Origin: Candidatus Latescibacterota bacterium
Lineage (GTDB): Bacteria > Krumholzibacteriota > Krumholzibacteriia > WVZY01
Length of the DNA stretch: 64,000 nucleotides
Assembly (NCBI GenBank): GCA_011772205.1
Contig: WVZY01000031.1
Coordinates: 62,001 to 126,000, forward strand
Direction of reading: 5' to 3'
Shown one piece after another: positions 1-64,000 of the stretch (within the stretch, counting starts at the first letter, position 1; every line of letters begins with the position of its first letter). The notes under the pieces are model-generated. The model was not told where the DNA came from, searched no databases, and worked only from the letters and a program-made list of their open reading frames with translations. A program made the translations under genes and the position numbers.

Positions 1-1083
1 CTCCCAGAAGCGATCCGATATGGTCACAGCTCTGAGGTTCTTCTTCTTTGACATTTGCTTCATCGCTTCAGCGTCGAATGATCTGGCCAGCACGACTTCG
101 AGAAACAGCTTGGTCATTTCAGCGGCCAGCTCGATCCCGACGCTGCCGTTCACCGCTACGATGCCGCCGAAAGCGCTCAGAGGATCGCATTCCAGAGCAC
201 GGCGGTAGGATGCCGCCGGCGATCCACACCATGCAGCACCGCATGGATTTGTGTGCTTGATAATGGCCACGCTCCCTTTCCCGAGGTCGCGGGCAAGAGA
301 GAAAGCCCCTGCGATGTCGAGATAATTATTGAACGAGAGTTCTTTTCCCTGGTGCTGCTTGAGCGATAATAGCGGTGAATCCTCCTGGGACGCATAGACT
401 GCGGCCCTTTGATGAGGGTTCTCTCCATAACGAAGCGTAGCCGCCTTTTTGAAACTCAACGGCAACCTGTTCGGCATTTCATCATTCGGCGAAAGCTCGT
501 GAAAAAACTTGGCAATCGTGGCATCGTATTCGGAACTCAACTCGAACGCCGCACGGGCAAGACGCTTGCGAGTTTCGAGAGCCGTCCCCCCGCTGGCTCT
601 TATTTCCTCGATAGCAGCGGGATACTGACCCGGATCGGTGAGGATCGTCACATGTGCGTAATTTTTTGCCGCTGCGCGCAAAAGCGCGATGCCTCCGATG
701 TCGATGAATTCGCAGAACGATTTCTCGGAGAGCTCTCCGGCACGGAACTTCTCCACGAACGGATACAGATTGATTACCACGAGATCGATCAGCGCGATTC
801 CATGTGCTTCCAATGTATCCAAATGGTCGCTGTTGTCCCTGTCCGCGAGCAAACCTCCATGGATTTTTGGATGCAGGGTTTTCACCCTGCCCCCAAGAAT
901 TTCCGGGCTTCCTGTGTACTCGCTCACTTCCTCGGCGTGGATTCCCTCCTCTTCGAGATGGGCTTTAGTGCCCGATGATGCGAGGATCTTCACTCCCTTT
1001 TCTTTGAGCAGCGAAGCGAGCTGGACCAGGCCGCTCTTGTCCGTCACGCTGATTAGGGCTGTCTGTATTTGTCTTTCTCTCAT
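1..1083 (-). CDS. purH: Bifunctional AICAR transformylase/IMP cyclohydrolase, partial (C-terminal part off the left edge)
   Basis: Catalyses the last two steps of de novo IMP synthesis in the cytosol: formylation of AICAR and ring closure to IMP. 361 codons are present with no stop before the window edge, against roughly 520-530 residues for the family, so the end is missing because of the window and not because of decay. The N-terminal MGS-like cyclohydrolase domain fills about residues 1-150 (LISVTDKSGL, TLHPKIHGGLL). The transformylase domain follows, with the catalytic Lys-His in KHTNPCG. The start ATG overlaps the purC stop as ATGA, so the two are translationally coupled. It is the third gene of purN-purC-purH. 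Confidence 0.96.
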   Translation of the reverse strand, partial: MRERQIQTALISVTDKSGLVQLASLLKEKGVKILASSGTKAHLEEEGIHAEEVSEYTGSPEILGGRVKTLHPKIHGGLLADRDNSDHLDTLEAHGIALIDLVVINLYPFVEKFRAGELSEKSFCEFIDIGGIALLRAAAKNYAHVTILTDPGQYPAAIEEIRASGGTALETRKRLARAAFELSSEYDATIAKFFHELSPNDEMPNRLPLSFKKAATLRYGENPHQRAAVYASQEDSPLLSLKQHQGKELSFNNYLDIAGAFSLARDLGKGSVAIIKHTNPCGAAWCGSPAASYRRALECDPLSAFGGIVAVNGSVGIELAAEMTKLFLEVVLARSFDAEAMKQMSKKKNLRAVTISDRFWE

Positions 1084-1979
1084 AAGAATTTCTCCAGCTG
1101 CATGTCGGGAAACAATCGACTGCAAGCTTCTCTGTAACGTTTCATCGTATTCTCGATGACACCAGGAGAAAGCTCCGGGGCCGGCGGTTTGCGGTTCCAC
1201 TTTATTTCGTCGAGGTAGTCGCGGACGAATTGCTTGTCGAAACTAACTTGAGGCCGTCCCGGTTCGTATAAATCTTTCGGCCAGAATCTAGATGAATCCG
1301 GGGAAAGAAGCTCATCGATCAGGATGATTTCGCCGGAATGCCGCCCAAATTCGAACTTCGTATCAGCGAGGATGATTCCCCGCTCACCTGCATAATCCCT
1401 GGCTTTCGCGTAAATCCGCAGGCTCATCTTTTTGAGCGTCTCTGCGTCTTCCGCAGACACGATTCGGCACATTTCTTCGAATGAAATGTTCTCGTCGTGC
1501 CCGCTTTCCGCCTTTGTCGCCGGCGTGAAGATAGGTTGGTCGAGCATCGATGACTCCTGCAGCTTGTCCCGAAGTGGGATGCCACATACGGAGCCGGTTT
1601 TCTTGTAGTCCTTCCATCCCGATCCGGCAAGATAGCCCCTCACGACGCATTCAACGTCGAAACGCTCCGCTTTTATAACGAGCATGCTCCTCCCGACAAA
1701 CTCTTCTCTGCCCTTGAATGGAGGCGGAAAGTCGTTCGGATCCGAAGTAATGAAGTGCGTCCTGAGAGAGTCCGAGAAAAGATCGTACCACCCAAGCGTC
1801 ATCTGCGTGAGGATGATCCCTTTACCTGGTATCGGGTCGGGAAGGATTACATCATAGGCACTGATCCTGTCGGTTGCGACGATCAAAAGTCGATCCCCAA
1901 GGTCGAATATGTCGCGAACCTTTCCGGATAGATCCGGCTTGAGCCCGTACGACTCGGTTGTAATGAGCGCTTTTACCAT
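1080..1979 (-). CDS. purC: Phosphoribosylaminoimidazole-succinocarboxamide (SAICAR) synthase
   Basis: Joins CAIR and aspartate with ATP to form SAICAR in purine biosynthesis. The protein has 299 residues, the longer form of PurC also seen in yeast Ade1-like and many bacterial enzymes. Visible family blocks are SGKVRDIFDLGDRLLIVATD near the N-terminus, the SAYDVILPDPIPGKG block, the ECVVRGYLAGSGW block and LADTKFEFG near residue 200. It lies 19 bases after purN and overlaps purH by four bases, so it is the middle gene of a purine operon. Nothing in it looks damaged. Confidence 0.96.
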   Translation of the reverse strand: MVKALITTESYGLKPDLSGKVRDIFDLGDRLLIVATDRISAYDVILPDPIPGKGIILTQMTLGWYDLFSDSLRTHFITSDPNDFPPPFKGREEFVGRSMLVIKAERFDVECVVRGYLAGSGWKDYKKTGSVCGIPLRDKLQESSMLDQPIFTPATKAESGHDENISFEEMCRIVSAEDAETLKKMSLRIYAKARDYAGERGIILADTKFEFGRHSGEIILIDELLSPDSSRFWPKDLYEPGRPQVSFDKQFVRDYLDEIKWNRKPPAPELSPGVIENTMKRYREACSRLFPDMQLEKFL

Positions 1980-1998
1980 GTTCCTCCTGTCGAGCGAT

Positions 1999-2637
1999 TC
2001 ATCCGGATGGGGGCGTATCCATGACTTCGACTTTCCTTCCTTCGATCTTTAAGCGCCCCATGGCGAACAACTCGATGGCCTTTGCGTAAATTCTGTGCTC
2101 CTCTTTGAGAATCCTCGCCGCCAACGTATCTGCATCGTCACCTTCCTCAACCGGCACTGCCGCTTGGATGATGATGGGACCGCCATCCACCGACCTATCC
2201 ACGAAGTGAACCGTGCAGCCCGAGACCTTTACCCCATAATCGAATGCCTGCTCTTGGGCATGCAGCCCTTTGAAGCTCGGCAAGAGGGAAGGGTGAATGT
2301 TCAGGATTCGGCCATCGTATGCGTCCAGCAGCGGCCCTTTGAGGATCCGCATGAAACCAGCCAGAGCCACGAGATCCACCCCGGCTCCCCGACAAATCGA
2401 TACGATCTCTTCTTCTGATTCCTTCGGCAAATGACCTCGCTTTTCCCCTCCGACGATGAGGTGATAGGGTACTCCAAATTCTTCAGCGATTGATAGCGCC
2501 TTCGCTTCGGGATTGTCGCTGATCAAGCACGCAACCTCCGCCGGAAATCTCTCCCCTCGGCAGGCCTCCGCTATCGCCCTAAAGTTCGTGCCCGTCCCCG
2601 AAGCGAGAACGGCAATCTTACAACGCTTTTGGTTCAC
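1999..2637 (-). CDS. purN: Phosphoribosylglycinamide formyltransferase (GAR transformylase)
   Basis: Transfers a formyl group from 10-formyltetrahydrofolate to GAR, the third step of purine synthesis. It has 212 residues, normal for the family. The phosphate-binding SGTGTNFRAI lies near residues 13-22, and the catalytic NIHPSLLPSFKG block with its Asn-His pair is followed by GCTVHFVDRSVDGGPII carrying the catalytic Asp. It is the first of three purine genes, and 72 bases separate it from the ComEC-like gene upstream on the same strand. That gap includes an AT-rich stretch that could hold a promoter, but no clear -35/-10 pair was found. Confidence 0.96.
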   Translation of the reverse strand: MNQKRCKIAVLASGTGTNFRAIAEACRGERFPAEVACLISDNPEAKALSIAEEFGVPYHLIVGGEKRGHLPKESEEEIVSICRGAGVDLVALAGFMRILKGPLLDAYDGRILNIHPSLLPSFKGLHAQEQAFDYGVKVSGCTVHFVDRSVDGGPIIIQAAVPVEEGDDADTLAARILKEEHRIYAKAIELFAMGRLKIEGRKVEVMDTPPSG

Positions 2638-2709
2638 CTTCCTCCTCCAGGTTTCAGTTGGAAATAAAAAATTACTATAACATCGACGGACAGCTGCTGC
2701 ACCAATAAT

Positions 2710-4197
2710 TTACGAAGCGCCTAGAAGGGATTTAATGAAAGCCAATGCAATAAGGATGAGACCGGCAAGAGTCCTCAATGACAACCTCTTGGAACACCAG
2801 ATCACCGTTATTCCGGCGCAATAGAGTATTACATCCGCCGCCGGAACGTGAACCAGGGGCGGTGCGAGATCATCAGCGAAGAGTAGGAGCCAGCGGAAAA
2901 GGCTGGAGGTATGTTCGAGCGCCGGAGCAACCACGTCGCCTGCTCCGCTGCATAGAACGCCCGGGAGCGCGCAGGAGAAGGAGAGAAACAACACAACGAA
3001 CACAAAAGGGAAAAAGACCAGCGTCGCGACCGGTGCTACGATACTCAACCGTCCAAAGTGATGGACGAGGAGTGCGGCGAGATAGACCTGGACGAACACG
3101 CCGACGACGATTGTGGATGTAACGTACTTCAACAGCTTTCGAATTATCGATCGGCCGCTTTCGAAGGAGATACGCTGTATGCACAGCAGCACGCCGAGAG
3201 TCGCGGTAAAAGACAGTTGGAATCCAATAGAGAAGAAAGTATGTGGGGCCCACAGCAAAATTAAAAAAACGGCGTTTCCCAAAGCAGCAATTGGCTTCAT
3301 CGGACGGTGGATGATTCTCGCTGCGATGAGAGCGGTTGCCATAACGTACGCTCTGAATAAAGACACGACCTCCCCCACCGTGCAAACATAAATGGTTAGA
3401 ACAATGAAGAGCGCAGTGGGATTTTTCAGCCTGAGGCATCCGAGCACGAGAAGTACTGCGGCTGCTACCAGACCTAGATGCATGCCGCTGAGGGCTAGAA
3501 GATGAGAAATCCCCAAGTTGACGAAGGTTCGCTTGATCCGGCTGTCCAGTTCTCCCTTTTCGCCGAGAAGAAGCGCCAGAGGTATCCCGCTCTTTGAACC
3601 GAGACGTCTGGCAATCTCCTGGCGGAGTCTTTCATGAAGAGGCCAGAAGAAGTGTCTTTTGATCGTGTTTCCTGAACAACCGGGCAGCTCGGTGATGCCG
3701 TCCTTTTTGGTCCTCACAGCCGCAGCTGCACCACGTGCAAGCAAATAGGAGTCGGCCCGGGAATCCTCCTTTTCTGCTTGGCGCCGCCGTTTTACCCGCT
3801 CAGCCACGATTCGGAGACTGTCTCCAAAGCTGATTCCTGGTGTTTTCCCATAAACGATAACATCGATAGCAGTCCCATCCAGATCCGTGCGAAAACGGAA
3901 CGTCACTCTTCCCCGCCCCACCTGCGGGAATCCCGAAACCCAGCCATCCATAGTCCTGCGGGTGCTGCCGCCGCCGAACAGAAACTCATCAGCATATTGC
4001 TGTTTCGAGCGAAGCGATTCGGTGGCCTGTTGCGCATAGCAGAACAACGCTGAGGCGGTGATGACAATGACTGCCACCCGAAGCTTTGCGTTCTTGGGAA
4101 AGAAGACAGGGATAGAAAGGAGAAGAGGGATTGCCCAAAAAACGGAAAAACGATAAAAAGCGCCAGCCGCAAGAGCGGCGGCCAGTCCCCACACCAC
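2710..4197 (-). CDS. ComEC/Rec2-family DNA-uptake channel protein, short form
   Basis: Members form the inner-membrane channel that takes in single-stranded DNA during natural transformation. The 495-residue protein has an N-terminal DUF4131-like part with two membrane helices, then the Competence domain. The conserved segment reads LLLGEKGELDSRIKRTFVNLGISHLLALSGMHLGL when joined from about residues 208-240, and a row of membrane helices follows. Most ComEC proteins have 700-800 residues with a C-terminal metallo-beta-lactamase-like domain, which is absent here. The start is GTG with a GGTGGA ribosome site. It lies 42 bases after the diguanylate cyclase, probably in one transcript with it. 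Confidence 0.85.
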   Translation of the reverse strand: MVWGLAAALAAGAFYRFSVFWAIPLLLSIPVFFPKNAKLRVAVIVITASALFCYAQQATESLRSKQQYADEFLFGGGSTRRTMDGWVSGFPQVGRGRVTFRFRTDLDGTAIDVIVYGKTPGISFGDSLRIVAERVKRRRQAEKEDSRADSYLLARGAAAAVRTKKDGITELPGCSGNTIKRHFFWPLHERLRQEIARRLGSKSGIPLALLLGEKGELDSRIKRTFVNLGISHLLALSGMHLGLVAAAVLLVLGCLRLKNPTALFIVLTIYVCTVGEVVSLFRAYVMATALIAARIIHRPMKPIAALGNAVFLILLWAPHTFFSIGFQLSFTATLGVLLCIQRISFESGRSIIRKLLKYVTSTIVVGVFVQVYLAALLVHHFGRLSIVAPVATLVFFPFVFVVLFLSFSCALPGVLCSGAGDVVAPALEHTSSLFRWLLLFADDLAPPLVHVPAADVILYCAGITVIWCSKRLSLRTLAGLILIALAFIKSLLGAS

Positions 4198-4239
4198 AAT
4201 CTTCCACCCGTTCTAGCCGACTCAGCCGGCGCCGATGAT

Positions 4240-5586
4240 CTATTCCCGATACAGCTCGACGCGGTTTTTACCGCGATGTTTTGCTCGAAACATTGCTGCA
4301 TCGGCTTTGACAAACAGCTCTTCTTCTGTACGCGCATGATCGGGGAACACCGCCACCCCGATGCTTACAGTGATATGTCTCGGTGTTCCCTCTTCGTCCG
4401 TAAATCCAGTGTATGTGTGAATGACGCTCCTGAGACGTTCAGCCGTATGAACCGCTTCGATCTCGGCGGTTCCGGGCAGCAAAATCACGAATTCTTCACC
4501 ACCGTACCTGAACGGAAGGTCAATTTTTCTGAGGTTCCTTTTTATCAATGCGGCAACTGTCGAGAGTGCCTCGTCGCCTTTCTTATGTCCGAGGGCGTCG
4601 TTGATGCTCTTGAAATCGTCTATGTCAAGAAGCAGCATCGTGAGCTTTCCGCCCGTACGGGTCGCCCTCTCGATTTCGATGGGAAGCTGAGTTTCATAGA
4701 AGTGTCTGTTGTATATTCGCGTTAACGTGTCGATCGACGTGATGTTTTCGATCTGATCATTGATCGTTATTACTTGCTCCACGATCCTCCCTGCGACTTC
4801 CACCCTCTCCGCCACTGACTCGTCTTCTGGGGGCTGCTCAAGTAGGACTTGCAATATTCCCCTGAATGCATCCTGAGCAAAGACCGGGACCACTGCCACG
4901 CTCTTCGCGCGATCGGAGTTGATGATGAGGCCTTCGCGTCGTCCTTCGTCTATGTTGGTTACGACGTACCGGCCCAAAGATTTGACCTGCTCATAGATCG
5001 GGGTTCGACGCATGATCTCTTCCGAAGTGCTGCCGATGCGTTCGCCAACTGCTACAAATTCCTCCAGAGCCTCCTGGAGCAGCAGCATCTCTGCCGAAAT
5101 GAAGTGGAGCCACTCCGGCAACATTTTCATCAGTGTGCTGAGCCTCTCCACTATCGACTCATGGCGCTGGTTGATCGAGAGGGTGCCGATCACATCGGGG
5201 AGTATGTCGATTGTCGTTTCACTGCCGACTGGGACGGCGCCGATCTCCGCCTCACCAGCCTTTTCTCTCTCGACCCGTTTAGACGCCTTGATACTCTGAA
5301 CAATCGATTGCCATTCCTCGGCGGGTACGATGAGTCGCAGCTGGTAAATGCCACCAGTCTTTACGTAAGTGACTACTACATAACCATTTTGCGGTGTTGC
5401 GCCAGTCCTGGAGTAATAGGATTCACGGCGTAGGGATTCCAGAGCCAAGATGGAGCAGCGTCTTAGATCCGCTGCATTTCCGATCTCGAGCGCCTTATTG
5501 ACTCCTCGTCGCAGATCCTCGGGGAGACGATTTAGCGGAATGAGGTGTTGCAGAAGGTATCTGTAGTCCCTCTCAATGGTGTTCAT
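4240..5586 (-). CDS. Diguanylate cyclase with N-terminal sensory region
   Basis: Makes cyclic di-GMP from two GTP. The C-terminal GGDEF domain of this 448-residue protein carries an intact GGEEF active site at residues 362-366. The inhibitory I-site RxxD is present as RKID at 353-356, exactly five residues before it, so product feedback inhibition is expected. The first 280 or so residues have no membrane helix. The region around residues 150-270 looks like a GAF domain by pattern, but this is a weak call. A PilZ protein, a likely c-di-GMP receptor, is encoded at 16181-16546. It is the first gene of the minus-strand run that continues into the ComEC-like gene. Confidence 0.92.
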   Translation of the reverse strand: MNTIERDYRYLLQHLIPLNRLPEDLRRGVNKALEIGNAADLRRCSILALESLRRESYYSRTGATPQNGYVVVTYVKTGGIYQLRLIVPAEEWQSIVQSIKASKRVEREKAGEAEIGAVPVGSETTIDILPDVIGTLSINQRHESIVERLSTLMKMLPEWLHFISAEMLLLQEALEEFVAVGERIGSTSEEIMRRTPIYEQVKSLGRYVVTNIDEGRREGLIINSDRAKSVAVVPVFAQDAFRGILQVLLEQPPEDESVAERVEVAGRIVEQVITINDQIENITSIDTLTRIYNRHFYETQLPIEIERATRTGGKLTMLLLDIDDFKSINDALGHKKGDEALSTVAALIKRNLRKIDLPFRYGGEEFVILLPGTAEIEAVHTAERLRSVIHTYTGFTDEEGTPRHITVSIGVAVFPDHARTEEELFVKADAAMFRAKHRGKNRVELYRE

Positions 5587-5906
5587 CTCTGATGACCTTC
5601 TTCGAGATATGCTTGATTTTTCTTTTTAGTATTATACCCGACTTGCGCGGGCGTTTCCATATGAAATATCTTGAATGAAAGGATGTTATGGCAGACGAAG
5701 AAAATGCTAAATTGGCTTGCAATTTGCTGGCCTCTCGCTAAAAATAGGCCATATTCCAAAGTGCACACCAGGGGTGCGTTGACCGGCTCTCGGCTCATGG
5801 TCTTCGCGCTCAGATTTTGATAGACGCGCTGCCGTAATCGCCTCGCGGCGATCGACGCTGCTACATATTGTTGTGAATCCCCTGCTGGGAGAGGAGACGC
5901 ATCCAG
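5587..5906. other. Divergent intergenic region with a candidate sigma-54 promoter
   Basis: This 320-base stretch separates the divergent diguanylate cyclase and transglycosylase genes. A sigma-54-type element lies at 5712-5728 on the plus strand. The only open frame of note, 5583-5798 on the minus strand, has no family resemblance and is not called. Confidence 0.5.
5712..5728 (+). promoter_or_regulatory. Candidate sigma-54 (-24/-12) promoter for the lytic transglycosylase
   Basis: The sequence TTGGCTTGCAATTTGCT matches the sigma-54 consensus TTGGCACG-N4-TTGCW at 11 of 13 fixed positions. The invariant GG and GC dinucleotides are at the correct 12-base offset. It lies about 180 bases before the transglycosylase start. 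Sigma-54 activators are encoded at 8988-13791. No activator binding site was identified, so the call rests on the element alone. Confidence 0.5.
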
Positions 5907-7766
5907 ATGTTGAAGCGCCTGCTGTTATTGATCGCCGTGCCTACGCTCTTGTGGAGCTGCAGCACGATCGGCACTCACGGAAGCGGAGCCGGCAAGAGCC
6001 ATGACACCCCACAAACGCCCGATGGTCCTGAACCGCCCGATGTTCGGGCCATGGAAGCCTTCCAGGTCCGCCTCGATTCAGCTCTCACTCTCTTCTATTT
6101 TGGCGATGTGCCGAATTTCTACAGCACTCAGGATTCGCTTAGAAGAGATGTTGCCGCTTACCTCGAGGAGCATCCAAGCGCCGCTTCCGACCCAGGTTTC
6201 CATTGGCTGCAAGTCAAGATCGAGCAACTGGATACGCTGATGGCGGGGGTGGATTATCTCCACCCGTACATCGCCCGAATGGACAGCCTGGCACTCGCCC
6301 ACGGGCATTGGCCGGAAGATGACACCACCAACGGCGCCGCCCGGTTCCAAGCTGTCGAGGACACGGTATTTCCGGCGATGCGCAACAGACGCATCGACTT
6401 TTGGATTCGGTATTTCTGCGGCCCAGGGAGAAAAAACTTCGAAAGAGCGCTTTACCGAATGGAACTCCACCGGCCGACGATCGAGAATATTCTAGAGGAG
6501 TTGGATCTCCCTAATGAGCTGATCTGCTTGGCACTGATCGAAAGCGGCTTCAACCTCAAGGCGAGGTCGCGAGCGAAAGCTGTTGGCCCATGGCAATTTA
6601 TAAGCGGTACGGCCAGGCTATACGGCCTCCGCGTAAACTGGTGGTTGGACGAGCGGCGAGACATTGTTGCAGCATCCTACGCGGCCGGCAATTATCTCAA
6701 GGACCTGTATTCTATTTGGGATTCATGGTTCTTGGCGATGGCCGCCTACAATGCCGGTGAATACCGTGTGGCTAGGGCCGTCGCCAGGCATAGGACAAAG
6801 AATTTTTGGAAACTTCGGCTCCCGAAACAAACCCAGCGCTATGTTCCAAAATTCCTTGCCGCTCTTTACATCGCAAGGGAACCTGAAAAGTACGGATTCA
6901 AAGTGCCGGATGTGGAGCCGATCTCGTTCGATCTCGTGCCCGTTAAAGATGCCACGGATATCAATCTCATAGCGGAATCCTGCGGAGTAAGTGTGGAAAC
7001 CATCAAGAGCCTCAACCCGGCGCTTTTGCGCTGGTGCACGCCTCCCAAAACGGAGTTGCTCGTAAAAGTGCCCGAAGGAAGCGGGCAGAGCTGCGAAACG
7101 GCTCTGGCGTCGATACCCGCCGAGAAACGGGTTACATGGCGCAGGCACACGATCCGAAGAGGTGAAACGCTATCGCTGATCGCAAGGAAATATCGAACAA
7201 CCGTTACTACGCTCAAGCGCTTGAACGGCATTCGTAACTCCCACTTCATCCGCGAAGGTCGAACACTCATTGTGCCTTTGATGGGTGCGTATGCAGAGGT
7301 GGCGAGCAGCAAGCCTCAATACAAATCGAAACGGAGAAGCATCAATAAGAAAGCGCTCGAGTCCTATGCTAAAAGTTATGCACCACCGAAGGGTTACAAG
7401 AGCGTCATCTACCGGGTGAAAGATGGGGATACCTTAGGGGAGATTGCCGAAAATTTCAGAACCAGCGCCCGGAAGCTTCGCCGGTGGAACAATCTCTCCT
7501 ACCGTTCCTACATTCATCCAGGCCAGAAACTCGTCGTGTATGTCCCCGAATCCTTCGACCTAGCAAGAGCCCCTGTGCTGGAGTCTGTCCGCCCCATGGG
7601 AAAGAACTACGTGAGATCGCGTTACGTCGTTAAAAAAGGAGATACACTCTACGCCATCAGCAAGCGTTTCAACGTCCGCGTCAGTGACCTGCTGATGTGG
7701 AATGGTAAAAGCAGGAGCTCGGTGATTTATCCGGGAGAAGTGTTGGAGATTTGGACGGCCAAATAA
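5907..7766 (+). CDS. Membrane-bound lytic transglycosylase, MltD-like, with three LysM repeats
   Basis: Cleaves peptidoglycan glycan strands. The 619-residue protein begins with a lipoprotein signal ending LLWSC (Cys18). A lytic-transglycosylase (SLT) domain spans about residues 195-310: the catalytic Glu is in ALIESGFN, and AVGPWQFISGTA and AMAAYNAGE are the family blocks. Three LysM peptidoglycan-binding repeats lie at about 414-457, 502-547 and 573-619, each starting with a GDTL or GETL core. GGAGAGGAG precedes the ATG at good spacing. The gene is monocistronic on the plus strand, and its end faces the PorV-like gene convergently 22 bases away. Confidence 0.95.
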   Translation: MLKRLLLLIAVPTLLWSCSTIGTHGSGAGKSHDTPQTPDGPEPPDVRAMEAFQVRLDSALTLFYFGDVPNFYSTQDSLRRDVAAYLEEHPSAASDPGFHWLQVKIEQLDTLMAGVDYLHPYIARMDSLALAHGHWPEDDTTNGAARFQAVEDTVFPAMRNRRIDFWIRYFCGPGRKNFERALYRMELHRPTIENILEELDLPNELICLALIESGFNLKARSRAKAVGPWQFISGTARLYGLRVNWWLDERRDIVAASYAAGNYLKDLYSIWDSWFLAMAAYNAGEYRVARAVARHRTKNFWKLRLPKQTQRYVPKFLAALYIAREPEKYGFKVPDVEPISFDLVPVKDATDINLIAESCGVSVETIKSLNPALLRWCTPPKTELLVKVPEGSGQSCETALASIPAEKRVTWRRHTIRRGETLSLIARKYRTTVTTLKRLNGIRNSHFIREGRTLIVPLMGAYAEVASSKPQYKSKRRSINKKALESYAKSYAPPKGYKSVIYRVKDGDTLGEIAENFRTSARKLRRWNNLSYRSYIHPGQKLVVYVPESFDLARAPVLESVRPMGKNYVRSRYVVKKGDTLYAISKRFNVRVSDLLMWNGKSRSSVIYPGEVLEIWTAK

Positions 7767-7788
7767 CCTGCTTGTCCAAAACAGCGTG

Positions 7789-8841
7789 CTAAAATTCAGC
7801 AAGTGCTGACACGCGATGGGTAGCTTCGAAATCGTCGTGATGGAGATAAGCGTAGTCAAATCCTAGAAATCCGAAACGGACTCCCGCCCCGGCCGTAGGG
7901 TTCCCACTATCAACACCTCCGCGGACCATTACCCGCTCTTGAAACCGAATCTCGCCTCCGAAGTGGAGATCGGCGCTGGTCCGTCCAATCCAAAGCTGGG
8001 AGGCATTCTGTCTATTCTCGAAGAACACATCCGCGTCGAAAGCGATCAATAGCGAGCCGTTCAGCGAGTGAGAGGACAGAGTGTAGGCGGTACCGAGTTT
8101 GATCGAAGGGGCAATGAATTCGTTTGTGCCGCTACTCCAGCTGATGTATGTGCCGGTTATGTCCTGGAGCTTGACTCCGATGTCGAAGCTGGGAAAGAGA
8201 TCTTTGTAGAGAAAGCCTAGATCGAGTCCAATACCGGTACTGCTATAACCTGCAACGGCGTTCGAATAGAGAAGCTTAAGCGCCCCGCCTACGCGGCCGT
8301 AACCGGTCTTCAATGCGAAGGAACTAAGCAGAGCAAGATCGTTGTTGTTTTCCTTGGGGATCGAACTCATGTCGTAGTTTAATATGTCTCCGTCGTTGGG
8401 CTGAAACCCGGGGATCCCGTTTCGTTCCTCCCAATTCAAATGGTTGGTGATCGCAATATCGTCCACGCCCAGATGAATGAGCGCGAAGCCAAAAGCCGCC
8501 TCTTTTTCGGAGGATAAGATGCGGGCGGGCATCACAAACGATGCGAAGTTATAGTTAACTAACTGGCCGAACCGCTCGGAGTGCATGAAGAGAGCCTGTC
8601 GTTTCGTGAAACCGGAGATGCCGGAAGGATTCCAGAACACCGTTGACGCATCGTTTGCAACGGCTGCAAACGCTCCACCCATTCCCAAAGCCCTCGCTCC
8701 GCCGCCCATAGCCATGAAGTCACCCGCGAACTTCTTCGCGCCAGCATTCTGGGGCAAAATCAACATACCGACGAAGAGCAGCAAACACAGAAGATGAGAA
8801 ATCGTTATGCTGAGAAATGAGATTACAGTACTGCGCATCAT
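7789..8841 (-). CDS. PorV/PorQ-family outer-membrane beta-barrel protein
   Basis: The family includes PorV, an outer-membrane shuttle of type IX secretion, and related barrels of unknown role in FCB bacteria. After a signal peptide ending near NAGAKKF comes the typical block GARALGMGGAFAAVANDAST followed by FWNPSGI. The rest alternates as expected for a barrel (FGGEIRFQERVMVRGGVDSG) and ends in hydrophobic and aromatic residues. A TTG start at 8871 is possible, but AAGGA just before tandem ATGs at 8841 and 8838 favours these. A promoter lies at 8920-8947. It may serve secretion of the 'YPNP' proteins in the window (inference). Confidence 0.85.
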   Translation of the reverse strand: MMRSTVISFLSITISHLLCLLLFVGMLILPQNAGAKKFAGDFMAMGGGARALGMGGAFAAVANDASTVFWNPSGISGFTKRQALFMHSERFGQLVNYNFASFVMPARILSSEKEAAFGFALIHLGVDDIAITNHLNWEERNGIPGFQPNDGDILNYDMSSIPKENNNDLALLSSFALKTGYGRVGGALKLLYSNAVAGYSSTGIGLDLGFLYKDLFPSFDIGVKLQDITGTYISWSSGTNEFIAPSIKLGTAYTLSSHSLNGSLLIAFDADVFFENRQNASQLWIGRTSADLHFGGEIRFQERVMVRGGVDSGNPTAGAGVRFGFLGFDYAYLHHDDFEATHRVSALAEF

Positions 8842-8919
8842 AGAATCCTTCGAAATCACCAAGATCTGCAATCAGGGGGTCTTCAGAGGGGTCGAACTGT
8901 TAACCGTAGCTTCTTACTA

Positions 8920-8947
8920 ATTATAGCACCAAGACGCTATTGCGCAA
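8920..8947 (-). promoter_or_regulatory. Sigma-70-type promoter of the PorV-like gene
   Basis: On the minus strand, TTGCGC (8942-8947) and a perfect TATAAT (8920-8925) are separated by 16 bases in the gap after the preceding regulator gene. This suggests the PorV-like gene can be transcribed separately from the regulators upstream. Confidence 0.5.
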
Positions 8948-8987
8948 AAGATGTTTTTCGCTCTTTTTCCGACCTGCGCTGAATTCA

Positions 8988-10454
8988 TTACACCAATCCA
9001 TACTCCTTGATTTTCCGATACAGGGTCCGTTCGGAAATACCCAGGATCTCCGATGCTTTCCTCCGATTCCCTCCCGTCACTAGAAGGGCTTGTGTGATCG
9101 CCTCCCGCTCTATCTGGTTTAAGGAACGTCCATCGATGCCCTCCCGCTGAGCATCCGTGCGTACCTCTCTCAGGCCCTCCCATGCTCCTCCACGCTGATC
9201 CCTCAGGATATCCAGTATTTCTCGGACATCGCGGTGAAGAGCCAGAATGGATGCGTATATCATTTCCCTCTCGGCTTCGTCCTTCGAACGATGCAGGGCA
9301 ACAGGTAAGAGAGAAGGACTCTCCATCTCCTCCTTGGCTAGCTGGGAAGCTACGAGTTCTGCCGCAATCTTTTGAGTGCTCGATAAGACGACCAGCGTAT
9401 CGATGAGATTCCGCAACTCCCTGATGTTCCCCGGCCAGCTGTATTCGCTGATTCGGCGCAGAGCGCCGCTTTCCACTCCCTTGACGTCTTTCCCATGCCG
9501 CGCGCTTGCCTGCAGGATGAATTGATCGACCAGATGGGGGATGTCCTCCTTTCGATCTCGAAGTGGGGGGAGGTGCAGATTCACGCCCTTGAGTCTATAA
9601 TAGAGATCCTGGCGGAACTTACCCTCGCGCACGGCTTCCCCGAGATTTCGGTTCGTGGCCGCTATGATACGAATATCCACCCGAAAACTTTTGATTCCGC
9701 CCACACGAAGCACTTCGCCGGATTCGAGTACCCTTAAGAGCCGAACCTGCATGTTCGGACTCATCTCACCGACTTCGTCGAGAAAAACCGTTCCGCGATC
9801 CGCCCTTTCGAACAAACCCTCGCGGCGTGCTACAGCTCCCGTGAAAGCACCTTTTTCGTGGCCAAATAGCTCACTCTCCAGCACGCCTTCTGCGAGCGAT
9901 GCACAATTGATGGCCTCAAAAGGGCCGCCCTTCCGCCGGCTGGCGAGGTGGATGGTCCTGGCGATGACGTCTTTGCCCGTGCCGCTTTCGCCTTCGATCA
10001 GAATCGGCACCTCCGTCGGCCCTACCTGAAGGATCGCCTCTACGATCTCCTCGATGGCAGGCGCGCGGCCGATGATCCCTGTGCTGGCTTTTAGTCGCGC
10101 GAGATCGGTTCGGTGCCGCAAGGCGGCTTCGAACGCGACGTGATCGATCGGGCGCGAATAGTAATAGTCCACTGCCTCGTGACGCTCCCTCGTGAGGATT
10201 TCCTCTGATTTCGGGCCGCCGATGACCATGGCATCCATCCCCGGATGGCGCTTTCTAACTCGCTTGATGAGAGATAGGTAGTTCTGGGCTGCCGCTTCGT
10301 CGATGACAAGCAGATGCAGCGCGTCCAGTGGGACGGACATGATGTGAACTGGCTCATTCAAGAAAGTAACGACATCTTCCTGGCTGTCCGCAATGTAGTG
10401 GACAATCTGGCGCACTTGTTCATCTGTGGTGACAGCAAGTATCTGTAGTTCCAT
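8988..10454 (-). CDS. Sigma-54-dependent transcriptional activator with a degenerate receiver domain
   Basis: An NtrC-type enhancer-binding protein of 488 residues. The N-terminal 120 residues have a receiver-like fold, but the conserved Lys-Pro is Arg-Pro (YYSRPI) and only part of the acidic pocket is kept, so phosphorylation is doubtful. The AAA+ domain (about 128-360) is complete: Walker A GESGTGKD, an intact GAFTGA loop in [11 protein letters not shown], and Walker B VFLDEVGEM. A Fis-type helix-turn-helix ends the protein (NRRKASEILGISERTLYRKI). It should open sigma-54 promoters. A long insert of about 100 residues between AAA+ and helix-turn-helix is unusual. Confidence 0.93.
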   Translation of the reverse strand: MELQILAVTTDEQVRQIVHYIADSQEDVVTFLNEPVHIMSVPLDALHLLVIDEAAAQNYLSLIKRVRKRHPGMDAMVIGGPKSEEILTRERHEAVDYYYSRPIDHVAFEAALRHRTDLARLKASTGIIGRAPAIEEIVEAILQVGPTEVPILIEGESGTGKDVIARTIHLASRRKGGPFEAINCASLAEGVLESELFGHEKGAFTGAVARREGLFERADRGTVFLDEVGEMSPNMQVRLLRVLESGEVLRVGGIKSFRVDIRIIAATNRNLGEAVREGKFRQDLYYRLKGVNLHLPPLRDRKEDIPHLVDQFILQASARHGKDVKGVESGALRRISEYSWPGNIRELRNLIDTLVVLSSTQKIAAELVASQLAKEEMESPSLLPVALHRSKDEAEREMIYASILALHRDVREILDILRDQRGGAWEGLREVRTDAQREGIDGRSLNQIEREAITQALLVTGGNRRKASEILGISERTLYRKIKEYGLV

Positions 10455-10480
10455 GATATTAAAGAGGTTTTCTGAATTGA

Positions 10481-10509
10481 ACGCTAGTTGGTTTCTGACA
10501 GTTTGTCAA
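10481..10509 (-). promoter_or_regulatory. Sigma-70-type promoter of the sigma-54 activator gene
   Basis: On the minus strand a perfect TTGACA (10504-10509) is followed 17 bases later by TAGCGT (10481-10486), 26 bases before the ATG at 10454. The -10 is weak. TGACAGTTTGTCA overlaps the -35 as an imperfect inverted repeat and could be an operator. Confidence 0.45.
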
Positions 10510-10674
10510 TAGCAAACCGACGATGCCACGCGCAGGAGTATCGGGATTCAAGGCTGGAATTCTGAGCAAGGGGTATCGATATGAGCTTGCTGCTAGGCAA
10601 ACCGATTAATAATCGCCGAGTTTGCCTTGATCGCCCTGAGGCTATTTCCGTAGCGCGCTCTCCTCAGAGGATGT

Positions 10675-12075
10675 TCATTGGTGAACGGATACCGGGTCCT
10701 GTTCTTCGCTCAGCGATTTGACTTTTCGCGAGATACTGTACTCGTTCAGCTTGTTTCTCAAGGTACGGACGCTGATATCGAGACTCTTCGCAGCCCTCGT
10801 TCTGTTTTCCTTCAGCTCAACTAGCCGGTTGAGGATCATCAGCTTTTCCATATCGCGGATCGAACCATATCTGAAGGCGTGTTCCATTCTCGACAGCTGC
10901 TCGTCTCTTTCGTTTTCCAGTTGAAAGAAATCCGTGTCCAGCGTGGTACCGCCAGCCATGATCACAGCTCTTTCAATGTGGTTCTCCAGCTCCCTAACGT
11001 TTCCTTTCCAATATGCCTTGCACAGCTTTTTCATTGCATCCGGCGTGAGCTTTATCGGCTCCCTGTGGTTCCGGGACGCATATATTTCCACGAAATGATC
11101 GATGAGGAGAGGGATGTCCTCACTTCGCTCTCTCAAAGGCGGCAGTTCGATTGGAACCACATTCAGCCTGTAATAAAGATCTTCCCTGAGATTCCCTTTT
11201 CGGATTTCCCCCATCGGATCCCTGTTTGTGGCGCCGATAATCCTCACATCTACTTTTACCGTCTTCTTGCCGTCGATCCCGTCGAATTCGCCTTCCTCAA
11301 GAACTCTCAGGAGTTTTGCCTGAGTTGTTGCCGACATTTCGGTGATTTCTTCGAGAAGAACGGTTCCGGCATTTGAGAGTTCCAATCTCCCCGGCAGGAA
11401 GTGAATTGCTCCAGTAGGGGCGACTATCTCCTGCCCAAAGAGCTGGCTTTCGAGAAGAGTCTCGGGCACCGAAGCACAATTAATCTTTATGAACGGATTG
11501 CTTTTCCTGTTGCTCAGTAAATGTATTTCTTGGGCCACAAGTCCCTTCCCCGTGCCATTCTCGCCCGTTAAGAAAATGTTTGTTTCCGCAGGAGCAACCA
11601 ATCGGATCTTTTCCCTGATTTGTTGAATAGCCACAGAATTGCCAACGAGTAACTTAGCTCCGGAAGTGTCCTCGAGCTGGGTTTGGAGAGCTCTGTTCCG
11701 CCTTTCCAGCTCCCTGAACTCGATGGCCCGCTCGATCGCATGTTTGAGCGCGTCGATTTTAATAGGTTTTTCGATGCAATCACACGCACCGAGCCGTATG
11801 AGCTTCGATGCGATATCGACGTCGCTCATGGCTGTGTCCGCGATAGCGATGATGTCCATACCCATTTCGACCACTTTCGATATAAACGCCTCGCCATCAG
11901 CGCCGGATGTTGCAATGTCTACGATGAGCATGTCATAGCGTTCCTTGCACAGGACCTCCATTGCTTCGATTCCCGTCGCCATTTTGAGGACGTGATAGCT
12001 GGATTTCAATTCATTCACAAGGAAGTCCGCCACATCGGGTAAATCAGCAACGACCATCAGCTTCTGGGATTTCAA
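10675..12075 (-). CDS. NtrC-family response regulator with defective sigma-54 contact loop
   Basis: A receiver domain (phosphoacceptor Asp53 in MLIVDIATSG, Lys103 in IEKPI) is followed by an AAA+ domain and a Fis-type helix-turn-helix (TRAAKSLDISVRTLRNKL). The AAA+ domain departs from the family at key sites. Walker A is GENGTGKG (171-178), the sigma-54 contact loop GAFTGA is VAPTGA (218-223), and Walker B is VLLEEI instead of FLDEI. It probably does not drive sigma-54 and may act on sigma-70 promoters or as a partner of its neighbours (inference). The start is TTG at 12075, because GGAGGAGGAA precedes it by five bases; the frame stays open further upstream without a ribosome site. Confidence 0.88.
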   Translation of the reverse strand: MKSQKLMVVADLPDVADFLVNELKSSYHVLKMATGIEAMEVLCKERYDMLIVDIATSGADGEAFISKVVEMGMDIIAIADTAMSDVDIASKLIRLGACDCIEKPIKIDALKHAIERAIEFRELERRNRALQTQLEDTSGAKLLVGNSVAIQQIREKIRLVAPAETNIFLTGENGTGKGLVAQEIHLLSNRKSNPFIKINCASVPETLLESQLFGQEIVAPTGAIHFLPGRLELSNAGTVLLEEITEMSATTQAKLLRVLEEGEFDGIDGKKTVKVDVRIIGATNRDPMGEIRKGNLREDLYYRLNVVPIELPPLRERSEDIPLLIDHFVEIYASRNHREPIKLTPDAMKKLCKAYWKGNVRELENHIERAVIMAGGTTLDTDFFQLENERDEQLSRMEHAFRYGSIRDMEKLMILNRLVELKENRTRAAKSLDISVRTLRNKLNEYSISRKVKSLSEEQDPVSVHQ

Positions 12076-12351
12076 TTTTTCCTCCTCCGGGCTTTGCGCT
12101 AGGTAAACTGTGATCCGGTTTTTGTCGCTTCCTCCACCGAAGATGGAGTCTGGCAAACCGCATGCCACAGGTAGGCAACTTTGTCGGGTGGAGGCAATTC
12201 CTGCCCATGTTTCCCTTGCAGATATGAGCAAGGAAGCGCTCGTCTGGCAGATCAAAGCGATTCCGGTAAGGCGGAGCGGTCTCAGGGGAAGCGCTCTTGC
12301 GGAGTCAAAGCGCCAACAGGAGCCATCGAAATGAGCCATGCGACCGGATCC

Positions 12352-13791
12352 TCAGTCGCTGCCGGCGCCGGTGTCCCTCTTTATCCGGGTCTTCTTCTGA
12401 TCAACACTCTCTGCGTTGGCGGCCGGTTGGAAAGATTTTAGCTTTTCTCTAAGCGTCTGGCGCGAGATCCCCAGGATGCTCGCGGCTCTTGATTTGTTTC
12501 CATTGGTTTGTTCGAGCGTCCTTTGAATCTGGATCCTCTCCACCTCACGGAGCGTCATCGGAAAAAACGACGCGAGGAACGCGGAGGATGCTTCCTCTTT
12601 CCTTTCTTCGGAAGCCAATCCTTGGATCTCCGGCGGAAGGTGTTCTATCAGGATTTCATCTTCAGCATCGAGAAGCATCGCTCTCTCGATAACGTTTTTG
12701 AGCTCGCGCACGTTTCCAGGCCAATCGTACGTAAGCAGAGCTTCCATTACTTCCCGCTTCACTGGCCTAATCCGTTTTCCGAGCTCCTTGTTGAAACGAT
12801 CCACAAAGTGATTGACGAGGAGCGGTATGTCCTCCTTTCGTTCCCTTAGCGGAGGAATGTGTATCGGGATAACTTTTAACCGATAGTACAGGTCTTTCCG
12901 AAAGTCCTTCTCTTGGATTGCGGTTTGAAGATCCTTATTCGTTGCCGAAATGATTCGCGTATTAACGTGCAGATCTTGAACGCCTCCCACGCGACGAAAC
13001 GTCTTGTTTTCCAAAACTCGTAAGAGCCTCGCCTGAAGCGTAATTCCCATTTCCCCGATCTCGTCCAAGAACAACGTGCCGCCCTCGGCAAGCTCTACCA
13101 GACCCTTCTTCCGAGTTTTTGCATCGGTGAATGCTCCCTTTTCGTGCCCAAACAGTTCGCTCTCCAGCAGCGTTTCCGGTACCGCAGCACAGTTTATTTC
13201 CATGAAAGGCCTGGGCTCCAAATAGCTGCACGCGTGTATCGCTCGCGCCACGAGTTCTTTCCCCGCCCCACTCTCTCCCGTGATCAGTATCGTGTTTGCC
13301 TTGCTGTCTCCGATTTTTTTTACCTTATCGAAGATCTCCACTATCTGTCTGCTCTGCCCGATAAAATTATTAAAAACGCTGCTCCGGGTTGTTTTTTCGT
13401 TCAGGTATGCGATCTCGTTTTTCAATCGATGTGCCTCGAGGGCGTTTGCTATCGTCACTTTGAGTTTCTCCAGCGCGAAAGGCTTGAGAATGAAGTCGTA
13501 CGCGGCGTTTTTCATCGCCTCCACAGCCGTTTCGACCTCCCCGTAGGCTGTCATCATGATGATGGGCACTGTTGGATCGACGGACTTGATTTCCTTCAGC
13601 ACATCGATCCCGCTAACGCCAGGAAGCTTGAGATCGAGCAGAACGAGGTCCGCCGATTTTTCCTTGAAGAGCTTCGTTCCTTTATCGGCGGTTCCCGCAT
13701 CGATCACCTCGTACCCGCTTTCCTGGAGGGCCTCGCTCAGGGACCATCTGATTGTTTTTTCGTCGTCGATGATCAGGATTGTTTGAGACAT
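12352..13791 (-). CDS. Sigma-54-dependent response regulator, NtrC/AtoC type
   Basis: The 479-residue protein has a complete receiver (acidic pair in LIIDDE, phosphoacceptor Asp53 in [19 protein letters not shown]), an AAA+ domain and a Fis-type helix-turn-helix ([19 protein letters not shown]). Walker A is GESGAGKE, Walker B is LFLDEIGEM, and the loop reads GAFTDA, a common working variant of GAFTGA. The start ATG lies two bases after the histidine kinase stop with GAAAGGAAG as ribosome site, so kinase and regulator form a pair. The frame is open further upstream, but that overlaps the kinase gene and is not used. Confidence 0.95.
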
Positions 13792-13793
13792 AC

Positions 13794-15923
13794 TCAACTT
13801 CCTTTCGCTCGATTTGACGGGCTGTTGATTGTGCTCTCTTGCTTTTCGGCCGGGAGAATCACCGAAAATATGGTATTTCGAGGAGTAAAATCGCACACGA
13901 TTTTTCCGCCGTGGTCCTCGATGATTTGTTGGCTGATGGCAAGACCGAGCCCGGTGCCCTTCGACTTTGTCGTGACAAACGGCTCGAAAAGGCTGTTCCG
14001 GATGGACTCCGGCACGCCAGGGCCCGTATCGATGACATCCACTCTGGCGAACCTTTCTCTTCCCTCTCCCGGTGCTGCTTCGTCCCGGAGAACTACCTCC
14101 ACCCGGTCGCCTTCTCTGCAGGCCTGAATGGCATTCAGAACAATGTTTATCAGGACCTGTGTAATCTGGTCGGCGTCGGCACTGCACGTCTCGTCAGCTA
14201 GATTTTCCTTCAACAATAATTCGACGCCCTTCGTCTCCGCTTGGTCGGCAAGTAGGCCGATGACCCGGTTGGCTATCTCTGGCAGCGAACATGGGGCAAT
14301 ACGGGGCTTTGCGGGCCTGGCGAAGTTCAACAGATTCCGAATGATTGCATCCAGCCGGTTGATTTCGTCGAGAACAGCGAGGATGTACTTGACTTTCTCC
14401 TGTTCTCCCTTCAGCTTGCTGCCCAGCACTTCAACGCTTGTCGCGATCCCCGTGAGGGGATTCCGGATCTCGTGCGCCACTCCAGCGGACAGCTGCCCTA
14501 GAGCTCTCAGCCGGTCGTTTTTCCGGATTTCTGCCTCCAAGCGCTTCTGTTCTGTGAGGTCTTCGAAGATCGCCACGATAACATTTCCATTGAGATTGTC
14601 ATCGTGCATTTTGGTCGTGCTCAATCTTGCTGGAAATAAGCCTCTCGCACCCTGGGTGCATTCCACTTCGAGAATGTGAATGTCCTTTTCTGAATGGATG
14701 ATCTTCTCGAAAAACTCGTCACCATACGTGCGGCTCTTGAACAGTTCTCCGAAATAGATGCGTGCAGAGGTCTCGAGTCGAGGGCAGAGCCCTCTTGCGT
14801 GTTTGTTCGAGAACCGAACCCTACCCTTGGTATCCGTTGTTATGACGCCGCTATTGATGTTGTCGAGGACTTTTTCATTGAAGCGGCTAAGCTGCCTCAG
14901 CTGGCTGATATAGGAAGCGTTCGCTACTTCTCCGGCAAAAATCGTTTGTATGGTGTTGAGAAAGTTATAGTCGATCTTGAATGTCTGGTTCGAATTGTAA
15001 TTCTTATCCATTAGGACGAAGCCAAGAGATCTGTTTCTGTGTTTTAGCGGGATGAGTGTTATTCGCCACGGGACGGTACGCTCGAGGCAGGTGTCGAACC
15101 GGCCGTCGCTGTACCCTTCGAGTGTGTGAATCTCGGAACCTCGTGGATGCTTCTTCCATCCTTTGAGGATGTCTTCGCATGACCTTTTCAACGAAATCTC
15201 GTCGACTTGAAAACTCGCCCGCGGACCTATGCGTTTCCCCTCGTTACTGAAGAGCAGTAGCGCCGCACCTTCGGCATGCATGTAGTTCACGAGCGCCATT
15301 AAAAAACGATCGAGGGCATCGCTCCAGTTTTCATTATCTGAAATATCTCTTCCCATCTGGTAGAGGATGGTCAGCTGAGAGACGTACCTTTTTAGCGCCG
15401 TGTCGAGACTCTTTAGCTCAGCGTTGATCTTGAACGCTTCTTGACGAAGATCTGCTTGATTGCGGTCCAGAAGCGCGGTGGAAGACCGAAATCTATCGAT
15501 GATTTCCGATTTGACTTCGCTGATCATTCGCTTCTGGCATACGAAGCGGATAGTAGAGGCCAGCTGCTTCAAATCGACTGGCTTTATCAGGAAATCGTAG
15601 ATCCCGACGCGAATGAGAGATAACAGGAGTTCAACGGGTGGATCCGAGGCGACCACTACGACGGAGCAATCTGGATGGGACGCTCGAACCGTCGACACCA
15701 AGCGGGTTGTTTCGCGACCGCAGCCGTCGGCATCGATGAGCAAAAAAGGATATTGCACCTTCGCGAAACGCTCCAGCGCAGACGGCACCGTGGCAACGAT
15801 CTCGGATTGGATCTCCTGCTTTTCGAGGATGGAAGACAGGGATTCGTGAAGGTTGGGATCGACGGATAGAATGAGAATCTCCGCCTGATGGGTTTTGTGC
15901 GGGCCAGAATCGTGCGCGCTCAT
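13794..15923 (-). CDS. Soluble hybrid sensor histidine kinase (receiver-GAF-PAS-HisKA-HATPase)
   Basis: A cytosolic kinase of about 709 residues with no membrane helix. An N-terminal receiver (FLLIDADG, LIKPV) is followed by a GAF-like region, a PAS domain (VLDNINSGVITTDTKGRVRFSN) split around residues 345-450, and the catalytic core. The H-box is GVAHEIRNPL, the N-box NIVLNAIQA, the G1 box DTGPGVP and the G2 box GTGLGLAI. It resembles NtrB/AtoS-type kinases, which work with sigma-54 response regulators, and the next gene is one. An earlier TTG start at 15947 is possible; neither start has a clear ribosome site. Confidence 0.92.
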   Translation of the reverse strand: MSAHDSGPHKTHQAEILILSVDPNLHESLSSILEKQEIQSEIVATVPSALERFAKVQYPFLLIDADGCGRETTRLVSTVRASHPDCSVVVVASDPPVELLLSLIRVGIYDFLIKPVDLKQLASTIRFVCQKRMISEVKSEIIDRFRSSTALLDRNQADLRQEAFKINAELKSLDTALKRYVSQLTILYQMGRDISDNENWSDALDRFLMALVNYMHAEGAALLLFSNEGKRIGPRASFQVDEISLKRSCEDILKGWKKHPRGSEIHTLEGYSDGRFDTCLERTVPWRITLIPLKHRNRSLGFVLMDKNYNSNQTFKIDYNFLNTIQTIFAGEVANASYISQLRQLSRFNEKVLDNINSGVITTDTKGRVRFSNKHARGLCPRLETSARIYFGELFKSRTYGDEFFEKIIHSEKDIHILEVECTQGARGLFPARLSTTKMHDDNLNGNVIVAIFEDLTEQKRLEAEIRKNDRLRALGQLSAGVAHEIRNPLTGIATSVEVLGSKLKGEQEKVKYILAVLDEINRLDAIIRNLLNFARPAKPRIAPCSLPEIANRVIGLLADQAETKGVELLLKENLADETCSADADQITQVLINIVLNAIQACREGDRVEVVLRDEAAPGEGRERFARVDVIDTGPGVPESIRNSLFEPFVTTKSKGTGLGLAISQQIIEDHGGKIVCDFTPRNTIFSVILPAEKQESTINSPSNRAKGS

Positions 15924-16180
15924 GGATCGCAAGCTATAGACTAACAATAGGTTTGAGGTATTCCTGCCATCCCGTTAAAAGCTGGATAGATACTTACCAT
16001 AGGGGCTGAACCTCATCAACCAAAATGTTCGCTTCGAGGATAAAATGGCGTGCCCAGATGCAATGAGTGTGATTGCCGGCGGCTTTGACTGCCGCGAGGC
16101 GAGTTTTTATTGGATCACAATAACCATGGCCAATTCTGGCTAATCTGGAAAGAACGGGGAATCTTCGGATGGAAGCGTAG

Positions 16181-16546
16181 CTAGAGTACGACCTGCTTCA
16201 ATATGTACGTATCAAGATAATCCTTGTCTTCCTCGGCAATGGAGGTGAAGTAGCAGGCAATCTCATATCGAGTGGTTTTTGGAGCTTCCTCTTCGGGCTC
16301 TGTGCGCACAACAACTCCTTCGCAGGTCACATTCCTCCCCGGACGCACCCCCTCCTCTTCTCCGGGAGCGGGGAGCGTGAGCTCAATTTCGAGCTTCGTG
16401 AGGACCGGGATATAAGTGGGGGATGTGAAGTAAACGCCGTTTGCGCTGACATTGATACTCTCTGCTTCGGCACAGTCTTTTCCGCTGATCTTTATCTGCA
16501 AGGCTAGTTTTGCAGGGATCCGGACTGCCCTGCGCCGTTCGAGCAT
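16181..16546 (-). CDS. PilZ-domain protein, probable c-di-GMP receptor
   Basis: A single-domain PilZ protein of 121 residues. The c-di-GMP-binding RxxxR region is at the N-terminus (ERRRAVRIP) and the second motif NVSANG lies near residue 33. Both match the family, so binding of c-di-GMP is likely. GGAAGGAG precedes the ATG. The target is unknown; the only diguanylate cyclase in the window is at 4240-5586. Confidence 0.9.
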   Translation of the reverse strand: MLERRRAVRIPAKLALQIKISGKDCAEAESINVSANGVYFTSPTYIPVLTKLEIELTLPAPGEEEGVRPGRNVTCEGVVVRTEPEEEAPKTTRYEIACYFTSIAEEDKDYLDTYILKQVVL

Positions 16547-16786
16547 TTTTGTTCTCCTTCCTATAAAATATTTGCAGGATCAGCCCGAATTGCGCTGATA
16601 CCTGCCGGCAGCTGAAGATCGTCGTCAGCATTCAACGACTTAACATGACGATCGGTCAATGGACGTCCGATATTGGCGTTACCCCTCCCTAGGTTTAATG
16701 GACTATGAGGTCGATCGAAAATGCTCCGAGCAACCTTATGGCGTGGATTTTGATATTTCTAGAGGCGCTCGGGTGTGCCGTGTCGA

Positions 16787-16882
16787 CTACCGACCTTTCT
16801 TCTTGTGGCGGTTCTTTCTGAGCCGCTTTTTACGCTTGTGCGTAGCGATCTTCTTCCTTTTTCGCTTTCTACCGCAGGGCAT
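16787..16882 (-). CDS. AURKAIP1/COX24-domain small basic ribosomal protein (31 aa)
   Basis: A very short gene that automatic calling usually misses. The 31-residue product starts MPCGRKRKRK and continues with HKRKKRLRKNRHKKK, the signature of the AURKAIP1/COX24-domain proteins found in Bacteroidetes-like genomes and related to the mitochondrial small-subunit protein mS38. More than half of the residues are Lys or Arg. Association with the small ribosomal subunit follows from the family. AAAGG lies about 10 bases before the ATG. It sits 30 bases after the HU gene on the same strand. Confidence 0.85.
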   Translation of the reverse strand: MPCGRKRKRKKIATHKRKKRLRKNRHKKKGR

Positions 16883-16912
16883 TGCTGCATAACCCTTTCT
16901 CAGATGATGAGC

Positions 16913-17209
16913 TTAGGTCGTGACAGTGCGATCGGAACTATTCACCCGAGCCTTGAGCTCATTCGATGCTTTGAAAAACGGAACAAGCTTGGCTGGTACG
17001 AACACGCCCTCACCGGTCCGAGGATTTCGAGCGCGCCGTGCTCTTCGTTCCTTCACTTTGAAACTGCCAAAACCCCTCAATTCAACCTTATCCCCTTCGG
17101 CGAGAGCACGACAAATGTTGGCAATAATCTCGTTCACAATGATGCTCGTGTCCTTTTTGTTTAGACCCGTGACCTTAGAGATTTCTTCGACCAAATCGGC
17201 TTTTGTCAT
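16913..17209 (-). CDS. HU/IHF-family DNA-binding protein
   Basis: A nucleoid protein of 98 residues that bends and compacts DNA as a dimer. The start MTKADLVEEISKVTGL and the beta-arm RRARRARNPRTGE are diagnostic of the family. The C-terminus is about eight residues longer than E. coli HU. GGGGGGAAG precedes the ATG. Gene order does not show whether it acts as HU or in a more specific IHF-like way. Confidence 0.95.
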   Translation of the reverse strand: MTKADLVEEISKVTGLNKKDTSIIVNEIIANICRALAEGDKVELRGFGSFKVKERRARRARNPRTGEGVFVPAKLVPFFKASNELKARVNSSDRTVTT

Positions 17210-17392
17210 CGCTTCCCCCCGTTCAAGGTTTGGCGCTTCCTTTGTGGACGCAGTGGACCTTACTGCAAAGAATTGAATTCATGTGCCCTCTTCAGCGTTG
17301 GCCACTATTGATGCTGATTTCGTCTCCCTGGACCCGCTGCAGGACAGCAAACGCTAAGCTAACATACAAGCGAATCCATGTCAAATAATAAT

Positions 17393-18271
17393 TTACGGGA
17401 TTATATACTTCAGGGTGATCCGGTTCTCCGCCTCTACTGGTATGCGGGCGCCGATCTCACCAAATATCGATCGGAAAAAGTGCTTCCTTTTTCTCTTCCG
17501 GATGATCTTCGGTTTGTTTTTGATGCCTCCCATACTCGCCGCGACGGCGATTGCTTCCTCGTATGTTCCCAGCCTGTCAACAAGCCCGATTTCTTCTGCT
17601 TCCTCCCCGGAGTACAGTCGTCCTTCGGCGAGCTCTTTGACCTCATCCAGCTCCATTCCACGTCCCTTGCTCACCGCTCTGAGGAACTGCCCATAGGCTC
17701 GGTCCAGAAGCGTTTCCAGATACCGGCGTTCCTCCTCGGTAATCTCGCGGTGGGGTGATCCAACATCCTTGTATTTTCCTGACTTAACAACGGTTATACC
17801 GAGGCCGATCTTATGGAAAAGCTCTTCCGTATTCAGGAATGCAGCAATGACGCCAATACTGCCTGTCAGGGTCCCCTCGAGGGAAATGACGGAATCCGCC
17901 GCGCAGGCCACGTAGTACCCGCCGGAGGCAGCGATTTCCGCCAGGAACGCGACGACGGGTTTCTTTGCTCGAAGCTTTTCTACTGCATGGTATATTTCCT
18001 GGGAGGCAGCCACTCCCCCACCAGGACTGTTGATATGGAGTAGGACCGCTTTTACGCGTTTGTTGTCTCGATAGGATTCCAGCTCTCGTATCTTGCTCAG
18101 ATCGTAGCGTATCTCTCCGTGAATATCGACTACAGCCACAGCTTCACCGATTCCCAATTCTTCATCACCCAAATAGAACGCCATCAGAAAATAAAAGAGA
18201 AAAAATAAAAAGGTGAGCAACACGGCTGCGCTAAACAGTACGATGAATGCGACATTTCGTTTCTCGGGCAT
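17393..18271 (-). CDS. sppA: Signal peptide peptidase SppA, short form
   Basis: A membrane-anchored Ser/Lys protease that degrades signal peptides left in the membrane. One N-terminal membrane helix (residues 8-33) is followed by a single S49 peptidase domain. The catalytic Ser is Ser116 in AEIAASGGYY and the Lys is Lys168 in VKSGKYKDVG. HINSPGGGV is the oxyanion-region motif. At 292 residues it matches the Bacillus-type half-size enzyme and not the double-domain E. coli protein. The C-terminal 30 residues (KIIRKRKRKHFFR) are strongly basic. Confidence 0.94.
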   Translation of the reverse strand: MPEKRNVAFIVLFSAAVLLTFLFFLFYFLMAFYLGDEELGIGEAVAVVDIHGEIRYDLSKIRELESYRDNKRVKAVLLHINSPGGGVAASQEIYHAVEKLRAKKPVVAFLAEIAASGGYYVACAADSVISLEGTLTGSIGVIAAFLNTEELFHKIGLGITVVKSGKYKDVGSPHREITEEERRYLETLLDRAYGQFLRAVSKGRGMELDEVKELAEGRLYSGEEAEEIGLVDRLGTYEEAIAVAASMGGIKNKPKIIRKRKRKHFFRSIFGEIGARIPVEAENRITLKYIIP

Positions 18272-18518
18272 GATGTCGTTTGCGACCGGCTAAACAGGAT
18301 CGAAAGGTTGAAGTATCTCGGCGTATCAATATCTACCATGGAGCACGCAGGTCGGTAGAATTGACGGGTGGACCATATCAGAGTATTTCCTTGCCTGTCA
18401 ATGCCTATGCGCGATGTTGCGGTCTTGGCTTCGCCGCTTCCATGGACGGGGATGACTGGGTTGCTGGAACATCATTCCCTTTCGAGAGTGCTGAGGGAGA
18501 AAGAACGCTGTTCCATGC

Positions 18519-18694
18519 GGGTGACGAATCTTTACACGGAGCGAGGGAGGATTGTTGTGTGATGGGGGTGACGAACCATTGCGCGCAGCAAGGGAGGATC
18601 GCCCGCCGCAGGCGGGAAGGCAACCGAAGCGGGCGCAGGCGAGAGACCCCTATCACGCAGCGCTCATACAAGGATCGCCCGCGTCAGACGGGCG
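18519..18694. repeat. Imperfect direct repeats with two GC-rich hairpins (REP-like)
   Basis: Two 36-base units at 18519-18554 and 18566-18601 agree at 29 positions and share GGGTGACGAA and AGGGAGGAT. The second leads into a hairpin CCCGCC-gca-GGCGGG (18602-18616). The phrase AGGATCGCCCGC recurs at 18671 and leads into another hairpin, CGCCCG-N7-CGGGCG (18676-18694). The arrangement resembles REP-type extragenic palindromes or a structured RNA. Which one cannot be told from a single locus. Confidence 0.5.
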
Positions 18695-19011
18695 CAGGAT
18701 TGAACCTGTTTATGAAGATTGCCAGTGAAGGAGAGAGTCGTTTCTGCGCATAAAGGCAAATCCCCCACCTCACCGTGTGCTCTGGCTCGTGAAACACAAC
18801 ATTAACCTTGAGGAATGGGCCCACGCCAAAACAATCCACGGGTGAGGCAGGGGGTCTCGTCCATAGAGGCGCCTATCAAGCCGTATGCCACGGGAATGAC
18901 AAGCACGGTTCAAACGGACCCCCATTTCAACAGGGCATCTGTATTGATATCAATGTGTTACAATGATGACTTTGTGGATCCCGTGAGGGCGTGCTCGGGA
19001 GGAATAATGCG

Positions 19012-19074
19012 ATGGGTAAAGTGCCGCTGGAGTACGACGAGGTGAGAACAACATGCGATATCCTAATCATTTAG
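19012..19074 (+). pseudogene. Possible 5' remnant of a flavoprotein (AprA/SdhA-like) gene
   Basis: GGGAGG stands eight bases before an ATG that opens only 20 codons, ending TCDILII and then TAG. The run KVPLEYDEVRTTCDILII resembles the N-terminus of AprA or SdhA-type flavoproteins, where it would continue into the FAD-binding GGGxxG. Here a stop codon takes the place of the first glycine and the following DNA does not continue the domain in any frame. It may be the surviving tip of a deleted gene. The match is by eye over a short stretch and could be chance. Confidence 0.3.
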
Positions 19075-19223
19075 CGCGCGCCAGATGCCCCCTGCGTTTT
19101 GCGGAAAATAGCGTCGATCGTGATGAGCTGTTGAGCAGAATGGATGGGAAAGGCTCAGAAGGGTTTGTTATGTCGAGCAGTCTTGCGTCGTTGCCAATAA
19201 TGTCCGGTTGGAGTGGTATGCGG

Positions 19224-20660
19224 TCAAACGTTTCTTCCGCACTTTTCGCTCAACTCGAAAATTTTCGTAAAAAGCTGTGTGTGGCTCTGCTCCCACTTGA
19301 TATCTCGCCGTTCCAATACGATCTGGGCGGTTTGCATCGCTTTTTTCAGGTCGTAGACCGACATATTGCTTCCCTGCCCCCAGGAGAAACTCGGGATGAA
19401 TTTATCCGGCATTTCGCTGCCGAACACATTGCAGTTGAATCCAATGACCGTGCCGGTATTGAAAGACGTGGTAATTCCGGTTTTGGAATGGTCACCCATT
19501 ATCAAGCCAAGGAACTGCCGTCCCGTCGTTCTCATCGTTCCAGCGCACCACATTCTCACTGGGCTGTAGTTGTTCTTCAAGTCGCTGTTGTTGGATCCTG
19601 CGCCAATGTTGACCCACTCACCGACATACGAGTGTCCGATGAAGCCGTCATGCTGCTTGTTCGAATATGCGGCGAAGATTGTGCCGTCCACTTCACCTCC
19701 GATCTTGCAAACATCCCCGATCGAAGTTCCCTCCAGGATTTTCGAGGCCGGCTTGACGATGCTGTTCTTCCCAACGTAAACGGGCCCGACGAGGGTAGAA
19801 TTGGCCATAATGACGGCTCCGTCACTGATGACAATCGGTCCCGAGGAGGCGTCCAAAACGACACCTGGTTTTATCACAGCGGCTTCCCCCACGGAGATAT
19901 TCTCTTCGGAAACCATGTGAACGCCTGGATAAACGACGGTCTCTTCCGATTGCCCCCGGAACGGCAGTCTCTGGAAATCATCCTTCATGACTCTTCGATT
20001 CTCCTCGATGATCTGCCATGGAAACGAAAGCAGCCGCGCTTCCTGAGCTTCGACAACCGCCATCCCGTGTTTGTTGATTATCGCATCAAGCTCTTTTGGG
20101 AGCTTTTCTTCAAGACTGTCCTGACCAACTGCGTGGTCATCCTCGAAGGATCCTTCTTCGGCGCTGGCGGACAAGATGGTCCCGCGCTTGAGTTTCTTTT
20201 CCGCGGTCTTTTTAGCCGAAACGTAACCTCTCAATTCCTCGCACAATTTCTCGATCGACTCCTCCCCTATTCGTTTTTGGATGTAATGGGCGAAATCCTC
20301 TGCTGCCGCATTTTCCAGCTTCGCTGCCATTACGTACCCGCCTTTGATGCAAATTCCGTTCGGGGGGATCTTCTGGAGCAGCGCTTGAAGTTCGCCTGAA
20401 TAACAAATCAGCCGACCGTTCAGGAATATTGTCTCACCTCCGGGCATCTCGTTGACGGAGATATCCGGGGCCCTGAGCCTCATCGTAGCGGAGAGATACT
20501 CCCGGCAGAGCACGCCGGGGATGGCGTCGACAAATTCTTCGTGGAGCCTCAGACGCAGATTTTGAAATCCAATTCGGAGCTCGAATACGGACTGGTTCAA
20601 AGAAATGGGAAAGAAGTTAGAAAACTTCTTGTCTTCGAAGATGCAAACATAGGGTGGCAA
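19224..20660 (-). CDS. GlmU-like putative sugar nucleotidyltransferase/acyltransferase (alternative bacterial GlmU family)
   Basis: This 478-residue protein belongs by pattern to the alternative GlmU family of Bacteroidetes and relatives, proposed to make UDP-GlcNAc for the cell wall. The first 210 residues replace the usual pyrophosphorylase domain and lack its classic GxGTRM loop. The C-terminal half is a left-handed beta-helix of hexapeptide repeats (VVYPGVHMVSEENISVGEAAVI as separate turns, then TSIGDVCKIGGEV and SYVGEWVNIGAGSNNSDLKNNY). The Asn-rich turn matches the acetyltransferase site. The start is TTG behind GGAGGGGGAG. No normal glmU is present in the window. Confidence 0.85.
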   Translation of the reverse strand: MPPYVCIFEDKKFSNFFPISLNQSVFELRIGFQNLRLRLHEEFVDAIPGVLCREYLSATMRLRAPDISVNEMPGGETIFLNGRLICYSGELQALLQKIPPNGICIKGGYVMAAKLENAAAEDFAHYIQKRIGEESIEKLCEELRGYVSAKKTAEKKLKRGTILSASAEEGSFEDDHAVGQDSLEEKLPKELDAIINKHGMAVVEAQEARLLSFPWQIIEENRRVMKDDFQRLPFRGQSEETVVYPGVHMVSEENISVGEAAVIKPGVVLDASSGPIVISDGAVIMANSTLVGPVYVGKNSIVKPASKILEGTSIGDVCKIGGEVDGTIFAAYSNKQHDGFIGHSYVGEWVNIGAGSNNSDLKNNYSPVRMWCAGTMRTTGRQFLGLIMGDHSKTGITTSFNTGTVIGFNCNVFGSEMPDKFIPSFSWGQGSNMSVYDLKKAMQTAQIVLERRDIKWEQSHTQLFTKIFELSEKCGRNV

Positions 20661-20784
20661 ATTCTCCCCCTCCTAGTCTCATTTCCCTCCGGATTCCAGA
20701 CTGGAAGTATCGGCGACCTGGCGCGCTTTGTCAATTGTTCGTCTACCAGCCCGGTATCAGCTCGGCGGGCCCGGATATAAAAAA

Positions 20785-20860
20785 TGGTGGAGTTGACGGG
20801 GATCGAACCCGTGACCTCTAGTCTGCCAGACTAGCGCTCTCCCAACTGAGCTACAACCCC
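20785..20860 (-). tRNA. tRNA-Ala (anticodon GGC)
   Basis: The minus strand folds as a full cloverleaf of 76 bases. The acceptor GGGGTTG pairs with CAACTCC, the D-arm is AGCTCAGTTGGGAGAGC, and the anticodon stem CTAGT/ACTAG holds the loop CTGGCAG with anticodon GGC. The T-loop is GGTTCGATCC. The discriminator is A and CCA is encoded. Confidence 0.97.
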
Positions 20861-20979
20861 ACGATCGAATAATTTACCATATTCCCGAAGCGCGTCAAGG
20901 GGAATACCCCGGCCGCGCAAGCGGCAAATCGCCAAATATATCTGGACTTGCACGAGAAAACTCTTAGAATCAAACTCGT

Positions 20980-21067
20980 GCCGGAGTGGTGAAATTGGTA
21001 GACGCAGGGGACTCAAAATCCCCCGGACTTCGCGTCCGTGCGGGTTCGACTCCCGCCTCCGGCACCA
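20980..21067 (+). tRNA. tRNA-Leu (anticodon CAA)
   Basis: An 88-base class II tRNA with acceptor GCCGGAG/CTCCGGC, D-loop TGGTGAAATTGGTAGACGC, anticodon stem GGGGA/TCCCC around CTCAAAA (anticodon CAA) and a long variable arm (GGACTTCGCGTCC). The T-loop GGTTCGACTCC and CCA are encoded. A terminator follows directly. Confidence 0.97.
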
Positions 21068-21076
21068 TTGCATATC

Positions 21077-21110
21077 AAGGGATTGGGCTAGCCGCCTCAT
21101 CCCTTTTTTT
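21077..21110 (+). terminator. Rho-independent terminator after tRNA-Leu
   Basis: AAGGGAT (21077-21083) pairs with ATCCCTT (21099-21105) and runs into a tract of seven T. The palindrome GGCTAGCC lies in the loop. It begins nine bases after the tRNA 3' end. Confidence 0.8.
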
Positions 21111-21179
21111 GTCGGCTTCGTTTACGCGGAATCCGCCTGGCGAGCGGTATTCTGGAAGCGGCCAGTCGTCGCTTTAGCC

Positions 21180-21731
21180 TTACTCGACGAGCTCGACACT
21201 CCAGAAAAGGTACTCCCTCCAGGAAGGCGGAGGATTCTGAATGGCGAAGCGGGAGTGGAAGCTCCAGAGCCAGGATGGTTTCGAGGGCCTTTTGATCAAG
21301 CTGAGGCCAGCTTCCTCCGGGGTTTTACCGCCCTTGCGGCGATTGCATGGAATGCAGCAGGTAACGATGTTGCTCCATTCGGTCACTCCCCCGCGCGACC
21401 GGGGGATGATGTGATCATAAGTGAGATTTTGAGGTGTAAACCGCCTGCCGCAATACTGGCACTGGAAGCGATCTCGCGCATAGATATTTTCCCTGGAAAA
21501 CTTTACCTCTTTCCTGTTCAATCCGATGAAGCGCACGAGGCGGACAATAGAGGGCACCCGCATGGAGATGGACACCGAGCGCACTTCGCGCTCCGACTCT
21601 TTCACCACCTCAACTTTTCCAAGGAAAACCAGCTTGATTGCTCGCTTCCAGTTGATGATGTTGAGCGGCTCGAATGAGGCATTTAAAAGCAGAACCTGTT
21701 CGAAGGCTGTGACCCCTTTCCGATGTTTCAA
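21180..21731 (-). CDS. HNH endonuclease-family protein
   Basis: A 183-residue protein with an HNH nuclease fold at about 80-135: YARDRFQCQYCGRRF provides the first Cys pair, LTYDHIIPRSRGG the catalytic Asp-His, and WSNIVTCCIPCNRRKG the Asn and second Cys pair. The N-terminal 75 residues (VLLLNASFEPLNIINWKRA) are the conserved partner region of the common stand-alone bacterial family, whose role is not established. The start appears to be TTG. It has no restriction-modification or phage neighbours, so it is probably a chromosomal housekeeping gene. Confidence 0.9.
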   Translation of the reverse strand: MKHRKGVTAFEQVLLLNASFEPLNIINWKRAIKLVFLGKVEVVKESEREVRSVSISMRVPSIVRLVRFIGLNRKEVKFSRENIYARDRFQCQYCGRRFTPQNLTYDHIIPRSRGGVTEWSNIVTCCIPCNRRKGGKTPEEAGLSLIKRPSKPSWLWSFHSRFAIQNPPPSWREYLFWSVELVE

Positions 21732-21949
21732 ATACCTTATTAAAAAATCTGCATTTTTTCAATCCAAAAAGCAAGGGATGTACCAGTCCGAACCGGATGC
21801 TCAAAAGACCTTTTTTTCGGCTAAATCGCTGAAAAATAATAAAACAACTCTTGATTTGTCTGGAACTTCGGTTAACATTTGAATAGCTGCACATCTCTGT
21901 CTTCTTGCATCTTGCAGCTGGGCGTTCCACCCATCCCGGAGGGGAATTC

Positions 21950-23323
21950 TTGAAAATCTTGCGCGCGTCGATACCTGCTGCTCTGGCGCTACTCATTGTA
22001 ACAGTTCAGATCGCATTGTCTCCAACTCCATCCCCCGCCATCCAAAGCGATAACCAGGAGGCTCCAGAAGAAACGGAAGGCTCACCTGCTCCACCGCAAG
22101 ACGTTCTTGTGGCATACCTGCATGGTCCGATCGGGCCGGTATCCAAAGATTATGTTCACCGAATCGTCGAAGAAGCCGGTGACTTGCATGCTGGCTGCAT
22201 CGTGTTTCTCATGGATACGCCCGGAGGTCTGGACGCATCGATGAGAAGTATTATCAAAGATATCTTCTCGAGCCCCGTGCCGATAATCATTTTCGTCTAC
22301 CCGAGCGGGGCAAGAGCCGCAAGCGCGGGTGCGATTATCTCACTGGCCGCCCACATTGTTGCAATGGCCCCTGGAACCAATATGGGCGCAGCGCATCCCG
22401 TGCCGCTCGGACAGGGGAAGATGGATGATGAAATGACGGAGAAAATCACCAACGATTCCGCAGCATATGCACGATCCATTGCTACAAAGCGAGGGAGGGA
22501 TCTCGAGTGGGCGGAAAAAATCGTGAGGGAAAGCATTTCATCAACGGCAGAAGAAGCGCATGAGGTTGGCGTCGTGGATATCGTCGCGAGCGATCTCGAC
22601 GATCTCCTAGAGAAACTCGACGGATTGGAGGTAGATCTCGATGGGCGGATGGTGACACTTCGAACGGCAGGCGCAGACATCAGAGAGATAAAACCGTCCC
22701 TTCGCGAACGGTTTCTGGGCCGCATTTCCGATCCCAACATCGCTTATCTTCTCATGCTACTCGGATTCTTCGGGCTGATATTCGAGCTGCAAAATCCCGG
22801 CGCCATATTCCCCGGTGTTATCGGAGCAATTTCGATTCTACTGGCGTTTTACGCACTGCAGCTCCTCCCCGTGAATTACGCCGGTGTGGCTCTCATCGTC
22901 CTGGCCATTATCATGTTCCTTCTCGAGATCAAGATTCCTTCCGGGGGATTACTAACTGTCGGAGGCGTCGTTGCTATGGTAATCGGCTCAATCATGTTTA
23001 TCGATTCCCCGCTTCCTTTCATGCGTGTCTCCCTGTCCGTGATCATACCTGCCGTTGTTTTCACCGTTCTGTTTTTTGTTTTCGCCGTTGGCATGGGGCT
23101 GCGCGCTCAAAGAAAAAAGGTGAGCACGGGCACCAAAGGTATTATCGGCGAGATTGGGGTCGCGAAAACGGATGTGGTGGAGGGCGAAGGATCGGTATTC
23201 GTGCATGGAGAGTTCTGGAACGCATACAGTGATGAGAAAATACCCGCTGGAAAAAAGGTCGAAGTGGTAGATGTGAATGGGATGATGCTGAAAGTGAAGC
23301 CGCATAAAGAAGGAGGTATCTAG
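21950..23323 (+). CDS. NfeD-family membrane-bound serine protease, long form (NfeD1b)
   Basis: A ClpP-like S49 protease domain is fused to a membrane domain and a C-terminal OB-fold. After a signal peptide, the protease part carries MDTPGG, catalytic Ser125 in RAASAGAI and Lys180 in IATKRGR. Several membrane helices (about 240-390) and the NfeD OB domain (GEIGVAKTDV to the end) follow. The TTG at 21950 is chosen as start because GGAGGGG lies five bases before it; an ATG 45 bases upstream has no ribosome site. The next gene encodes slipin and starts directly after the stop, the well-known NfeD-stomatin pair. Confidence 0.93.
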   Translation: MKILRASIPAALALLIVTVQIALSPTPSPAIQSDNQEAPEETEGSPAPPQDVLVAYLHGPIGPVSKDYVHRIVEEAGDLHAGCIVFLMDTPGGLDASMRSIIKDIFSSPVPIIIFVYPSGARAASAGAIISLAAHIVAMAPGTNMGAAHPVPLGQGKMDDEMTEKITNDSAAYARSIATKRGRDLEWAEKIVRESISSTAEEAHEVGVVDIVASDLDDLLEKLDGLEVDLDGRMVTLRTAGADIREIKPSLRERFLGRISDPNIAYLLMLLGFFGLIFELQNPGAIFPGVIGAISILLAFYALQLLPVNYAGVALIVLAIIMFLLEIKIPSGGLLTVGGVVAMVIGSIMFIDSPLPFMRVSLSVIIPAVVFTVLFFVFAVGMGLRAQRKKVSTGTKGIIGEIGVAKTDVVEGEGSVFVHGEFWNAYSDEKIPAGKKVEVVDVNGMMLKVKPHKEGGI

Positions 23324-24082
23324 GTGCCGCTGTCTCTATTCGGAATTCTATTTATCGTCATCATGATCCTTGCGAGCGCAATACGCATTCTCAAAGAATA
23401 CGAGCGCGCCGTCGTTTTCCGGTTGGGACGCCTCGTCGGCGTTAAGGGGCCTGGCCTCGTGATCCTCATCCCCATTATCGATCGCATGGTCAGGGTCAGT
23501 CTTCGGGTGGTGGCGATGGATGTGGCGCCGCAGGATGTTATCACCATGGATAACGTTTCTGTAAAAGTAAACGCCGTCGTCTACTTCAGGGTGATGGATG
23601 CGGACAAAGCCATCGTCGAAGTGGAGGATTTTCTTTACGCAACCACTCAGCTCGCTCAAACCACCCTCAGATCCGTTCTCGGGCAGGTGGAACTTGATCA
23701 GCTCCTGTCCGAAAGAGAAACGATCAACCAGCACCTCCAGCAGATTATTGATGAGCAGACCGATTCTTGGGGCATCAAGGTTTCTTTAGTGGAAGTCAAG
23801 CATGTCGACCTCCCCGTGGAAATGCAGCGTGCCATTGCGAAACAAGCGGAAGCGGAAAGAGAACGCCGGGCAAAAGTTATACACGCGGAAGGCGAAGCCC
23901 AGGCTGCAGGCAAGCTGTTCGATGCGGCCGATGTGTTGAGCAAGAATCCAGCCACCCTGCAGCTCAGGTTCCTTCAGACGCTCACAGAAGTCGCTTCGGA
24001 GAAAAACTCCACTATGATATTTCCTGTGCCGATCGACCTCGTGAGTCCCCTTATAAAACTTCTGGAGCGAAAAAGCGAGTAA
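23324..24082 (+). CDS. Slipin (stomatin/band 7, SPFH family)
   Basis: A membrane-anchored SPFH scaffold protein of 252 residues. An N-terminal hydrophobic hairpin ([19 protein letters not shown]) is followed by the band 7 domain ([45 protein letters not shown]) and a coiled coil rich in Ala and Glu ([23 protein letters not shown] when read as one helix). The start is GTG immediately after the NfeD stop, so translation is coupled. In archaea the partner protease cleaves the C-terminal tail of slipin; the tail here ([18 protein letters not shown]) has the same hydrophobic character. Confidence 0.95.
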
Positions 24083-24154
24083 GCGCTCCCATCCGTTAGG
24101 ACGGCCGGCGGGTTCGACACGTTCCCGCCGGCATGCCGACCTCTCCATACCGCT

Positions 24155-24607
24155 TTGGTACGAATGTTGCACTTCATTTTCCCGATGTGTGCATCTACAA
24201 ACATTAAAGTTATAGCTCATTACATAGATGGTAACCTTCTCAAAGGCACAACGCTGGATTTCCAGCCATCGAAGCCTTTCTTTCATATCCGAACGCCCGA
24301 AGGGGACGTTCATAAAGTCGAGCTGAAAGAACTCAAAGCGGTCTTCTTCGTCAAAGCCCTCGAAGGCAGCACCACTTATAACGAGCGGAAAGGCTTTCTA
24401 TCCAAGAGAGACAAGGGGAGGAAAGTCCTAATCGAATTCTCCGATGGAGAAGTCATCTTTGGATATACGCTGAGCTACACTTCGAAGGGACTAGGATTCT
24501 TCATCATTCCGGGCGATCCGAATTCGAATAACGAGAAGGTGTTTATCGTCCACTCGGCGACAAAACGCGTGAAAATCCAAGTCACTCCGGCCAAGGTCCG
24601 CAAGTAG
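24155..24607 (+). CDS. Conserved hypothetical protein with 'DG-x-LLKGTT' beta-barrel-like repeats
   Basis: Not assigned to a function. Two similar strands stand out: VIAHYIDGNLLKGTTLDFQP near residue 18 and VLIEFSDGEVIFGYTLSY near residue 92, each followed by a hydrophobic PFFHI or LGFFII turn, which suggests two related small beta-domains. It is rich in Lys and has no signal peptide or membrane helix. The start is uncertain among TTG 24155, ATG 24164 and ATG 24185, none with a clear ribosome site. Similar 'DGxxxKGTT' proteins occur in other deep-branching bacteria, often near PilZ genes (family recollection, unverified). Confidence 0.6.
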   Translation: MVRMLHFIFPMCASTNIKVIAHYIDGNLLKGTTLDFQPSKPFFHIRTPEGDVHKVELKELKAVFFVKALEGSTTYNERKGFLSKRDKGRKVLIEFSDGEVIFGYTLSYTSKGLGFFIIPGDPNSNNEKVFIVHSATKRVKIQVTPAKVRK

Positions 24608-24928
24608 CCCCACCTTACCGATCTCAACGCCTGTTCGTTCTTCTACAAGACTCTTGAAGATGTCTGTCATGTCACAGTGCCCAAACGCATGGGAGCGATA
24701 AAAGCGCTTGATGATGCAGCCTGAGCGTTTAATATTTCACCTTAAATGGACGAACCTTCTGCGAAGCGTCAGCAGGGTCAAGTTCCCGGGGGGTCCAAGC
24801 CAGCCGTCATCGACGGCTCACGAAAAGTGATACGCGAACTTTGGATTGGGTGACCTGCTCCTCATTGACAAGACGAGATGGTCTCATGTAATATTTCTGG
24901 ATAAGCTCAGACTGGAGGTAGCAATAAA
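24608..24928 (+). other. Intergenic region with promoter and an odd in-frame continuation
   Basis: This 321-base stretch leads to the TPR lipoprotein gene and contains its promoter at 24865-24894. The first 39 codons after the previous stop (24608-24724) stay open in the same frame and read like protein (LNACSFFYKTLEDV, PKRMGAIKALDDA); see findings. The remainder shows nothing recognisable. Confidence 0.4.
24865..24894 (+). promoter_or_regulatory. Sigma-70-type promoter of the TPR lipoprotein gene
   Basis: A perfect TTGACA (24865-24870) and TAATAT (24889-24894) are separated by 18 bases, 34 bases before the GTG start. The spacer holds the inverted repeat GAGA-TGG-TCTC, a possible operator. 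Confidence 0.55.
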
Positions 24929-26119
24929 GTGACTTGCTTACTCAGGCAACAAATTCGGTGGGGTAAATTTTGGGTACGAATGAGAGCCATGGGGGCATTG
25001 CTCTTTATGCTGAGCGTCTCAGCCACCTCCTGCCAAGACATGGCGATCCATCATTATAATAGCGGATTGACCGCATGGGAAGCTGGGGATACATCCCTTG
25101 CAATGGAGCATTTCCGCAAATCGATCGAGGAGCGGAGAACCGATCCCGATGCACATATCAACCTCGGGTGCGTCCTTTACGCGAAAGGACGGTACCAAGA
25201 AGCTCTGGAAGAATTCAAATTCGCCCTGAGCGAATACGAGAACGATCCAGGCCTTCATTACAACCTGGGGGAGACTTATGCAGCTCTCGAACTCTATCAG
25301 TCGGCGAAACGCGAGTATGAATTTGTGCTGAGGCTCGAACCGGAGTTCGTCGACGCCCTTGTATCCTACGGTAAGCTCCTGTTGGATACAGGTAAATACA
25401 AGGCAGCCCAGGAACGGTTGATCCATGCAATGACACTTCGTCCTTCGAATGGCAAGGCATACATTTACCTGGGATTGCTTTACGCTCGTCTTGGCAAGTA
25501 CCACGAGGGGGCAAACTACCTCTACCGCGGATTGAGATACGAGCCCAAGAATGTTGATGGGCTTCTTGGACTTGCCTACACGTTTTACATGCGGGAAATG
25601 TACGACGACGCCCTCAAGAATTATCAAAAACTGTATTCGGCGGATCCCACCAATTCAGAAGCCATGCTGGGTATTGGCAAGACTCACCTGGAGATGGGCA
25701 AGCTCTCGCAAGCTGAAGATATGCTGAACCGCGTCATTAAGATTCGGAACGATTTCCCGGAAGCATACAAAGCCCTCGGGGATACTCACGCCGAGCAACG
25801 GCAATACGTTCAAGCGGTATCGAACTACCGGATGGCCGTTCATCAGCAGGAGGATTTTCCCGAAGCGTATCTCGCTATGGCTAAGGTGCTTCATTCAACG
25901 GGCCAGGAAATCGAGGCTAAAGAAGCTCTGGATAAAGCACTCCTAAGGCGACCTGACGATCCACGAATACTGTATCAAATCGGACAGTTTTACTACAATC
26001 TGCGCAACAAGGAACAAGCGAAAAACTATCTCGAACGATCCCTTGAAAATGTTTCTGAGGACCTGGAACTCAGGGCTCTCGTTGAAAGGGCGCTCTCTGC
26101 GCTGGAGAGCAGTAACTAG
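24929..26119 (+). CDS. TPR-repeat lipoprotein
   Basis: A 396-residue exported scaffold protein. The signal segment MGALLFMLSVSATSC gives a lipobox Cys near residue 36. About ten tetratricopeptide repeats follow, from HYNSGLTAWEAGDTSLAMEH to the end, with typical A-x-x-x-Y/F spacing (for example AYIYLGLLYARLGKYHEGAN). The GTG at 24929 is used because GGAGG lies 12 bases before it; an internal ATG 50 bases later would give a more compact signal peptide. TPR lipoproteins of this kind assist pilus or envelope machines, but the partner here is unknown. Confidence 0.88.
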   Translation: MTCLLRQQIRWGKFWVRMRAMGALLFMLSVSATSCQDMAIHHYNSGLTAWEAGDTSLAMEHFRKSIEERRTDPDAHINLGCVLYAKGRYQEALEEFKFALSEYENDPGLHYNLGETYAALELYQSAKREYEFVLRLEPEFVDALVSYGKLLLDTGKYKAAQERLIHAMTLRPSNGKAYIYLGLLYARLGKYHEGANYLYRGLRYEPKNVDGLLGLAYTFYMREMYDDALKNYQKLYSADPTNSEAMLGIGKTHLEMGKLSQAEDMLNRVIKIRNDFPEAYKALGDTHAEQRQYVQAVSNYRMAVHQQEDFPEAYLAMAKVLHSTGQEIEAKEALDKALLRRPDDPRILYQIGQFYYNLRNKEQAKNYLERSLENVSEDLELRALVERALSALESSN

Positions 26120-26231
26120 AACCAGAGTGTTCGCCCATGCTCGCTTAGCCCCTTTCGGCTGCTCACCATGAATGCTCCTCATATATGCTATCCGGGGCTG
26201 TCATTGGACGGCTTCTCAGTGGAGATTCGAG

Positions 26232-26987
26232 ATGACACGTAAACTCGGAGACGAATGGGCATCTTGGGATGGAGAGCTAATTTCCCCGGAGGAGGTGCGA
26301 GCCGGACGCCGGCTGTTTCTCGCCTTGCTGCTGGCGAGCCTCACTCTTTCTATTGCATTTGCTTATTTCTTTCTCTTTCTGATAAGCCCTAGACTCGCCC
26401 AGCTCTCCGAGCGGCTTCCCTTGTTCTTAGCTGTTGTCCTTGGTGTGCTGGCTGCGCTATGTGCTCTATGGTTCATCAGCGTTATCCTGAACGTGAAATC
26501 TCCCGGTTCTCTATTCCATTTGCCCGTCGCCAACCGGATCTTCTATGAATTCTCCACTCTCGCCGAACGCTTGGGAAGAAAGCTTGGGATATCACGCGAC
26601 AGGCTCGGGCATTCCTTCATTAGAGTATCCAATGCCCTGACGATTGGAAGGCTCAAACTCAAGCCAAACCTGCGCATCCTGATACTCTTGCCCAGGTGCC
26701 TCACCAAAGAAGCGAGAGAGCGGATTATGGAAACCTGTTCGAGGTACAAAGTCGTGATCAAATTTGCCGGCGGCGGTGAGGTGGCACGCAAGTACATCCA
26801 GCAACTTTCTCCGGATGCCATTATCGGAGTCGCTTGCGAGCGTGATCTCGTCTCCGGCATCCAGGATGTAGCGCAAAAGATTCCAGTCATCGGCATTCCC
26901 AACATACGGCCTGACGGACCATGCAAGGAAACGCACATCGAGTACAGTGATCTAGAGGAAACGCTAACGCTGATATACGGCGGCTGA
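26232..26987 (+). CDS. DUF116-family membrane protein
   Basis: 251 residues with two membrane helices (about 25-50 and 58-85), then a soluble DUF116 domain. Conserved cysteines appear in ILLPRCLTKEA, VACERDLVSGI and RPDGPCKETH, which suggests a metal or thiol function. The role of the family is not established. The ATG at 26232 follows GGAGATTCGAG and is preferred over an open-frame start 60 bases upstream. The stop is 62 bases from the convergent gene. Confidence 0.8.
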   Translation: MTRKLGDEWASWDGELISPEEVRAGRRLFLALLLASLTLSIAFAYFFLFLISPRLAQLSERLPLFLAVVLGVLAALCALWFISVILNVKSPGSLFHLPVANRIFYEFSTLAERLGRKLGISRDRLGHSFIRVSNALTIGRLKLKPNLRILILLPRCLTKEARERIMETCSRYKVVIKFAGGGEVARKYIQQLSPDAIIGVACERDLVSGIQDVAQKIPVIGIPNIRPDGPCKETHIEYSDLEETLTLIYGG

Positions 26988-27049
26988 AGAACGGCGGGAA
27001 AGAAATCTGTACGCAGCTCACCTCCTTTCGCCCGATATCGATCTGCGAC

Positions 27050-27757
27050 TCACTTTACAAAAAGCTTGGGCGCTCCGAGACGAAGGAATCCGCGCTTCGC
27101 CCCTATCTCAACTCTCGTGTCTCGCTCAGGATAAATAATAATGTCCCCAACATCCAAAGTTAGATTGAATGGAGCATGCTCAAATGCATTTTTGTAGTCG
27201 TTCCTGCCTCTGTTTCTCACAACGAGCGTGCATGAGTGCGGGCCGGGCTCCAACTGCACGCGAAAATCGGCAAACCGGATCGTGTTCTTGAGTTCGGTGT
27301 CCGCTCCTTTTCTGACTATTTTATCGGTCGTGGAATCGATATAAGAGGCGACGGGCTGCTCGTCGACGAGTAGAATTGATTCTATTGCGTTGGCACTTTC
27401 ATGGGCTGCATAGTCGCGGTTTCGATGAACGATGATTTTGTTCGACAATTCCAGGCCGTCGAAAGCTACGATCAGGCTCCCCGGTTCAGCACTGCTCATC
27501 CCGGGGAACCCAGGCCTATCGCCAGAGCCCCGCGTGGGGATCGGCGGTATGGAATCGCTGAACTGAATCCAAAGAACCTTGTCTTTCGCGAACTTGAGTT
27601 GCCCGCCGAATGACACTTTGAAATGCAGCGTGTCCCCCTCTACCCTGACGAGTTCCCCTTTGATCGTCGAACCGTCTTTGAGATAAAGCACTTCTGCGTG
27701 AATCAGACAAGGCATCACAACTAAGAGCATGGCGGAAATCAATTTTCTAAGAGCCAA
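27050..27757 (-). CDS. Exported hypothetical protein with N-terminal SH3-like strand repeat
   Basis: No known function. A signal peptide ending PCLIHAEV is followed by VLYLKDGSTIKGELVRVEGD, a pattern seen in small Lsm/SH3-like modules of exported proteins. A middle region rich in Gly and Pro and a C-terminal beta-rich domain follow (LEPGPHSCTLVVRNRGRNDYK, resembling a PEGA-like or carbohydrate-binding strand layout). The start is TTG at 27757 with AAGGAGG nine bases upstream. It stands alone between convergent and same-strand neighbours. Confidence 0.65.
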   Translation of the reverse strand: MALRKLISAMLLVVMPCLIHAEVLYLKDGSTIKGELVRVEGDTLHFKVSFGGQLKFAKDKVLWIQFSDSIPPIPTRGSGDRPGFPGMSSAEPGSLIVAFDGLELSNKIIVHRNRDYAAHESANAIESILLVDEQPVASYIDSTTDKIVRKGADTELKNTIRFADFRVQLEPGPHSCTLVVRNRGRNDYKNAFEHAPFNLTLDVGDIIIYPERDTRVEIGAKRGFLRLGAPKLFVK

Positions 27758-27996
27758 AATGGTACCTCCTTGGACATCACAGGAGTAACGTGCTTCATTA
27801 TTCGATTTCTCTTATGCTTCCCAGGAAGGATCCAGCATCGGGCTATGATTGTCAACATGATGATGGATCATGCAATGGTGCTCGTCTCCCTGGAGCCACG
27901 CACTCCAAGATTGCCTCGTACTTCCGATAATCCTGCTCGACATCAGCCGCTCTTAAAACTGCCTATAAAAAGTTGACCGCCATGTCGAATTCGAAT

Positions 27997-30027
27997 TTAC
28001 TCAATGAGTACGGCCTTCCGGGACAGCGTTCCCTGCTGGGCTCTCATTTTGATAAAATACACACCTGAAGCCAATGAGGTCCCTCGATCATCCGTTCCAC
28101 TCCAGGGGATTTCGCTCAGGCCTATCCGCAATGGCCCGCTGTACAGAGTTGCAACGCGAGCTCCTTGCACGTTGAACACAGCCACTTCGACCTGATCTGA
28201 CTGCACGGAATGGAGAACAATGCGCGTACCAGAAGACGGATTGAAGGGATTTGGATAATTGGTAAGAAAGAACGCGGGAATGCTGCCCAAATCGGCGGGA
28301 TCTCTCTCGAGGGTCACACGCTTGAGGATCCACCCATCGGGATCCAAGTCGACCGAAGCGATCGGCCCGGGAACTTCGAACGCGAAACGATGCCTGGGCC
28401 CCGATGCCCATACCGTAGCGGTCGAATCCCATCCAGGTCGGGAGAAGCGAATATCCAAAGGTGCTCTGAATAAAGCTCCCCCGCTTTGAATCTGCTTCAC
28501 TTCGAGGCTCACGTAGTGTCCGGCTCCCTGGCCGTATTGGGTCCAGGAATATGCGTAATGCGGGCGACCGATACCGAATACCCACTGGTCGAAAAACCAC
28601 GAGAGGCTCTCACCGGACGCCGATTCGCATACCGCCTGGAAGTCGGCGGTGAGTGCATTCTCATAACCATGCGTCGATGCGTAATCGCTGAGGGCCTGGA
28701 AAAATGCGGAATCGCCCATAACGCGCCGCAGCATGTGCAGCACCCAGGCACCTTTCCAGTAAACCGTGATGTTGAACAGGTCATCGGGATCATACACCGA
28801 TCCCGGAAATCCCGAACTGAGATCTCTAACCGCCATGTAATCTCTGTATTCCTCAGGGCCTTGGGTGTTCTCCATCCAGAGAGCCTCTGCATAAGTAGCG
28901 AAACCCTCACTCAGCCAGATATCTCTCCAGTCTCCAACCGTAACGAAGTCTCCCCACCACTGATGAGCGAGCTCATGGGCGACGACCCTGTCGTTTCGAT
29001 GATCCCCCCTCACGAGAGAGCTGCCGTAAGTCGTGCACGTTTGGTGCTCCATTCCCAAGCTTCCCCAGCTTGCCTCGGCGATACCGTATTTTTCTCCAAC
29101 AAACGGGTATTGCCCGAAAACCGACGAGAAGAATTCGATCATCGAAACGGTCACGTTGAAATCTTCTTTCGCTTCGATGGAGTCCTCGGGGTAAATGAAA
29201 TACACGACTTCCATCGAATCTGCCGGGGCGTAGCGATAGTAATCCGAGTAAACGATATAATTCGATATCGCGACGGAGATGAGATAGGTGCTGATAGGAT
29301 ACGACTCCCTCCATTCGTACCGATGCTTTCCGTTGCCCCTATCGACAACTCCTACGAGGCGCCCGTTCGAAGCGACCACAAGCGTATCGGGAACGGTGAT
29401 CCAGATATCCGCAGTCGCCTTGTCATCGAGCACATCCTTGCAAGGCCACCACGTCCTCGCGTAGTCCGGTATGCTGATGCTAAAAATGGCCGGGGCATAA
29501 TCCGGACCATGAGTCTTGAACCTGAATGGTCCATAGCGACCCACAGAATCCGGTTGGCCGGAATAATCGATCGCTATTCGAAGCGTATCTCCCGGAGCAT
29601 AGGAAGCGGCAAGATCCACCGTTACGACATCGTTCGCATGGGTGAAAGACGCGGGCGAGCCGTTTGCACGAGCGCTCGACACCTCCATGTTGTCGAACAG
29701 GTCGAGCGCGATCACTGTAATCGGAACGGCCAGGACGCTGCATTTGGCCGCCACTGTGCCGCTGACCGTTTCTGCGGTGGGATCGACTTCGAGGTCGAGC
29801 TCATAATGCAGGACATCGAAACCCTGCTGGAGGGAGGACGCCCGTCCCTTTCGCTCCTGCTGCATCCTGAATAGGCCCGGCCAGCGATGCTGCATCTCTT
29901 TCTTTGCATTCATCTCGGAGTGCAGTAGCGTGTCTCCGGAGATCTGTTCGTGAGGCGGGGAAGCGGCTACCAGACGTCCGGAAAGGAGCCATATCAGGGG
30001 GAACGTGCAGAGGAGCTTCACTCGCAT
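27997..30027 (-). CDS. Secreted M1-family aminopeptidase with C-terminal FlgD-like/type IX sorting domain
   Basis: A 676-residue zinc metallopeptidase exported by a signal peptide (LLCTFPLIWLLSGRLVAA). The active site reads VVAHELAHQWWGD with the third ligand Glu in SEGFATYAEALW. The substrate-site GxMEN motif is altered to GMEHQ. The last 85 residues (LTNYPNPFNPSSGTRI onward, ending GVYFIKMRAQQGTLSRKAVLIE) form the FlgD-like domain that marks many secreted FCB proteins for type IX-like export and surface attachment. A paralogue lies at 40650-42659. GGAGG precedes the ATG. Confidence 0.93.
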   Translation of the reverse strand: MRVKLLCTFPLIWLLSGRLVAASPPHEQISGDTLLHSEMNAKKEMQHRWPGLFRMQQERKGRASSLQQGFDVLHYELDLEVDPTAETVSGTVAAKCSVLAVPITVIALDLFDNMEVSSARANGSPASFTHANDVVTVDLAASYAPGDTLRIAIDYSGQPDSVGRYGPFRFKTHGPDYAPAIFSISIPDYARTWWPCKDVLDDKATADIWITVPDTLVVASNGRLVGVVDRGNGKHRYEWRESYPISTYLISVAISNYIVYSDYYRYAPADSMEVVYFIYPEDSIEAKEDFNVTVSMIEFFSSVFGQYPFVGEKYGIAEASWGSLGMEHQTCTTYGSSLVRGDHRNDRVVAHELAHQWWGDFVTVGDWRDIWLSEGFATYAEALWMENTQGPEEYRDYMAVRDLSSGFPGSVYDPDDLFNITVYWKGAWVLHMLRRVMGDSAFFQALSDYASTHGYENALTADFQAVCESASGESLSWFFDQWVFGIGRPHYAYSWTQYGQGAGHYVSLEVKQIQSGGALFRAPLDIRFSRPGWDSTATVWASGPRHRFAFEVPGPIASVDLDPDGWILKRVTLERDPADLGSIPAFFLTNYPNPFNPSSGTRIVLHSVQSDQVEVAVFNVQGARVATLYSGPLRIGLSEIPWSGTDDRGTSLASGVYFIKMRAQQGTLSRKAVLIE

Positions 30028-30306
30028 TCAAGACCTCCACAGGGCCGAGCAGGCATTGACCGGCATCCTTTCAAGTCCCTAATATACAATAAGTTTCTTC
30101 GAAAACAAGTGCTTTCTGAGGATAGCAACTGTGAATGGCGGCGATTCACTTGCGCTTGTGCGTTCGGTGGTCTTCATTGGCGTGCACGTCCCCAGCGCTC
30201 TTCTCTGGGTGCCCCCGATGATTTTGAGTTCAAACTGGATATTGCTATATTTGAACCGGTCTTTTAGAATCCAAAAAGGGCGTAAGCACCTATTTGATGC
30301 AATCCC

Positions 30307-32139
30307 ATGAACCGCAACTTCATAGATGAACTCGAGGAACGAATCCTGCTCGCAGACGGCGCTATGGGCACCATGCTGTACGCAAAGGGAGTCTATATCA
30401 ATACTTGTTTCGATGAACTCAACCTGAGCCGTCCGAGCCTCGTGTCCGATATCCACAAGGAATACCTTCAAGCCGGGGCGGAAATCCTCGAAACCAATAC
30501 CTTTGGTGCCAACCGCTTCAAGCTCGCTACCTTCGGGATCGAGGACAGAGTCAAGCAGATCAACGAAGCCGGGGCCGACCTTGCCAGATCCTCGGCAAAC
30601 AAAGCCGCCTTCATCGCTGGCTCGATCGGGCCCCTGGGCAAACCCCTCCGTCCTCTGGGAAAGATCTCGAAAGAGGACGCCTTCGCTGCTTTCAAGGAGC
30701 AGGCTGAAGCATTGGCTCCAAATGTCGACCTGTTCATAGTCGAGACGATCCACAGTCTCGAAGAAATGCGGATCGCCATCGAGGCAATCAAATCCATCAG
30801 CAGCCTGCCGATCGTTGCACAGATGACGTTTACGGATGAGGAGCAAACCCTTGCCGGAGAATCACCCGAACAAGTAGCCCGCGGCTTGGAATCATATGAC
30901 GTTGCATGCATCGGCATCAATTGCTCGATAGGTCCCCAACCGATGCTCGAGATCATCGAGAAAATGGGCGCCGTCACCGATAAGATACTGTCCGCTCAGC
31001 CGAACGCCGGCTCTCCAAGGCTAGTAGAAAACCGCTTTATCTATCTAACCTCGCCGGAGTACATGGCTGAGTATGCAAAAAGGTTCATACAAACAGGCGT
31101 TTCGATCGTGGGCGGCTGCTGCGGAACCACGCCAGAGCACATCAAAGCGATGGCCAGCGCAATACGTGCCTTACGACCGGTCCATGTCCACACGCATAAG
31201 TCACTGGAAGTCGTTGCTGAGAGAGAGGTTCTCCCGGAAACGCCTTTTGAACAGAGGAGCAGACTCGCCGCTTCTCTAGGAAAAAAATTTGTTATCAGTG
31301 TTGAAATCGATCCGCCCAGGGGTCTGGATCCCTCCCGCCCATTGGAAGCGGCGAGGCTCATGAAAAAAAGCGGTGTGGATGCCATTAACATTGCCGATGG
31401 CCCCCGTGCAAGCGCCCGAATGAGTCCCATGGCCCTGGCCACGTTGATGGAAAAAGAAGCTGGCATCGAAACGCTCCTTCACTACTGCTGCCGGGATCGG
31501 AATCTGCTTGGGATGCAGGCGGATCTCATCGGTGCTCATGCTCTCGGTCTCCGCAATGTCCTGATAATCACCGGCGATCCGCCGAAGCTCGGTGACTACC
31601 CAAGCGCCACGGCTGTTTTTGACGTGGACTCTATTGGTTTGGTTCAAATCGTTCGGAACCTCAACCGTGGTCTCGACCTGGCAGGCAATCCTCTCGGGGC
31701 AGCCACTTCGTTCGCCATTGGCGTCGGTGCGAATCCTGGGGCCATGGACCTGGAAACGGAGATAAAGCGCTTTTACGAAAAGGTCGAATCGGGAGCTGAA
31801 TTCGTGCTAACCCAGCCGGTCTACGAAGCATCTCTCCTCGAGAACTTCATCAACAAAACAAGGAATGTCGAGATTCCCATTCTAGTCGGAATCCTCCCCT
31901 TGAGCAGCTACAAGAACGCAGAGTTTCTGCACAACGAAGTGCCCGGGATGCAAATTCCCAAGAAGATACGGAGCCGGATGAAGCGCACACCGTCGGGCGA
32001 TGCCGCCCGGAGGCTGGGCATCAAGATCGCTCAAGAGGCTCTGCAGGATTGCATGACACTCCAAGCCGTTAAAGGCGCTTACATCATGCCGCCCTTCGGT
32101 AGATACGAATCCGTTCTGAGAATTATAGAGGTCCTTTAG
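30307..32139 (+). CDS. Bifunctional homocysteine S-methyltransferase/methylenetetrahydrofolate reductase
   Basis: 610 residues in two domains, like Bacillus YitJ. The first (1-300) is a homocysteine methyltransferase barrel with zinc ligands Cys206 in GINCSIGP and Cys271-Cys272 in GGCCGTTPEH. The second (about 325-610) is a MetF-type flavin reductase (FVISVEIDPPRG, ITGDPPKLGDYP, EFVLTQPVYE). No cobalamin-binding domain is present here, so either a separate methylating partner exists elsewhere or the enzyme links methyl-THF formation to homocysteine in another way. No clear ribosome site precedes the ATG. No S-box riboswitch was recognised in the 279-base gap upstream. Confidence 0.94.
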   Translation: MNRNFIDELEERILLADGAMGTMLYAKGVYINTCFDELNLSRPSLVSDIHKEYLQAGAEILETNTFGANRFKLATFGIEDRVKQINEAGADLARSSANKAAFIAGSIGPLGKPLRPLGKISKEDAFAAFKEQAEALAPNVDLFIVETIHSLEEMRIAIEAIKSISSLPIVAQMTFTDEEQTLAGESPEQVARGLESYDVACIGINCSIGPQPMLEIIEKMGAVTDKILSAQPNAGSPRLVENRFIYLTSPEYMAEYAKRFIQTGVSIVGGCCGTTPEHIKAMASAIRALRPVHVHTHKSLEVVAEREVLPETPFEQRSRLAASLGKKFVISVEIDPPRGLDPSRPLEAARLMKKSGVDAINIADGPRASARMSPMALATLMEKEAGIETLLHYCCRDRNLLGMQADLIGAHALGLRNVLIITGDPPKLGDYPSATAVFDVDSIGLVQIVRNLNRGLDLAGNPLGAATSFAIGVGANPGAMDLETEIKRFYEKVESGAEFVLTQPVYEASLLENFINKTRNVEIPILVGILPLSSYKNAEFLHNEVPGMQIPKKIRSRMKRTPSGDAARRLGIKIAQEALQDCMTLQAVKGAYIMPPFGRYESVLRIIEVL

Positions 32140-32623
32140 CATTGGGACTCTTCATACCCGGTTGGCACTTCCCCTATATTCCCAAGCCTGAAGGCGGCCT
32201 CCAGAAGATGCCTGCTACAAGCCGAGAGCTAAAAAAAATTTCCGGCATATGAATCCTTATCAGGCTTCGCGCTACGCCGCACCAGCATCGCACCAACCTT
32301 TTCTCCAATATCGCAACGTATTGATCTTAAAGCATTTGTCGTCAATTCATTCAGCGATTGCCGAAGGCCAGCCACTTGCCTACACAGGAATGTGCAAAAC
32401 ATCGCCCTTTCAAACCAATGGCAGTACTCGACAGTATAGACCGCGATATGGTATAATTTAATGTCTTAAGGGACAGGGGCCCATTCGGATCCTGAATGTT
32501 GGAATCTATTCTATTTCAGGATACTATGCGGACCATTTAAAGGGTTACATCAAGGGCTCTATCTCGAAACATGGACCTTTGTGCGCTGCATCTCTGCTCG
32601 ATTCATCCTGAAGGAGGTCTGTC
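32140..32623 (+). other. Intergenic region with promoter and structured leader
   Basis: No gene was found in these 484 bases. The left 280 bases show nothing clear. A promoter lies at 32428-32457, and the transcribed leader of about 160 bases to the small secreted protein carries an 8-bp perfect inverted repeat at 32489-32522. Confidence 0.45.
32428..32457 (+). promoter_or_regulatory. Sigma-70-type promoter of the small secreted protein
   Basis: TCGACA (32428-32433) and a perfect TATAAT (32452-32457) are 18 bases apart, 166 bases before the ATG at 32624. Confidence 0.55.
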
Positions 32624-33013
32624 ATGAAACGATTCGCCGTCGCACTGCTGGCCTGCGCTTTTGTTGCGGCTTCCCTCGCAAGTCCCGTTCTGGCCGCAGG
32701 TCCCAGCGTGTCGAAAAGCGTCCTGGGCAGCGATGATGAAATTGCCGTCATCGTCGTCCGTATCGCGGCCAGCGACCGGGATATCTATGGAATCACCATT
32801 GAGGACGAAAGCGGATCGATCGAAGACATCGTGTCACCGATTGGATGGAGCGGCGTCGCTGGAAGCGAGCTCGTCGCGTTCGGTACGGTCGATCGACCGA
32901 TCAAAGCGGGCTCGGCGAAGTCATTCCGCATCGTCACGACGAACAAGGACGCGAGTTTTACCATTCGATTCCGCGATAAAAACAGCCGGTTCGGAACGAA
33001 GAAAACAATTTAA
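32624..33013 (+). CDS. Small exported protein of unknown function
   Basis: 129 residues. The signal peptide MKRFAVALLACAFVAASLA ends at VLAAGPS, leaving a mature protein of about 105 residues. It is predicted all-beta, with no cysteines, and ends in a basic patch (FRDKNSRFGTKKTI). A strong AAGGAGG ribosome site, a good promoter with a long leader and a strong terminator directly behind suggest a well-expressed single gene. No family was recognised. Confidence 0.8.
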   Translation: MKRFAVALLACAFVAASLASPVLAAGPSVSKSVLGSDDEIAVIVVRIAASDRDIYGITIEDESGSIEDIVSPIGWSGVAGSELVAFGTVDRPIKAGSAKSFRIVTTNKDASFTIRFRDKNSRFGTKKTI

Positions 33014-33038
33014 TTTTTATCTAGGAGAGCGCGTAAAC

Positions 33039-33074
33039 AAAGGGGAGGTGTCTATACGGACCCCTCCCCTTTTT
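33039..33074 (+). terminator. Strong rho-independent terminator
   Basis: AAAGGGGAGG pairs with CCTCCCCTTT across a 14-base loop and runs into T. It lies 26 bases after the stop of the small exported protein. Confidence 0.85.
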
Positions 33075-33112
33075 CAAGCGGAGGAAACCTGTTCGCTTTT
33101 CTGTCATAGTTT

Positions 33113-35233
33113 TTGTATATTCAACGAAGGATGATAGGACCCTGCTCCGCATTCACCTATAGGTTGATCCCATTTAAACGCCTATTCCCCACCTTCCCCA
33201 TATTTTTCGCGTGCATCTTCGGAGGAGTTGCTGCTTGCAGCCATACGAGCGCAAGGCTTTCCAGGAAGGATGCGGCTCTTTTGCGGTTATCGAAAGGCGA
33301 TACGGCCTCGGCACGCCGCGCTCTGCAGAAGATCAATTGGAAAAAAAGTGAAGATCCAGAGGTGATCTTACTCCTTTCACGTCTGTACCGGGCGGAAAAG
33401 ACAATCGTAGGAAGATTGAAATCTCAGCAACTTCTCGAGGAAGCCCTATCGGCTTTCCCAGAAGATCTTCGAATCCATCTGGAGCTTGGGAAAACCTACT
33501 ACGAACAGACGTTCTATCCCGACGCTGAACGCTGCTTTTATATGGCTCTTGGCGATGAGACCACCGCCTGCGACGCCCACCATTGCCTTGCTGTGAATTA
33601 TTTCAGAAAATGGAAACGAAACCAGCAATTCACAGATGAATTGGAGCGTGCAGCTGATCATTACGAAGAAGCCACCGGTTGCGCGCCTGCCGATCTCACT
33701 TGGGCCATCGAAAGGGCCATGTGTTGCTATTGCCTGGGAGATACCTCTCTTTCCGCCGAGCTCTGCAAGGAAATAATCAGCCAAGACCCTACAGTCACAA
33801 AGGCGCTGTTCATACTCGGGGTGATTGCTTATGGCCAGCATCGATATGAGGAATCGGAACAAGCCTTCCGCCAAGCACTGTTGCACCTTCCAGAAGAAGA
33901 GATGGAGACGTTTCTGGACATAGCAATTCTCCTCCCTACCGCAGAAAGGATCGAATACGAACAAGCTTCCAAAGCCGACCGGCTCCGGATGAGAAAGTTA
34001 TTTTGGTTCGCGCGTGATCCGGACCCCACCACGCCGGTAAACGAACGCTACCTAGAACATATTGGCCGCATGTTCTTGGCGGACCTTCACTATTCCACCG
34101 ACCAGCCACGCCTCCGCGGGTGGGAAACGCAAAGAGGCAAAGCGATCATCAAGTTCGGCTGGCCTTCTCGAATAAACAGGACGCTGGCGAGGGTAACCAC
34201 CAATGTGATTGACGGCTGGGCAGAGTTCTGGACCTATGGGGCAGAAGTCGGCGACTGGCAGCTCGTTTTTGTGGACGAATTTCTCAACGGAAACTCCATC
34301 GTTCCCAGGGAACCAGCCTACGAGCACATGGCACAAATGCTCGTCAACTCAGCCGCGTCGAGCTCATATGAGCCGGGTGCGGTCGATATTCCGGGCGCAT
34401 TCGATATCGTCTCGTTCAGAAACAACACCCTATCGGGTGCCGTTTACCTCGCCGCCAGGGTCGACGCAGACAGTCTGCTGAGGAGCTTGAAATCGGATGC
34501 TTTGGAAAGTTATCTGATCCGAGGAGTTTTTTTCGATTCTTCGTGGAATGAGCGGATGCGATTCGCCGATACGCTCTCAGGCCCTGATTTGATGCCGATC
34601 GGCGAGCTCGACGATAAGTGGCTGTACGCAATAAAAGATGTCCAGCTGCCGTTCGATCAGTACCAGGTATCCTGCGCGCTGGAAGACCCCTTTGGAGAAA
34701 CGCGTCGGATTTTCAAAGGGACGGTCACTTCGCGGCGGTTCTTGAGCGATTCCCTCACTTTGAGCGATGTTCTGGTGTACAGGGATCAGAAATCGCATCC
34801 GGATGCTCCCAGTTTCGAGAGGAACGGACGGACATTTGTCCCGAATCCCGGGCATTTGATCGAAGAGGGCGAACGGTTAAGCGTTTATTTTGAAATTTAC
34901 AACCTTGTGCAGTACCAATCGAGCAGCGAGTACGAGGTTTCTTATACAATTTTCGAGCATCCTGAAGAACTAGAAGAAGGCGGATGGCTGTGGCTTGCCA
35001 GAGGATTGAAATGGCTCGCTGGTATCGAAGAGCAGCAGACTCCCTCCATTATCCAAACAGCCACTCGGCGCAGCTTTGAGACCCCCGCAAATGAACTAAT
35101 GGCTATCAATATCGATCCCCTCGAAGCAGGCCGATATATTCTCAAGGTGAGCGTTTTTGACAAGTTCTCGGGAGAGGTGGCAGCGGTTTCTACGGTATTC
35201 ACCAAGGGGATCTGGGAAATCGAACCGTATTGA
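33113..35233 (+). CDS. GWxTD-domain lipoprotein with N-terminal TPR repeats
   Basis: 706 residues. A lipoprotein signal (FFACIFGGVAAC, Cys about 42) is followed by TPR-like repeats to about residue 280. The GWxTD domain follows, recognised by WFARDPDPTTPVNERYLEH and RGWETQRGKAIIKFGWP, where the usual GWxTDRG is GWETQRG. The C-terminal 300 residues are beta-rich. GWxTD proteins are common in Acidobacteria and FCB-type phyla and have no established function. The start could be TTG 33113 or ATG 33131; neither has a good ribosome site. Its end overlaps the next, convergent gene by 35 bases. Confidence 0.8.
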   Translation: MYIQRRMIGPCSAFTYRLIPFKRLFPTFPIFFACIFGGVAACSHTSARLSRKDAALLRLSKGDTASARRALQKINWKKSEDPEVILLLSRLYRAEKTIVGRLKSQQLLEEALSAFPEDLRIHLELGKTYYEQTFYPDAERCFYMALGDETTACDAHHCLAVNYFRKWKRNQQFTDELERAADHYEEATGCAPADLTWAIERAMCCYCLGDTSLSAELCKEIISQDPTVTKALFILGVIAYGQHRYEESEQAFRQALLHLPEEEMETFLDIAILLPTAERIEYEQASKADRLRMRKLFWFARDPDPTTPVNERYLEHIGRMFLADLHYSTDQPRLRGWETQRGKAIIKFGWPSRINRTLARVTTNVIDGWAEFWTYGAEVGDWQLVFVDEFLNGNSIVPREPAYEHMAQMLVNSAASSSYEPGAVDIPGAFDIVSFRNNTLSGAVYLAARVDADSLLRSLKSDALESYLIRGVFFDSSWNERMRFADTLSGPDLMPIGELDDKWLYAIKDVQLPFDQYQVSCALEDPFGETRRIFKGTVTSRRFLSDSLTLSDVLVYRDQKSHPDAPSFERNGRTFVPNPGHLIEEGERLSVYFEIYNLVQYQSSSEYEVSYTIFEHPEELEEGGWLWLARGLKWLAGIEEQQTPSIIQTATRRSFETPANELMAINIDPLEAGRYILKVSVFDKFSGEVAAVSTVFTKGIWEIEPY

Positions 35234-35612
35234 TGCTCCCGGGGATTTCTTTGCCCGGTTTCTGCGGAGGAGATTCTTCTTCTTCACCTTCCAAAAAGAC
35301 TTTTATAATGAAATAACTGACGAACGCTCCTCCAATAGTCCACATTATAATCTCCTTAACGAGATTCCGCTCTTCTTCCTCTTCCTCATAAAGGGAAGCC
35401 TCCGTCGTATCTGGCTGAAGCGCAAATGCACCCAATGATTTCGCAGCAGAAGGGGACAAGCTCGCAGGTTCACTTTTGAACTGGGCGGCTTCTTCAGCAG
35501 TCCTCTCTCCCTTCAGCGGCAAATCATTGCCGAAGGATGAGTGAGACCACCCACACGCTGTGAGGGCAGCGGCAATCACAAAAATAGCCAGTTTGGTTGG
35601 ATCTGAATGCAT
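35199..35612 (-). CDS. Small acidic lipoprotein-like protein of unknown function
   Basis: 137 residues from the ATG at 35612. A signal peptide with lipobox-like LTAC (near residue 20) is followed by a low-complexity acidic stretch (YEEEEEERN), one membrane helix (IIMWTIGGAFVSYFIIKVFL) and another acidic run, then a Pro-rich tail. A promoter with its -10 only 15 bases before this ATG supports the start. It overlaps the 3' end of the GWxTD gene on the other strand by 35 bases. No family was recognised. Confidence 0.5.
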   Translation of the reverse strand: MHSDPTKLAIFVIAAALTACGWSHSSFGNDLPLKGERTAEEAAQFKSEPASLSPSAAKSLGAFALQPDTTEASLYEEEEEERNLVKEIIMWTIGGAFVSYFIIKVFLEGEEEESPPQKPGKEIPGSINTVRFPRSPW

Positions 35613-35626
35613 GATATCTCTGATTA

Positions 35627-35654
35627 AATATAATATTATTAGGTGTCTTGACAA
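35627..35654 (-). promoter_or_regulatory. Possible sigma-70-type promoter of the small acidic protein
   Basis: On the minus strand TTGTCA (35649-35654) and TATATT (35627-35632) are separated by 16 bases. The predicted transcript start is only about eight bases before the ATG, so the message would be nearly leaderless. Confidence 0.4.
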
Positions 35655-35798
35655 AGGCTTTTGCTCTATTTAGTTTTAAAGTGCTACCAGCCAATGCTGA
35701 CGCTTGGTCTGTAGTGCAGAGTGGGTCTGTTCTGGTCGGCGACAGACCCCTTTGCTATTAAGCTTAACTTTGGCTTCCGCCGACCTTTATTGCACCCG

Positions 35799-36449
35799 TC
35801 ACTTTCCCACAGCCAAGCTTTCAGGTTTTCCAAAATTCTCTGAGAATCTGGTTTGGAGCCTTTTTCTCAACAGGACTTTCGAGTTTTTCCAGGCGACGAC
35901 ATACTGAAGCGCAGAGAGATAGGCGAGTAACAAAATCACCAGCATAGCGGAAGTCACCACATGGGTAGAAAAATAAAAACCGCCTGCTAAGAAATAACCG
36001 TACGTCAAGATCCCAATCCCAGCGAGACTCTGGATAACCATTTTGAATTTTCCCAATCGCGTCGGATTGATGGAGGTAACCTGACGGCGGGAGGCGATAG
36101 CTCTTAGGAGCGTCACACCAATCTCACGCACCAAAATAAGGCCGAGCAACGTCCATATAATGACCGAGTTCATTCTTACGGCGATCACCGCGTAGATCAC
36201 CGCGATAACAATCTTGTCAGCAAGAGGATCCAGATGTTTACCCAGATTGGAGCATTGGGAGAAAGCTCGGGCCCACCACCCATCCACGGCGTCTAGCAGG
36301 ACGGCAAGAACGCAGAGAGCAGCCGCGACCTTTTCCCCGAAAGATGCAGCAAACATCCCGGCAGCACCCAGTGCCAGCAGGATCCTGAAGAGAGTCAGAA
36401 TGTTGGGTATCGTCAACGAAAACTCCCTTCGAGATTTGCAATCCCCCAT
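35799..36449 (-). CDS. pgsA: CDP-diacylglycerol-glycerol-3-phosphate 3-phosphatidyltransferase
   Basis: Makes phosphatidylglycerol phosphate at the inner membrane. The 216-residue protein has the complete CDP-alcohol phosphotransferase motif D-x2-DG-x2-AR-x8-G-x3-D-x3-D, seen as DAVDGWWAR followed by LGKHLDPLAD. NILTLFRILLA at the N-terminus is typical. About six membrane helices are visible. PgsA is the closest member of the superfamily by length and N-terminus. The gene is divergent from the TonB-like gene. Confidence 0.9.
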   Translation of the reverse strand: MGDCKSRREFSLTIPNILTLFRILLALGAAGMFAASFGEKVAAALCVLAVLLDAVDGWWARAFSQCSNLGKHLDPLADKIVIAVIYAVIAVRMNSVIIWTLLGLILVREIGVTLLRAIASRRQVTSINPTRLGKFKMVIQSLAGIGILTYGYFLAGGFYFSTHVVTSAMLVILLLAYLSALQYVVAWKNSKVLLRKRLQTRFSENFGKPESLAVGK

Positions 36450-36562
36450 TGGTCCAACGCTTTCCAGTTCGGAGCAGATATGTTATGTTTAATTCGTCCA
36501 CTATCCACGTTATTCGCCGGCTTCGCAAGTAGAAACTGCGCGTACCGGTAGGTGGTCTGACC

Positions 36563-37198
36563 ATGGCTGAAAGGAAAAAGGCAAAATACTGGGCGGCGTT
36601 TATAGGCGTAGCCATACTCATCCACTTCGCCCTCCTGATCACCATCAAACCATCCTTTTTTTCTCTTTTTAAAAAGACAATCTCTCCCGGCGAAACGGGA
36701 TCGATGCCCAGTTTTTCTGGTGCTGACGCGATAATAACTATTCCAATCGAAATAGAAGAAGATATTCCCGAAAGGGTCGAAAGCGAAACACCTCAAGAAA
36801 AGACCCAACAAGAAGTTGCAAACAAAGATGTGCCCAGCGGACCCGTTTCGTTTCCCGATGATCTCGATAACCTTCTTGGCGAAGGAGCGGCGCCGATCGA
36901 CAGGGACCTCGGTCCGCGCCCCGTGGTGGTGCCGCCCCGGCCGGTGGAGATCACATGGCCTGATACGAGGAAGCTCAGGATCTGCATCGGATCGAGCATC
37001 AACGTGAACATACAAGTCGGAGAGAACGGAGAGATCCTCCAGGTGAGAGCAGAAGAAAAATATCTTCCCCCTCAGTGTATACATGCAGCGCTCGAGGCAG
37101 CAGGCAAGATCGTCTTTATACCGGGTAACATCAACGGCATCGCCGCTAAAATGTGGACGCGAGTAAGAATGGATTTTAAGAGGGATACAGAACGCTAG
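36563..37198 (+). CDS. TonB-like/energy-transducer protein
   Basis: 211 residues with one N-terminal membrane helix (YWAAFIGVAILIHFALLI), an acidic and Pro-rich periplasmic linker (EEDIPERVESETPQEKTQQE) and a C-terminal domain with the TonB/AgmX pattern (INVNIQVGENGEILQVRAEE, then HAALEAAGKIVFIPG). It would link the inner membrane to an outer-membrane receptor, but no ExbBD or receptor gene is nearby. The linker is acidic and not the usual Lys-Pro type. Confidence 0.75.
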   Translation: MAERKKAKYWAAFIGVAILIHFALLITIKPSFFSLFKKTISPGETGSMPSFSGADAIITIPIEIEEDIPERVESETPQEKTQQEVANKDVPSGPVSFPDDLDNLLGEGAAPIDRDLGPRPVVVPPRPVEITWPDTRKLRICIGSSINVNIQVGENGEILQVRAEEKYLPPQCIHAALEAAGKIVFIPGNINGIAAKMWTRVRMDFKRDTER

Positions 37199-37204
37199 CA
37201 AAAA

Positions 37205-37235
37205 GAAAGATCCCGGCGTGCTGCCGGGAACTTTC
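37205..37235 (-). terminator. Rho-independent terminator between convergent genes
   Basis: GAAAG-a-TCCCGGC pairs with GCCGGGA-a-CTTTC around a 5-base loop. Read on the minus strand the stem is followed by TTTCTTTTT, so it best terminates the secreted-paralogue genes. On the plus strand it lies seven bases after the TonB-like stop and may act both ways. Confidence 0.8.
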
Positions 37236-37285
37236 TTCGCCACCGTAGGTGCTTCAATTGGCGGTATAAATACCCGAGAATTCTG

Positions 37286-37957
37286 CTACTTCTGGTATAG
37301 CTGCTTGACCTGACCCCACGTAACTTGTTCGGTGGGCACTGAACAATCTTCGATATCCAAGATTGTGTGACCTGATACATCGTCGTCCGCCCAGCTCCAG
37401 GGATCAGCATTCGATGAAGATCCGCTGAAAGACCCGAGACCGCAGTAATCCGCCCAGATCCCCGTGCCGTTCTTTATGACGATCAAAGTGCCGGAAAAGA
37501 CCGAAAAGGCGCGCTCATCGGGATCGATGATCGCATCGAAGTCGAAGTCCACGAGGGTTATTTGAAGCGTTGCCGTACCGCTTAGCTCGCCCATTGTGTG
37601 CCCTGTGTGCCATACCGGCTGGCTGGCGGTGGTACTTCCGTCAAAAATCGCCGTCCAAGTTCCACCGAATGGATCATAGTTGGGAGCATAATAGGTCGTG
37701 TTGATGTAATCCCAGCGCACTGCTTTATCGGCGTCAGGAGGCCAACCCGTATCGTCGACTAAAATGTCCCAGTAACCGCCTATGAGAAGCGGCTCGCCGG
37801 CGTCAACCGTTCCAGAGTAAACAACGGGTGACACGAGGAAGTTTCCGGTACCTGAGAAATCATACTCAACGTGGGTCGGCGTCTGAGCGAACGCTGATGA
37901 GGATCCGATGATCAGCAAGCCAACAAAAATCACCCAAACCAGCGATGCGTTTTTCAT
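37286..37957 (-). CDS. Secreted protein, tandem paralogue 2, with C-terminal 'TWGxVK' motif
   Basis: About 223 residues with a signal peptide (VGLLIIGSSSAFAQ). The mature part shares landmarks with the neighbour at 38007-38693: a DDTGWPP turn, a phenylalanine-glycine rich strand start, an acidic DFDFDAIIDPDE loop like a calcium site, and the ending CSVPTEQVTWGQVKQLYQK. Its function is unknown. The ATG at 37957 has AAGGT five bases upstream and is preferred over ATGs at 37975 and 37987. The terminator at 37205-37235 follows. Confidence 0.75.
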   Translation of the reverse strand: MKNASLVWVIFVGLLIIGSSSAFAQTPTHVEYDFSGTGNFLVSPVVYSGTVDAGEPLLIGGYWDILVDDTGWPPDADKAVRWDYINTTYYAPNYDPFGGTWTAIFDGSTTASQPVWHTGHTMGELSGTATLQITLVDFDFDAIIDPDERAFSVFSGTLIVIKNGTGIWADYCGLGSFSGSSSNADPWSWADDDVSGHTILDIEDCSVPTEQVTWGQVKQLYQK

Positions 37958-38006
37958 AAGGACCTTACCTTTCATTACCACGACCACAGAAAATGTCAGA
38001 CAACCT

Positions 38007-38693
38007 CTACTCCGAATAAATCATCTTAACCGCGCCCCAGGTCCGTTGTTCGACAGGTACCGCGCAGCTAAAATCGCGCAGATTGAGCGAGCCAGAATAT
38101 ATGGCTAAAATATCAGGGAGACCCGGATCGAAGTTCGCGAGAGTGCCGTTCATCGATCCAATGCTGCACCACCCAAAATACACGCCGTCGCTTTGCTCGA
38201 TGTGGACATGGAGGTTGCCCGCTACTGCCTGGTTCGCCAGTTCATCCTGATCGATGACGCCGTCTTTGTCGCTATCGTAAATCGTGATGATCAGATAGCG
38301 GATGATGCCACCCAGCCTGTTGCCACTACTCGAAAAGTGCCAGGTCACCACCGGAAATTGGCTTCCCTGAGCGGGGAAATATCCATCCCAATGTTCGCCA
38401 CCGGGCGTGGCATCGTAGGTGAAGAAGTTGGTGACGATGTGGTTCCAGCGGGCCGTCTTGTCGGTTTCAGGCGGCCAACCGGTATCGTCGATCTCGATCA
38501 TGAACCATCCGGGGGTCAGATCAGGATTGCTGTTGATCATCCCTTCGAAAAGAACTGGATTCTCCAAGAAAGAGCCCATTCCATCCAAGGTGAAACTGAT
38601 TGCTTGGGTTCCTGCAAGACCAGCACACGGTATGATCAGCAGGGCGCTTAGAAGACAAACAGCGAATGCCCTCCCGCACGCTTTTTCAATCAT
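38007..38693 (-). CDS. Secreted protein, tandem paralogue 1, with C-terminal 'TWGxVK' motif
   Basis: 228 residues with a signal peptide (LLSALLIIPCAGLAG). Shared with paralogue 2 are DDTGWPP, a Trp-rich middle, an EF-hand-like loop (DSDKDGVIDQDE) and the ending CAVPVEQRTWGAVKMIYSE. Two cysteines near the C-terminus may form a disulfide. A strong GAGGAGGG ribosome site lies nine bases before the ATG. It is the first of the tandem pair; the gap to the next gene is 49 bases, consistent with one operon. Confidence 0.78.
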   Translation of the reverse strand: MIEKACGRAFAVCLLSALLIIPCAGLAGTQAISFTLDGMGSFLENPVLFEGMINSNPDLTPGWFMIEIDDTGWPPETDKTARWNHIVTNFFTYDATPGGEHWDGYFPAQGSQFPVVTWHFSSSGNRLGGIIRYLIITIYDSDKDGVIDQDELANQAVAGNLHVHIEQSDGVYFGWCSIGSMNGTLANFDPGLPDILAIYSGSLNLRDFSCAVPVEQRTWGAVKMIYSE

Positions 38694-38891
38694 AGAATAA
38701 GCCCTCCTCTCACCAGCAAAGCTTCGTGAAGGGTATAAAAAACCCTTGGATCGTAAAATCCCAAAACGGCTTAAAATTGTCTCATAATACCCCAGAACCG
38801 CGGCGGATTATAGCATACTTGTCGGGCTTACTTAAGCATAAAGTAGAAATCTTCAATGAGAGTTTATCTTATCGGTGTAAAATGAATTGAC

Positions 38892-39656
38892 CTACCAGAG
38901 CTCTCTTTCGGCGTATACATCGAAGATCCGCAGGCTAAAGTTCGTGAGTTCCCCGATGATCTCGGGGTAGCCGTCTCCATTGATGTCGAGGAGGCTCATT
39001 CGGTCTCCGAAGCTGTTCTCGGTTTGCAACTCTATGTTGTAGAACTTGGAATCAAAAATAAATCCTGTGTTCAATATGATTTCCGGTTGTTCATCATCGT
39101 CAACATTCGCAACGATGATTTCCGCTGCTCTGAAGTTGCCCTGGCTCTGCCACTCAAGGCTCTTGTTGAGGCTGTCATATATGTAAAGAAAGGAGTCCGC
39201 AATAAAAATCAGCTCATCCTGGGTGTCCAGATCTATGTTTTCAGAAGTCATGCATTCGACTTTCTCGAAACGGTCTTGGAGGTTCTCCCAGAGCAGCTCG
39301 TATTCCTCGAGTTCATAAATGAGTATTCTTCCTCCGGCGGTGCCGATGATCAGCTCTTCACTGCCATCGTGATACAGGTCCTTTACAAAGAATGCTGTGA
39401 CACGGGAGCCGAGATTCGTCGTTTCCCATTCGAGCTTGAGCTTGCCCTTTTCAAGCCTGTAGAGATGAACATTCTGATTAATGTTTGCATAGAGGAACCT
39501 GGCCGATTCCTCCTTCGTGCCTTCCAGAACTATTGCAAATGGAAACCGGCTGGTGAGCTGCTTCATGCTTTCGCCACTGATATCAATCGATCTAGCCAAG
39601 CTTGCGAACGCAACGATGTTGCAAAAAAGGCATACATATACAAAGTGCCTTTTCAT
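38892..39656 (-). CDS. Exported FG-GAP/VCBS-like repeat protein
   Basis: 254 residues with a signal peptide (VCLFCNIVAFASLARS). At least three repeats of an aspartate-rich turn before a hydrophobic strand are visible: DLYHDGSEELIIG, NIDLDTQDELIFI, NVDDDEQPEIIL and DINGDGYPEIIG, as in calcium-binding beta-propeller blades. Four or five blades are fewer than the usual seven, so it may be a fragment of a propeller or assemble with a partner. Its start lies 51 bases after the mdh remnant on the same strand. Confidence 0.75.
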   Translation of the reverse strand: MKRHFVYVCLFCNIVAFASLARSIDISGESMKQLTSRFPFAIVLEGTKEESARFLYANINQNVHLYRLEKGKLKLEWETTNLGSRVTAFFVKDLYHDGSEELIIGTAGGRILIYELEEYELLWENLQDRFEKVECMTSENIDLDTQDELIFIADSFLYIYDSLNKSLEWQSQGNFRAAEIIVANVDDDEQPEIILNTGFIFDSKFYNIELQTENSFGDRMSLLDINGDGYPEIIGELTNFSLRIFDVYAERELW

Positions 39657-40105
39657 GCGCTGCCCCTTTCACTTGAGAATCGTCTCATCGATGCGGCCCG
39701 TGTGGGTTTAGAGCTGCAACGAGTCGACGATACTCTTTACATGTTCGACGCAACTGTCGAACAGTTTTCTCTCGGAGGCCTTGAGTGGGACCCCGAGCAC
39801 TTTTTCCACACCTCGAGAGATGGTGGCGGGAATACCCATTTAGTAGCCGTGCATGCCATGTTTGCCCTCGAAAAGCATGGCGCAGGGGAAGACTCGTTTC
39901 ACGTCCTTATGGTGTGGCGCCTCCATCGCTACGGAAGCGGCCGCCGGAGAAGCAGCAAGCGTCTCCCGTGGGGAAGCAATTCAATCACCCATCCCTTCCT
40001 CCGAGTACCTTTTCATATTAAATATACTACATATACTACCCGAGGTCGCCTGATTTGATAAGCGATATTTTCTATATCATAAAAAGGGGGACGTATGACT
40101 GAAAC
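39657..40105 (-). other. Intergenic region containing the malate dehydrogenase remnant
   Basis: Apart from the remnant at 39708-39977, this 449-base stretch has only an AT-rich part near 40020-40080. No promoter was convincing. Confidence 0.5.
39708..39977 (-). pseudogene. Decayed 3' end of a malate dehydrogenase gene
   Basis: Read on the minus strand, the DNA encodes the last 90 or so residues of a lactate/malate dehydrogenase-family enzyme with an in-frame TAA at 39841-39843. Recognisable blocks are AASPAAASVAME (APAAS region), KDVKRVFPCAMLFEGKHG (DKKRVLPC-type strand), MGIPATISRGVEKVLGVPL and ERKLFDSCVEHVKSIVDSL, then the natural stop at 39708. The 5' two thirds, including the NAD site and catalytic residues, are absent, so no enzyme can be made. 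It lies between a NYN RNase gene and the FG-GAP gene. Confidence 0.8.
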
Positions 40106-40636
40106 CTAGTTCTTGGGGAGATCTCCGCCGGATGGATTCTCCTCGCTGTCCTCATCGGCAGAGAATGCATCCAGCCAAAACTCGATGTCCTCATCGGCGG
40201 GTGGAGGTTTTTCTGGTGAAGTTTCACTGCTGGTTCCCTTCCCGCCGATGCGTTTGAGAAAATCCTCCGAAGGAATCACTTGGGCGCCCAGCGAGCTCGC
40301 CGCCCTTCCGATATCGAATGTGTCGGAAGTGACGACAATGAATTCTCTGGGATTCGGGGCATCCCTTAGTATATCGATGATGAGCTCGTCCGCGGATTGG
40401 TCATGTCTACTGAAGAGGATCTGCAGTTTTGTGGGAAGTACCGCTTCTGCATCGGTAAGGCCTCCGCGGCCGTCGAACACCACCGTGACCAGCAACGCCT
40501 TTTGCTCGAGATACGCCTTTAGGCGATTGATCAAGGCGTTCCTTGCGCTCTCCAGATCATGCGCTATGAACCGTTTGAGCTCATCGTCGGCGTAGATGAG
40601 ATTGTAACCGTCGATTATTACTTTTTGAGGCTTCAT
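40106..40636 (-). CDS. NYN-domain RNase-like protein, YacP/Rae1 type
   Basis: 176 residues. KVIIDGYNLIYADDELK at the N-terminus carries the first acidic residue of the NYN fold. VTVVFDGRGG and DELIIDILRDAPNPREFIVVTSD, with conserved aspartates split over residues 55-110, complete the site. Bacillus YacP (Rae1) is a ribosome-associated endoribonuclease, and the same role is plausible. The C-terminal 45 residues are acidic and Pro/Ser-rich, a low-complexity tail. The stop of the M1 peptidase 2 coding frame region is 13 bases away, and both lie on the minus strand. Confidence 0.85.
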   Translation of the reverse strand: MKPQKVIIDGYNLIYADDELKRFIAHDLESARNALINRLKAYLEQKALLVTVVFDGRGGLTDAEAVLPTKLQILFSRHDQSADELIIDILRDAPNPREFIVVTSDTFDIGRAASSLGAQVIPSEDFLKRIGGKGTSSETSPEKPPPADEDIEFWLDAFSADEDSEENPSGGDLPKN

Positions 40637-40649
40637 TCCTGCCCACCGC

Positions 40650-42659
40650 TCAACGGACCACCGTCAGTTTGCCGGTCGAACTGTATTTGCGCGACTGCAG
40701 CTTGTAGAAATACACACCGCTCCTCGGAAGAAATGCGCGCATAGAACCATCATCAAGATCGAAGGAATTCCGATCGGCTGGAAGATTCTTTTTGGAATTT
40801 CTCCACATGAGCCGCCCGCTCACATCGAAAATCTCCAGTACCGCATCTCCGGGCTCGGGAAGGAAAAAATCAACGCGTGCTGGGCCATTCGTCGGGTTGG
40901 GATACAAAACGACCGACAAGCCCGAGGAGGGGGGGCGCGAAGAAACGCCCGCGGGGACCTGAACCGCCGTTTTGAGTATTTGGCTATCAGGATCGAACGT
41001 CAAACTGATGGGCTCTTCGGAGAATGCCATTCGATAATTTTCGACATTGTGAGAGACGGGGAGGCGAAACACGGAGTCTCCCGCTGAGGTGGTGACGAGG
41101 ATTTCTATTGGGATCGTGAACACCGGAGCGGCTACCTGCGTCTGAACGACGTTCAAATTCAGCTGGTATCCGCTGCCGTCGCTGAATGAATTCCACGAGT
41201 ATTCGTATTCGGGATACCCGGCCTGGTATACCCATTCGAGAAAGAAATTCGTAAGATCGAGACCCGAGACCGTTTCGCATGCTGCACGGAAGTCATCGAT
41301 CGATGCATTGTTGTATGCGTAGGATGCGTGGTAAGAGCGAAGGGCATCGAAAAAGGCCGAGTCTCCCATCAAGTATCGGAGCATGTGCAATATCCATGCG
41401 CCCTTTTCGTAAACTGTGGCCCCCCACATCCAATCCGGATCGTATATCGGGAATCGGTTGGTCGCATCTTCGACGAAATAATTATCCCGAAACTCCACCA
41501 TTCTGGAGTTCAAAGCGGCCCGCCCTCCGATGTGTTCGTGCCACAGAGCATCCGCATACGTCGCAAAACCTTCGTTGAGCCATATCTCTCGCCAATCGCT
41601 CATCGTAACGCTGTTTCCGAACCAGGAGTGGGCCATCTCGTGGGCCACCACCCAGTCATTGTCGTGCGTGCCCCAAATCAGGCCCGAGCCGAACGAAGTG
41701 CAGGTGAAATTCTCCATCGCGCCCAGCAGCGGAACGAGAGCAGTTCCATAAACCTCGTTGAGAAACGGGTACTGCCCGAACATATCGGAATAGAATTCCA
41801 TCATGTCCGGAGCGTTCGAGAAAGAGGCCTGTGCAGCTGCGAGCTTCCTCGGATAGACATAATACGGCATTTCCATGGAGTCGGACGGCGTGTAGTGGTA
41901 CCAGTGAGAAAAGGATACGTAGTTCGAAATCGCTATGGAGATCGTATAGGTTGGGTGCCTGTAGAGAGTACTCCAATGAAATGTCTTTGTGCCGTCGCCG
42001 TTGTTCGTTTCAGAGATGAGAAGCCCGTTGGATGCACAGAAAAGCGTGTCGGGAACCGTGACGATCATTTCGCTCGTTACCTTGTCCCAAGGCTCGTCGT
42101 AACACGGAAACCAGTTTCGGGCCAAATCTGGTTCGCTGAGGTTGTATATGGCTTCATCGCGGAATCGAAGTCCCTGATCGGGATAGCCGCTGTATGAAAT
42201 TCGCACTGTGAGGATGTCATCCTGGCTGTAGGTTCCTGAGAGATCGATGGAGACCTTCCCCTGGCTGCGGGAAAACAACAGGGGGGACTCATCCATCCAA
42301 ACGCTGTCTGCGGTCATGTTGTCTTTGAGATGGAGGAAGATGGAATCGAGTGAGGCGGTGCTGACTCTGAATGTCGCATCAACGGTGCCGGCAACGAACT
42401 CGGTGGCCGGATCGATGGTGATATCGATCCGGTTATGGAGCATATCGAATCCTGCGGAGCCCTCTATGCCTGTAACGCTGAACCATCTCCCTTCCCTCCC
42501 GTCACCACGGGCGTCCCGCCCAGGTTCCATCTTCGTTCCATAGAGGATCTCGTAGCCATCACCCTGCCTCTGCCCGAGCGTTTCGAAAGCACCGGATCCC
42601 AGGCAAATCAGGCCGGCGGCCACTGCCGCGCTGCAACATTTCGCGAGACTGTTCGTCAT
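40650..42659 (-). CDS. Secreted M1-family aminopeptidase, second paralogue, with C-terminal sorting domain
   Basis: 669 residues from the ATG at 42659, which starts a clean signal peptide (AAVAAGLICLGSGAFETLG). The active site is VVAHEMAHSWFGN with Glu in NEGFATYADALW. Unlike the paralogue at 27997-30027, the substrate motif GAMENFT is intact. It ends with a FlgD-like domain (VVLYPNPTNGPARVDF, then SGVYFYKLQSRKYSSTGKLTVVR). The two peptidases have the same layout, so they come from duplication, and the first may have changed specificity. An open frame extends 75 bases further upstream but adds no signal-like sequence. Confidence 0.93.
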   Translation of the reverse strand: MTNSLAKCCSAAVAAGLICLGSGAFETLGQRQGDGYEILYGTKMEPGRDARGDGREGRWFSVTGIEGSAGFDMLHNRIDITIDPATEFVAGTVDATFRVSTASLDSIFLHLKDNMTADSVWMDESPLLFSRSQGKVSIDLSGTYSQDDILTVRISYSGYPDQGLRFRDEAIYNLSEPDLARNWFPCYDEPWDKVTSEMIVTVPDTLFCASNGLLISETNNGDGTKTFHWSTLYRHPTYTISIAISNYVSFSHWYHYTPSDSMEMPYYVYPRKLAAAQASFSNAPDMMEFYSDMFGQYPFLNEVYGTALVPLLGAMENFTCTSFGSGLIWGTHDNDWVVAHEMAHSWFGNSVTMSDWREIWLNEGFATYADALWHEHIGGRAALNSRMVEFRDNYFVEDATNRFPIYDPDWMWGATVYEKGAWILHMLRYLMGDSAFFDALRSYHASYAYNNASIDDFRAACETVSGLDLTNFFLEWVYQAGYPEYEYSWNSFSDGSGYQLNLNVVQTQVAAPVFTIPIEILVTTSAGDSVFRLPVSHNVENYRMAFSEEPISLTFDPDSQILKTAVQVPAGVSSRPPSSGLSVVLYPNPTNGPARVDFFLPEPGDAVLEIFDVSGRLMWRNSKKNLPADRNSFDLDDGSMRAFLPRSGVYFYKLQSRKYSSTGKLTVVR

Positions 42660-42835
42660 TACGTGCACGCTTTTAGCATCCTGAAGATCTCCAACCGGAT
42701 TGCGCGGGGAGCGGCGTGCTCCTCGCATAGCCAACCATTTTCAAGATAGATATCCATCTTGTTGTCACTCATAATCTTATATAATTTTTTGTGCCAAAGC
42801 AACGAAAACGCACGCCGTGGCGCGGCCTGGAGCGC

Positions 42836-45800
42836 CTATCGAATCAACGCCACACGCTCGACAAGAAGGTTCGGCACCCTCATGCTCACCTCCACCTTGC
42901 CCAAGAGCAGAAAAGGCCCCGCCCCTTTGAACAGTTCCTCGGCACATCGCTCGTAGCTATCGGGGAAAAACGTTGTCTCGATCCTCCCCCGTTCGTCCGA
43001 AAACGTGACAAACGCCATCACTCTCCCGTCCTTCTCCGTCCGAACCCGCTTCATTGTGACCTCCCAACCCAAACAGTAGATCACCTGGCCGTCGCATGAG
43101 CCCACATCTGTGGAATCGACGATCGGGCGAAGCCTCCTGGCACGATCGATCTGACTCCGGAAAAGGGCGAAAGGATGAGCGGAGACGCACACATCGAGAC
43201 ACTCGAGCTCGTAAGCCATCCGTTCTTCGAATGTGAGATCATCCAGAACAGGAAGCGCTTCCACCACCGCGCGGCGTGTCGAAAGCCCCTCTGACGTGGT
43301 ATCTCCCCTTTCCAGTGTGACGGCGACCTGCCAGAGGATCTCGGGACGGCGCCCCCCCAGCGTGTCCATCGCTCCGCACTTGGCGAGCATCTCCGCTTCC
43401 CTTTTCGTGACGGCAACACGGTCCAGAAAATTCTCGACTGACCGATACTCTCCCCCTGCATCCCTTTTCGATACGATCTGCTCCATCACCTCTCTCCTGA
43501 GTCCTTTGACCTGCATCAGTCCCACTCGAAGCTCTCTTCCTTTTCCAGTATAGGCAACGTCGCTTTTATTGACGCATGGGGGGAGGATCACGAGCCCCAT
43601 CCGCCGCGCCTCCTCCACGTACTCCATCGTGGAATAATACCCGCCCTGATTGGAAAGTACGGCCGCCATGAACTCAGCCGGGTAGTGTGCCCGCCAGTAG
43701 AGACTTTCGAAAGACTCGAGCGCAAAGGAGGCGGAGTGGGCCTTGCAAAACGCGTAGCCCGCGAAGGACTCGATTTGCGAGAACACCTCCTCGATCACCG
43801 GTTCCGGTATTCCCTTCTCGCGCGCCCCCTGGAAAAACCGCTCCTTGTAGCTTTCCATTTTGTGCCAGTTGCGCTTCTTCGACATGCATACCCTCAACCC
43901 ATCTGCTTCCGCCAACGTCATGCCCGCCATCGAAACGGCCACCTGGATCACCTGCTCCTGGTAGATCAGGCATCCGAACGTTTCCTCCAATACCTCTTCG
44001 AGAGAAGGATGCGGGTAGCGAACCGGTTCCTCACCCAGGTAGCGCTTCAAATAGAGCTGCTTGCCGCCATAGTTCGAGACGCCCGGGCGGATGATGGATG
44101 AAAGGGCGGTAAGCACTTCGAAGTCGTCACACTTCGCCTGGCGGAAGAGCTGCTGCATGATCGGAGATTCGATATAGAAGCACCCTTCTGTTTTTCCCTC
44201 GCGCATGAGCGCCTTGCCCTTCTTGTCGCTCAGGTAGTCGATCGACTCCGGGTTGACGGAAACGCCGTAGTTTCTTTCCACCGCTCGGATCGTATCCGAG
44301 ATCACCGCCAGACCCTTCTGACCGAGGATGTCGATCTTGATGAGTCCGGCGTCTTCCACCGGGTACATCGTCCACTGCGTGACCTCCAATCCTTTCTCTC
44401 CCATCTGGAGCGGCATGAAGTCGGTGATCGGTTCCGGAGAAATCACGATCCCGCACGGGTGGGTAGCGACATGTCGGGGAAACTCGGCGATCCGCCGGGC
44501 GACATCGAGGATGGTGTTGAACGGCTCGTCCTCCACGGGAAGGTTTCGCGTCTCGGGGTTTTGCTGGAGTTTTTCTTCTAGGTTCGCCGCGCTCGAGAAA
44601 TGTGGGATCCGTTTGACCACCGTGCCGAACTCGCTTTCGGGAATCCCAAGCGCCTTTGCCACCTCGCGAACGGCGGACCGGGCCCGGAGCGTGCTGATCG
44701 TGGAGACCATAGCCGTATGATCGCGCCCGTACTTTTCGAACAGATAGTCGAGCACGATCTCGCGGTCCTCCGTACCGAAGTCCAGATCGAAATCGGGCGG
44801 CGTCCCCCGCTCGAGGTTCAGGAACCGCTCGAAAAAGAGATTGTGCTCGAGGGGATTCACGTGGGTGATCCATAGGCAGTACGAGACCAGACTGTTCGCC
44901 GCCGACCCCCTTCCCAGAGAAGGCACTCCCTTTTCCCTGGCGAAACGGACGATGTCCCAGCAGACGAGAAAGTACGATGCCATTTTCAACCTCTCGATCA
45001 CGTCGAGCTCGCGTGCAAGCGTCTCGTGGGCCTCGCGCGTGAACGGCCCACAACGCCGGCGCAGTCCTTCGAAGGCCAGCGCGGTGAGATACGAGTAAGC
45101 GCTCTCTCCCTGAGGCAATGGAAACCTCGGGGGACGCGATCTACCCAGTTCGAGATTCACGTCACAGGCCCACGCGATTTCGGCAGCCGCTCGGAGGCTC
45201 TCGGGGAAGTCGCGGAAAACGTCACGCATCTCCGCGGCGCTCTTGAGATAGCACTCCGGCGGGGCTACCGCACCCTCGGGAAGGGTGCCCACCGTCGTTC
45301 CCGTCCGAACGGCTGAGAGCACCCGGTGGATGAAATGGCCATCGGGCTTCAGGAAATGAACGTCGTTGGTCGCCACCGTTCTCAAACCGCACCGGTCGGC
45401 GAGGCTCCGGCAGTAATAGCGCTGCTGCCGCCCCTGGTGCCCCACGCCGGAAGGAAGCGCCACGTACACATGCTTTCTTCCGGACAGGCGCTTCAGCTGG
45501 TTCTCGCAACGGGTGAGCACGAAAACGTTTTCCGACACGCCTTCGAGCGCCTCGAGCAGCGAAAAATCAGCATCCAGGTGTCTCGCCGTGACCAGCCGGC
45601 AGATCTCGCTGTAGCCCGCACGGTTCCGTGGGAGCAGCACCGCTTTTTCGGCGGTGCTTCCTTCCGGACAGGCGATCTCCGCTCCTGGGATCGGTTTGAT
45701 CCCCGCCTTCTGGCAGGCCTGAATGAATGGGACCGTGGCGTACATCCCGTTGGTGTCGGTGAGCGCGAGGGATTCCATCCCCAGCGCCGCCGCCCCATTC

Positions 45801-45874
45801 ACGAGGTCCTCGATGGTGCTGGAGCCGGAGAGGAGCGAATAGTTCGAGTGAACGTGCAGATGGACAAAAGACAT
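42836..45874 (-). CDS. dnaE2: Error-prone DNA polymerase III alpha subunit (DnaE2/ImuC type)
   Basis: 1012 residues, shorter than replicative DnaE (about 1160). The N-terminal PHP domain begins FVHLHVHSNYSLLSG, and the polymerase active site PDFDLDFG holds Asp361, Asp363 and Asp365. The third carboxylate lies in LIKIDILGQKG. A helix-hairpin-helix and a C-terminal OB domain (EKDGRVMAFVTFSDERG) follow. It sits 29 bases after lexA on the same strand, so the damage response would control it. DnaE2 carries out translesion synthesis with ImuA and ImuB partners in other bacteria. A stand-alone replicative DnaE must be elsewhere. Confidence 0.93.
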   Translation of the reverse strand: MSFVHLHVHSNYSLLSGSSTIEDLVNGAAALGMESLALTDTNGMYATVPFIQACQKAGIKPIPGAEIACPEGSTAEKAVLLPRNRAGYSEICRLVTARHLDADFSLLEALEGVSENVFVLTRCENQLKRLSGRKHVYVALPSGVGHQGRQQRYYCRSLADRCGLRTVATNDVHFLKPDGHFIHRVLSAVRTGTTVGTLPEGAVAPPECYLKSAAEMRDVFRDFPESLRAAAEIAWACDVNLELGRSRPPRFPLPQGESAYSYLTALAFEGLRRRCGPFTREAHETLARELDVIERLKMASYFLVCWDIVRFAREKGVPSLGRGSAANSLVSYCLWITHVNPLEHNLFFERFLNLERGTPPDFDLDFGTEDREIVLDYLFEKYGRDHTAMVSTISTLRARSAVREVAKALGIPESEFGTVVKRIPHFSSAANLEEKLQQNPETRNLPVEDEPFNTILDVARRIAEFPRHVATHPCGIVISPEPITDFMPLQMGEKGLEVTQWTMYPVEDAGLIKIDILGQKGLAVISDTIRAVERNYGVSVNPESIDYLSDKKGKALMREGKTEGCFYIESPIMQQLFRQAKCDDFEVLTALSSIIRPGVSNYGGKQLYLKRYLGEEPVRYPHPSLEEVLEETFGCLIYQEQVIQVAVSMAGMTLAEADGLRVCMSKKRNWHKMESYKERFFQGAREKGIPEPVIEEVFSQIESFAGYAFCKAHSASFALESFESLYWRAHYPAEFMAAVLSNQGGYYSTMEYVEEARRMGLVILPPCVNKSDVAYTGKGRELRVGLMQVKGLRREVMEQIVSKRDAGGEYRSVENFLDRVAVTKREAEMLAKCGAMDTLGGRRPEILWQVAVTLERGDTTSEGLSTRRAVVEALPVLDDLTFEERMAYELECLDVCVSAHPFALFRSQIDRARRLRPIVDSTDVGSCDGQVIYCLGWEVTMKRVRTEKDGRVMAFVTFSDERGRIETTFFPDSYERCAEELFKGAGPFLLLGKVEVSMRVPNLLVERVALIR

Positions 45875-45903
45875 TGCGGACAGAAAACGTTTGCAGGGGC
45901 TGG

Positions 45904-46539
45904 CTATCGATAGCGCCTCAACAGTCCCACGACGATTCCTTGAATCTGCACGGCGCGCGCATTCCGTACAATCGGTGGGTGGGCCTCGTTGGCCGAGGCG
46001 AGCTCCACACTGCTTCCCCGCTGGTGGAACCGCTTCACCGTGGCCTCCCTGCCATCGATGAGAGCGATCACCAGCGCGCCGTTATCCGCCGTCTCCCTCT
46101 TTTCGACCACCAGCGTGTCGCCGTCCAGGATCCCTTCGTCTACCATCGAGTCGCCTTTCACATCGAGGGCGAACGTTTCCCCCCTCCCCAGAAGGGCCTC
46201 GGGCACCGAGATGTCTTCGGGGTCCGGGATGGCCTCGATGGGATTTCCCGCGGCGACGCGTCCCATCAGCGGTATGCGTGCGGCGGCGCGTTGCGCCAGG
46301 GCTGCAGGGGCAACCGAAAGCGAGCGGGATTGGTTCCATCCGCGGGCGAGATAACCTTTTTCAATCAGCCGCTCGATATGCTCGTGTACGGTGCTAACGG
46401 CAGACAGTCCCAGGTGTTCCCGTATCTCGTGAAGCGTCGGCGCGTACCCCTCGGTTTCGAGAAACAAACTGATAAAACTCAAAATCCTCCGCTGCTGCCG
46501 GGTGAGAACGGGCAGCGGTTTTTTCGGGGATTTCGGCAT
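45904..46539 (-). CDS. lexA: SOS-response repressor LexA
   Basis: 211 residues with an N-terminal winged helix (LTRQQRRILSFI, APTLHEIREHLG, STVHEHIERL) and a C-terminal S24 self-cleavage domain. The cleavage site Ala97-Gly98 lies in GRVAAGNP, the catalytic Ser131 in KGDSMVDEG and Lys169 in REATVKRF, so RecA-stimulated autocleavage should work. The ATG at 46539 has GGGGAGG seven bases upstream. An upstream ATG at 46584 is rejected because it falls before the predicted transcript start. The promoter at 46587-46615 carries the candidate operator, which implies autoregulation. dnaE2 follows in the same transcript. Confidence 0.96.
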   Translation of the reverse strand: MPKSPKKPLPVLTRQQRRILSFISLFLETEGYAPTLHEIREHLGLSAVSTVHEHIERLIEKGYLARGWNQSRSLSVAPAALAQRAAARIPLMGRVAAGNPIEAIPDPEDISVPEALLGRGETFALDVKGDSMVDEGILDGDTLVVEKRETADNGALVIALIDGREATVKRFHQRGSSVELASANEAHPPIVRNARAVQIQGIVVGLLRRYR

Positions 46540-46586
46540 TTTCGAACCTCCCCGTTCGGGCCTATGGAAACTCGACATCCTCAAGA

Positions 46587-46615
46587 AGCATAGGCGAAAG
46601 TAAACCGAAAGTCAA
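46587..46615 (-). promoter_or_regulatory. lexA promoter with candidate direct-repeat LexA operator
   Basis: On the minus strand, TTGACT (46610-46615) and TATGCT (46587-46592) are separated by 17 bases. The spacer contains TTTCG-GTTTAC-TTTCG, a direct repeat with an 11-base period. The 22 bases 46594-46615 match those upstream of the Y-family polymerase gene (52188-52209) at 21 positions. Occupation would block RNA polymerase. Confidence 0.75.
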
Positions 46616-46711
46616 GAGGAAAATATCATCCACGCACTTTAAGTGTTTGCTCTTTGTCATTGAAAATTAATGTACTATAGACTTTCGGGTTTGAGCTGCT
46701 TGTTGGATGAC

Positions 46712-47542
46712 TCAGGTGATGAGAGCGAGGAGGAGTATGAAAAGAATCGTCTGTGCAACGATGAGCCAACCGATCCGGCGCAACGAGATGTTCGCGAGCC
46801 GATCCGCGGCGACGAGAAGCGAGAGAACGAGCGTAGGAAGGAAAATGATGATGAAACGCGCGTGAGAGGGTGCGCTCAAGCCGAGACACAACAATCCCGC
46901 TGCCAGGAACAAATGGTAACCGATCAGCACTCCCCTGTCGCGCCGCTGGACCCGGTCAGCGAGAGATTTCGCTCTCATTCTCGCAATGTGATACCGGGCC
47001 ATGAGAATGCCGCTTGCAAAGAATGCGCAGCCAGCCGCCCAAAGAGCTCCAGCGGATGTAGACACCCCACATTCATAAAGGATGACTGTTAAGGGAGCGA
47101 CGGCGGCGAGACCGATCATTCCGGTCATGTGCGCAAGGAGCGATTGCTGCTTTCGAAGCCGGATGAGAATGATCTCTGCCAGGACAAATCCCGGCAAAAC
47201 AAGACTCCAAGCGATGATCGGGCGATAGCTCATCGAGGCGAGAAAAAGAAAGCACGCGCCCAAGGTAATAAAACACATCCCCCAAATTCTGTCGGAGCGA
47301 TCTCCCTTTTTACGCACTGTGAGAAGAACAATCGGATGCGCAAGATACAAGCTTGCCGAAGCGAGCAGCAGCAGGATCATGGGCCCAGTGATCGCCCCTA
47401 CAACGGCCACCGCTGAGAAGAATGATCCGATGAGAATCCCCCATGCACCATGCTCCCTCGGGAACGGTGGGACGCGTGAAGATCGGTTATGCGGAAGCAG
47501 CTTCGCGGCTCGACCAGAGGAATGCGAGAAACGCGATGACAT
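46712..47542 (-). CDS. YwiC-like family membrane protein
   Basis: 276 residues. FPREHGAWGILIGSF near the N-terminus is the YwiC-family signature, and eight or so membrane helices follow. The function of the family is not known; B. subtilis ywiC lies among anaerobic respiration genes. The start at 47542 overlaps the end of the upstream membrane aminopropyltransferase-like gene by 56 bases. No better start closer to the signature was found. Confidence 0.82.
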   Translation of the reverse strand: MSSRFSHSSGRAAKLLPHNRSSRVPPFPREHGAWGILIGSFFSAVAVVGAITGPMILLLLASASLYLAHPIVLLTVRKKGDRSDRIWGMCFITLGACFLFLASMSYRPIIAWSLVLPGFVLAEIILIRLRKQQSLLAHMTGMIGLAAVAPLTVILYECGVSTSAGALWAAGCAFFASGILMARYHIARMRAKSLADRVQRRDRGVLIGYHLFLAAGLLCLGLSAPSHARFIIIFLPTLVLSLLVAADRLANISLRRIGWLIVAQTILFILLLALIT

Positions 47543-49910
47543 AGCAAATGAAACCGACCCAGAACGATGCGGATATTCCCCAGCTCAAGGCGATCACGAC
47601 GGCAATCACCGAAGCGCAAACGGAGGTGGCTCCGTTGATCCCCCACAGCCAGGGGGTCAGCGAAGCGGATTTATTGGATGCGATCTTCATTCCGAGAGGA
47701 AAGGCCATCCCCATGAACACTCCAAGCGGGAACAGCAGCACGGCCGCGGAGACAATGCGAACCGGCGTCACCGCCCCTCTGGCAGCGTGGATCGCATAAG
47801 GGGTGGCGATACCGAAGATAACAAGGACGATCAGGAGAAGCAACAGCCGTGCAGCTCCCCGGCGGGAGAGCTGCTGGCCCCACAATGATTGCGTGAAGTA
47901 GCTCCCAATGCCACCGGATAGAAGCAGAGCAAACAGCACGACGGATAGACCGTACGTCGGATGCCCCAAAAATACGATGAGCCGCTGCAGCTGCGAGATT
48001 TCAACCAGCATGAATCCCAGTCCGATTGCAGCGAAAAAGATGAAATCCGCCCGGCAGTTCCTGAGACTGCGTTTATTCGCGGTTAACAGAAGCGGAACGA
48101 TGATGCAGAGAAACGTAAGTCCCAAAACAACGATGAGCAGGGACCCCAGGATCACGACGGCCATCAGGTTCGATTTCAGGATTTGCTTTTCCCAAAGATC
48201 GCTCCTGAACATATCCCGGAATCGGAGCATGTGGAAGAAGAATGGGCTGTCGTCTCTAGGAGGATCGATTTTCAGCGCAAAGCCGGTGGCGAAAGCATCG
48301 AGTCCCCTTCCCGAGGCGACCGTTTCGAAATCGGGAGAGATCGAAGCCCGCGGGCTCAGAACGAGATCGAATTTCAAGCTGTCGGCAAGCTCCTCGACCG
48401 CATCCAGGTCATGGGTCGTGAGCGGTTGCCTGCTGACGATGATCGTGCCGACGCCGATTTGAAATTCCGAGGCTTCCGAGAGGTGCGTATTCGCCAAGAT
48501 TACGATGTGATCTCTCGGATTCTCCACACCCAACTCAATGAGGGAGGCGGCAGCCAGCGACGTGAGCCTCAGCGTTTCACCGGGCTTATCACGCAGGTAC
48601 CACCTCGAGAACGTCAAAAGGCCGTCAGGTGTGAGGTGTTCCAAGAAGCTTTTCCACGCCTCTACGGTATAGACGGCGTTTTCTGTGAGGACAAACGCGC
48701 CTGCAGCCGTGGCCGCCCATGTGTCGATCAGCGACGACTGGATGATGTCAAAACGTTCGCTTTGCCTGGCGATGTAGCTTCGAGCTTCGTCATTCACAAC
48801 CTTGACGTTGGGATGTCGATCCAGGTGGCCGGAAAAGTCTCCATACCTTTCATTGACGATCTGAATGATGTCTTTGTTGATTTCGACACCCAAAACGGAT
48901 TTCTGATCGAATACGAGCGCCGATAGGATGTCTCTGCCACCACCGGAGCCTATGACCAATACCTTGGAATTTGGCCGAATGTAATGAGCGATGTTGGTGA
49001 TGTCGTATTTGAGATAATCCAAATTGCTCACGTCTCCGTTGAAGGCCGTGATCGGCGTGAACGCGGCCGCATCGATGTTCATGTGCAGCTGTTTGACTTT
49101 TGGAGCAGATGCGTAAACGGAGCTGAGTCCCCATCCGAATGGCGGTTCCAGCCGATCCGGATCGCCCCAGACTCTGATCCGTGAAAAAGAGTTCCACTTT
49201 ATGCAAAGCGATCGACTCTCCTGGCCGCCGCGAATCCATACCAATTGCAGAATCGGGCGATGCTTGTGGACCAGCGCCGTGTGGAAGATTCCAAAACATG
49301 CCAGCAAAACACTGATGACCACCGCAGCGCGGAGCAACCTTCGACGGCCCGCATCAACCGAGAAACACGCCGAACCGACGGCGGCAAGAAAAGCGACGGC
49401 TACTACCGCCGTTGGCCCATCAGTGATCTCGAGGATGTAAACAAGTAGAATACATCCTAACGCTGCGCCTGCCAGGTCCGCGGCGTATAGCCTGCTCACC
49501 TGGCGCGGGAATTTCGTCAGCGCCAAGCAGACACAGATACCGCAGAAAACGAATGGTATGGAGATCACTACGTAGGTGAGCGCCAATGAATACAACCGGA
49601 CAGCCGAAAAGAATGGTGTGTACCTGACGAGAGGGATGCTCAGGTAGGTCAAGAAGCTGAACACAATCGAAACAGCGAACAACAGTGAGCTGAGAGAAAG
49701 GTGAAACTTGGCACGATCTTCTGTAAAAAAGCTGGGGATCAGGTAAACCAGTAATGCCCCGATCGTCATCCCGAACATTGCGACGGATATGGCTACAAAG
49801 GCAAGATGGTACCACATCGTCACGCTGAAAATTCGCGTAAGCAGAATTTCATACATCAGCATCGCTAGAGTGACGAGGAACAGACCGAAGTATGTGGTTT
49901 TTCTGACCAT
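47487..49910 (-). CDS. Membrane protein with fused spermidine-synthase-like methyltransferase fold
   Basis: 807 residues from the ATG at 49910, which follows GGAAGGGAG. An N-terminal block of six or seven membrane helices is followed by a spermidine synthase-like Rossmann domain at about 290-560 (motif I KVLVIGSGGGRDILSAL, then VLGVEINKDI), and by a second membrane block. Such fused MFS/spermidine synthase-like proteins are widespread in uncultured bacteria with unproven function. The usual aminopropyltransferase Asp-Asp motif is not evident, so a different substrate is likely. It may be cotranscribed with the YwiC-like gene. Confidence 0.85.
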   Translation of the reverse strand: MVRKTTYFGLFLVTLAMLMYEILLTRIFSVTMWYHLAFVAISVAMFGMTIGALLVYLIPSFFTEDRAKFHLSLSSLLFAVSIVFSFLTYLSIPLVRYTPFFSAVRLYSLALTYVVISIPFVFCGICVCLALTKFPRQVSRLYAADLAGAALGCILLVYILEITDGPTAVVAVAFLAAVGSACFSVDAGRRRLLRAAVVISVLLACFGIFHTALVHKHRPILQLVWIRGGQESRSLCIKWNSFSRIRVWGDPDRLEPPFGWGLSSVYASAPKVKQLHMNIDAAAFTPITAFNGDVSNLDYLKYDITNIAHYIRPNSKVLVIGSGGGRDILSALVFDQKSVLGVEINKDIIQIVNERYGDFSGHLDRHPNVKVVNDEARSYIARQSERFDIIQSSLIDTWAATAAGAFVLTENAVYTVEAWKSFLEHLTPDGLLTFSRWYLRDKPGETLRLTSLAAASLIELGVENPRDHIVILANTHLSEASEFQIGVGTIIVSRQPLTTHDLDAVEELADSLKFDLVLSPRASISPDFETVASGRGLDAFATGFALKIDPPRDDSPFFFHMLRFRDMFRSDLWEKQILKSNLMAVVILGSLLIVVLGLTFLCIIVPLLLTANKRSLRNCRADFIFFAAIGLGFMLVEISQLQRLIVFLGHPTYGLSVVLFALLLSGGIGSYFTQSLWGQQLSRRGAARLLLLLIVLVIFGIATPYAIHAARGAVTPVRIVSAAVLLFPLGVFMGMAFPLGMKIASNKSASLTPWLWGINGATSVCASVIAVVIALSWGISASFWVGFICYVIAFLAFLWSSREAASA

Positions 49911-50024
49911 GCTCCCTTCCCTGAGTTTCAGCATGCTTCAATCTTAATTCATCGAAGGCCGCAGCAATCCCCTGCTGCCGTATCTGCTGAAAACAGCCAT
50001 TATAGAACGCAGCGGTGACGGAGT

Positions 50025-50486
50025 CTATGACTTACTGGGATTATCCGTTACGAGGATATTGGACAGCCGAAGCCCTCTGGCTTCGGTTTCGGCAATCAAT
50101 TTTTCGAGTGTGGTTGTATCGAAGAACTCCCTGCACTCTTCCCTTTGTTCTTTCCAGTGATCGTGAACCGGGCAGGGGTTATTGTCATCGCACTTTTCGA
50201 GCCCCAACACGCATTCCTCGAAAATAGCCGGGCCGTCGATTGCCAAGACAATCTCGGCAAGCGAGATCGCGCTCTTGGGTCTGGCCAGAGTGATACCTCC
50301 ATTGGGGCCTCTAAAGGAAAGCAGGATGTTTCGGGCCGTCAGGACCTGAAGGATCTTTGTGAGAAAGTGAAACGAGATACCGAGTTTTTCAGAGATTTCG
50401 CGTATCGGAACGAATTTGTCGGCTGGCTGGGAAGCGAGATAGAGGGCGGCCCGAATGGCATAACTGCAGGTTTTCGAAATAATCAT
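50025..50486 (-). CDS. Rrf2-family transcriptional regulator, iron-sulfur type
   Basis: 153 residues with the winged helix MIISKTCSYAIRAALYLA, then VPIREISEKLGISFHFLTKIL. The three cysteines Cys92, Cys99 and Cys105 (ECVLGLEKCDDNNPCPVH) are spaced as in IscR and NsrR, so an Fe-S cluster that senses iron-sulfur status, oxygen or nitric oxide is expected. No isc or suf genes are in the window. Its target is unknown; the dehydrogenases and cytochromes on its right are candidates. Confidence 0.9.
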   Translation of the reverse strand: MIISKTCSYAIRAALYLASQPADKFVPIREISEKLGISFHFLTKILQVLTARNILLSFRGPNGGITLARPKSAISLAEIVLAIDGPAIFEECVLGLEKCDDNNPCPVHDHWKEQREECREFFDTTTLEKLIAETEARGLRLSNILVTDNPSKS

Positions 50487-50954
50487 TACTCCATGTCCTT
50501 TTCAGCAGCCCTCCATTTGTAAAATCCCACGCGCCCTGCCGAGTGTCAAGCAAAATTCGTGAAACAATTATTCAACTCTTCGACGTCGTCGCGACAGCCA
50601 ATGCTTCGAGGTGTCCCTTGGTCGGCTTAGAACAGAACACGCATTGTTGATGATAAAACATACAGGCGGTGAACGGTTTCGTTTCTTTTTATCGCTTTTC
50701 ATCCCCTGTTTCTCCCTTACTGTTCACAACGTCACCTCCAACCTCTCCGCTGGAGGATTCCGCTGCCAAGATTACGGTTTGAAATGTTGTAAACAAAATA
50801 CTGTCTGCAAAACCGAATTGCAGCGGCGATGCAAACGGCGATTGGAGCCAACGACATCTCGCAGCAGCTCAATTGCTATTCACTTTGGGGGAGGTATTGC
50901 ATTGCGCTTCGATGTCGAAAGGTTAGAAAAAGCGCCCGCCGTTCTCCGCTGGCA
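50487..50954. other. Intergenic region of 468 bases without a clear gene
   Basis: Open frames here have no family pattern. The part at 50540-50566 is AT-rich upstream of the Rrf2 gene and carries CGAGTGTCAAGCAAA, which resembles a site near 58233. A TTGACA on the minus strand (50543-50548) could be the Rrf2 promoter -35, but its -10 is poor. Confidence 0.35.
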
Positions 50955-52160
50955 TCACCGCAACACTGCATTCGCAGCGGCTTCGTCTTCATCTGGAGCG
51001 AATGTTTTTCCAAAACACAGAATCTTCTCTCCGGGGTATTTCTCCCGGACCATGTCGCAAGCGCGGTAAAGCCGAGCAAGTTTGCCATTCTCGCATTGGA
51101 AGAGATCCATCTGTTCGGTTAGCGGCACAGGACGCGCCGCCGCAAGGTGGAGAGCCCTTACCTTTACTCGGCGGGTGTATGCTCGTTTGAGGAGGATCAC
51201 CGCTTCTTCGTAAAGGCGCCGGTCGGAATGGCACACCTCACCGAGCCGCGCCCCATGCGTTGCCTCGTAGCCATCGGTATACGACAGCCGGAGCCGGAGC
51301 TTCCGTGCCCCCTGACCTCTCCGGCGAAGCTCCCTGCCCAACGCCTCCGAGAGCATGTATAGCTCGGCATCGATGCGAGAGAGCTCGACCATGTCGTTTC
51401 GAAATGTGATCCCCTTTTCTACGATTTCCCCGTCCCCGTCCGACCGTACACGCCGGTTGTCCATGCCGCCCGCTCTCTCGACGAGCGTCTTTCCAAAAGA
51501 CCCCAGAACACACTCGGCAAGCGGCGGCGGCACCTGCGAAAGTGCCCCGATCGTTTTGATTCCCAGCGAAGAGAGTGTCTCCCGGTGCGACGGACGTATG
51601 CCGGGAAGCCAAGAGAGGGGAAAGGGCGCGAGAAACTCGCGCTCTTCCCCGGCCGAGACGGTGACAATCCCTCCGCGCTTGGCGACCTTCGAGGCGACCT
51701 GGCTAACGAGTTTGTTGGGGCCGAGCCCCAGTGACACGGTCAAGCGCGGTGCGGCGGCCAGCTTTTTCTGCACCCGCCAGGCGGTGTCCTTCACCTCACC
51801 GAAGAGCCGTGCGCAGCCCGTGTAGTCCATAAAACCCTCATCCAAGGACACTGGCTCAACGAGCGGGCTGTAGCGCCTCACAAGCGAAAAGAGGGCGTCT
51901 GACGCTCGGCGGAACAGAGCCCAGTCAACCTGAACGAAAGCCGCGCTGGGAGAAAGCCGCCGGGCCTGAGGTATCGTAAGTCCCGGATGGATTCCCTCGG
52001 CCCGTGCTTCGTACGACGCGGCCAGAACGACCCCGCGGCTGGAGAGGTGCCCGACGACGACCGGGCGAGACTTCAGCGCGGGGTCTCGGAGCCGAACGAC
52101 GGAGGCAAAAAAGTCGTCGCTGTTTATGTAAATGATCTCGCGGGCATTAGAGAACTTCAT
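50955..52160 (-). CDS. Y-family DNA polymerase (DinB/ImuB-like) with an altered active site
   Basis: 401 residues. The fold is complete: palm start REIIYINSDDFFASV, SLDEGFMDYT with Asp107 and Glu108, a helix-hairpin-helix (LSSLGIKTIGALSQ) and a little-finger domain. In working Pol IV the first block reads hhDMDxFF; here the first carboxylate is Asn13, while Asp15 and Asp16 follow. The C-terminal QMDLF (350-354) is a normal beta-clamp motif. ImuB proteins lose catalytic carboxylates but bind the clamp, so this may be an intermediate. The ATG at 52160 follows GGAGG and matches the promoter at 52180-52208. Confidence 0.9.
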   Translation of the reverse strand: MKFSNAREIIYINSDDFFASVVRLRDPALKSRPVVVGHLSSRGVVLAASYEARAEGIHPGLTIPQARRLSPSAAFVQVDWALFRRASDALFSLVRRYSPLVEPVSLDEGFMDYTGCARLFGEVKDTAWRVQKKLAAAPRLTVSLGLGPNKLVSQVASKVAKRGGIVTVSAGEEREFLAPFPLSWLPGIRPSHRETLSSLGIKTIGALSQVPPPLAECVLGSFGKTLVERAGGMDNRRVRSDGDGEIVEKGITFRNDMVELSRIDAELYMLSEALGRELRRRGQGARKLRLRLSYTDGYEATHGARLGEVCHSDRRLYEEAVILLKRAYTRRVKVRALHLAAARPVPLTEQMDLFQCENGKLARLYRACDMVREKYPGEKILCFGKTFAPDEDEAAANAVLR

Positions 52161-52179
52161 GGAGAACCTCCACGCTTCG

Positions 52180-52208
52180 ATTATAACCGAAACTAAACCG
52201 AAAGTCAA
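52180..52208 (-). promoter_or_regulatory. Y-polymerase promoter with candidate LexA operator
   Basis: On the minus strand TTGACT (52203-52208) and a perfect TATAAT (52180-52185) are 17 bases apart. The spacer carries TTTCG-GTTTAG-TTTCG, the same direct repeat with an 11-base period as at lexA. The predicted transcript start leaves a leader of about 12 bases containing GGAGG. Confidence 0.75.
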
Positions 52209-52428
52209 GCCGCACCAATTCCCCGGCGTTTTTTAAAGATATGCTCCCATGCGGTTGCTTCACGGCATCGGCTTGAAAATTCGCCCGCAAACGAATGCAC
52301 ACACAAAGCCGCTGCGATGAATAAGCGAGGCATTCAATGGCTCGATGAATCCACCTAGACTTTTGCTTTTTTATCACATAAATTGGCAATTAAAATTTCC
52401 CGAGTTGTTCACATTGCAGGGAGAACAT

Positions 52429-53838
52429 ATGAACAGGCACTCATCATTCGATCCCGTCACGGATGACATCATTACAGCTTTAAAAAAAGCTGTTGGCAAA
52501 GAAAACGTCCAAACCGATGCGGAAGCATTGGAACTGTGCGCCTCGGATGAAACCGAAGATTTGGCATTTCAACCGGAGGTCGTAGCCAGTCCTGAGACTG
52601 CCGAAGGGGTTTGCCGCATCCTCCGCATCGCATGGGAAAACAACATACCGGTGACACCAAGGGGTGGCGGCACGGGGCTGTCCGGAGGAGCCCTGCCTGT
52701 TTGCGGCGGCATCGTGCTTTCGACGATGAAGCTCAACCGGATTCTCGAAATCGACCAGAAAAATCTCATGGCGGTGGTCGAGCCCGGCGTCATAACGCAG
52801 GAATTTCAAGAAGAAGTCGAAAAAGTAGGGCTTTTCTACCCGCCGGATCCGGCAAGCCGCGGGAGTTGTTTCCTGGGTGGTAACCTAGCGGAGTGCGCTG
52901 GAGGACCCCGCGCAGTCAAATACGGAGTCACCAAAGATTATGTTACCGGTGTCGAAGCGGTGATGCCCGACGGAACGTTGATTCATCACGGCGGGAAACT
53001 GCTAAAGAATGTGACCGGTTATAATCTCACGCAGCTGATCATCGGGTCCGAAGGAACCCTCGCCGTCATCACCAAGATCTACCTGAAGCTCCTACCTCTC
53101 CCCCGTTACCGCCAGACATTGCTCATTCCTTTTGCCTCTCTCGAAGCATCCGCTCAAACAGTGCCTGCCATCATGAACGCAGGGATCGTTCCATCAGCGC
53201 TCGAGCTGATGGAGAGGGATGCAGTCAAGATGGCTGAGAAGCATCTATCGACCACTTTTCCGAGCAGCGATGCCGCAGCCCATCTGCTCATCGAAATCGA
53301 CGGCAACGATATATCGACTATCGAAAAGGCGAGTGAACAGGTATGCGAGATTGCTTTGAAGGAGGGGGCCACCGATGTGCTTCTGGCCGATACATCGGCC
53401 AAGCAACAAGAGCTGTGGGACCTCCGGCGGGCGCTTGGAGAGGCGGTTAAATCAGTATCGATTTACAAAGAAGAAGACACCGTAGTCCCTAGGTACAACC
53501 TGGTTCCGCTCTTGCTCGGCGTCAAAGAGATCTCGAAGCGCTACGGCATCACAACGGTTTGTTACGGCCATGCGGGCGACGGAAACCTTCATGTGAATAT
53601 TCTCAAAATGGACATGAGTGAAACGGAATGGACCGATAACCTGGACCCGGCGATCGAAGAGATCTTCAAGCTCACCGTTTCCCTCGGTGGCATGATTTCG
53701 GGCGAGCACGGGATCGGGTACGTCCAGCGAAAATACCTTCCGCTTGCGATCAGCGAAACCGAACTCGACTTGATGAAGCGGCTCAAGCAAGTCTTCGACA
53801 AGAAGGGAATCCTTAATCCGAGCAAGATATTTCCTTGA
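52429..53838 (+). CDS. FAD-binding oxidoreductase, GlcD/lactate dehydrogenase type
   Basis: 469 residues. A PCMH-type FAD domain (TPRGGGTGLSGGALP, then GSCFLGGNLAECAGG and NVTGYNLTQLIIGSEG) is followed by the C-terminal cap with YGHAGDGNLHVNI and SGEHGIGYVQRKYL. Such enzymes oxidise glycolate, D-lactate or other 2-hydroxy acids and pass electrons to an iron-sulfur partner. The EMO/HdrD-like protein at 54775 could be that partner (inference). The start at 52429 has GGGAG upstream; the longer frame to 52345 lacks one. Confidence 0.92.
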   Translation: MNRHSSFDPVTDDIITALKKAVGKENVQTDAEALELCASDETEDLAFQPEVVASPETAEGVCRILRIAWENNIPVTPRGGGTGLSGGALPVCGGIVLSTMKLNRILEIDQKNLMAVVEPGVITQEFQEEVEKVGLFYPPDPASRGSCFLGGNLAECAGGPRAVKYGVTKDYVTGVEAVMPDGTLIHHGGKLLKNVTGYNLTQLIIGSEGTLAVITKIYLKLLPLPRYRQTLLIPFASLEASAQTVPAIMNAGIVPSALELMERDAVKMAEKHLSTTFPSSDAAAHLLIEIDGNDISTIEKASEQVCEIALKEGATDVLLADTSAKQQELWDLRRALGEAVKSVSIYKEEDTVVPRYNLVPLLLGVKEISKRYGITTVCYGHAGDGNLHVNILKMDMSETEWTDNLDPAIEEIFKLTVSLGGMISGEHGIGYVQRKYLPLAISETELDLMKRLKQVFDKKGILNPSKIFP

Positions 53839-53892
53839 ACTGCGGAGAATAAGAGGCTGTTACAGTACGGGGAGAGATCCGGAATTTAATAT

Positions 53893-54429
53893 TTAATAGA
53901 TAGCCTCGCTCACCTTACCGACGCCCTCCGGATGATTGTTCATCAGGTAATCGATATTGAGAATCAGTTTCGGTCCCTCGAAATCCGCTCCGGAGAACTT
54001 ATTGGTGTCCATCCGTATCGCGTCACACGGGCACGCTTCAACACACAAACCGCAGAATACACACTGGAGGATATCGATATTGAACACCACTGGATATTTT
54101 TCGACGCCGTCGTGACCGGTATCGGCAGCGATGATTTCGATACAGTCTGCCGGACAGGCCGTCGCGCAGCAGTAGCAGGCCACACATCTCGGCGTACCGT
54201 CTTCACGATGCATCAGCCTGTGCTCCCCCCGAAAAGTGTCGGGTAATGGCTTGGGTGTTTCCGGCCACTGGTACGTTATTCCAACGCGCCCCTTCCGCAG
54301 GTTGAAGAGATTCTCAAAGAGATGAGTCACTGTAACCCACAGCCCACGAAAGATTTCTAAAATGTATACTTTTTCCCACCAACGCTTCTGAATGTTGAGC
54401 GGTGGCGAAATTACCTTGATCATTTTCAT
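53893..54429 (-). CDS. NuoI-like 2[4Fe-4S] ferredoxin subunit, stand-alone
   Basis: 178 residues similar to the NuoI subunit of complex I: a long amphipathic N-terminus (LWVTVTHLFENLF), GITYQWPETPKPLPDTFRGEH, and two cluster motifs, CVACYCCATACPADCI and CVFCGLCVEACPCDAI. The first has an extra Cys (CYCC). No other nuo gene is adjacent, so it may serve another oxidoreductase or a split complex I. It is convergent with the GlcD-like gene and divergent from the EMO-like gene. Confidence 0.88.
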   Translation of the reverse strand: MKMIKVISPPLNIQKRWWEKVYILEIFRGLWVTVTHLFENLFNLRKGRVGITYQWPETPKPLPDTFRGEHRLMHREDGTPRCVACYCCATACPADCIEIIAADTGHDGVEKYPVVFNIDILQCVFCGLCVEACPCDAIRMDTNKFSGADFEGPKLILNIDYLMNNHPEGVGKVSEAIY

Positions 54430-54774
54430 ACCTCTCGTTCTGCGCCAACCACCTTACCTCACGTTTTCAACCTTCATATATAAAGTAAGCGAATGAGCGA
54501 AGATGTCAAGGTTTATCACTGGAGTGCCGCGCTTCGAAAGGTATCAAATTCTTTGACGCGAATTCTCCCATCCGTTATTGTTTTCCTAAAGGCTCCATGA
54601 TCGCAGCACCGACGACAACGACATGCGTCTGGCCAATGCAGCGGGCAAAAGCGGCTACAGCGGACCGTTTCGTGGAAAATCCACCGATCGGAAAGAAATT
54701 TAGCGATCGGTCTTCGCTTGACCGGTGATCGCGGGAGCCAATTCCGGATAAACACAAACCAGGAGACTTTTGCC
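54430..54774 (+). other. Divergent intergenic region of 345 bases
   Basis: Lies between the NuoI-like gene and the EMO-like gene. A 35-codon frame from the ATG at 54492 exists but has no ribosome site or family pattern. No promoter pair was convincing. Confidence 0.35.
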
Positions 54775-56838
54775 ATGCAACCAGGACACGTTCCTGCCAA
54801 CATAATATTTGCGATTGTATTTGTTGCTGCCATTGGATTTTTCATTCTGACCGTTCGCAGGCTTTACAAAACCATGCGTTTGGGGAAGCCGGAGGACAGG
54901 TTCGACGGGATTGGCGACAGACTGAAAGGAGTGGCGACTTTCGTTTTTGGGCAGAGGCGGGTGGTCAGCGAGCCATCCGGGTGGGGACATTTCTTCATCT
55001 TTTGGGGTTTCATCATCATCACGCTTGGCACCTTGGAGACCTTTGGAGTCGGTATCCACCGCGATTTTGCCTACTGGAAGTTTCTGGGCAAAGGATTCGC
55101 CGCTGTGCTCTACCTGTTGCAGGACCTGTTCTGCGCAGCAGTCATCGTGGCGATGCTCGTGGCCATATACCGGAGATTAATGATCAAGCCCGAGCGCCTC
55201 AAATACGAGAATCAGATGGAGTTCAACCTCGATGCAGGTATCATCATAGTCCTCATTCTCGTGTTGGTCGTTCTTGCCTTAGGGGCACGCTCGATCGAAT
55301 ACCACCTGGCTCAAGCTGACCCTGGTGGTTATTTTCCCCAGGCAGCATTCATTTCGGTAGCTTTGTCCCCAATTTTCAACGGACTTACAGAGAGATCCTT
55401 GCACATATGGTACAGTTCCCTTTGGTGGGGCCACACATTGGTGGTGTTCGGTTTCCTCATCTATATCCCCTTCTCCAAACACCTGCATCTCCTCGGAGCA
55501 ATCGTAAATGTATTCTTCAGGCGGTTTCGGCCCATCGGCGAACTCACCAAGATGGATCTCGAGGACGAGACAGTGGAGACTTATGGAGTCTCCAATGTGG
55601 AGTCATTTACATGGAAGCAACTCTTGGATCTCTACGCCTGCACTTACTGCGGCCGCTGCTCCCAGTACTGCCCGGCAACCCTCACGGGAAAGCCGCTGAG
55701 TCCCAAGTTGACAATTCACCACTTGAAAGACCACCTCATAGAAAGAGGAGCGCTGCTACTGACCCGGCAGAAAGGACGAGAGAAAGCCGAAACGACCGAT
55801 GCAAATAACGAATCTGCAAAGGCTCTCATTGGCGATGTCTGCTTGCACGATGAGCTCTGGTCTTGCACAACCTGCGCTGCTTGTATGGAACATTGTCCGG
55901 TTTTTATCGAGCATATCGACAAGTACGTCGATATGCGTCGCCACTTGGTACTCATGGAAAGCAACTTCCCTACCGAGGCACAGACGGCGCTCCGCGGCTG
56001 GGAAACCAACTCCAATCCATGGGGAATCAGCGCCGATTCCCGGGGAGATTGGGCTGAAGACCTACCCGTGAAAATCCTTTCTCAAGACGCCGAGGTTGAA
56101 TACCTTTTCTATGTGGGCTGCGCAGGCAGTTTTGATGCTCGGGGAAAGAAAGTCGCCACTGCTATGGTGAAGCTCCTGAACGAGGCGGGGATCAGCTTCG
56201 GCATTCTCGGGCCGGAAGAAAAATGCTGCGGCGAGACGGCGAGGCGAATCGGCAACGAATACCTCTTTCAAACCATGGCGACGGAATTAGCAGAGACCAT
56301 CAACCGCTACGGTGTGGAAAAGATCGTCACCACCTGTCCTCACGGTTACAACACTTTGAAAAACGAGTATCCTCAGTTCGGCGGGAACTGGGAAGTGTAT
56401 CACCACAGCGAGCTGCTCGCCGAACTCGCTCAGCAGGGCCGAATCCGGCCGGTGCATGGAATCGACAAAAACGTTGTATTTCACGACTCATGCTACCTCG
56501 GGCGCTACAACTCGCTTTACGATGAACCGCGATTGCTGCTGAAATCCCTACCGGGACTGCACTTCAAAGAAATGGAACACCACCGAAACAAGGCGTTTTG
56601 CTGCGGTGCTGGCGGCGGCAGGATGTGGATGGAGGAAACCTTGGGCGATAAAAAGATCAACGATGCACGCACCGAACAGGCATTGTCTCTGGAACCGGAT
56701 ATCATTGGTGTGTGCTGTCCCTTTTGCACTACGATGTTCGAGGATGGTTTGAAGGCCTGCGATATGGAAGAAAAGGTGCTGGTTAGAGACGTCGCAGAAT
56801 TGCTGGCCCAGTCCATAACATCCGTGGAGAAGGAGTAA
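54775..56838 (+). CDS. Membrane iron-sulfur oxidoreductase, EMO/FadF-HdrD type
   Basis: 687 residues in three parts. A membrane cytochrome-b-like region of about six helices comes first (to about 250; NarI-like). Two [4Fe-4S] motifs follow, CTYCGRCSQYCPA from residue 289 and CTTCAACMEHCPV from 364, then two CCG domains with KCCGETARR at 484 and FCCGAGGGRMW at 609. The layout and length match the ETF:menaquinone oxidoreductase called FadF/EMO, which passes electrons from beta-oxidation to menaquinone, and also heterodisulfide-reductase-like DE fusions. No etfAB is present here. AGGAG precedes the ATG at 54775. Confidence 0.88.
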   Translation: MQPGHVPANIIFAIVFVAAIGFFILTVRRLYKTMRLGKPEDRFDGIGDRLKGVATFVFGQRRVVSEPSGWGHFFIFWGFIIITLGTLETFGVGIHRDFAYWKFLGKGFAAVLYLLQDLFCAAVIVAMLVAIYRRLMIKPERLKYENQMEFNLDAGIIIVLILVLVVLALGARSIEYHLAQADPGGYFPQAAFISVALSPIFNGLTERSLHIWYSSLWWGHTLVVFGFLIYIPFSKHLHLLGAIVNVFFRRFRPIGELTKMDLEDETVETYGVSNVESFTWKQLLDLYACTYCGRCSQYCPATLTGKPLSPKLTIHHLKDHLIERGALLLTRQKGREKAETTDANNESAKALIGDVCLHDELWSCTTCAACMEHCPVFIEHIDKYVDMRRHLVLMESNFPTEAQTALRGWETNSNPWGISADSRGDWAEDLPVKILSQDAEVEYLFYVGCAGSFDARGKKVATAMVKLLNEAGISFGILGPEEKCCGETARRIGNEYLFQTMATELAETINRYGVEKIVTTCPHGYNTLKNEYPQFGGNWEVYHHSELLAELAQQGRIRPVHGIDKNVVFHDSCYLGRYNSLYDEPRLLLKSLPGLHFKEMEHHRNKAFCCGAGGGRMWMEETLGDKKINDARTEQALSLEPDIIGVCCPFCTTMFEDGLKACDMEEKVLVRDVAELLAQSITSVEKE

Positions 56839-56842
56839 TAAA

Positions 56843-57049
56843 ATGGCAAATACCTACAAGAAAATCGAAATCGTCGGCACGAGCGAAAAGAGTTATGCGG
56901 AAGCGACGAGAGCAGCCATTAGTGAGGCCTCGAAAACGGTTCAAAATATCAGCTGGTTCGAAGTGGTCGAACAGCGTGGAAACGTGGTCGACGGGAAAGT
57001 GAAAGAATTTCAAGTGGTGCTGAAAATCGGTTTCAAAATAGAAAGATAG
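56843..57049 (+). CDS. Dodecin-family flavin-binding protein
   Basis: 68 residues, the standard dodecin length. The pattern KIEIVGTSEKSYAEATRAAI, then ISWFEVVEQRGNVVDGKV, holds the Trp that stacks on flavin in bacterial dodecins. It stores or buffers flavins as a 12-mer. It starts four bases after the EMO-like gene, with the ribosome site (GAGAAGGAG) inside that gene's end, so they are cotranscribed, fitting a flavin-dependent redox unit. Confidence 0.95.
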   Translation: MANTYKKIEIVGTSEKSYAEATRAAISEASKTVQNISWFEVVEQRGNVVDGKVKEFQVVLKIGFKIER

Positions 57050-57087
57050 GCACCTTTATTTCAAACATGGATCAGAGGTGAGCTCAT

Positions 57088-57600
57088 ATGGATGCGTTGC
57101 TCATCGTGGACATGTTGAAGGACTTTATTGAGCCAGGCGCCCCTTTGGAGGTGCCCCAAGCCAGCGATATCGTCCCCAACATCAAAAGAGAAATCGCGAA
57201 AGCACGGGCCTGCGGCGCCCCAGTTATCTACATCAACGATGCCCACAGAGATGACGATCCGGAGTTCTGCGTGTGGCCCCGCCACGCCGTTCGGGGAACC
57301 GATGGCGCGAAAGTAGTCGAAGAAATCGCGCCTCTCGAGGGCGATCCAGTGATAGAGAAAACCAGCTACTCCGGTTTTTTCGGAACGGATTTGGAAGCGC
57401 GGCTACGAACACTAGGGGCAAAGAAGCTGACCATAACCGGAGTGGTGACGAACATCTGTATCCTATACACTGCAGCAGATGCTCTAATGCGGGGATTCGA
57501 AGTGGAAATTCCGGAAGATTGTGTCGCTGCGTTGAACGACGAAGATCATAGATTCGCCCTTAAACAGATAAAGAGCGTTCTGAAGCCACGCCAGGTCTGA
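57088..57600 (+). CDS. Isochorismatase-family cysteine hydrolase
   Basis: 170 residues with the triad Asp8 (LLIVDMLKDF), Lys91 (VIEKTSYSGF) and Cys124 (GVVTNICILYT), all in normal context. The family includes nicotinamidases and isochorismatases. The metal ligand stretch YINDAHRDDDPEF resembles nicotinamidase-like members, but the substrate cannot be told. It lies 38 bases after dodecin with GAGGTGAG as ribosome site. Confidence 0.9.
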   Translation: MDALLIVDMLKDFIEPGAPLEVPQASDIVPNIKREIAKARACGAPVIYINDAHRDDDPEFCVWPRHAVRGTDGAKVVEEIAPLEGDPVIEKTSYSGFFGTDLEARLRTLGAKKLTITGVVTNICILYTAADALMRGFEVEIPEDCVAALNDEDHRFALKQIKSVLKPRQV

Positions 57601-57614
57601 TCGGAGGAGACTCT

Positions 57615-58037
57615 CTAGGTGGAAGACCGCCGGTACAAGGGCTGCCGGCCTTTGAACCCCGTGTTAGTCGGGTGCCAGTACATAACCGACTCCTCTCCTT
57701 TTTTCCAGCAGAGAAAGATAACGATCCCCTCCTGCTTGGAGTAGAAGTCTACCAACCCTTTGTCTACATCTCTCAGGACGCATCCGGTTTCGTTGATAGC
57801 AGCGATGTCCTTTTCGATGCTCATACCAACCTTCTTGAACGTCTCCTTTTTTTCCCTGAGCAATATCGAATCGGGATTGGATTCTGTCATGCCGCACTCG
57901 ACTATGAGATTAAGAATGGATATTTCCTCTTTCAGCCAGAGGTACTTTTGTTTATTTCTCCGTATTCGCTCGAGTGTCACTTCGAGAAAACCCACGAGCC
58001 TATTCGCCTCATCTACCGTGAAGTACTTGGGGTTCAT
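57615..58037 (-). CDS. DUF2203-family protein
   Basis: 140 residues. KYFTVDEANRLVGFLE opens a helical hairpin and GCVLRDVDKGLVDFYSKQEG with FLCWKKGEE and YWHPTNTGFKGRQPL closes it, all diagnostic of DUF2203. The function is unknown. AAGGAG lies five bases before the ATG at 58037; the longer open frame up to 58205 has no such site. Confidence 0.88.
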   Translation of the reverse strand: MNPKYFTVDEANRLVGFLEVTLERIRRNKQKYLWLKEEISILNLIVECGMTESNPDSILLREKKETFKKVGMSIEKDIAAINETGCVLRDVDKGLVDFYSKQEGIVIFLCWKKGEESVMYWHPTNTGFKGRQPLYRRSST

Positions 58038-58296
58038 GATGCTCCTTGGAAGGAATCTCTCAGCCCGTTCAGCCAGTTCACTTGCCCCCGGCTTGTCTCT
58101 CTTTGTTTCACAAGCTGCTCTTGCCCTTACACTATATTCGTAGCCATTTGTGTTGCAAAATGCAAGACATTTCGGCCCACAATTATCGTTAATACCACAA
58201 AACAATTCGTGATAAGGTTCTCCCCGTTGCGTCGAGTGTTAAACAAATAACAGAATAGTTGACTCAAGGTGACGTTAGTTTTTTGGATAATCAATG

Positions 58297-59631
58297 TTAG
58301 ATAAAGATCTTTCGTGTCCGGGCGGCTTCTTCGAGCTCACGACGAAACTTTGGGTGGGCAATGTTGATCAGCGACCGAGCTCTCTCGGCCAGGCTCTTCC
58401 CATGGAGGTAAGCGACGCCATATTCGGTAACGACGTAATGCGCATCTCCCCTGGAGGTTACGACTCCGGCACCTGGATCGATACAGTCCACAATCCGGCT
58501 CAAGGACCCATCCTTGGCTGTGGAAGGTATTGCGATGATAGGCTTCCCGCCCTTGGAGCGGGCTGCTCCCCGAATGAAATCCACTTGGCCGCCTATTCCA
58601 CTATAAATCGAGGCGCCGATCGAATCCGAGACCACCTGACCCGTAAGGTCGATTTGTATGGCTGAATTAATCGCCACCATTTTTTCGTTCTGGCTGACCA
58701 CGAATGGGTCGTTCGCATACTCGGTTGGACGGAACTCAAATAGAGGATTATTGTCGATGAACTTATACAGTTTCTCGCTTCCCAACACGAAGGTGACGAC
58801 GCTCTTACCTTGGTGAAGCGTTTTCCGATCATTCGTTATGATGCCGTTTTCCACGAGCTCGACGATCCCATCGCTGAACATCTCCGTATGTATCCCAAGG
58901 TCCCGCTTTTCCCGGAGGTACAGGAGGACGGCATCCGGAATTCCACCAATCCCCATCTGCAGGGTGGCGCCATCCTCGATCAAGCCCGCAATATGCCGTC
59001 CTATTTCATTGTGAAGAGAAGAAATCTCCCTGTGGGCAAGCTCGGGAAGCGCGACATCCGCTTCAACGAAGAAATCAATTTTGTTCACATGGATGAACGA
59101 ATCACCGAGCGTTCTCGGCATTCGGGGATTGACTTGAGCGACGACAGTACGCGCCGTTTCAGAAGCCGCCTTTGTGATATCTACCCCGACACCGAAGCTG
59201 CAGAAACCATGTTCATCAGGAGGGGAGACTTGGATCAAGGCCACATCGAGTTCCATCCGCCCCTTATAGAATAGTGCTGGGATTTCGGAAAGAAATATTG
59301 GAGTGTAGTCCGCCCTTCCCGAGTTTACTGCTTCTCTCACGTTTCGCCCGACGAAGAAAGCGTTGTGACGGAAATGGCCTTCCATATCCTCATCCGCATA
59401 CCTCGCCGTTCCTATCGTCATGAGGTGGACGATTTCCACGTCCGAGAGCTCTTCCCTTCGCGCCATCAATGCACCGAGGAGCGTTTCGGGCTCGGCACAA
59501 CCTGGGTGGATATAGACTCGATCTCCAGAGCGCACGCGCTTGACCGCGTCTTCAGCCGTCACCGCACGCTCGCTTACGTGCTTTTGCCAATGGGAAAGCC
59601 CGAAGCTCTTGAATTGCCTAAGGTTACTCAT
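58297..59631 (-). CDS. Acetyl-CoA hydrolase/CoA-transferase family protein (4-hydroxybutyrate or propionate type)
   Basis: 444 residues, a two-lobe Cat1/AbfT-like CoA transferase. The catalytic Glu250 lies in GIHTEMFSDG, and MGIGGIPDAVL and GGQVDFIRGAARSKGG are typical. The enzyme would exchange CoA between acetyl-CoA and another short acid such as 4-hydroxybutyrate, succinate or propionate. Which one cannot be told. It stands alone between the DUF2203 gene and the cytochrome operon, on the minus strand. Confidence 0.9.
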   Translation of the reverse strand: MSNLRQFKSFGLSHWQKHVSERAVTAEDAVKRVRSGDRVYIHPGCAEPETLLGALMARREELSDVEIVHLMTIGTARYADEDMEGHFRHNAFFVGRNVREAVNSGRADYTPIFLSEIPALFYKGRMELDVALIQVSPPDEHGFCSFGVGVDITKAASETARTVVAQVNPRMPRTLGDSFIHVNKIDFFVEADVALPELAHREISSLHNEIGRHIAGLIEDGATLQMGIGGIPDAVLLYLREKRDLGIHTEMFSDGIVELVENGIITNDRKTLHQGKSVVTFVLGSEKLYKFIDNNPLFEFRPTEYANDPFVVSQNEKMVAINSAIQIDLTGQVVSDSIGASIYSGIGGQVDFIRGAARSKGGKPIIAIPSTAKDGSLSRIVDCIDPGAGVVTSRGDAHYVVTEYGVAYLHGKSLAERARSLINIAHPKFRRELEEAARTRKIFI

Positions 59632-59782
59632 CTATCTCGATCGGGAAGGCAGTTCTGTTCACGGTGAGAGATCGACGCTGCTCTCTCCTTCTCGCCAACA
59701 CGTTTTCGTATACTACAACAAACCCGCCCGTGAAAAAAGGCAGGTTTTGTGAATCGGTTGCCGAGCATTTGGCTGCTGAGCC

Positions 59783-61087
59783 CTAACGCCCCGTCCGGCG
59801 GTCCACCTCGCGGATCTTGAAAATGAGCATCAGGACGAGGAAAGAGAGGATCAGAGTGGAAAATCCAAGCCATTTTCTGCGGAAATAATAGTTAGCGATC
59901 GCTTTTTCCCCCAAACGGACCGCTTCTTTTGCCGCTTCGAGCCCAGCGTCCACCTTGTCCTTGACCATCCCGGCATCGAAGCTGTGCACCATTGTCCTTG
60001 CCTCTATCAAGGCCTGCCTGACGTCCTTGAGCCGATACTCGGCGTCGAGAACGTCCATTCCTCTCTGAGAAGCCTCCACCACCACGGAGTCGGCGCTCCT
60101 GGTTCTTTCCGCCAGCGTATCGAGATGCTTGCGAATTTCCTTGGCCACTCGATAGCCCGCCGGGCGCTTCGTCTCCGTATGGCAATCCCTGCAGACGGAT
60201 TCGGGCCCTACTCCAACGACTGCGTCTGTCGGCTTCGGGATATCATGGTAATTGTGGCAGGTTTCACAACCTGGTAAATGAAGTTCGCTGAACGCAGCTT
60301 TCAGGGGACTCTCGTTGAACAGGCGCATGTTGTTCACGTGGCAATTTCCACAGACAAACGCAATCGAGGCCACGCCAGGCGGAACGGCCCCATGATTGCC
60401 GTGACAATCGTTGCATGCCGGTGCTCCCGTTTCCTTGTTCTGGAGAAGTGCAACACCGTGAACTCCTTCCGCATATTTTCGATATTGATCGGTAGGAAGT
60501 TCATACGATTTCATGTAGCCGGGATCGCTGTGGCAGGTTGCGCACATTTCGGGAACATTCAGCGGATGAACTTTCGAAAGCGGATCGCCGGCGGGTCTAA
60601 TACCATGAATGCCGTGGCAGCTAGCGCACTGCGCAACCTTCCGATCGCCTTCCGCATTCCGTTTTCCATGAAGGCTCGTGCGGTATTTCTTTTCCTGATC
60701 GACAGGAAGCGCTGGATTGAATTTTCCCATATACGTGGAGCTGCTGTGACATTTGCCGCAGAAGGAAGGTATTTCGAGGGGATCGGGCACGCCAATGAAT
60801 CCCTTATCCGGATCCATCGATTCATCGGCGTCCTCGGCAGATGAGTCTCCCCCGTGGCAGCCGTCACATGCGATTCCCTTCTCATAATGGATGTCATGTC
60901 TGAACCGGGTTACAGGCTCCAGCAGTTCATCCTCCAATTCCGCATGGCAATTGATGCAAGTGCTTTCCTCCTTTTTCAATTCTTCCTGAGCGCTCAGGTT
61001 ACCGATTGCGACGGTGACCAAGCACACCGCTGCTACTACCAACAAGGCAAGGTTTAACGGTTTTGATAGATACTTAATGCAACGCAT
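59783..61087 (-). CDS. Nine-heme c-type cytochrome, membrane anchored
   Basis: 434 residues exported by an N-terminal signal/anchor ([19 protein letters not shown]). Nine CxxCH motifs are visible, in order CINCH, CDGCH, CGKCH, CASCH, CATCH, CNDCH, CGNCH, CETCH and CRDCH, followed by a helical region (350-405) and a C-terminal membrane helix ([10 protein letters not shown] at its end). It overlaps the cytochrome b gene by 14 bases, so it is the last subunit of the operon and probably takes the place of cytochrome c1. Confidence 0.93.
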
Positions 61088-62153
61088 AACCGAGAACCGT
61101 CATGACAATGATGAAAAGAACAACAAAGAGCCCGACGTAATTCAGCGCCCGGTTCTTTTCTCCTCGCGCGCTTTTTCTATCCCAGAATGGGATTATCAGC
61201 CAAAGGACGACAGCCAGCCCGAAAACGAGAATCCCCAGAGTTTCCCCACTGATAAAAAGGACTTTTGCCGGCAGGAACTTAAGTGTCTGATACATGAACA
61301 TAAAATACCACTCTGGCTTAATGCCCTCCGGAGCAGGCGCAAACGGGTCCGCTTTCTCTCCCAACTCCCAAGGAAAGAAGACGGCTAGCAAAGCAATCAC
61401 ATTCAAAACAATCAGCCACAGCAACAGATCCCTGAGCAGGAAATTAGGGAAAAACGGCATGGACTTGGTTTTGTCCGGCGGCATCTCATTCCAGCCAATC
61501 GGTTCGCTCATCCCCTGACGCTGCACAAAAAGCAAATGCAACGCGAGCAGCCCAACGAACAACAGCGGAAATATCGCCACGTGGATTCCAAAGAAACGTG
61601 ATAGTGTAGCTGGTGTTACTTCTTCTCCTCCGCGCAGGAGACGAAGAAGCGGTTCACCGATCACGGGTACGACGCTGAATATATCCGTTCCCACCTTGGT
61701 AGCAAAAAAGGCGAGTTCATTCCATGGCAGCAGATATCCGGTGAATCCGAGACCGAGGCCAATAAAGAGAAGGAGCATTCCGGTGATCCAGGTCAACTCC
61801 CTTGGCTTCCTATAGGCCTTTGCAAAGAAAACGCTGAACATATGAATGAAGGCTGCAAGAATCATCAGGTTGGCCGACCAGCTGTGGATGGATCTCATGA
61901 GCCACCCGAACCTCACTTCTGACATGATGAAACGGATGCTCTCGTATGCTTCTTCTGGTCCCGTCCGGTAGTAGAATAGAAGCAGGATTCCTGTAATAAC
62001 CTGAATAATGAACAAGAACAGCGTTACCCCGCCGAAGTAGTACCAGACAGTCTCCCGGTGAAGGGGCACGCTTTTCTTCTTGCCGAAATCGATGAGCTGC
62101 TGGATCTGAAGACGCTCATCGAGGTAATGGATAGCTCTGTTTATTGCACCCAT
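61074..62153 (-). CDS. Cytochrome b of a Rieske/cytochrome b complex, b6-like
   Basis: 359 residues with eight or so membrane helices. The heme ligands are paired in [19 protein letters not shown] (13 residues between) and [18 protein letters not shown] (14 between), the b6f-type spacing, and the Qo-site PEWY is present ([11 protein letters not shown]). Both the N-terminal heme part and the C-terminal (subunit IV-like) part are in one chain. It starts directly after the Rieske stop. The complex would oxidise menaquinol and pass electrons to the nine-heme and four-heme cytochromes. Confidence 0.94.
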
Positions 62154-62582
62154 TTAGGTAACCGGTTTGGATACGAATATGTCCTCTCCTCTGATGTGCA
62201 CTTCCAGCTCATCCAGAGGTTTTGGAGGAGGACCGGCGATATTGATTCCCTTTTTATTGAATTTGCCATTGTGGCAGGCGCACCAGATCACACCCATATC
62301 CTTGCGGTATTGAACGGTGCAACTCAAGTGGGTGCAGACGGCAACGAACGCCCGGTAGCCCCCGTCTTCCAGTCTCAGCAAAAGTCCGGGCTTCTTGCCA
62401 AACTGAAAGATCTTGGCGCTATCCGGTTCGAGCTCGTCGGTGGTCGCCGCCTTGACACTCGAAGCATCGGATACGGCCGCTTCCGGCGGGAGCAGATAGG
62501 CTATGATAGAAGCAATAACCGACCCCAACCATACAGCAATGCCACCGCTGAGAAGAACGTTGATGAAACTCCGCCGCTTCAT
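62154..62582 (-). CDS. Rieske [2Fe-2S] protein
   Basis: 142 residues with one N-terminal membrane anchor after MKRRSF (twin-Arg-like with Lys). The cluster motifs are CTHLSC (83-88) and CACHNG (101-106), with both disulfide cysteines kept. It ends one base before the cytochrome b ATG. It moves electrons from menaquinol oxidised at the Qo site to a cytochrome c. Confidence 0.95.
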   Translation of the reverse strand: MKRRSFINVLLSGGIAVWLGSVIASIIAYLLPPEAAVSDASSVKAATTDELEPDSAKIFQFGKKPGLLLRLEDGGYRAFVAVCTHLSCTVQYRKDMGVIWCACHNGKFNKKGINIAGPPPKPLDELEVHIRGEDIFVSKPVT

Positions 62583-62709
62583 CGAGATTATGAGGTGATA
62601 ATGTTTGCCCGCTAGTTACAAAATGCTACGCCGACCTTCCGATGCGTAGCGGGGGGTGATTGGAGCAGACCACTCTCCATCGCCCCTCGATTACTCCGCG
62701 CATGGACTT

Positions 62710-63273
62710 TTATTCGGCCTTCGGCACAGGATGAGCGATCTCTTTGCTCCTCTTGGCAAAATCGAAGGGTTTTGATTTATCGTATGTGGGACTCTCCTCG
62801 TTGTGACAACTCTTACACAGTTTTTCATCGGGTGTAACGAGTCCGTACTTCGCACCGTCTTCTTCGCCGCTGTATATCGCTTCCATGATGCTCTTTTTCT
62901 TATACGCACTGCCCGGACCGTGACACGACTCGCAAGAGACCCCATCTTCGAGCACGACTGCGGCAGGCCTTTTGTCGGCCGGAACCGCTGCAGCCGTGGC
63001 GTGGCACTTGAGGCACGCATCACTCGTCTGTGGGTCCTCGATGCCCATTCCCTTGGCGATTTCCTTTGCCTTGGGTGTGGCCAGTGTTTCGAACGCTTTA
63101 GCATGCTTGCTCTCGGACCATATCGTGAATTGCTGACCGGCCTTCTCACTCTTATGGCACATCTTGCACTTACTGGTTCCGACATACTCGAACGCTTCCG
63201 AGCCGCCTAATGAATACGCAAATGTGCCAATGAGCAGAATAAGGCTGATCGAGAATAGAAAGCCCTTCCGCAT
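62710..63273 (-). CDS. Tetraheme cytochrome c, c554-like
   Basis: 187 residues with a signal peptide (SISLILLIGTFAYSLGG). Four CxxCH motifs occur: CKMCH (36-40), CLKCH, CESCH and CKSCH. The opening YVGTSKCKMCHKSEKAGQQFT and the intermotif His-rich WSESKHAKAFETL match the cytochrome c554 pattern, in which that His serves as an axial ligand. It is the first gene of the minus-strand operon with Rieske, cytochrome b and the nine-heme cytochrome. It is probably the mobile or first electron acceptor. Confidence 0.92.
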   Translation of the reverse strand: MRKGFLFSISLILLIGTFAYSLGGSEAFEYVGTSKCKMCHKSEKAGQQFTIWSESKHAKAFETLATPKAKEIAKGMGIEDPQTSDACLKCHATAAAVPADKRPAAVVLEDGVSCESCHGPGSAYKKKSIMEAIYSGEEDGAKYGLVTPDEKLCKSCHNEESPTYDKSKPFDFAKRSKEIAHPVPKAE

Positions 63274-63783
63274 CGCTTAACCTCCTTGAGCCATCCAACC
63301 AGAAATAAGGCTTAGAAATTGTCACACGCCCATGCACACGCTTTCGTTATCGATCACGCCAAGCGCCCCCACCGTCTACGATTTCCCTCAAAAGAAAAAC
63401 GAGGAAGCTCCAAGTTATTCCCTCGTCAGAGAAACGGTACAGTATTGCTCGCTGGATCGGAAGCAACCTAGTTATATTTACATTTATGGATTCCTAACAG
63501 TCAAGATATTTTTAGAGTCGAATCAACCGGGATTCAATTTGGACGAATATACGGGCACTGATATCGGCGCGCATCTCTCCAGCGATTTCTCAATATTATG
63601 CATGATCGCGATAGCGATCAAATATCACCTAGGCGGCATCCCAGTTGTCGAGTATTGTCATCCTGATATTTGTTGATTCCGAAATCTTGCAACTATTGTG
63701 CAATAAGAAACGCCTTTGCTCTTGACAACTTAGCGACTTTTGAGGAAAGTATACCGCACTGATTTGCGGGAGGATCTTGGAAG
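63274..63783. other. Divergent intergenic region of 510 bases
   Basis: No supported gene. A 114-codon frame at 63332-63676 lacks family features. Inverted repeats are GATCGC-GATA-GCGATC (63604-63619) and TTGCA-N7-TGCAA (63687-63703), the latter about 80 bases before bioY and a possible operator. No -35/-10 pair was convincing. Confidence 0.4.
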
Positions 63784-64000
63784 TTGAATAGGCCATTGAA
63801 ATACAGAATCGCGGATTCTCTGGGTCTTCGGCCCTATGCCCTAGATCCAAGTACAAGGCGCATCCTGGCCTGCACTTCTGGCTCAATCCTGTTTGCAGGC
63901 CTTTACATCGTAGGTGCCTACGTCAGAATTCCCCTCTACCCAGTCCCTGTTACCCTCCAGACTCTTTTCGTGCTGCTCTCCGGAGCTGTGCTCGGAGGCG
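63784..64000 (+). CDS. bioY: Biotin transporter BioY, partial (runs off the right edge)
   Basis: The first 72 residues of a BioY-type substrate-binding membrane protein. A membrane helix (GSILFAGLYIVGAYV) leads to RIPLYPVPVTLQTLFVLLSG, the family signature that forms part of the biotin site. The start is TTG at 63784 with GGAGG ten bases before it, and an in-frame stop lies just upstream. Transporter genes that would follow (BioMN) are outside the window. Confidence 0.9.
   Translation, partial: MNRPLKYRIADSLGLRPYALDPSTRRILACTSGSILFAGLYIVGAYVRIPLYPVPVTLQTLFVLLSGAVLGG

Follow-up and report, generated by a model that had tools for sequence, protein, structure and literature searches.

A short C-terminal tail on small exported proteins of Krumholzibacteriota, a candidate sorting signal for type IX secretion

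The tandem pair and its surroundings

The window analyzed here is a stretch of 64,000 nucleotides (contig WVZY01000031.1, positions 62,001 to 126,000; assembly GCA_011772205.1) from a member of the phylum Krumholzibacteriota. It contains two adjacent genes for exported proteins, here called genes 1 and 2 (Table 1). Both proteins begin with a signal-peptide-like stretch by our own heuristic. The true start of gene 1 is likely within the called open reading frame, at MKNASLV. A first-pass annotation had described the two as exported paralogues with a common C-terminal motif, and this description holds; both genes are present, and the motif lies directly before each stop. It had also called the last residues nearly the same and the middles strongly different. 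Only 10 of 17 tail positions are identical, and the difference in the middles was overstated. The two proteins are 34% identical across 222 residues (E = 8e-36), which makes them tandem paralogues. Profile scans of the pair gave no Pfam family above cut-off and no significant NCBIfam family. AlphaFold2, run on gene 2 without an alignment, gave a mean pLDDT of 32.

Table 1. Features of the window on which the analysis draws (aa, amino acids)
Feature	Position in window	Strand	Basis or remark
Gene 1, exported 233-aa protein with C-terminal tail	37286-37987	-	ORF and signal-peptide heuristic
Gene 2, exported 228-aa protein with C-terminal tail	38007-38693	-	ORF and signal-peptide heuristic
C-terminal tag of gene 1, VPTEQVTWGQVKQLYQK, abuts stop	37289-37339	-	Core motif 37304-37321
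C-terminal tag of gene 2, VPVEQRTWGAVKMIYSE, abuts stop	38010-38060	-	Core motif 38025-38042
EF-hand-like acidic loop DFDFDAIIDPDE, gene 1 residues 147-158	37514-37549	-	Ala at loop position 6; no Pfam match at E <= 1
EF-hand-like loop DSDKDGVIDQDE, gene 2 residues 140-151	38241-38276	-	Pfam EF-hand_1, E = 0.0024, 17.7 bits versus 25.4-bit cut-off
T9SS type A sorting domain, C-terminus of M1 peptidase 40650-42734	40659-40907 (contig C77:102659-102907)	-	TIGR04183, 38.1 bits, cut-off 23
T9SS type A sorting domain, C-terminus of M1 peptidase 27997-30027	28009-28257 (C77:90009-90257)	-	TIGR04183, 33.6 bits
PorV/PorQ-family outer-membrane protein, PorV2-like, candidate T9SS shuttle	7789-8871 (match C77:69804-70721)	-	NF033709, 99.6 bits, cut-off 90

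EF-hand-like loops had been proposed for both proteins. They are present in both, but the loop of gene 2 scores below the Pfam cut-off and gene 1 has no Pfam match. An EF-hand as part of the tag was rejected. The Pfam matches of 74 scanned tail proteins include no EF-hand family, and the loop is therefore particular to the pair. The pair adjoins a gene for an FG-GAP-like protein of 254 aa (38892-39656, minus strand), which carries neither C-terminal tag. An arbitrary 14-base pattern and a fold of the gene junction yielded nothing further.

The window also encodes two M1 peptidases. The YPNP/FlgD-type domain that the annotation saw on them is the type A sorting domain of the type IX secretion system (T9SS). 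Its suggestion of two export tags in one cell is supported, and the short tail is indeed unlike this domain; neither the pair nor the 74 scanned tail proteins match TIGR04183 or PF18962. A third T9SS-related feature is the PorV/PorQ-family gene. Its closest NCBIfam model is NF052325 ("putative type IX sorting system protein PorV2"), which it matches with 127.2 bits, below the cut-off of 325. The pattern [ST]WGx[ILV]K occurs twice in the window versus 0.25 expected. The common tail of the pair would be weak evidence by itself; the case is made by the remainder of the genome.

Form and extent of the tail in Krumholzibacteriota

The source genome (4.13 Mb in 81 contigs) contains 47 matches to [ST]WGx[ILV]K searched as a DNA pattern, versus 6 for a reversed control. 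This excess argues against a chance origin. Thirty-eight of the 47 close an open frame, in almost every case with 10 to 16 codons from motif start to stop. One of these 38 reaches a contig end, and its stop is not in the sequence. The other nine matches, left out as tails, include short chance frames and one internal transporter match. A longer pattern gave 36 matches versus 1 in the control, and it is present in all 80 genomes of the phylum, with at most one control match per genome. In five other genera, the stop lies within 13 codons of the motif start in 45 of 47 matches and at 24 codons in the remaining two, counted in 40 regions that were hand-chosen from the match listing and are not a random sample. 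The strict motif is terminal in 93 cases and internal in none across the phylum loci, most of which were chosen for the motif. The motif is thus a feature of gene ends and not an internal one. It reaches far beyond the pair, and its position and phylum-wide presence support the proposal, made from the pair, of a conserved C-terminal sorting or anchoring signal. At six loci (L002, L038, L044, L210, L223, and L224), the tail is in a short frame apart from the body of a tailed family. These out-of-frame tails may be frameshifts, assembly errors, or decay, and inspection gave no clear cause.

The consensus over 82 tails from the phylum is (V/T/I)P(T/V)EE(S/T)-[ST]WGx(I/V)Kx(L/M)(Y/F)(R/K)-stop. 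The W, G, and K and the residues allowed at the hydrophobic and aromatic positions were fixed by the search pattern. Beyond the searched positions, the residues favored ahead of the core are V/T/I, P/A/S/G, T/V, E, E, and S/T, and the core is preferentially followed by Arg or Lys. The stop falls no more than 2 residues past the Tyr or Phe in 73 of the 82. Looser ends are also present (TNWGRIKSLYR, TWSRIKQLYKR, and SWGAIKSLVE), and the pattern-based counts are therefore low. A cysteine occurs within 12 residues ahead of [ST]WG in 46 of the 82 tails.

The same tail on many unrelated genes could have been spread by a small, functionless mobile DNA repeat inserted at gene ends. Codon use contradicts this explanation, to which we give next to no chance. 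Across the 31 tails compared from the source genome, every synonymous codon for Gly (four), Lys (two), and Tyr (two) is used. Their mean nucleotide identity is 0.65, not above their amino-acid identity of 0.67. The protein has therefore been kept and not the DNA, and the tail is not a copied DNA element.

The tail could also be a membrane anchor or a barrel-assembly (BAM) signal. In favor of this reading, the tail is amphipathic in pattern and has an aromatic residue close to its end. The profile of the 82 sequences, however, has no hydrophobic run and contains Lys and usually Arg/Lys within the tail, and the bodies matched by Pfam are soluble folds. The tail is unlike PEP-CTERM-type anchors, and its residue spacing differs from that of the barrel signal. 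We regard this reading as very improbable.

The proteins that carry the tail appear to be exported in the ordinary way. Our heuristic found a signal peptide in 26 of the 38 tail frames of the source genome, and most of the misses are short or cut frames. Among tail frames of at least 120 aa (n = 88), the same heuristic gave 76 signal peptidase I-like starts, 6 lipobox-like starts, and 6 with none. Gln directly follows the signal-peptide-like cleavage site in 11 of 27 tail proteins of the source genome. This resembles the Q-rule reported for Bacteroidetes (PMC10653852).

The tagged proteins are small, with a median frame of 225 aa versus 778 for type A frames. A Pfam scan of 74 tail proteins gave 7 beta-helix, 2 lamin-tail, and 1 each of ice-binding, C39-like peptidase, CBM96, and CBM20 bodies. 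Most of the 74 have no Pfam match at all. An NCBIfam scan adds DNRLRE and others. No Pfam or NCBIfam model covers the tail itself in the scans of the pair and of these 74 proteins. One short C-terminus is thus common to unrelated exported proteins within one genome; the tail is modular. By ordinary homology it would instead be the conserved end of one old, expanded family, with no transferable signal. The window pair is paralogous along its whole length, and one domain family makes up a good part of the set in the source genome, as such a family would predict. We consider this highly unlikely, given that the bodies come from unrelated families and that the joint alignment of tail proteins has a mean column identity of 7%, with only W, G, and K invariant.

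Type IX secretion genes and the distribution of the tail

The annotation had proposed a search for co-occurring secretion genes, and these were found. The translocon protein SprA (TIGR04189) is matched in all 80 genomes of the phylum, with 72 over cut-off, and in 0 of 14 controls. A PorU-like sortase (NF033707) is matched in 80 of 80 at E <= 1e-3, with 54 over cut-off and 552.9 bits in the source genome; two control genomes match it below cut-off. The PorV family is over cut-off in all 80 genomes, with 2 to 17 matches apiece. SprA and PorV-family genes are therefore universal in the phylum. The source genome contains 13 PorV-family matches, 8 of them over cut-off and one inside the window, and 102 matches to the type A sorting domain TIGR04183. 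None of the 80 genomes has an above-cut-off match to the motor protein GldL, and there is a single weak match (E = 9.5e-4). The T9SS here is therefore not the textbook one. It has a translocon, a sortase-like protein, and shuttles but no recognized motor subunit. Three PorV-family genes of the source genome (on C69 and C11; L277, L278, and L283) lie immediately downstream of a gene whose product has a C-terminal type A domain. Similar pairs of substrate and shuttle genes are known for type B cargo.

The tail was also compared with SprA in 50 named genomes drawn from 80 named loci. SprA was matched in 22 of these genomes, which come from many phyla. C-terminal tails, checked by reading the sequence, occur in 11 of the 22 that bear SprA versus 0 of the 28 that lack it (Fisher p = 1.9e-5, for genomes that are related and not independent). 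The 11 are G080, G081, G082, G083, G086, G096, G104, G114, G118, G126, and G129. Pattern matches in the 28 genomes lacking SprA are internal or in chance frames. The other 11 SprA-bearing genomes have no tail match. All carriers belong to the FCB group, and the association is confounded for that reason. In the phylum of the Zixibacteria record, 4 of 4 genomes match the pattern, and one (G082) was read in sequence.

The tail is found in a second phylum, the one that holds G126 and the Calditrichaeota-titled record G096. The pattern matches in 68 of 82 genomes. TWG[SM][IL]KA[MLI]F occurs in 67 of the 82, counted on the strings of the pattern-match listing. At 31 loci of this Calditrichota-like phylum and its neighbors, the tail ends one small secreted protein with the consensus end TWGSIKAMFR-stop. 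These 31 are the ones that qualified among 36 loci (L145, L148, L161-L164, L172, and L288-L316); the remaining five, which were chance frames or other places, were not counted. Seven of the 36 came from the named-genome searches, including a KSB1 and a Kryptonium genome. By our reading, the protein has one FN3-like body, and it has no Pfam family over cut-off in the four that were scanned. Its last ten residues are 98% conserved versus a mean of 50% in the body, taking one protein per locus. Among the conserved columns are Ser, Ala, and the final Arg, none of them fixed by the search pattern. Such protein conservation across a second phylum also speaks against the mobile repeat considered above. 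The FN3-like protein is perhaps a part of the T9SS itself. With only about one tailed protein per genome, this phylum is equally compatible with a specific partner and with a general tag.

The bodies of tail proteins link the tail to type A cargo. For 15 of 29 tail proteins of the source genome, a relative at E <= 1e-5 has a C-terminal type A domain; in 14 cases this relative is in the same genome. The comparison used about half of the 102 type A matches. Four body types are common to both signals: beta-helix, two small domains of the FADPxG kind, and lamin-tail. No type A-bearing relative of the window pair was found among the type A proteins available to this comparison. Related bodies carry either signal and never both; none of the 93 tail frames and 63 type A frames has the two together. 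Some type A proteins of the source genome have a tail-like stretch near the C-terminal domain. A Zixibacteria locus (L173) contains three neighboring lamin-tail paralogues, two with the short tail and one with the type A domain.

The tail may instead be a peptide that docks or retains its protein at an envelope receptor unrelated to the T9SS, such as a periplasmic or outer-membrane scaffold, and the two tags would then send related bodies to different places. Gene order agrees with this. No tail gene of the source genome lies within 5 kb of a PorV-family gene, so the two are not linked. Seven of 38 tail genes have a type A gene within 3 kb versus 4.8 expected, which is not clearly above expectation. 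The count of about one tagged protein per genome in the second phylum and the conservation of W-G-I-K-L-Y-R, which resembles a peptide fitting a specific pocket, point the same way. The restriction of tails to SprA-bearing genomes among the 50 tested and the bodies common to tail and type A proteins argue against it. No candidate receptor was found, and the loci L165-L174 contain no common neighbor gene that could be one. We judge a separate envelope receptor unlikely, though more probable than the other alternatives.

Reading of the tail and comparison with known signals

The tail is probably a minimal C-terminal sorting signal, with the T9SS as its candidate reader. On balance, we lean toward a modular signal on Sec-exported proteins that is most likely read by the SprA translocon and a PorV-family shuttle. 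The tagged proteins would be exported by Sec with an ordinary signal peptide and would fold into their unrelated secreted bodies. The short tail, which is probably helical and is aromatic and basic, would be recognized in the periplasm. The candidate receptor is SprA acting with a PorV-family shuttle; the genes of this family are numerous enough that one of them might read the tail. A tail of about 10 to 18 residues would thereby do the job of the 70- to 100-residue type A domain on larger proteins. Transport across the outer membrane would follow, and the tail may be cut off or kept as an anchor.

We propose a broader version more tentatively and rate its chances at slightly below even. It holds that the tail is the smallest class of T9SS signal, an aromatic-basic and probably helical peptide of 10 to 18 residues read by SprA and a PorV-family shuttle. 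The signal would be old in the FCB group and kept near letter-perfect on one protein of the Calditrichota-like phylum. In Krumholzibacteriota, it would have become a general tag carried by small secreted proteins in their dozens, and it would serve a T9SS without a recognizable GldL motor.

If the tail is a true T9SS signal, the translocon reads a peptide of 10 to 18 residues instead of a folded domain. The tail would then be a small probe of cargo selection by SprA and PorV. It would identify hundreds of secreted proteins in scarcely cultured or wholly uncultured phyla and tie the T9SS to lineages for which little or nothing was found in print. If the reader is not the T9SS, the tail suggests an as yet unrecognized envelope receptor that several phyla have conserved.

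The tail peptide strings were not found in the literature searched, nor was a paper that joins Krumholzibacteriota and type IX secretion. The T9SS papers and one Caldithrix genome paper, in the parts available, contain no description of the tail. The tail is shorter than the T9SS signals found in print and lacks their motifs.

PEP-CTERM, GlyGly-CTERM, MYXO-CTERM, and LPXTG tails are short, tripartite C-terminal tags that include a transmembrane helix and undergo cleavage by a sortase-like enzyme. Like them, the tail is a short C-terminal tag on unrelated exported proteins. Unlike them, it has no hydrophobic helix in the profile of 82 sequences.

Known T9SS signals are larger. Type A signals are about 100 aa and type B signals 150 to 235 aa (PMC12618676), and the type C signal is a 100-aa region (PMC10202324). 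Types B and C set a precedent for one translocon that serves several signal classes through different shuttles (PMC12618676, PMC10202324). The non-type-A classes are read via their own shuttle proteins (PMC12618676). The tail differs from types B and C in length, as these span 100 to 235 aa (PMC12618676, PMC10202324). It also differs in gene order; type B genes often lie beside a shuttle gene, and tail genes do not. In HBP35, the targeting signal is in the last 22 residues (PMC11285876). The "short" T9SS C-terminal domains of Prevotella intermedia are 40 to 55 aa and retain a three-stranded sheet along with motifs B, D, and E (PMC11969387). They resemble the tail in that shortened signals occur alongside long ones in one cell; the tail, however, is under half their length and has no motif B, D, or E.

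Type A domains are bound jointly by PorV loops and SprA (PMC10994853). Like the type A domain (TIGR04183 / PF18962, Por_Secre_tail), the tail is C-terminal and modular, and it occurs on signal-peptide proteins, many per genome, in bacteria that bear SprA. The type A domain is an Ig-like beta-sandwich of about 70 to 100 aa. The tail, at 10 to 18 aa, is probably too short for this fold and has no recognizable motif B, D, or E.

Follow-up and report, generated by a model that had tools for sequence, protein, structure and literature searches.

An asparagine at the first catalytic position of a Y-family protein

Does a Y-family DNA polymerase in which asparagine has replaced the first metal-binding aspartate still synthesize DNA, or does it serve as an adaptor for another polymerase? 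The question is raised by polY (50955..52160, reverse strand), which encodes a 401-aa protein (P0001) in the window, as we call the whole 64,000-nucleotide stretch of Krumholzibacteriota DNA analyzed here. The open reading frame spans 50955-52208, with a likely start at the ATG at 52160 and a GGAGG ribosome site. PolY matches the Pfam families IMS (3.2e-42) and IMS_C, its full-length AlphaFold2 model is confident (mean pLDDT 91), and the solved structures in the PDB nearest to that model are DinB, Dbh, MsDpo4, and Dpo4; by all three measures the palm, fingers, thumb, and little finger of the Y-family fold are present.

The palm motif reads YINSDDFF (residues 11-18; 52107..52130, reverse strand, as are all features below), against hhDMDxFF in DinB, which makes the first metal-binding Asp Asn13. 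This substitution, claimed in an earlier note on this DNA, is seen directly in the sequence as an AAC codon at 52122-52124; the codon of Asp16 lies at 52113-52115. Likewise as that note had it, the second catalytic pair, Asp107-Glu108 (51837..51842), and the clamp-binding motif QMDLF (residues 350-354; 51099..51113) are intact. The fingers motif YEAR (residues 50-53; 52002..52013) supplies Tyr50 and Arg53, which we take to bind the triphosphate by analogy with Dpo4 Tyr48 and Arg51, and Lys161 (51678..51680), the counterpart of Dpo4 Lys159, is presumably a further triphosphate contact. Residues 364-384 (51009..51071) resemble the RecA N terminus: a profile of the PolY tail aligns without gaps to RecA N termini, at the position and in the register expected of such a motif (P = 0.003, with a match probability of only 10%), and single-sequence scoring is mostly not significant, including for the window PolY alone. 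The model has a helix at 356-374 that overlaps the start of this tail. A RecA-binding tail on PolY is plausible, on a weak profile match. The genome of the window has a second Y-family gene, an ordinary DinB with DMD (contig C12), and another DinB is kept in 14 of the 16 genomes that host the Asn13 polY clade.

Asn13 is fixed in a Krumholzibacteriota clade

The earlier note had proposed aligning homologues to see whether the asparagine is fixed. Asn13 is present in all 13 clade sequences that cover the site, including that of the window, to which the others are 36-56% identical; their palm consensus is H-[VI]-N-T-D-D-F-[YF]. Asp15, Asp16, Phe17, Tyr50, Arg53, Asp107, Glu108, and Lys161 are also invariant in 13/13, as are Gln350 and Leu353 of the clamp motif. 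Because only ~17% of positions are invariant in the clade, with a mean column identity of 57%, the invariance of Asn13 is not due to chance. Asp occupies the site in 76/76 other loci of the genome scan and in 17/17 aligned ordinary DinBs of the phylum. With a dN/dS of 0.11-0.18, the polY clade is, as judged from its sequences, under purifying selection and not in random decay.

A local mutation, an assembly error, or a pseudogene, for which a single GAC-to-AAC transition would suffice, is exceedingly improbable, as the same Asn occurs in 13 separate genomes, within an open frame under purifying selection; the alignment thus refutes the local mutation or sequencing error that the note had allowed for.

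polY is tied to lexA and dnaE2 by operons and a putative operator

In the window, lexA (45904..46539; open reading frame from 46584, likely start ATG 46539; TIGR00498 lexA, 3.6e-57) is followed after 29 bp by dnaE2 (42836..45874), an error-prone C-family polymerase by profile match with an intact PDFDLD active-site motif. polY stands apart from this lexA-dnaE2 unit, 5.1 kb from dnaE2. The earlier note had placed dnaE2 5 kb from polY under a matching promoter; the distance and the shared operator stand, but lexA lies between promoter and dnaE2, so the matching promoter belongs to the lexA-dnaE2 unit. The polY promoter, TTGACTTTCGGTTTAGTTTCGGTTATAAT (52180..52208), has -35 and -10 elements with a 17-bp spacer and a TTTC-N7-TTTC direct repeat, and the lexA-dnaE2 promoter, TTGACTTTCGGTTTACTTTCGCCTATGCT (46587..46615), has the same repeat and the same 17-bp spacing. 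The two share exactly TTGACTTTCGGTTTA(G/C)TTTCG, which occurs without mismatch nowhere else in the 4.13-Mb genome and has no control match. A third operator-like site, with two mismatches, lies on contig C53 at 11685-11705 (L152), with no clear target gene behind it.

This element also stands before lexA in nine of ten operons (it was not found in the high-GC L120), before polY of genome G001 and of the related locus L035, and before several f6-group dnaE2 genes. Across these genomes, TTTC-N7-TTTC between -35 and -10 was noted at the window sites and at L033-L037, L113, L115-L119, L132, L133, L135, L136, L144, and L145, and the genes that bear it are lexA, polY, and dnaE2. The repeat, similar in layout to the alphaproteobacterial LexA operator GTTC-N7-GTTC, is probably a LexA operator of Krumholzibacteriota. 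A LexA (SOS) regulon is recognized by an operator common to lexA and its target genes, which is what the window contains, and a putative operator shared by lexA and polY is what one would expect of a small LexA regulon.

The association with dnaE2 extends beyond the window. A lexA-polY-dnaE2 operon occurs in ten relatives, and polY-dnaE2 stands at contig ends in three more genomes; in G007 the two genes are on separate contigs, and the G001 contig with polY showed no dnaE2. In the DnaE2 tree, the partners of the Asn clade join the DnaE2 of L035 (support 100), apart from the partners of ImuB. Two DnaE2 genes of the window's DnaE2 clade, L138 (G021) and L139 (G014), have no recognizable Y-family partner nearby.

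The window's genome also encodes a further DnaE-family protein of ~920-1115 aa (L225; contig C75, about 5995-9340), with counterparts in eight relatives (L237-L244). L225 has Pfam PHP, palm, finger, and HhH domains. None of the nine genomes examined retains the PDxDxD polymerase motif in this protein, and seven of the nine have also lost the third Asp. It appears to be a C-family polymerase paralogue without catalytic activity that is distributed across the phylum, and it is not mentioned in the accessible part of PMC12926913.

The polY clade and ImuA do not occur together

The earlier note had seen no imuA, and this extends to the whole genome: no ImuA was found in the assembly (~96.5% complete), which has a single RecA. 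No ImuB was found there either, an ImuB query retrieving only PolY, weakly and within the core. PolY stops 47 residues after its clamp motif and has no ImuB-C region; with that region and an ImuA partner both missing, we rejected the assignment of PolY itself as ImuB. Among 58 genomes of the phylum, the Asn13 polY clade is present in 16 (three with partial genes) and ImuA in 18, with zero overlap (P = 8e-4, computed ignoring phylogeny). In the family to which the window belongs, the polY clade is found in two genomes and ImuA-ImuB in four, a split that suggests that the two replace each other. As sister genomes carry canonical ImuA-ImuB cassettes, whose DnaE2 forms a separate clade, PolY looks like an independent route. 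The note had suggested an intermediate or an independent route to an ImuB-like adaptor; an adaptor role and early inactivation fit the sister proteins described below, but PolY does not lie on the path to ImuB itself.

Sister proteins have other lesions in the active site

The Asn clade clusters with two other lines (support 98/95, or 94/95 without the motif columns). One is L035, a single metagenome sequence from candidate division CSSED10-310, which lies 1.1 kb from dnaE2 and keeps Asp13 but has Glu108 replaced by Ala. The other comprises a Desulfosarcina ovata plasmid protein (L186), encoded in the order lexA-DUF72-polY-dnaE2, and L130 of genome G009; both have Asn13 and Asp16 and have lost the SYEAR fingers motif and Asp-Glu. 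The catalytic triad is thus disrupted in every member of the group, by different changes, and by its motifs the Asn clade has decayed least among the three sister lines. The Desulfosarcina-type branch is long, and its DnaE2 partner is not adjacent to that of the Asn clade in the DnaE2 tree. Topology tests bearing on a single origin of Asn rejected neither an Asn clade kept together without L035 (p-AU 0.31) nor, with motif columns dropped, a single Asn group including the Desulfosarcina type (p-AU 0.20).

Of the aligned DinB-type sequences, only those of the Asn clade and these sisters have Asp16. Compensation of Asn13 by Asp16 is unlikely, as Asp16 is found both in L035, where Asp13 is kept, and in the decayed Desulfosarcina-type sisters. 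Separately, three genomes of f6/f7 (G023, G036, and G046) carry lexA-linked 373-residue Y-family remnants without palm motif or fingers (L143, L144, and L145); their dnaE2 lies elsewhere, in G036 behind a similar operator.

A probable docking subunit for DnaE2

We consider PolY to be probably a LexA-controlled docking subunit for DnaE2, in which DNA synthesis has most likely been lost; its motifs are best read as those of a probably inactive adaptor caught early in its decay. Under this model, DNA damage would relieve LexA from the twin operators, whose TTTC-N7-TTTC repeats lie inside the promoters, and lexA-dnaE2 and polY would then be expressed together. PolY would attach to the sliding clamp by its QMDLF motif and might use its tail to bind RecA; it would grip the primer-template with its intact Y-family fold and bring DnaE2, itself with undamaged active-site motifs, to the lesion. 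Its own catalysis would have been blocked early by one fixed change, that of the metal-bridging Asp13 to Asn, with the rest of the pocket kept. The loss of polymerase activity is predicted, as are LexA binding to the operators and the contacts of PolY with DnaE2, the clamp, and RecA. The closest experimental parallel is E. coli Pol IV D8A, changed at the equivalent position, which carries out no DNA synthesis (PMC9522359), although D8A is an alanine and the PolY site an asparagine; our literature search found no Asp-to-Asn mutant at the equivalent site.

What speaks against a pure adaptor is the pocket, whose residues are invariant in the Asn clade, unlike those of the drifting canonical ImuBs of the phylum, which have lost the pocket and vary at position 13 (D, N, S, V, A, E). 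Such invariance would seem to be more constraint than a pure scaffold needs and, together with Asn13, leaves a small but appreciable chance that PolY still binds nucleotides or even catalyzes synthesis in an altered way. PolY could still function as a polymerase through a changed metal site, performing slow, Mn2+-dependent, or modified synthesis beside DnaE2; the metals would be held by Asn13 and Asp15, by Asp16, which is specific to the clade, and by the unchanged Asp107-Glu108 pair. The invariance of all five residues and of Tyr50, Arg53, and Lys161, the low dN/dS, the intact fold in the AlphaFold2 model and its PDB matches, the restriction of Asp16 to this group, and the apparently active Y-family neighbors of DnaE2 elsewhere (L045, L050, L052, and L099; PMC6511836 and PMC12926913) all favor such activity. 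We nevertheless regard it as unlikely, given that the D8A change kills Pol IV and that Asp16 also accompanies a kept Asp13 with a lost Glu108 in L035, as well as the decayed Desulfosarcina type. Also unlikely is the broader view of a re-wired but functional metal site, in which Asn13, Asp16, and the invariant pocket would hold the dNTP-metal and primer end non-canonically, for slow or Mn2+-type synthesis or for binding without chemistry, within a LexA-controlled DnaE2 mutasome.

A nucleotide- or primer-sensing gate, in which PolY would bind DNA and dNTP-Mg without catalysis and hand the terminus to DnaE2, or in an alternative form slow replication by occupying the clamp, appears improbable. 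It would account for a nucleotide pocket fully kept around one changed metal ligand, and dead Pol IV D8A does still slow the replisome in vitro, an effect that its authors credit to clamp binding (PMC9522359); by sequence, however, the gate is hard to separate from the adaptor.

The change from polymerase to adaptor is known mostly from heavily decayed cases, such as ImuB and other inactive Y-family groups. In the Asn clade the active site is all but complete, with a fixed change in a single metal ligand, and its sisters show other or near-total loss; the order of inactivation events and the need for nucleotide binding become directly testable through single-residue changes. DnaE2 systems free of imuA gain a phylum, and a direct-repeat LexA operator is proposed for Krumholzibacteriota.

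Comparison with known systems

PolY has the fold, domains, and clamp motif of DinB/Pol IV, from which it differs in Asn13, Asp16, the loss of a conserved Glu at position 22, and its linkage with lexA and dnaE2. It scores below the cut-offs of the NCBIfam Pol IV models, and the Asp, Asp, and Glu carboxylates of an active DinB/Pol IV are incomplete, with Asn13 throughout the clade. Like ImuB, it is a presumably catalytically compromised, LexA-linked Y-family protein with a clamp motif and a DnaE2 partner; unlike ImuB (about 495 aa), it is shorter, lacks ImuB-C and ImuA, and is paired with a DnaE2 of another clade, and its nucleotide pocket is intact where that of ImuB is eroded.

Inactive Y-family proteins paired with DnaE2 in imuA-free systems have already been described by Timinskas and Venclovas in 2019 (PMC6511836) and 2026 (PMC12926913), the latter as DnaE2B-iPolY-RecA, with gbDinB2-like and scDinB2-like groups. 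An inactive Y-family protein with DnaE2 (the inactivity being predicted for PolY), a clamp motif, and the lack of ImuA and ImuB are common to that system and ours, a RecA-NT motif is expected, and lexA is often in the operon. PolY has the disrupted active site, as Asn13, and a conserved link to a non-ImuB DnaE2, through operons, operators, and the DnaE2 tree; its genome is without ImuA and ImuB (assembly ~96.5% complete). The Desulfosarcina protein L186, a probable stand-in for G. bemidjiensis DinB2 (ACH37529.1) of the gbDinB2-like subgroup, shares Asn13, Asp16, and adjoining dnaE2 and lexA with PolY but, unlike it, lacks SYEAR and Asp-Glu. For scDinB2, we rejected the Streptomyces plasmid records H35 and H37, which have a ~505-aa Y-family protein beside DnaE2 that we read as ImuB-type. 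The main text of PMC12926913 does not mention Krumholzibacteriota. Compared with the published descriptions of the gbDinB2-like and scDinB2-like groups, the PolY clade differs in having only the first Asp changed, with Asp-Glu and the nucleotide pocket invariant. On these features, the PolY clade is best described as a minimally changed iPolY variant of the DnaE2B-iPolY-RecA type in Krumholzibacteriota.
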